From NCBI GenBank assembly GCA_021129445.1, contig JAJOLG010000070.1, positions 1 through 6,967 on the forward strand: a stretch of 6,967 bases of DNA, written 5' to 3'. The stretch comes from Candidatus Altimarinota bacterium. GTDB taxonomy: Bacteria; Patescibacteriota; Gracilibacteria; GCA-2401425; JAJOLG01. How positions within the stretch are numbered: the first letter of the stretch is position 1; each line of letters opens with the position of its first letter. Below are positions 1 to 6,967 of this stretch, in pieces. The notes beneath the pieces were generated by a model, which was not told the origin of the DNA, searched no databases, and saw only the letters and a list, made by a program, of their open reading frames with translations. The position numbers and the translations under genes were made by a program.

Positions 1-2040
1 ATTTAAACATAATTTATATTTTCTTGCTTCAGATAAAATTGTTCAAAATGAATCTGTTGCAAAATTTTGAAATTCATCAACATAAAGATAGTGGTCAACT
101 CTGTCCCTTTCAGGAATATTTGCACGGCTCATCGCATCAATTTGAAATTTTGTCACAAGCATTGATCACAAAAGAGATGAGTTAACTTCTCAAATTTTTC
201 ATTTTGAAAGGTTTATGATGATTATTTTTTTCTTGTCCATTGCAAATCTTAAATCAATTGAGGATTTTCTTTGTCAAAAAATATTTCTAATTGTTGCAGA
301 TGATAAAAATTGTCAAACTTTGTTTTGAATTGGTCAAAGTGCTTCTTGTCTTTGTCTGTCTTGCATTTTTCAAAACTCATCTTTCCAAAACGAAATTACA
401 GTTGGATTTTTGATTTGTTTCACTATCCAATCTCTGTATTTTGAATCATTAAATATCCTTAAAATTGAAAGCATTGTTGTTCATTCTATTTCAACAAGTG
501 CTAAAATTGCATTTCTTAAAAAATGTTCAAGTCTTGGCCCCCACGAATCTGCAAACATTTTTTTAAATACTCATAAAAGTCAATCTGCAACTGTGTCAAA
601 TTGCTCAGGATTTTTACATTCAAGCATATTAAAAGATACAGGAAAGGCAGTGTCAGATGGGTCAAAAATTACAACATCATTTACTCTGTTGCTTGGTACA
701 AATGAAATTACAGCTTCGGCTAAATCTCAATGCGGGTCAATAACTGTTACTCATTTTCATGCTTGAATATCTGAAAAAAGCATATTTTCCAAAATTGTAG
801 ATTTTCACATTCAAGTTTTTCAAATCACATAAACATGTCTTCTTCTATCGACATTTTTCATTCAAAAATATTTTGATTGTCATCTAAAATTTGTTTTTCA
901 CATCATTGTAAAATCTTCTGGATCTGTATTTTCAGGTCAAGGAAGGTTTAGCGGTGCTTCAAGTTTTTTTGAAGAAACAAAATCTAAATTTGGTAATTTT
1001 ACGGATTCCAGAGGTAAATGCCAAAGTGTAGCAAGTTCTTCGTTGTTTAAAATAAAAGGTTTTATAATTGTTCTATTTTGAAATCTTTTTAAAATATTTT
1101 TATTATTTTTACTAAATTGCCTAATTTTAAAAGAATTCAGATGAGATTGATTAAATTGAAAAAACGATGAAGTTATTTCTTTTAATTTATTTCATGCAGA
1201 TTTTTCATTTTCTTTTTTTGGGATGTAGACAATTCTAATATTTGTCTCAAATAAAAGTCTTGCCATTTTTGAATTTGATGCAATTGATGGTGTTTCGTCT
1301 GATTTATTTACTTTTCATTCAGTTTCTACTTCATTTTCTCACTCTAATTTAATAAAAAATCAATGTTTTTTTATTAAATTTTTTCATTTTAAAATCCATT
1401 CTGATGAAGCTGGTCTTAAAACAATTTGAATCCATGCTTGCTCACAAGTAGAATTTAAATTTCATAAAGCTCATAAAATTCAAGAAATTGGATCAATTGA
1501 TCAAGTTTTATCTTCAAATTGAGAATATCTTTTAATTGGGAAAATAAAATTTGTTAAAAGTCATAATTCAGCAGTTTTTGCAGTTGATAAATCCATTAAA
1601 TCTTCAAATCATTTATGATTTTTTTTCAAGGATTTTTTGTAAATTCATTTTTTTGCATAATCTTCAATTTCTTCGATTTCAATATCTGGATATGCTGAAT
1701 ATAATTGACTTTTTATCATTTCTGCATCTTTTTCTTCACAAAAAATATAAAGTCAAGTTTTTGCTCAAATATTACAAAATTCAAAAGAAATTCTATTTAA
1801 TTCTTTTTTGTAAAACCAATCAGAAAATCACAATTCTTTTTTTGAAGAATAAATTGTTGCAAAAATATTTTCCATTGCAATTGGTCAAGTTTCATTTGTT
1901 TTGTCTATCCAAATTTTTAGAGTTTTGTATTTTGTAAGATTATTTTTATGATATTTTTTTGCTAAAAAACTTCTAAAAATAAAAAATATAAATGTTAAAA
2001 AAATTGCCGATAGAAAAAAAATAATTATATAATTTTGCAT
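1..2040 (-). CDS. VirD4/TraD-like membrane-anchored P-loop ATPase, 3' end cut off by window edge (UGA = Gly)
   Basis: Probably a hexameric motor ATPase of the type IV secretion coupling-protein/HerA superfamily, which drives DNA or protein through an envelope channel. Reading from ATG 2040-2038 with UGA as glycine gives 680 residues with no UAA or UAG; the frame is still open at base 1. Residues about 4-24 form one N-terminal membrane segment. A charged N-terminal region follows, then Walker A at 407-414 (GKTGMGKS), an IDPHGDL block at 434-440, and the Walker B-like motif YLYVDEFQNF with D655-E656. The C-terminus, including the glutamine motif seen in the paralogue at 3058-5697, lies outside the window. 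About 37 of 38 glycines are UGA. The start overlaps the stop of the upstream peptidase gene by one base (TAATG), so the two are likely co-transcribed and translationally coupled. The substrate is unknown. A VirB4-type or other HerA-like role is possible. Confidence 0.85.
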
Positions 2041-2918
2041 TATTTTAAAATTTTATCTAAATAATTGTATGCAGATGAATACTTTCTAAATTTTTCTCAA
2101 TCTCAATTTCTTATACTTTTTACAATTTTTCTTTTCAAAAAAATTTTTGCAAAAATTTCTTCTCTTAATGAAAAAATTTTTTTAACCTCTTCCCAGACTG
2201 GCTTATTTATTTTTTTTATTTTTTCTTCTTGTGATTTTTTTGCTATTCTTTCATCAAATTTTTGTTTATAAATTTTTTGCAAGTAAATATTTGGATTTTC
2301 AAAAAATTTCCAAGGTGTTCTTTTTAATCAGCTGTCTGTGATTATTTTTGCATATTTTTTTCAAACATACCTAAAATGCCAAGGTTCATAATTGTAATTT
2401 GGATTTCAAATTCAATAAGATAAAACAAATCAGAATCTATCAGCATTTTCGTGAAAACATTTTGTTAATTTTGGGAAATCTTTTGGGTTTAAAAAAACTC
2501 AATGAAATCAAAAATCAACAGCAAGTCAAAGTTGATGTTCAGAGGTTCATGGAAAAGCAGAAAAATCTTTTGAATATTTTGAAAAAGTTAATTGTTGGTC
2601 ATAAAAAGAGCGGTATCAAGACCTTACAGGAATTTTTTTTCAAGTTTTTTTAAAACAAAAATCTTGAAAATTTTTTAAATCTTCAACAACAATTTTTCTA
2701 ATTTTTCATTCATTTTTTCAAGGTCTCAAAGTATAAATTCAAAATTTTTTCATCTCAACCAAATTTTTTGGATGAAAATTTTTTGTTAATTTATTTTTTT
2801 TAGTCGGTTTAAAAATCAAATGATTTTTATCATTAAAATTTTCCATAGCAAAAATTTTTTCTGAAAGAAGTCAGAAAAACAAAAGAAAAATCCCGACAAT
2901 TGAAAAAATTTTTTTTAT
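2040..2918 (-). CDS. VanY-like D-alanyl-D-alanine carboxypeptidase (peptidase M15) with N-terminal signal or anchor (UGA = Gly)
   Basis: Zinc peptidase predicted to remove the terminal D-alanine from peptidoglycan stem peptides outside the membrane. The M15 signature is complete. Numbering from 2918: RSGYRSFYDQQ, then SEHQLGLAVDF with zinc ligands H128 and D135, then EPWHFRYVG with catalytic E178 and zinc ligand H181. About 17 glycines are UGA and one is GGG. The tail beyond the core is long (about 100 residues), Lys-rich and unassigned. The first ATG is 2846-2844, but the open frame upstream encodes a typical signal peptide or anchor (KIKK, then IFSIVGIFLLFFGLL, then SEKIFA), reaching back to a TAA at 2930-2928. 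No ATG or GTG lies in that stretch. I therefore place the start at AUA 2918 (MKKIFSIVG); AUU 2927 is the alternative. TTG 2882 would cut the signal, and ATG 2846 would remove it. The family call is firm; the exact start is not. The gene is first in an operon with the ATPase. Confidence 0.85.
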
Positions 2919-2942
2919 TTTAAAAATTTATTTTTTAATAAA

Positions 2943-2973
2943 ATTATTTTGTAAAAAATTTTACAGGAGTCAA
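2943..2973 (-). promoter_or_regulatory. Candidate promoter of the peptidase-ATPase operon
   Basis: On the minus strand, TTGACT at 2973-2968 matches the sigma-70 -35 box at 5 of 6 bases. AATAAT at 2948-2943 matches the -10 box at 5 of 6, with a 19-base spacer. AAAATA at 17 bases is a poorer alternative. A/T tracts directly upstream could act as UP elements. Transcription would begin near 2936, giving a leader of only about 10-20 bases before the proposed AUU or AUA start. In such AT-rich DNA the -10 match is weak evidence; the TTGAC box is the stronger part. Confidence 0.45.
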
Positions 2974-3010
2974 AAAAAATTTTTTAAAAGCATTTAAAAT
3001 TTTTTTTGAC
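2969..3010. repeat. Inverted repeat between the divergent promoters (GTC-A8-T4 arms)
   Basis: The left arm (2969-2983) and right arm (2996-3010) are perfect 15-base inverted copies of GTCAAAAAAAATTTT, separated by 12 bases. The outer GTCAA end of each arm carries most of the -35 box of one of the two divergent promoters. The symmetry may reflect matched promoters with A-tract UP elements, or an operator for one regulator controlling both operons. The arms are mostly A and T, so part of the symmetry could be compositional. The shared GTC ends are what makes it notable. Confidence 0.6.
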
Positions 3011-3034
3011 ATAAGTGAAAATTTTTTTTTCAAT
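3006..3034 (+). promoter_or_regulatory. Candidate promoter of the 3058-5697 ATPase gene
   Basis: A perfect TTGACA -35 box lies at 3006-3011, with TTCAAT at 3029-3034 (4 of 6 matches to the -10 consensus) after a 17-base spacer. Transcription would begin near 3041, about 17 bases before the ATG at 3058. No Shine-Dalgarno sequence is visible in the A-rich leader. The -35 box faces the divergent one at 2973-2968 across about 30 bases. Confidence 0.45.
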
Positions 3035-3057
3035 GTTTAAAAGTAAAAAATAAAAAA

Positions 3058-5697
3058 ATGTTCGCAAAATTAGCCAGATATTTTTTCTACATTATACCAT
3101 GAATCCTCTGATTTTTATGGTGATTGGCAAATGATTTTTTCACAAAAGATTTTTTTCTAAGTGTTTGGAATTGGTTTATTTCATGAGATTGAGGAATTTT
3201 TGCGAATATGTTTTTTAATTCTCTTGAAATTGTTTCGTATTTTTTTGCAGTTGAAGCAGCAATTGCTTTAATACGTCTTCGGCATGATAAAAAAATTGCG
3301 AAAGAATTGGTTTATATTAAGGTTCGTTTGACAAGAGAGGATTCAAAACTTGATAATGAAAAAAGGTCAGAAAAGGATTTTAAAGAAAAGGTTTTGGTGA
3401 TGCAGCAGCTTTATCGTGCACTTTATGAAATTTGAGATATAAATATTTGAAATCAGTTTTTAACTGCGATTTGGCAAGATGATTTTGTTTCTTTTGAGAT
3501 GTTTTTAGAAAATAAAGAGGTGCATTTTTACGTTGTAACAAAGCAAAAATATCAAGATGTTATTGAAAAGCAAATTGGGTCATTTTATCCAAATGCAAAT
3601 TTTTTTATTGAAAATAAGCCTTATAAATTTAGAAAAAGATGAAATAAAGTTTGATGATATTATTTTAATATAATAGAACCATTTTGGCATAATATTAAAA
3701 TGCCAGATAAGATGGAAAATGATCCATTAAACGATATTGTAAATACATTTTCAAAGGTTGAAGAGGATGAAACTGCGGTTTATCAAGTTATTGTTCATCC
3801 ACTTGCAATGTCTGAACGGCAAAAGGAGGCGGAAAGACAAACTAAGGCATTTTTTTCAAAAAAAACTGTGAAAATAAAAATTTTTTCATGAGTTCCTGTA
3901 ATTTGATGGATTTGGAATATTTTTAAAGTTTTGGTTTCTCCATCTTCAACATGAAGGTGAAATATGGCTCCATGAGCTTTTAGTTGAGATGCTTATGTTC
4001 GTATGTTGAAAACAAAAGAGGATCATGCAAATGATATGTGAATAAAAGCATGAGATTTTTGATTTGGGACCAGTATTCGTTTTTTGGTTTCATCGAAAAC
4101 TCGTAAAAGAAATGCAGAGTTGTTAAGGTCTTTTATTGTGACAATGACAATTTTTAAAGAAGATTTTTGAAATCAGTTTGATTGATCTCGTATCATCATT
4201 ATTGAATGGTTAAATGCAATTTTGATGTATATTTGATTTCAATTAAGATTAAAAAATTTTTTTATAAAAACATCAATTTTATGTTCAAAAGAATTAGCAT
4301 GAGTTTTTCATTTTCCTGATGTAAAATACAACAGAATTTCTGTGATAAAATGGATGAAATACAAAATTTTACCTCCTCCGTCAGATATGGCAAAATCCTG
4401 AACTTTGCTGTGATATAATCATTATCGTTGAATTAAAACTCCTGTTTATATTTCAACAAAAGACAGGTCAAGACATTTCTATATTATTTGAAAATCTTGA
4501 TCTTGAAAATCGGTGATGATTTCGTATCAGGCTCGTCAAGATGCTCAAAATGGTGCTTGATTTGGTATTATTGACCCGCATGGGGATTTGATTGAGGATG
4601 TTTTGGGGTATATTCCAAAACATAGGGTTAAAGATGTGATTGTTTTTGACCCAGCCGATACAGAAAGACCAATGTGATTAAATGTGCTTGAAGCTCACAC
4701 TTCTGAGGAAAAAGATAGAGCTTCGCTTGATGCGATGGAAATTTTTATAAAACTTTTTTGAGATGAAATTTTTGGTGCTCGTATTCAACATTATTTTAGA
4801 AATGCGGCACTGACTTTGATGGATGATGAGGAAGATTGAGCGACTTTAATTGATGTTCCAAGAATGTTTACCGATGATGAATTTCAGGCGAGAAAGGTTG
4901 CAAAATGTCAAAATGCTGTTGTAAAGTCGTTTTGGGAGTGAGAAATTGCACATACTTGAGATAGAGAAAAACAAGAAATGATTCCATATTTTAGTTCAAA
5001 ATTTTGACCTTTTATTACAAATATGACAATTCGTAATATTATTTGACAAACAAAATCTGCTTTTAATATTCGTCAAATTATGGATGAGGAAAAAATTCTT
5101 TTAGTGAATTTATCAAAATGAAAAATTTGAAATACAAATGCTCAGCTTTTATGATTGATTTTGGTAAATAAAGTTGCACAAGCAGCGATGTCTCGTGCTG
5201 ATATGTTAGAAAAAGACAGAAAGCCATTTTATCTTTATGTTGATGAATTTCAAAATTTTGCAACAGATACTTTTGCTGAAATTTTATCTGAGGCTAGAAA
5301 GTATAAACTTGCACTAATTATGGCACATCAGTATATCGCTCAACTTAAAGAATGATGAAAACAATGAGAGTCAAAAATTAAAGATGCTGTATTTTGAAAT
5401 GTTTGAACTATGATGTCTTTTAAACTTTGAGCAGAGGATGCAGAGTATTTTGAAAAAGAATATGCACCAGATTTATCAGCACAGGATATTTTATGAATTG
5501 CGAATTTTAAAACTTATTGTAAATTAAATATAAATAATGCGACTTCTAGGCCATTTTCAATGTCTACAATTTGGGATCCATCTTGAAATGCAAAAATTGC
5601 GGAGATTTGTAAAAAATATTCAAGAATAAAATATTGAAGAAAGAAGGAGTTTGTTGATGAGGAAATTGAGGAAAAGTTAAAGGTTAGAAAAAAATAA
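3058..5697 (+). CDS. VirD4/TraD-like membrane-anchored P-loop ATPase, complete, 879 residues (UGA = Gly)
   Basis: Predicted motor ATPase of the type IV secretion coupling-protein/HerA superfamily and paralogue of the ATPase at 1-2040. The frame runs from ATG 3058 to TAA 5695-5697 with about 49 in-frame UGA and about 8 GGN glycine codons. Residues about 8-24 and 50-70 are hydrophobic and likely anchor it in the membrane; shorter hydrophobic stretches lie near 277-297 and 378-398. Walker A is G478-S485 (GKSGSGKS), with all three glycines UGA. D506-PHGD follows, then Walker B-like YLYVDEFQNF with D729-E730, and the glutamine motif IMAHQY shortly after. The tail is basic. ATG 3058 is the first start in the frame and keeps the first membrane segment; ATG 3208 would lose it. 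Unlike its neighbours it uses many CGT/CGG arginine codons (about 15). No relaxase or channel gene is visible, so secretion, conjugation and DNA uptake all remain possible. Confidence 0.88.
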
Positions 5698-5717
5698 AAA
5701 TTTTTTTTGAAAAAAAA

Positions 5718-5744
5718 CTTGCACTCTCATAATAAGAGTGCTAG
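5718..5744. promoter_or_regulatory. CIRCE operator (HrcA repressor binding site) upstream of dnaJ
   Basis: CTTGCACTC at 5718-5726, a 9-base spacer, then GAGTGCTAG at 5736-5744. The CIRCE consensus is TTAGCACTC-N9-GAGTGCTAA. The left arm matches 7 of 9 bases, the right arm 8 of 9, and the spacer length is exact. It lies 39 bases before the dnaJ start, the usual setting for HrcA repression relieved by heat shock. The inner arms GCACTCT/AGAGTGC could also form an RNA hairpin. HrcA itself is not in the window. Confidence 0.9.
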
Positions 5745-5747
5745 AAT
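5719..5747 (+). promoter_or_regulatory. Candidate dnaJ promoter overlapped by the CIRCE operator
   Basis: TTGCAC at 5719-5724 and TAGAAT at 5742-5747 (5 of 6 matches to the -10 consensus) are separated by 17 bases, with the operator lying almost exactly across them. HrcA bound there would block RNA polymerase. The leader would be about 30 bases. An alternative -10, CATAAT at 5728-5733, lies inside the operator spacer, with TTGAAA at 5707-5712 upstream at a short 15-base spacing. The -35 match is weak (3 of 6). Confidence 0.45.
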
Positions 5748-5783
5748 ATTTTTGCAATTTTAAAAAATAATTTTGTAAAAAAT

Positions 5784-6932
5784 ATGAATTATTACGATAT
5801 TTTATGAGTATCAAAAGATGCTTCTGAGGCAGAAATTAAAAAGGCTTACAGAAAACTTTCAAGAGAAAATCATCCAGATTTAAATAAATGAGATAAGGAA
5901 AAAGAAGAGAAATTTAAAAAGATTTCTGAGGCTTATGAGACCTTGTCTGATTCGCAAAAAAAAGCAAATTATGATCAATTCTGATCATCGGATTGAAACC
6001 CATTTTGATGATGAGGTTTTTGATGATGAGCATGATGAGCATGAGGATTTTGAGGTGGTTTTTGATGAGCGTGAGGTGTAGATGTTGAAGATATTTTTTC
6101 ATCATTTTTTTGATGATGACAATCAAGATATTCGTCAAGAAGAAGGTGATGACCTCAAAAATGAAGTGATTTAGAGGTAAATATTTCAATTACTTTTGAG
6201 CAAGCAATTAAATGAATTACAAAAGAATTAAATATTTCAAAATATGAAAAATGTTATTCTTGTGCTTGAAGATGAGCAAAAAATCCAAGTGATATTCAAA
6301 CATGTTCAACTTGTTGATGAGTGTGACAGGTAGTTTGACAACAAAGAACACCATTTTGAAACATTCAAATGCAACAAACTTGTCCAGCATGTTATTGAGA
6401 AGGGCAAGTTGTAAAAAATAAATGTGATAAATGTTATTGAGAATGAAGAATTAAGGAAAATGTTTCTCTAAAAGTAAAAATTCCAGCTTGAATTTATAAT
6501 TGAGCAACTTTAAAACTTGCATGAAAATGAGAAGCCTGAGTAAAATGATGAGGATATTGAAATTTATTTGTAAATGTTGCAGTTTGAGAATCAAGAGATT
6601 TTGAAAGAGATTGAGATGATATTTATGCTGATAAAAAAATCCATGTTTTACAAGCTATTTTATGAGATACTGTAAAAATTAAAACAATTTGGTGAGATTT
6701 AGATTTAAAAATTCCAGCTTGAGCTCAGGATTGAAAAATTTTTAGAATCAAAGAATATTGAATGCCAAAATTAAACAGGAATTGAGAAAAATGAAATATG
6801 TATTTGAAAATAAAATTACAAGTTCCTGAAAAATTGACAGATAAAGAGAGGAAAATGTATGAGGATTTAGCGAAAGAATCTTCGTTAAATGTAAAATCTG
6901 AGGAGAAAAATAAGTTGTTTGGGATATTTTAA
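5784..6932 (+). CDS. dnaJ: Chaperone protein DnaJ (Hsp40), 382 residues (UGA = Gly)
   Basis: Cytoplasmic co-chaperone that delivers unfolded proteins to DnaK and stimulates its ATPase. The frame runs from ATG 5784 to TAA 6930-6932 at the usual full length for type I DnaJ. The J-domain (about 1-66) has HPD at 30-32. A Gly/Phe-rich linker covers about 67-98. Four CxxCxGxG zinc-binding repeats run from C157 to about 222 (CYSCAGRG, CSTCGGVG, CPACYGEG, CDKCYGEG). The two C-terminal substrate-binding beta-domains follow. About 51 glycines are UGA and about 8 GGN. The G/F linker alone holds 15 UGA codons in 32, and both zinc-repeat glycines are UGA throughout. No CGN arginine codon was seen, unlike the ATPase gene upstream. 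It stands alone after an 86-base gap, with no grpE, dnaK or hrcA beside it. The CIRCE site upstream predicts heat-shock induction through HrcA. Confidence 0.97.
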
Positions 6933-6967
6933 AAATGTAAAAATTTAAAAATTATGATAAATTTTTT
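6933..6967. other. AT-only tail after dnaJ; no gene identified
   Basis: AAAAATTT at 6939-6946 pairs with AAATTTTT at 6959-6966 and is followed by one further T. It could be a weak terminator-like hairpin for dnaJ, but it is pure A/T and at the window edge. An ATG at 6954 could equally open a further gene. Neither reading can be decided here. Confidence 0.2.

What the first reader, a model, noticed from the sequence alone, without database searches (positions are those of the whole stretch)
1..5697. Divergent module: two VirD4/TraD-like ATPase paralogues around a VanY-like peptidase
The two ATPases share IGK(S/T)G, IDPHGDL, IRNI.GQ.KS, INLSKGKIG, YLYVDEFQNFATD and LSEARKYKL, in the same order, and similar N-terminal regions. 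One is coupled to a secreted peptidoglycan carboxypeptidase. Two different coupling-type motors plus a wall enzyme, transcribed from one control region, suggest an envelope translocation machine, perhaps two motors acting together or on different substrates. In these phyla, where host-attached or predatory lifestyles are known, it could serve DNA uptake, conjugation or host contact. The function is inference; no channel, pilin or relaxase is in view.
Basis: partly seen in the sequence, partly recalled or inferred. Interest (0 to 1): 0.6.

Follow-up and report, generated by a model that had tools for sequence, protein, structure and literature searches.

The report
Paired secretion motors of ultrasmall bacteria
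Two related membrane-anchored ATP motors of the type IV secretion kind sit side by side in an ultrasmall, probably host-dependent bacterium; both kinds are ancient and widespread in its phylum and have an unexpected VirB4-like front half, while the cell-wall enzyme beside them is a local feature of this genome.

Summary

As a three-gene module it fails: of 78 class genomes, 26 carry VanY, and only the window has it beside an ATPase. As a pair of motors it stands up. A-type and B/C-type ATPases are two ancient lineages. B/C relatives match 288/288 class and 237/239 phylum genomes; at least 19 of 26 closed genomes carry both lineages. They recur adjacent, sometimes with overlapping genes (closed genomes, P about 0.002).

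The ATPase domain falls on the VirD4 branch, but the N-terminal domain of B is predicted to have the VirB4 fold (Z 17.5 to TrwK), so 'VirD4/TraD-like' is incomplete. The genome has a VirB4, about 6 kb from a third paralogue. Plasmid and phage relatives lie next to VirB4-like ATPases.

Best reading: two coupling-type motors of the patescibacterial T4SS, encoded away from its core; substrate and direction unknown. A 2025 survey counted such VirD4-like proteins; the lineages, VirB4-type domain and pairing were not described in the papers read.

The parts
1..2040 (-). ATPase A, 680 aa, C-terminus cut by the contig end: one N-terminal membrane helix (residues 4-22), N-terminal domain homologous to that of B, VirD4/HerA-type ATPase (Walker A IGKTGMGKS, DEFQN)
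   Evidence: (DUF87 9e-10, TrwB_AAD_bind 4e-8); A lineage in the trees
2040..2927 (-). VanY-type D,D-/L,D-carboxypeptidase with N-terminal hydrophobic leader; stop overlaps A's ATG (TAATG). Start codon unclear (ATT-type near 2927, or TTG at 2882)
   Evidence: (PF02557 4.6e-22); not beside an ATPase in any other genome sampled
2928..3057 (.). AT-rich divergent intergenic region between VanY-A and B; no promoter signal above shuffles
3058..5697 (+). ATPase B, 879 aa: N-terminal membrane helices (about residues 1-81), VirB4-like N-terminal domain, VirD4-branch ATPase
   Evidence: (T4SS-DNA_transf 2e-13, TrwB_AAD_bind, TraG-D_C); relatives in 288/288 class genomes
3301..4347 (+). N-terminal domain of B (residues 82-430), predicted VirB4 N-terminal fold
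   Evidence: TrwK/VirB4 of R388 Z 17.5, rmsd 3.6 over 248 residues; best non-VirB4 Z 9.8
4390..5697 (+). ATPase domain of B (residues 445 to end), RecA-like with all-alpha insertion
   Evidence: VirB4 4ag6 Z 25.2, HerA 21.7, TrwB 21.4

Best explanation
A and B are two paralogous inner-membrane motors of the patescibacterial type IV secretion apparatus. Each has N-terminal membrane helix(es), a VirB4-type N-terminal domain (predicted for B, homologous in A) and a VirD4-branch RecA-like ATPase; by homology each is expected to form a hexameric ring that feeds a substrate into a channel built by VirB4, VirB2-like pilins and divergent partners encoded elsewhere. The A and B/C lineages split before the sampled classes of the phylum diverged and are usually kept together, so they most likely act as a pair: either successive rings or alternative substrate receptors. 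B is a class-specific extra copy of the phylum-wide C type. The VanY protein, translated with A only in this genome, probably trims peptidoglycan peptides where the apparatus crosses the wall; other lineages have no fixed wall enzyme there. Shown: domain content, predicted fold, two lineages, distribution, recurrent adjacency, VirB4 in the genome. Inferred: hexamers, pairing at protein level, T4SS docking, VanY's role. Unknown: DNA or protein, export or import.
For: B/C relatives in 288/288 class and 237/239 phylum genomes. A and B/C clades both span several classes; B is nested beside C (SH-aLRT 99-100). Full-length fold of B like VirB4 TrwK; N-terminal domain alone Z 17.5. ATPase on the VirD4 side of the VirB4/VirD4 split. 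Adjacent or overlapping A with B/C genes in unrelated families; 3 of 22 closed genomes have two paralogues within 3.5 kb against 0.28 expected, P 0.002. VirB4 in 27 of 27 genomes of the closed set; the window genome's VirB4 passes NF045971 (368.5 against 325 bits) and lies about 6 kb from ATPase C across a 55-bp contig overlap. Outside the phylum, an Embleya plasmid has VirB4-like ATPase - family member - Replic_Relax - SLT+NlpC/P60 hydrolase, and Bacillus phage G has VirB4-like gp155 - member gp156. Published: the T4SS is essential for epibiotic growth in a saccharibacterium (PMC10633639).
Against: In 22 closed genomes no ATPase lies within 20 kb of virB4. Proximity to T4SS pilins is not above chance (2 of 56 within 6 kb, 1.6 expected). 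Neighbours of B vary between families. A T4CP homologue was reported non-essential in S. epibionticum while other T4SS genes are essential, and co-option for other functions was left open (PMC12102498). Only B's N-terminal domain was modelled, not A's. The adjacency test rests on few cases, one of which is B+C rather than A+C. The tree has long reference branches.
Confidence: 0.6

Rival explanations
1. The ATPases have been co-opted away from the T4SS and work as HerA/FtsK-like DNA translocases in DNA uptake, repair or chromosome handling, with no secretion channel.
For: Not linked to virB4 in 22 closed genomes; ATPase fold scores similarly against HerA (Z 21.7) and TrwB (21.4); C-type genes often lie near dnaX in other classes; in the window genome C is a few genes from dprA and virB4; T4CP reported non-essential (PMC12102498).
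Against: Membrane helices plus a VirB4-type N-terminal domain; plasmid and phage relatives next to VirB4-like ATPases; T4SS pilin genes between or after the ATPases in some families.
Confidence: 0.22
2. A and B are independent receptors that choose different substrates for one T4SS, and their adjacency here is incidental (a sub-case of the best explanation without physical pairing).
For: Usually far apart in closed genomes (17 of 22 have more than 20 kb between all paralogues); low identity between the two lineages (about 33-44%); up to four copies per genome.
Against: Overlapping or tandem genes in several unrelated families.
Confidence: 0.3
3. The contig is a remnant of a conjugative element (ICE or plasmid) with a wall enzyme.
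For: The gene content resembles conjugative operons of Gram-positives; related plasmid operons exist.
Against: The ATPases are universal genes with a vertical pattern; the next gene is dnaJ; relaxases are rare in the phylum (PMC12102498).
Confidence: 0.05
4. VanY, A and B form a dedicated three-gene machine.
For: TAATG coupling of VanY and A, and B divergent at 0.1-0.2 kb.
Against: VanY is beside an ATPase only in the window genome among 26 VanY-bearing genomes; the same-order genome G012 has no VanY match.
Confidence: 0.1

Closest known systems
VirD4-like T4CPs of Patescibacteria counted in PMC12102498 (5,713 in 2,918 genomes, 148 near virB4)
   Same: Very probably the same proteins: about two per genome, VirD4-type profile matches, far from virB4.
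   Different: The passages read there do not divide them into lineages, describe a VirB4-type N-terminal domain or report pairing.
VirB4 / TrwK of R388
   Same: Predicted full-length layout, N-terminal domain plus ATPase.
   Different: ATPase sequence falls on the VirD4 branch; fails the VirB4 profile cut-off; N-terminal membrane helices; each genome has a separate true VirB4.
VirD4 / TrwB (R388), PcfC (pCF10, CD1115 family)
   Same: ATPase sequence matches PF02534, PF10412, PF12696; membrane-anchored N-terminus.
   Different: TrwB and PcfC are 507 and 609 aa, too short for an extra VirB4-type domain of about 350 residues; here about 800 to 1000 aa.
CedB/CedD of Sulfolobales (PMC11868833)
   Same: Two HerA/VirB4-class paralogues with N-terminal domains related to VirB4's, acting in one T4SS-like system.
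   Different: Archaeal; DNA import shown by genetics; CedB and CedD each carry a part of the VirB4 domain and occur where VirB4 is missing; match to the CedD model far below cut-off (24.9 against 600 bits).
Embleya plasmid operon (NZ_CP108778.1) and Bacillus phage G gp155-gp156
   Same: Full-length family members (E 4e-108 and 4e-91).
   Different: Directly downstream of a VirB4-like ATPase, on mobile elements; Embleya adds Replic_Relax and an SLT-NlpC/P60 hydrolase.

Membership tests
VirD4-type coupling protein (T4CP) | ATPase domain matches the T4CP Pfam families above their cut-offs | tested here: met
   B: PF02534 50.2/20.1, PF10412 38.8/20.5, PF12696 27/22 bits; A (truncated): PF10412 33.1/20.5; relatives alike
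VirD4-type coupling protein (T4CP) | Groups with VirD4 rather than VirB4 by phylogeny | tested here: met
   VirB4 set and VirD4+family set separated at 99 SH-aLRT; reference branches are long
VirD4-type coupling protein (T4CP) | Canonical layout: membrane segment plus ATPase with all-alpha domain, without a VirB4-type N-terminal domain | tested here: not met
   B residues 82-430 model as a VirB4 N-terminal domain, Z 17.5
VirD4-type coupling protein (T4CP) | Links a substrate (relaxosome or effector) to the T4SS channel | not testable with these tools
   needs biochemistry; relaxase content of the window genome was not searched
VirB4 ATPase | Passes a curated VirB4 model | tested here: not met
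   B 18.8 bits against 643.1 for TIGR00929
VirB4 ATPase | VirB4 N-terminal domain fold | tested here: met
   predicted model of B
CedB/CedD DNA-import ATPases | Passes the CedD model | tested here: not met
   A 22.1 and B 24.9 bits against 600
Patescibacterial T4SS | VirB4 present in the genome | tested here: met
   G000:C22, NF045971 368.5 bits, cut-off 325
Patescibacterial T4SS | VirB2-like T4SS pilins present in the genome | tested here: inconclusive
   5 weak PF18895 matches, best E 2.5e-5, none at E 1e-5; clear in other class genomes
Patescibacterial T4SS | VirB6, VirB8, VirB3 present | not tested
VanY carboxypeptidase | PF02557 above cut-off with metal and catalytic motifs | tested here: met
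   78.7/25 bits; SxHxxGxAxD and ExWH
Conserved A-VanY-B module | Synteny in related genomes | tested here: not met

The most novel reading that the evidence does not exclude
A and B/C types form one hetero-oligomeric or stacked double motor, a bacterial counterpart of CedB/CedD with VirB4-type N-terminal domains and VirD4-type engines, which moves host DNA or proteins across the contact site in nearly the whole phylum, alongside or in exchange with VirB4.
Probability: 0.2. Interest if true: 0.75.

Novelty: new variant of a known kind. Interest (0 to 1): 0.48.

Why it matters
How epibiotic Patescibacteria exchange material with hosts is open, and their T4SS is essential in the one strain tested although its gene cluster seemed to lack a coupling protein (PMC10633639). 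A phylum-wide pair of motors, with a domain layout between VirB4 and VirD4, gives named genes (A, C and in this class B) to delete together; single knock-outs may have hidden the function behind paralogues. The layout also bears on how VirB4 and VirD4 diverged.

Tried and rejected
(1) Extending the contig left to complete A: the end 40-mer occurs only once in the assembly. (2) A conserved neighbourhood for B: none across families; in Peribacteria B lies in a fixed block with a 3D/peptidoglycan-binding protein, an RlpA-like DPBB protein and MltG (YceG), tempting as a 'motor plus wall enzyme' rule, but it was not tested against background and is not claimed. (3) T4SS pilins near the ATPases: striking in G012, G158, G065, G298 and Peribacteria, but not above chance in closed genomes. 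(4) Sequence search of solved structures gave only weak TrwB matches. (5) Mobile-element origin: set aside because of universal distribution with a vertical pattern.

Full report
What is there. Read with code 25 (TGA=Gly), the 6967-bp contig holds ATPase A (minus 1-2040, truncated), a VanY-type carboxypeptidase (minus, ending at 2040), ATPase B (plus 3058-5697) and DnaJ (plus 5784-6932). Named relatives of B are Gracilibacteria, Peregrinibacteria and Peribacteria genomes. A and B share 43% identity over 357 residues; their N-terminal domains are also homologous (22% identity, hhalign E 3e-15). VanY's stop codon and A's start overlap (TAATG), so those two are probably co-translated; B diverges from them over an AT-rich gap with no promoter signal above shuffles.

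Distribution. B-like proteins match all 288 class genomes searched and 237 of 239 from the phylum; the genome itself has a third paralogue, C, on contig C47. In maximum-likelihood trees the A type forms one supported clade and B/C another, both containing genomes from other classes; B is a class-specific sister of C. Of 26 closed genomes searched, at least 19 have both lineages by tree or best match, and at least four have only a C type.

Pairing. Paralogues are usually scattered, but A lies beside B or C in unrelated families: G440 (family f114; the A start overlaps the C stop, ATGA), G346 (f77; C, a small gene, then A with a TAATG overlap), G065 (f22; A, a triple T4SS-pilin protein, C), G044 (f20; B then A in tandem). 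G041 has B and C in tandem. In 22 closed genomes with two or more copies, three have a pair within 3.5 kb against 0.28 expected at random (P about 0.002) and five within 20 kb against 1.5 (P about 0.015). This supports joint function, with small numbers.

The wall enzyme. VanY was sought in 78 class genomes: 26 have one, and only in the window genome is it next to an ATPase (against the places); none of the other neighbourhoods read contains a relative of the window's VanY. VanY-A-B is therefore a local arrangement. In Peribacteria B sits among other wall-acting proteins (DPBB, 3D/peptidoglycan-binding, MltG), and in G002 next to an M23 peptidase, but this was not tested against background.

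Fold. AlphaFold2 of B (mean pLDDT 73) matches full-length VirB4 TrwK of R388 (Foldseek); the ATPase domain matches VirB4 (Z 25.2), HerA (21.7) and TrwB (21.4). The N-terminal domain folded alone (pLDDT 78, pTM 0.76) matches the TrwK N-terminal domain with Z 17.5, rmsd 3.6 over 248 residues, while the best other fold reaches 9.8. By sequence the ATPase is VirD4-type, and in a tree with reference proteins the family lies on the VirD4 side. So the proteins combine a VirB4-type N-terminal domain with a VirD4-branch ATPase. The A N-terminal domain was not modelled.

Secretion context. A VirB4-like match exists in all 40 class genomes searched (in one, G016, it is weak enough to be a VirD4 cross-match) and in 27 of 27 genomes of the closed set, and T4SS pilins in nearly all. 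In the window genome contigs C47 and C22 share an exact 55-bp end inside one ABC-transporter gene, placing ATPase C about 6 kb upstream of dprA and virB4. In 22 closed genomes, however, no ATPase lies within 20 kb of virB4, in line with the 2025 survey (148 of 5,713 near virB4; PMC12102498). Beyond the phylum, full-length relatives occur on an Embleya plasmid (VirB4-like ATPase, family member, Replic_Relax, SLT-NlpC/P60 hydrolase) and in Bacillus phage G (VirB4-like gp155, then gp156), and without a recognised VirB4 nearby on a Bacillus plasmid and in small phages. This is the best positional evidence that the family works with VirB4.

Mechanism. I favour a pair of T4SS motors anchored in the cytoplasmic membrane, the VirB4-type domain docking the ring and the VirD4-type engine moving substrate. 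Ced in Sulfolobales gives a precedent for two HerA/VirB4-class paralogues in one T4SS-like DNA importer (PMC11868833), but sequence membership there fails, and direction and substrate are unknown here. The main rival is co-option of these motors for DNA handling without the T4SS, which the lack of linkage to virB4 and the reported dispensability of a T4CP leave open.

Novelty. VirD4-like proteins in this phylum are known (PMC12102498). The two ancient lineages, the VirB4-type N-terminal domain and the recurrent pairing are, as far as the papers read show, new details of a known kind of machine.

Noticed in passing
L185, L186, L187, L188, L189, L190, L191, L193 (downstream of the C-type ATPase): A conserved protein of about 170-300 aa without any Pfam match lies just downstream of the C-type ATPase in eight families outside the class, often followed by dnaX.
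   Followed up: partly
L045 and about 40 Peribacteria loci among L100-L163: B sits in a fixed block: PKD-domain protein, T4SS pilin, methionine aminopeptidase-like gene, 3D/peptidoglycan-binding protein, RlpA-like DPBB protein, ATPase B, small gene, MltG.
   Followed up: partly
L242:7546-12720, L036:5710-10192, L177:7416-13504: T4SS-pilin-like genes, some with three pilin repeats, directly beside the ATPases in code-25 and same-order relatives.
   Followed up: partly
L252:1-4085, L253:1770-4034, L254:2007-4163: Bacillus and Geobacillus phages carry full-length relatives of these motors; phage G has a VirB4-like protein and a family member side by side, of unknown use to the phage.
   Followed up: partly
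L174:4024-7101 (G000:C22): dprA directly upstream of virB4 in the window genome, about 6 kb from ATPase C.
   Followed up: no
window 5784-6932: dnaJ directly downstream of ATPase B; a DnaJ-like gene also lies a few genes from B in L048.
   Followed up: no
window 2882-2940: The VanY reading frame has no ATG or GTG before its leader; an ATT-type start or TTG at 2882 would be needed.
   Followed up: no
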